From Candidatus Hydrogenedentota bacterium (GTDB lineage: Bacteria > UBA8481 > J006): a stretch of DNA of 8,610 bases. A program made the translations under genes and the position numbers. Positions 1-8,610 of the stretch are shown here, piece after piece; positions within the stretch are counted from its first letter, which is position 1, and each line of letters starts with the position of its first letter. Where the stretch lies: assembly GCA_003697085.1 (NCBI GenBank), contig RFFU01000066.1:1-8610 (forward strand), written 5' to 3'. The notes below the pieces were generated by a model. The model saw nothing but the letters and a program-made list of their open reading frames with translations, made no database searches and was not told the DNA's origin.

Positions 1-11
1 AAAAGGGATAC

Positions 12-39
12 AACACAGAGACACAGAGATCACAGAGGA
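12..39 (+). repeat. CACAGAG unit array, left arm of an inverted pair
   Basis: Three CACAGAG units follow each other with 1-2 nt between them. The same unit pattern, as CACGGAG/CACAGAG, appears in reverse orientation at 188-230 and in forward orientation at 748-966. This belongs to an interspersed low-complexity repeat family and is not a coding sequence. Confidence 0.6.
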
Positions 40-66
40 TGAAATGAAAAAAGGAAGAGACCCGAG

Positions 67-97
67 AAAACCCGCGGATTCAACGCATTCGGGTTTT
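67..97 (+). terminator. Possible intrinsic terminator stem-loop
   Basis: An 8-bp perfect stem (AAAACCCG at 67-74 with CGGGTTTT at 90-97) encloses a 15-nt loop and runs into TTTTTC. The A-run and T-run are part of the stem, so it could work in either direction. The loop is long and the GC part of the stem is only four pairs, so the call is tentative. Any gene it would serve lies left of the window. Confidence 0.3.
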
Positions 98-187
98 TCA
101 TTTCCTTTTCTCCGCGCGGGGTAAGCGTTTTTTTTCAGGTTTTACGCTTTCAGAAAAGGACGTTCGCCGGTCTCTTCTTCCTTTCTT

Positions 188-230
188 TCTCCGTGACTTC
201 TCCGTGTCCTCCGTGTTCTCTGTGGTTTCC
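188..230 (-). repeat. CACGGAG/CACAGAG unit array, right arm of an inverted pair
   Basis: On the minus strand this reads as CACAGAG, CACGGAG, CACGGAG and CACGGAG units with short spacers. It mirrors the forward array at 12-39, so about 150 bp are bracketed by inverted copies of the family. The match between arms is in unit structure, not base for base. Confidence 0.6.
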
Positions 231-318
231 TCGTATGCGACTTGCAGAAGTCCGGTTTTTAACTTTTTCGCTCCCGCTGTGAGTCACTGCGTCCGCTTTG
301 GCGTGGCGTCGGGCTCTC

Positions 319-388
319 GTTTTCCCTTTTCCCTATTTCCTTTTGCCTTTTTCCTTTTGCCTTTTGGCTTTTGCCTTTTGACTTTTGT
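319..388 (+). repeat. Heptanucleotide tandem repeat, about 10 units of CTTTTGC
   Basis: Ten consecutive 7-nt units stay in register without an indel. From 319 they are GTTTTCC, CTTTTCC, CTATTTC, CTTTTGC, CTTTTTC, CTTTTGC, CTTTTGG, CTTTTGC, CTTTTGA and CTTTTGT. Variation is mostly in the last two bases of each unit. The array explains the spurious FLLPFGFCLL-like and KGKSQKAKGK-like translations on the two strands. It ends 98 nt before the start of the small gene at 487 and may lie within or upstream of its leader. Confidence 0.85.
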
Positions 389-473
389 TCAAGTTTGTCC
401 CACTTTTTGTCGATATTAAAAGCAGTTCCGGAAAGGATTTTCGGCAAAGAGAAATCTCGAATTCAAGGGACAC

Positions 474-478
474 GGAGG
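474..478 (+). promoter_or_regulatory. Ribosome binding site for the 487 gene
   Basis: GGAGG lies 8 nt upstream of ATG 487 and fixes that start over an in-frame TTG at 385. The bases around it (GACACGGAGG, 469-478) look like one unit of the CACGGAG repeat family, so the Shine-Dalgarno sequence may derive from a repeat unit. Confidence 0.6.
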
Positions 479-486
479 TCTCGACG

Positions 487-705
487 ATGCGTCTTTACAA
501 CGTTTCGCGGCTGCGCCCAGGGATGAAAACGGCGCTTCCGGTCTTCGGATACAACCAGTTGCTGCTCAATGCGGACGTTGCACTGACCGGCGAAACGATT
601 CGGCGGCTTCCGAAGTGGGGAATCTATCACGTCTTCGTCCAGGAACAGGAAGCGGGGGTCGAACGATCGGCGGCGTCGGCGGAGGCGACACTGGTGAACA
701 TCTGA
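487..705 (+). CDS. Small protein resembling the domain preceding HD-GYP domains
   Basis: This encodes 72 residues with no signal peptide or membrane segment. Residues 1-50 fit the short N-terminal domain that precedes HD-GYP cyclic-di-GMP phosphodiesterase domains. The pattern is a V-x-x-LRPGM motif, a short strand (ALPVFGYNQLLL), an 'ALTGETIRRL' helix and a 'WGIYHVFVQ' end. In HD-GYP proteins an HD domain of about 180 residues follows, but here a 20-residue Ala/Glu-rich tail ends at a stop and the DNA after it turns into simple repeats. It may be a stand-alone binding or adaptor domain, or the remnant of a larger gene. ATG 487 is preferred because of GGAGG 8 nt upstream and because the similarity begins there. 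The assignment is by pattern only; any link to c-di-GMP is inference. Confidence 0.6.
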   Translation: MRLYNVSRLRPGMKTALPVFGYNQLLLNADVALTGETIRRLPKWGIYHVFVQEQEAGVERSAASAEATLVNI

Positions 706-735
706 TTCCGAACCGGGATCGCGCAAGTCCATCCG

Positions 736-783
736 AAAAGGGTTTTGCCACAGAGGAACGGAGACACGGAGAGAAGAAAAAGG
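736..783 (+). repeat. 48-bp direct repeat, copy 1
   Basis: The unit runs from AAAAGGG through CACAGAGG and ACACGGAGAGAAGAAA to AGG. It matches 927-974 at 43 of 48 positions without gaps. The two copies bracket the CACGGAA array. Confidence 0.85.
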
Positions 784-926
784 TGAGGGGAGGAGAGGAA
801 ACCACGGAAGGCACGGAAAGATGAAAACCACGGAAGACACGGAATAGCACAGAAGAGAAGAAACCACGGAATACTCGGAACAACACGGAAGGGAAAGGAA
901 CCACGGAACACGCGGAATGACACGAA
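784..926 (+). repeat. Degenerate CACGGAA tandem array
   Basis: ACCACGGAA-type units recur irregularly, starting near 801, 828, 864 and 899. Most are followed by a second unit such as GGCACGGAA, GACACGGAA or ACACGCGGAA. Spacers are A-rich and 5-15 nt long. The bias is purine-rich on the plus strand. All overlapping open frames are low complexity and are not called as genes. Confidence 0.8.
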
Positions 927-974
927 AAAAGGGATTTGCTACAGAGGCACGGATACACGGAGAGAAGAAAGAGG
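927..974 (+). repeat. 48-bp direct repeat, copy 2
   Basis: This matches 736-783 at 43 of 48 positions; the substitutions are scattered and there are no indels. It ends the repeat tract on the side of the desulfurase gene. Confidence 0.85.
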
Positions 975-1251
975 AATTGGCGGTAAACGAAGATCACCGC
1001 GACCGAGGACTCGTTTCTCTTCTCTCCCGCCCGAGAGACGCCTCTTCTCCTCGACTTTCTAACGTTGCAAGAAGAAACGTGTTCTCCCTTAACGCCGGCA
1101 ACCTTAACGACATCATCGCGCCCCCCGCCGACTCCACCGCGCCATCGCTGATCTCCATTTCTTGAACCGCGATCCCTTTTCCCTGCTCGAAGAGCGCGAA
1201 CGGTTACAATACGCGATTAACAAACCGGCGCCGTTTGGGTATTCTTTTTCC

Positions 1252-2484
1252 ATGTTGAATGACCCGCAATCCTCGCCGAATGAGATATACCTCGATCACG
1301 CGGCCACCTCCTTCCCGAAGCCGCCGGGAGTGATCGAGGCGGTGGTGGAATGGAGCCGCCGCCTGGGGGCCTCGGCCGGACGCGGAGATTATCCGAGGGC
1401 CGTCGAGACGGGGGAGATGCTTCGCGAGTGCCGGGTCCGTTTGGCCGCGCTCCTCGGGTACTCCGATCCCGACCGTGTCATCTTTACCCTGAATTGTACC
1501 GACGCGCTGACGGTGGCGCTGCGCGGACTGCGCCTTCGGAGCGGGGACGTCGTCATCGTCGGTCCGACCGAACACAACTCGGTTATGAGGCCTCTCAACG
1601 CGATGGCGCGCGAGGAAGGAGTCCGGGTCGAACGCCTTCCCTGTGACGCAGAGGGCTTTGCGGATCTCGAGGCTCTGGAGCGCGCGCTGCGTGGAAACCG
1701 TGTTCGTCTCGTCGCGCTCCAACACGCCTCGAACGTTCTCGGGGCGCTGCAGGATATCGCCGCTGCGGGGAGCCTTTGTCGTGCGGCCGGAGTCCCTCTT
1801 CTCGTCGATGCCGCGCAAACCGCCGGAGGAATCGAGATACGGGGAGAAGAGTGGGGCGTCACGTATCTCGCCGTTCCCGGCCACAAGGGCCTTCAGGGGC
1901 CTTTGGGAACGGGAGCACTTTTGATCGCACGGGAGGCTGATCTCGAACCTTTCCGAATGGGAGGGACCGGTTCCGTCAGTGAGGAGGAGGAACATCCGCG
2001 ACATTATCCCGATCGACTCGAGGCGGGATCCCACAATGCTTTCGGTTTGGCGGGGCTTTCGGCGGCGCTGAGGTGGCTGGGAGAACAAGGAATCGGAACG
2101 ATCCGGCGCCACGAGAAGAGACTGATCGAGTCTTTTCTGAAGGAGTGTTTTGCTTTGGAGAAAGAAGGAGTGTTGCGCGTAACGGGCCCGAGGGATTTCG
2201 AGCGGAAATCCCCCGTGGTGGCGGTCGATATTCCCGGAATTGATCCGAAGGAAGCGGCGCGGCGTTTGTGGGAGAAGGATCGGATAATGGTCCGCCCGGG
2301 ACTCCACTGTGCGCCCGGCGCTCATCGCGTCGCGGGAACGTGGCCTCGCGGCTCCGTGCGTTTCTCCTTGGGCCCGATGACGACGGAGGAAGAGATCTCG
2401 CGGGCGCTCGACGCTCTTCGCTCGGTCGCCGCCTCCTCGGAAGTCTCGAAACGCGCCACCCCACCGGTGGCGGCTCGTTCGTGA
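1252..2484 (+). CDS. Cysteine desulfurase family protein (class V aminotransferase)
   Basis: This is a PLP-dependent fold-type I enzyme of 410 residues, near the family's usual 380-410. Cysteine desulfurases take sulfur from L-cysteine as an enzyme persulfide, giving alanine, and pass it to Fe-S or other thio-cofactor assembly. Seen here: the N-terminal YLDHAATSFPKP signature (13-24), a PLP-stacking His108 in TEHNSV, Asp186 and Gln189 in VDAAQ, Schiff-base Lys212 in PGHKG, and Cys353 in RPGLHCAP as the likely persulfide cysteine. The RPGLHCAP motif and overall layout match the 'EF2568-type' cysteine desulfurase subfamily more than classical IscS or SufS, so the physiological acceptor is unknown. 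ATG 1252 sits just before the conserved start; TTG 1162 is in frame but gives an unconvincing 30-residue extension. No strong Shine-Dalgarno is seen at either. It is the first gene of the four-gene cluster, and no isc or suf partner lies nearby. Confidence 0.92.
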   Translation: MLNDPQSSPNEIYLDHAATSFPKPPGVIEAVVEWSRRLGASAGRGDYPRAVETGEMLRECRVRLAALLGYSDPDRVIFTLNCTDALTVALRGLRLRSGDVVIVGPTEHNSVMRPLNAMAREEGVRVERLPCDAEGFADLEALERALRGNRVRLVALQHASNVLGALQDIAAAGSLCRAAGVPLLVDAAQTAGGIEIRGEEWGVTYLAVPGHKGLQGPLGTGALLIAREADLEPFRMGGTGSVSEEEEHPRHYPDRLEAGSHNAFGLAGLSAALRWLGEQGIGTIRRHEKRLIESFLKECFALEKEGVLRVTGPRDFERKSPVVAVDIPGIDPKEAARRLWEKDRIMVRPGLHCAPGAHRVAGTWPRGSVRFSLGPMTTEEEISRALDALRSVAASSEVSKRATPPVAARS

Positions 2485-2518
2485 TCCATTCCAAGCGGAA
2501 AGAACGGGGCCGTTTTTC

Positions 2519-3826
2519 GTGACGATCTCGAGTCACCCTCAGGAGAATCGCGGGACGAAGGGGAACGTGGGGACAACATTTTTCGATGGAAGAACCGAGC
2601 GGTGGGAGACGGAATGCGACCGTTTTCTCTGTCTCGCCTTCACGCATGAGTATTGTTCCGTGGAGGAGATCGAAACAATTCGGAAGTCGTTTCCGGAGCC
2701 GGAACAGCTCGCGGCAACCCTTCCCGTCGAGGAACTTCTCGTTCTCGAGACCTGCAATCGCCAGGAAATCTATGTGGTCGCTTCCGACCCAGCGAGGTTG
2801 GTAAGAGCGCTGAGAGAGAGGATCGGAGTGGTGCTTCCGGAGGCGAAAGGGAGGCTCTTTACGGGGCGCTTTGCGGTCCGGCATCTCTTCCGCGTAGCGG
2901 CGGGCGTGGCCTCGCTGGTCGTCGGGGAGAACCAGATTCTCGGACAGGTGGAACGCGCATTGATGCGGGCGAGGAAGGAAGGGCGTGCCGAGAAGTTTCT
3001 TTCGACCGTGTGTTTCGCGGCGCTGCGGGCGGGGAGGCGCATCCGTCGAGAAACGGGCATCGGGCGTGGCAATGTTTCCATGGCTACGATCGCGTTGCGT
3101 CTGGCTCGGCGTATCTACGATTCGCTTGCCGGGAAGAATGTTCTGCTGATCGGTGTCGGTGAGATGGGACGGATTCTGGCGCGTTACTTTCACGAGGAAG
3201 GAAGTCGGATCGCCGTGAACTATCACCGAAACAGAACGCGCGCCGAGGAGATCGCGGCGGAATTTCGCGCGGAACTCGTATCTCCCGAAAATCTTTGGAC
3301 GTCCTTACGCAAAGCCGATATCGCGGCGGTTGCCACGGGGGCGTCCGAGTTCGTTCTCACCGCCGAACGACTCGCTCCCGTCACGGAACTGCGGCGTCAT
3401 CGGCCGCTTCTGATTCTCGATCTCGCCTTGCCCCGAAACGTGGAGCCGGACGTGGGGGAACTCGAAGGCGTGTATCTTTTCGGCATTGACGATCTGCGGG
3501 ATTTGGCTCGGGAACATTTCCGCCGGCGGGAGGCGGAGAAGGAGGTGGCGGAGAGAATACTCGAGGAGGAGATCGAACGGTGGGAATTAAGGGAGATCCG
3601 TCGGAGGTACGCTCCGATTTTGAGGGAGGTTTTCACGAGGGAGACTTCGGATCCGGGGGGACTCTTCGAGAGAACGGCATGGAGGCGTTTCGCCACGCGG
3701 GTGCTCAGTCACACGAAGGTGGCCGACGGCGTCGGTTATCGTTGGGCGCTCGAGACTCTGAAGGCGACGACACGAAGCCTCCGTGGAAGAGAGGCTGCGA
3801 GAGCCGGGGGGGGAGCAGCGGACTGA
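2519..3826 (+). CDS. hemA: Glutamyl-tRNA reductase
   Basis: This enzyme reduces glutamyl-tRNA(Glu) with NADPH to glutamate-1-semialdehyde, the first committed step of C5 tetrapyrrole synthesis. The protein has 435 residues, typical of the family. The catalytic domain holds the thioester-forming Cys79 in ETCNRQEIY, and His122 starts the HLFRVAAGVASLVVGE motif, followed by NQILGQ. The usual DSM in that motif is replaced by ASL. A Rossmann NADPH domain follows, with GVGEMG at 212-217 and a 'LILDLALPRNVEP' strand. An alpha-helical C-terminal dimerisation region begins near 330. The N-terminus carries about 35 extra residues before FLCLAFTHEYCS, which replaces the usual GxNHxTAP-type segment. GTG 2519 is the longest start; GTG 2567, with a purine-rich GAAGGGG upstream, would remove 16 residues and is a fair alternative. 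The gene follows the desulfurase by 34 nt and precedes the next gene by 3 nt. No other heme gene is in view, so hemL, hemB and others must be elsewhere. Confidence 0.93.
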   Translation: MTISSHPQENRGTKGNVGTTFFDGRTERWETECDRFLCLAFTHEYCSVEEIETIRKSFPEPEQLAATLPVEELLVLETCNRQEIYVVASDPARLVRALRERIGVVLPEAKGRLFTGRFAVRHLFRVAAGVASLVVGENQILGQVERALMRARKEGRAEKFLSTVCFAALRAGRRIRRETGIGRGNVSMATIALRLARRIYDSLAGKNVLLIGVGEMGRILARYFHEEGSRIAVNYHRNRTRAEEIAAEFRAELVSPENLWTSLRKADIAAVATGASEFVLTAERLAPVTELRRHRPLLILDLALPRNVEPDVGELEGVYLFGIDDLRDLAREHFRRREAEKEVAERILEEEIERWELREIRRRYAPILREVFTRETSDPGGLFERTAWRRFATRVLSHTKVADGVGYRWALETLKATTRSLRGREAARAGGGAAD

Positions 3827-3829
3827 TAT

Positions 3830-5044
3830 ATGATCGAAAAACGGGAGGATATCCAAAGAGATTTGGAACCGAGTGTGGACGGAAACAGAGTCACCTTTCA
3901 TTTTGATGCGCCGGAGGCTCGAATGGTCAACGTCCTGGGGACCTTCAATCACTGGGAATTGACGGAAGGAGTGATGCGAAAGAACGAAGACGGAATATGG
4001 ACGAGAACGGTCGAGGTTCCGTTGGCCGGTTGCTATGACTACAAATTTCTCGCCGACGGCCAATGGCTTCTCGATCCGCGGAATCCGGATTACGGACGGG
4101 ACGCGAAGGGACGTTACAATTCCCGTTTTCAGATTCACACATCGGAAAGGGCGCGGGCGCTTCTGGCCGATGTCGATCGAAGACTCGAGGCGAATCCTCC
4201 GGGCGCGGATCCCGGGACGCGGCGCGAGATATTCGAAGATCTCGATGGAATACTTCAGTTGCCGAATGCTCCTTGGAGTTACACGCTCAACAGACACTTC
4301 CTCCGGAGAATCCGCAAATATGGGGATCGGGTGGAGCGGGAAACGGCCGCATCGGTCGCCAATATTTACTGTCACGGATTCGTCCTCGAACGCGGGCTTC
4401 GGATCGGAATCGATGTCGTGGCCACGCGGGCGGTTTGGGGCGTCTATTGGGATATTCCCGACGACGTCTATCTCCGGCTCGCCTCGGCCCTCGATCTTCT
4501 CTGCATCTCCCATCTCCATCCGGATCATTTCGATTATCATCTAGCCTCTGCTATGGTGGCCCAAGGAAAAACCGTTCTCGTGCCTTACGAGATTCGGGAG
4601 CGGTTTCCCTCCGGTGCCGTCGGGATTCGAGACGGCGAGCCTTTTGAGAAGGAGGGAACGCGCGTAACCTTTCGGAAGGGAATACACGTGTATGATGAAC
4701 GGGAGAGGCTTGTCCTCAAGATCATCGATATCGTCAGCGGCGACGGGTTTCATACCGTCCATCTGTCGGATCACGATTATACGCGCGGAGTTGACGTCGA
4801 GCCTCCCGTCGATCTGCTTCTGGCCAAGACCGGCGGTATCAGTCCGCTCGTGCCTTCCTTTCCGGCCTTCCGGAATCTCCTTCTTCACCTCGAACCGAAA
4901 CGTTTTGTTACAGGACATCTTAATGAACTCGGTCACCCCGTCCGCGCCGGTCGCGAGCCGTATCGAACGGGGTGGGAGATCGTACGAGAGAACTCGAACT
5001 ATGAGGGGATGGTTCTCCATTGGTGCGAGGAATGGAGGTTGTGA
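3830..5044 (+). CDS. CBM48 glycogen-binding module fused to a metallo-beta-lactamase fold
   Basis: This is a 404-residue, probably cytosolic two-domain protein. Residues about 18-103 form an AMPK-beta-type CBM48 module (GTFNHWE at 37-43, then a YKFLADGQWLLDP stretch from 71). Trp42, Lys72 and Trp79 match AMPK-beta Trp100, Lys126 and Trp133, which contact the sugar, with the Lys-to-Trp spacing kept. Residues about 104-175 are a charged helical linker. Residues about 176-404 look like a metallo-beta-lactamase hydrolase of the UlaG-like type: SHLHPDHFD gives His228, His230, Asp232 and His233. His286, Asp314 in SDHD and His363 in TGHLNE are likely remaining metal ligands, and VDLLLAKTGG (327-336) is a typical late motif. 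The substrate is unknown; a phosphorylated or cyclic sugar derivative bound near glycogen or another alpha-glucan is inference. The ATG lies 3 nt after the hemA stop, with GGGGAG about 14 nt upstream. Its stop overlaps the nfo start. Confidence 0.9.
   Translation: MIEKREDIQRDLEPSVDGNRVTFHFDAPEARMVNVLGTFNHWELTEGVMRKNEDGIWTRTVEVPLAGCYDYKFLADGQWLLDPRNPDYGRDAKGRYNSRFQIHTSERARALLADVDRRLEANPPGADPGTRREIFEDLDGILQLPNAPWSYTLNRHFLRRIRKYGDRVERETAASVANIYCHGFVLERGLRIGIDVVATRAVWGVYWDIPDDVYLRLASALDLLCISHLHPDHFDYHLASAMVAQGKTVLVPYEIRERFPSGAVGIRDGEPFEKEGTRVTFRKGIHVYDERERLVLKIIDIVSGDGFHTVHLSDHDYTRGVDVEPPVDLLLAKTGGISPLVPSFPAFRNLLLHLEPKRFVTGHLNELGHPVRAGREPYRTGWEIVRENSNYEGMVLHWCEEWRL
5034..5038 (+). promoter_or_regulatory. 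Ribosome binding site fixing the nfo start
   Basis: GGAGG lies 5 nt before ATG 5044, inside the last codons of the preceding gene. It favours 5044 over the in-frame GTG at 5020, which would add eight residues. The TGATG overlap suggests translational coupling. Confidence 0.75.
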
Positions 5045-5919
5045 TGGAAAAAGGGAAGGGAAGGGGCCGCGGTAAGAGCGGTCCGTTGATCGGGTGTCAC
5101 GTCTCGATAGCCGGGGGGGTCTCGGCCGCCCCGGCGCGTGCGGCGGAATGCGGCTGCACGGCGTATCAGATCTTCACGCGGAATCCGCGCGGGTGGAAAT
5201 ATTCGGACTTGCCGGCGGAAGAAGCCGCACGGTTCCGCGCGGAAAACGAGCGGCTCGGGCTCTATCCCGTCGCGCATATGCCGTACCTGCCGAATCTGGC
5301 GGCGCCCGATCCTGGGAATTACAAGCGTTCGGTCGAGGCCCTGATCGGGGAATTGAGAAGATGTGATCTGCTCGGAATCGAGTACCTCGTTACGCACCTC
5401 GGCTCTCATCTCGGAACGGGCGAGGCTGAGGGACGGCGCAGGATCGTCTCCGCCATTCGAACGGCGCTGGAGGAGGCCGGCGGGGGGACGATGATCTTGA
5501 TGGAGAATACCGCTGGAACCAAGAACTCGATGGGAACGTCGCCGGAAGAACTGGCCGATTTCCTCGACGCGCTTGACGGGCACGAGCGGGTCGGGCTTTG
5601 CATCGATACGGCCCATGCTTTCGCCGCCGGTTACGATTGGACGGCTGCGAAGGACCGGTTCCTTGCCCCTTTGAAGCAGCGCGAGGTTCTGGATCGAGTC
5701 CGTGTTCTCCATCTCAATGATTCCAAGGTCCCGTTGGGAAAGTGCGCCGACCGGCATCATCACCTCGGCCTCGGCGAGATCGGTCTGGAAGGGCTTCAGC
5801 GTGTCCTGAAGAAACGGCCGTTCCGGAATCTGCCGATCATTCTCGAGACGCCGGTGGACGAGGAGCGCGACGATGCGGGAAACGTCGCGCTTGCTTGGAA
5901 ACTCCACCGGGGGCGGTAG
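5044..5919 (+). CDS. nfo: Endonuclease IV (AP endonuclease)
   Basis: Endonuclease IV cuts DNA 5' to abasic sites and removes 3'-blocking groups in base-excision repair, using a trinuclear zinc centre in a TIM barrel. The protein has 291 residues (E. coli Nfo has 285). All nine expected zinc ligands can be placed: His78 (AHMPY), His118 (THLGSH), Glu154 (MENTAG), Asp188 and His191 (DTAHAF), His223 (LHLNDSK), Asp236 and His238 (DRHHHLG) and Glu268 (LETP). The N-terminal GCHVSIAGG and YQIFTRNPRGW segments are also classic. It is the last gene of the cluster. ATG 5044 overlaps the stop of the CBM48-MBL gene by one base, so the two are almost certainly co-transcribed. No oxidative-stress regulator site is visible. 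Confidence 0.96.
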   Translation: MEKGKGRGRGKSGPLIGCHVSIAGGVSAAPARAAECGCTAYQIFTRNPRGWKYSDLPAEEAARFRAENERLGLYPVAHMPYLPNLAAPDPGNYKRSVEALIGELRRCDLLGIEYLVTHLGSHLGTGEAEGRRRIVSAIRTALEEAGGGTMILMENTAGTKNSMGTSPEELADFLDALDGHERVGLCIDTAHAFAAGYDWTAAKDRFLAPLKQREVLDRVRVLHLNDSKVPLGKCADRHHHLGLGEIGLEGLQRVLKKRPFRNLPIILETPVDEERDDAGNVALAWKLHRGR

Positions 5920-5941
5920 AAAAGGGAGCGCAATCCCAGGC

Positions 5942-5963
5942 AGCGCAGGCATCTTGCCCGCAG
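5942..5963 (+). repeat. GCAGGCA hairpin repeat, copy 1
   Basis: AGCGCAGGCA-TCT-TGCCCGCAG recurs 36 bp downstream at 5978-5999. It folds as GCAGGCA (5945-5951) with TGCCCGC (5955-5961) around a 3-nt loop, with one A:C mismatch. It is a REP-like palindromic unit just after the nfo stop. With no T-run it is a poor intrinsic terminator but could protect the 3' end of the operon mRNA. Confidence 0.7.
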
Positions 5964-5977
5964 TGGGAACGGCCCGT

Positions 5978-5999
5978 AGCGCAGGCATTCTGCCTGCAG
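5978..5999 (+). repeat. GCAGGCA hairpin repeat, copy 2
   Basis: GCAGGCA (5981-5987) and TGCCTGC (5991-5997) form a perfect 7-bp stem around a TTC loop. The flanks (AGC before, AG after) match copy 1. The differences from copy 1 lie in the loop and in the base that restores pairing. Confidence 0.75.
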
Positions 6000-6060
6000 G
6001 AATCGAGCATGGGTTCTCCAACCTGCGGAAAAAAAGGGAAGAAGGCCTTCATTTTTTGGA

Positions 6061-6066
6061 TATAAT
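6061..6066 (+). promoter_or_regulatory. Candidate -10 box of the cstA promoter
   Basis: A perfect TATAAT preceded by a T-rich stretch (TTTTTTGGA) lies 77 nt before the cstA start. No convincing -35 sits 16-18 nt upstream (the sequence there is GGAAGAAGG-like), so the promoter may be activator-dependent or the match may be chance. Its place in a 224-nt spacer before a gene expected to be separately regulated supports it. Confidence 0.45.
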
Positions 6067-6093
6067 TCGAGAAAGGGGCGGAATGTTCTCGAA
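6066..6093. promoter_or_regulatory. Perfect inverted repeat, possible operator or leader hairpin
   Basis: TTCGAGAA (6066-6073) and TTCTCGAA (6086-6093) are exact reverse complements, 12 nt apart. They begin at the last base of the TATAAT box, so they span the expected transcription start. The centre-to-centre spacing is 20 bp, about two helical turns, which suits a dimeric DNA-binding protein. It could also fold as an 8-bp hairpin at the mRNA 5' end. Confidence 0.4.
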
Positions 6094-6131
6094 AGGAGTC
6101 TTTCAAAGCCGGGCAGGGGAAAGAGCGACGC

Positions 6132-6139
6132 GGAGGTGA
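6132..6139 (+). promoter_or_regulatory. Strong ribosome binding site for cstA
   Basis: GGAGGTGA, a near-complete anti-16S match, lies 4 nt before ATG 6144. It is the best Shine-Dalgarno in the window and settles this start. Confidence 0.8.
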
Positions 6140-6143
6140 AGTA

Positions 6144-7892
6144 ATGGCGGCGGGAGTATTGATTGGATCGGGCGTTTTCTTTCTGGCGGCGTTTTTCTTG
6201 TATGGGAAGATACTCCGAAGGGTCTTTTCGATAGACGACAAGAACCCGGTGCCGGCGCAAAGAATGTACGACGGCATCGATTTCGTTCCCACGCGCCCTG
6301 TGGTCGTTCTGGGGCACCACTTCTCCTCGATCGCCGGTGCGGGTCCGATCGTGGGGCCGATCGTCGCGGCGCTGGCTTTCGGGTGGGCGCCGGCGCTTCT
6401 TTGGATTCTGCTCGGAGCGGTCTTTGTCGGAGGCGTTCACGACTTCGGCTCACTCATCGCCTCCGTCCGTTACCGTGCCCGCTCGATTCCCGAACTCTGC
6501 CGCACCTATATCTCGGAACGTTCCTTCCGGATGTTTCTCGTCTTCATCTGGCTCGCGCTCGTTTACGTCATCGTCGTCTTTCTCGACCTTACGGCCAAGA
6601 CTTTTACGAAGGATGCCGGCGTGGCGCTCTCGTCCTTCCTGATCCTTGCTTTGGCCGTCCTCTTTGGAATCGGCTTGATGCGAGCAAAAGTTCCGTTCGG
6701 TCTCGCGACGGGATTGGCCTTGGTTGGATTGGCCGCCGCCGTCGGTTTGGGAAATTCCTCATCCGTTGTCGCTTCGGTCGCGGGAGTTCTTCCTCTCGAG
6801 AAGATTTATCCGTTCTTCGGTGGGACGCACGGCTTCTGGCGGATCGCTCTCCTCGTTTACTGCCTCTTCGCCTCCGTCCTTCCCGTCTGGTTGGTTCTCC
6901 AACCGCGGGATTTTCTTTCGTCCTTCCTCCTCTACGCCTCGCTCATCGGAGGAGTTGCGGGGCTTTTGGCGGGAGGAGGAAGCATCTCGATGAGTTATCC
7001 CGCCTTTCTCGGGTGGACCTCGACGATGACGGCCGCGCCGGGTTTGCTCTTTCCGGTCCTCTTCATTACGGTCGCCTGCGGGGCCTGTTCCGGGTTTCAC
7101 TGCGTCGTGGCTTCGGGAACGACGTCCAAACAGGTCGAGAAGGAAAGCGACACGATCCGCGTGGGATACGGAGCGATGTTGTTGGAGGGGTTTTTGGCGG
7201 TTCTTTCCCTCTTGGCGGCCGTGACATTGGGGAAGGCCGCCCTGACGTCAGCGGGGCAGATCCGCAACCCCATCGCCGTTTACGGGGACGGGATGGCCGT
7301 CTTCCTTTCGAAACTTGGAATGAGTCCGGAACTCGGTCGGCATCTCGCTCTTCTGGCGCTTTCCACCTTTCTGCTCACGACCCTCGATACCTGCACCCGT
7401 CTGGCGCGTTTTGTCTTTGAGGAGTTCTTTGCGATGGACCGCGCGAAAAAATCCACGCGTTGGATCGCCACGCTTGCTTCGGTCATCCCGCCGGCGATCA
7501 TCGTCTTTCTTCCCTTCCGGGACGCCGCGGGGAAGTTGATCCCGGCGTGGAAGGCGATCTGGCCGGTCTTCGGAGCGACGAACCAACTTCTGGCGGCGCT
7601 GGCCTTGTTGGCCGTGGCGACCTGGTTACGGAGGACGGGGAGGAATTTCTGGATCGCCGCGCTGCCGATGGCCTTTATGACGACGATGACGTTATGGGCG
7701 CTGATCCTGATCATTCGGCAGTACGGGGCGATGAGTCTCTTGGGCGGAGTCGGAATCCTTCTGGTTCTGTTGGCAGTTCTTCTTGTTGTCGAGGCCTTTC
7801 GCGCTTTCGGGTTGGGGGAATTGGATGAGGCGGCGGTCTTGGCTCGAGAAGGAACCGTGTCGTTCAATCCGGAGGGCGGTCGCGCCTGCTGA
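6144..7892 (+). CDS. cstA: Carbon starvation protein A family transporter
   Basis: This is a 582-residue polytopic inner-membrane protein. CstA-family members (CstA, BtsT) import pyruvate and/or peptides, often when preferred carbon is scarce. Family motifs seen: YDGIDFVPTR (42-51), GHHFSSIAGAGPIVGP (57-72), a GGVHDF segment shortly after, CGACSGFHCVVASGTTSKQ (312-330), TTLDTCTRLAR (412-422) and WPVFGATNQLL (473-483). Long hydrophobic stretches between these motifs indicate more than ten membrane helices; the first covers residues about 3-20. It is shorter than E. coli CstA (701 residues), like many compact homologues, and ends in a short soluble tail. The probable promoter, inverted repeat and strong ribosome binding site upstream suggest a separate transcription unit from nfo. 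No btsS/btsR-like two-component pair or small YbdD-type partner is in view. Its last 29 bp overlap the convergent glycosyltransferase gene. The substrate cannot be told from sequence. Confidence 0.92.
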   Translation: MAAGVLIGSGVFFLAAFFLYGKILRRVFSIDDKNPVPAQRMYDGIDFVPTRPVVVLGHHFSSIAGAGPIVGPIVAALAFGWAPALLWILLGAVFVGGVHDFGSLIASVRYRARSIPELCRTYISERSFRMFLVFIWLALVYVIVVFLDLTAKTFTKDAGVALSSFLILALAVLFGIGLMRAKVPFGLATGLALVGLAAAVGLGNSSSVVASVAGVLPLEKIYPFFGGTHGFWRIALLVYCLFASVLPVWLVLQPRDFLSSFLLYASLIGGVAGLLAGGGSISMSYPAFLGWTSTMTAAPGLLFPVLFITVACGACSGFHCVVASGTTSKQVEKESDTIRVGYGAMLLEGFLAVLSLLAAVTLGKAALTSAGQIRNPIAVYGDGMAVFLSKLGMSPELGRHLALLALSTFLLTTLDTCTRLARFVFEEFFAMDRAKKSTRWIATLASVIPPAIIVFLPFRDAAGKLIPAWKAIWPVFGATNQLLAALALLAVATWLRRTGRNFWIAALPMAFMTTMTLWALILIIRQYGAMSLLGGVGILLVLLAVLLVVEAFRAFGLGELDEAAVLAREGTVSFNPEGGRAC

Positions 7893-8610
7893 TCTCTCCC
7901 TCGGCCGAAGAGACCCGCGTACGGACGGCATAGGTCTTCTTCCTCCGGGCGCCGTGATAGGCGCGTGTTGCGATCTCGGCGATGAATCCCAACAGAAAGA
8001 ATTGAACCGCCAGCGGGAAGAAGACGATCGAGATGATCGTGATGGGACTCATCCATTCCCCCCCGAGAAAGATTTTTCTGTAGATGGCGAAGAGGCCGAG
8101 AAGAACGCTGGTCACAAGGGTGACGACGCCGCCGAGGCCGAAGACGTAGGCCGGCTTAGTGGAGAAACTCATCAACAATTTCACTGTGATCAAATCGAAG
8201 AAGACCTTGAGGATTCGCTCGGATCCGTAGTGCGATCGGCCCGCGGTTCGCGGATTATGTGCAACCTCGATCTCGGCTATCCGCGCGCCCGCCCACGCAC
8301 CCAACGCCGGAAGAAAACGGTGCAATTCGCCGTAGAGTTCGATGTCGTCCAGGATCTCCCTTCGATAGGCCTTCAGGGTGCAACCATAATCGTGGAGGGG
8401 AACTCCCGTGACGGAGCCGATGAGGCGGTTGGCGGTGCGGGAGAGGAAGGAGCGGGTGGACTCGTCACGACGATCCTTACGCCAACCGGAAACGAGGTCG
8501 TAGCCTTCGTGGAGTTTGGCGAGGAGCCGGGGGATCTCCTCGGGGGGGTTTTGAAGATCGGCGTCGAGTGTGACGACGACGCGGCCGCGAGCGTGATCGA
8601 ACCCCGCCGC
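7864..8610 (-). CDS. Polyprenyl-phosphate glycosyltransferase, GT2 (N-terminus cut off)
   Basis: The gene runs in from the right edge; 248 C-terminal residues are visible and the start is missing. Members move a sugar from a nucleotide-sugar to a polyprenyl (undecaprenyl or dolichyl) phosphate at the cytoplasmic membrane face, feeding lipid A, O-antigen or protein modification. Visible in order: VVVTLDADLQNPPEEIPRLL with the metal-binding DAD triad (visible residues 16-18), GWRKDRRDE, a LIGSVTG segment, the PLHDYGCTLKAYRR acceptor-region motif, ELYGELHRFLPAL, then EVAHNPRTAGRSHYG with the conserved R-x-x-G-x-S-x-Y. Two membrane helices follow (about 153-177 and 189-212) and a basic cytosolic tail of about 35 residues. 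This layout is that of GtrB, ArnC and DPM1-type enzymes. The sugar donor cannot be told. The stop (7864-7866) lies inside the end of cstA, with convergent orientation and no terminator hairpin with a T-run between them. Confidence 0.92.
   Translation of the reverse strand, partial: AAGFDHARGRVVVTLDADLQNPPEEIPRLLAKLHEGYDLVSGWRKDRRDESTRSFLSRTANRLIGSVTGVPLHDYGCTLKAYRREILDDIELYGELHRFLPALGAWAGARIAEIEVAHNPRTAGRSHYGSERILKVFFDLITVKLLMSFSTKPAYVFGLGGVVTLVTSVLLGLFAIYRKIFLGGEWMSPITIISIVFFPLAVQFFLLGFIAEIATRAYHGARRKKTYAVRTRVSSAEGEISRRDRPPD

Follow-up and report, generated by a model that had tools for sequence, protein, structure and literature searches.

The glycogen-binding domain of the AMPK beta subunit (PF16561) belongs to a kinase subunit, and the CBM48 of GlgB and other GH13 enzymes (PF02922) is partnered with a glycoside hydrolase. 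In AMPK, W100, K126, W133, and N150 contact beta-cyclodextrin (PMC9788615), and in the plant CBM48 protein PTST, starch binding was abolished when both of the equivalent tryptophans were replaced (PMC4339375). SEX4, a plant glucan phosphatase, also uses a CBM48 (PMC4339375). On the other hand, CBM48 is common on CE1 feruloyl and acetyl-xylan esterases, where it is packed against the catalytic domain, lacks starch binding, and has no measured affinity for glycans (PMC8040265). Because these modules fail to bind starch, a CBM48 match is not sufficient by itself as proof of glucan binding.

We analyzed a window of 8,610 nucleotides (the whole stretch of DNA under study) from a Candidatus Hydrogenedentota bacterium. 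It encodes a protein whose CBM48 is partnered with a hydrolase of the metallo-beta-lactamase (MBL) fold instead. An earlier, sequence-only reading knew of no described MBL-fold enzyme with a CBM48, and our full-text literature searches, which combined CBM48 or AMPK1_CBM with MBL terms, found no such paper (subscription papers and InterPro architecture lists lay outside their scope). The pairing, together with a protease-fused branch of it, thus appears to be undescribed; both domains are well known. The same reading had given branching and debranching enzymes, AMPK subunits, and related starch proteins as the normal carriers of CBM48; the list should be extended to the CE1 esterases.

The CBM48 module and the MBL domain

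The features under consideration, all on the forward (+) strand, are:

2519..3826, +, hemA, glutamyl-tRNA reductase (TIGR01035, 2.9e-83)
3830..5044, +, the CBM48-helical linker-MBL fusion gene, 404 amino acids (open frame from ATG to TGA; full-length homologues with the same order)
3866..4141, +, CBM48 / AMPK-beta-type glycogen-binding module (predicted binder), about residues 13-104 (Pfam, phmmer, residue table)
4142..4333, +, three-helix linker, residues 105-168, with helices at 106-121, 128-142, and 151-168 (alignment with Bacteroidota relatives; DSSP on the model)
4352..5041, +, metallo-beta-lactamase-fold domain, residues 175-404 (conservation table; VIA-align on the model)
5044..5919, +, nfo, deoxyribonuclease IV (TIGR00587, 1.3e-66)

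The N-terminal module is above the curated cut-offs of both relevant Pfam families: CBM_48 (PF02922) at residues 14-82 (E = 1.3e-8, 35.5 bits, cut-off 22.4) and AMPK1_CBM (PF16561) at residues 22-104 (E = 6e-8, 33.2 bits, cut-off 26.8). By phmmer, the CBM48 alone matches AMPK beta-2 (2.8e-5) and GlgB (3.5e-4), and the PDB sequence matches of the N-terminal ~100 residues are AMPK beta subunits and GlgB branching enzymes. The AMPK contact residues that had been proposed from the sequence are confirmed by alignment: W42, K72, and W79 correspond to W100, K126, and W133. When the AMPK beta sequence is aligned by hand, N97 falls at the position of N150. The equivalents of AMPK L146 and T148 are replaced by K93 and R95.

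In the AlphaFold model, the CBM48 part is strand-rich, with predicted strands (15-17, 20-26, 33-37, 56-62, 70-75, and 78-80) that may be placed as in AMPK beta. Block means of pLDDT are 77-89 at residues 21-60, 61-70 at residues 61-80, and below 50 at residues 82-104, which are of low confidence. The structural fold search covered mainly residues 170-404, that is, the MBL part.

Within the window's own genome, the nearest CBM48s belong to amylase-family proteins, one of which has four tandem copies (as read from the sequence). These modules have W, K, W, and N at the four positions, as in the window protein; AMPK beta-2 has W, K, and W. The GH13-like CBM48 proteins of this genome, identified by sequence reading, are G000:C18 (L116) and G000:C106 (L122).

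For the MBL half, the window protein itself matches Pfam's Lactamase_B_3 below the cut-off (E = 0.03), whereas homologues exceed it (4.8e-6 in Lindowbacteria and 1e-7 for L059). The AlphaFold model matches the alpha-beta/beta-alpha fold of solved MBL structures with Z of 17-22 over ~200-250 residues; the VIA-align values are 21.6 for 3bv6 and 20.9 for UlaG (2wyl). In the predicted structure, the C-terminal half is clearly an MBL domain. As the sequence-only reading had it, the HxHxDH motif (H228, H230, D232, and H233) is accompanied by H286, D314, and H363, and all of these are conserved in all four free-standing CBM48 proteins. The homologues in G001, G030, and G312 have the CBM48-linker-MBL order of the window protein and the complete set of MBL ligands.

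The closest folds are those of UlaG (L-ascorbate-6-phosphate lactonase, 2wyl/2wym) and the UlaG-like 3bv6, with Z of ~21 over 220-227 residues and rmsd of 2.5-3.1, followed by NAPE-PLD (4qn9) and the UPF0173 metal-dependent hydrolases (TM_1162, 3x2z; cAMP-binding 7e3w), with Z of ~20. TM_1162 also gives a profile match (7.5e-5). The NAPE-PLD and UPF0173 structures are 16-20% identical to the window protein and lack a CBM48. The alignment to UlaG begins only near residue 150-155, in the last linker helix, and where UlaG has a short N-terminal hexamerization arm, the window protein has its CBM48. UlaG orthologues are marked by over 50% identity within their alignment and by N-terminal hexamerization helices (PMC3219644). 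With 12-14% identity to 2wyl/2wym and a CBM48 at its N terminus, the window protein is not a UlaG orthologue, and no ula genes were found near its gene. We also set aside a diiron oxygenase of the CmlA/FrsH type: CmlA was the top Foldseek match, but the rmsd was 18 over the full alignment, and H286 stands where CmlA has a glutamate ligand.

Secreted-type proteins from Bacteroidota (L031-L035) and others (L062-L067) share the helical linker, the HxHxDH motif, and a C-terminal region, (Q/G)HENE(I/L)G..RE..WGE, with the window protein. They differ from it in having a hydrophobic N-terminal segment (in those checked) and no CBM48. Because the linker is common to these CBM-less relatives, we count it as part of the MBL unit.

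Occurrence and the subtilase-fused form

Among roughly 430 genomes searched, the CBM48-MBL order was present in ten, from four bacterial phyla. Since nine other genomes have the identical order of domains, the fusion is not an assembly artefact, and we rejected chance or misassembly as its source. The fusion protein of the sister genome is 50% identical to the window protein, and those of two genomes of the Lindowbacteria phylum are 31% identical. (Two named relatives are Candidatus Hydrogenedentes CG07_land_8_20_14_0_80_42_17 and Candidatus Lindowbacteria RIFCSPLOWO2_12_FULL_62_27.) In a profile search of 386 genomes spread across the domain, the helix-MBL unit was found in 22. A CBM48 precedes it in both genomes searched from the window's phylum (the window's own and its sister), in 2 of 3 from the Lindowbacteria phylum, in 2 of 9 from the phylum of G328, and in 4 of 39 from the phylum of G383, all four of these in one family. 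No further phyla emerged from another sample, of 380 genomes around G383, that overlaps with the first. In a tree of 28 MBL domains, whose backbone is weakly supported, counting fusion origins gave three label changes, a result compatible with a single origin and equally with several.

We found no viral-contig relatives, plasmid matches, or PHROG family for the window protein, and so a phage or plasmid origin was discarded. A role as a defense system was also set aside: PADLOC was empty for the window protein, and the subtilase-fused versions gave generic subtilase/IetS matches only.

In six of the genomes, from the phyla of G328 and G383, CBM48-linker-MBL forms the C-terminal half of S8 subtilases of ~915-935 amino acids (Pfam, 1e-36 to 1e-40 for the three that were scanned; the others were read from sequence). 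All six of these copies are short of at least two MBL ligands. H230 is leucine in all of them; the G328 type also has glutamine in place of H228, and the G383 type lacks H286 and H363. Because this metal site is degenerate, the CBM48-MBL family, judged by its ligand residues, is not a working hydrolase in every member. The pairing keeps its order across four phyla and occurs either as an intact hydrolase or joined to a protease, in which case the metal site is degenerate.

On the CBM48 side, the window protein and G001 retain W42, K72, W79, and N97, as do all of the subtilase-fused versions that we checked. In two Lindowbacteria homologues, Arg replaces K72, Tyr or Phe replaces W79, and there is no counterpart of N97; the MBL ligands are retained. 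Thus, the view that the residues of both halves are kept holds for the window protein and not for the family as a whole. Also, in another family of G328's phylum (f55; L071, L072, L073, and L076), subtilases of ~475 amino acids have a CBM48 at the C terminus and no MBL, so the CBM48 travels with the MBL unit and also with the subtilase.

The subtilase-CBM48-linker-MBL proteins are at L058:3806-6601, L059:1258-4056 (-), L060:5475-8252 (-), and L093-L095, and they look cytoplasmic. Those in L058 and L059 begin with a stretch that matches a portion of PF00589, the tyrosine integrase family (2.6e-10 and 3.3e-6, respectively).

A putative glycogen-tethered hydrolase

None of the seven CBM48 carriers that we checked has a hydrophobic N-terminal segment (the highest 15-residue Kyte-Doolittle mean is 1.53). 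By the same hydropathy scan, which is not a trained signal-peptide predictor, 9 of 10 CBM-less relatives do have one (1.9-2.3); the exception, L068 (family f120), has neither the segment nor a CBM48. This contrast fits a cytoplasmic site of action for the CBM48-bearing unit. As for glycogen itself, glycogen synthase (GlgA) is above its curated cut-off in 9 of the 10 carrier genomes, with a partial match in the tenth, and all 10 have alpha-glucan phosphorylase matches, four of them weak. One of the CBM-less helix-MBL relatives, at L064:5070-6425 (-), has an N-terminal domain of ~110 amino acids behind a likely lipoprotein signal.

We think it reasonably probable that the window protein is a cytoplasmic MBL hydrolase, similar in fold to UlaG, NAPE-PLD, and UPF0173, that is tethered to glycogen by an AMPK-beta/GH13-type CBM48. 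The N-terminal module would tether the hydrolase to the cell's alpha-glucan, with the aromatic pair of W42 and W79, along with K72 and N97, gripping glucose units. The predicted active site would hold two metals, one at H228/H230/H286 and the other at D232/H233/H363, with D314 as the bridge. Hydrolysis at the glycogen surface might then act on a small sugar compound, either phosphorylated or of the lactone type, or else on a phospho-ester of the glucan. UlaG-like MBLs use phosphorylated sugars and nucleotides (PMC3219644), and so a phospho-sugar or lactone is our first guess for the substrate. It is a guess because the solved MBL structures share 10-20% identity with the window protein. The computation shows the order of the domains, the conserved residues of both halves, the lack of a secretion-type hydrophobic segment, and the matches to glycogen synthase and phosphorylase in carrier genomes; that the protein binds glucan, which metal it holds, and whether and on what it acts as an enzyme are inferred.

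Several observations speak against glycogen tethering: the contact residues are changed in Lindowbacteria, the equivalents of AMPK L146 and T148 are replaced, and the neighboring genes (hemA, nfo, and, in relatives, cbiG) are not glycogen genes. It is possible, but in our view unlikely, that the CBM48 no longer binds sugar and instead packs on the MBL domain, shaping the active-site cleft or a dimer interface, with a soluble substrate unrelated to glycogen. The CE1-attached CBM48s offer a precedent for such packing (PMC8040265), and the Lindowbacteria proteins kept their metal ligands while changing the glucan contacts; the gene neighbors also point away from glycogen. Against a purely structural module, the window protein, G001, and every subtilase-fused relative checked still have these contacts, which match those of the amylase-attached modules in the window's genome.

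A bacterial analogue of laforin or SEX4, in which the MBL domain would strip phosphate or phosphodiester groups from glycogen held by the CBM48, seems improbable. Like the window protein, these glucan phosphatases join a carbohydrate module to a hydrolase domain, SEX4 with a CBM48 (PMC4339375) that has a weak sequence match to the window module, and some MBL relatives of the same fold have phosphodiesterase or phospho-sugar chemistry. However, the catalytic domain of SEX4 and laforin is a dual-specificity phosphatase, whose fold is unrelated to the MBL fold, and the catalytic half of the window protein has no sequence kinship to known glucan phosphatases, so the homology is confined to the binding module. 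Also, the glycogen of these bacteria is not known to be phosphorylated.

If the CBM48 does bind glycogen, this would suggest that recruitment to bacterial glycogen extends beyond glucan-processing enzymes and includes a protease. A more speculative idea, which we consider doubtful, is that several deep bacterial phyla use glycogen as a scaffold or sensor surface. CBM48-helix-MBL would then be a free hydrolase bound to glycogen in some of them and, in others, the dead-site, C-terminal targeting unit of a cytoplasmic subtilase. If true, bacteria would have an arrangement that parallels AMPK and laforin in its logic. The window protein is small and soluble, which makes it suited to a direct test of glycogen recruitment.

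Gene neighbors

The hemA stop codon is 3 nt from the ATG of the fusion gene, and the TGA of the fusion gene shares one base with the likely ATG of nfo (5044; TGATG). Given this close spacing, a cysteine-desulfurase-like gene, hemA, the fusion gene, and nfo look like a single operon. In two genera of the Lindowbacteria phylum, a cbiG-like gene (named by sequence reading) is directly upstream of the fusion gene (L029:6863-9236 and L061:5545-8035). In L029, the fusion gene is also preceded by a wider cobalamin cluster and followed by metX/metY-like genes (likewise named by sequence reading).

The hemA/cbiG neighborhood is suggestive, but it is absent around the closest homologue (G001/L028), which is flanked by a penicillin-binding-protein-like gene and a DksA-like gene. 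The sequence-only reading had left a link to heme or DNA repair open, and such a link is gene neighborhood and nothing more. A role in tetrapyrrole or corrinoid metabolism, with the CBM48-like module as a general beta-sandwich binding domain, would account for the adjacency to hemA and cbiG, but we consider it very improbable given the setting of the closest homologue and the different neighbors of the subtilase-fused versions that we inspected.

The window also has several repeats. A short tandem array at 797-932, in the gap that separates the cysteine-desulfurase gene from the first small ORF, has three copies of a ~36-nt unit (AAACCACGGAA..CACGGAA), and a 48-nt direct repeat (736-783 and 927-974, 90% alike) lies on both sides of it. 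At 320-387, the 7-nt unit TTTTGCC is repeated in tandem (~9.7 copies), and directly 3' of nfo, at 5942-5999, there are two copies of a 22-nt repeat (GCAGGCAT.TGCC.GCAG).
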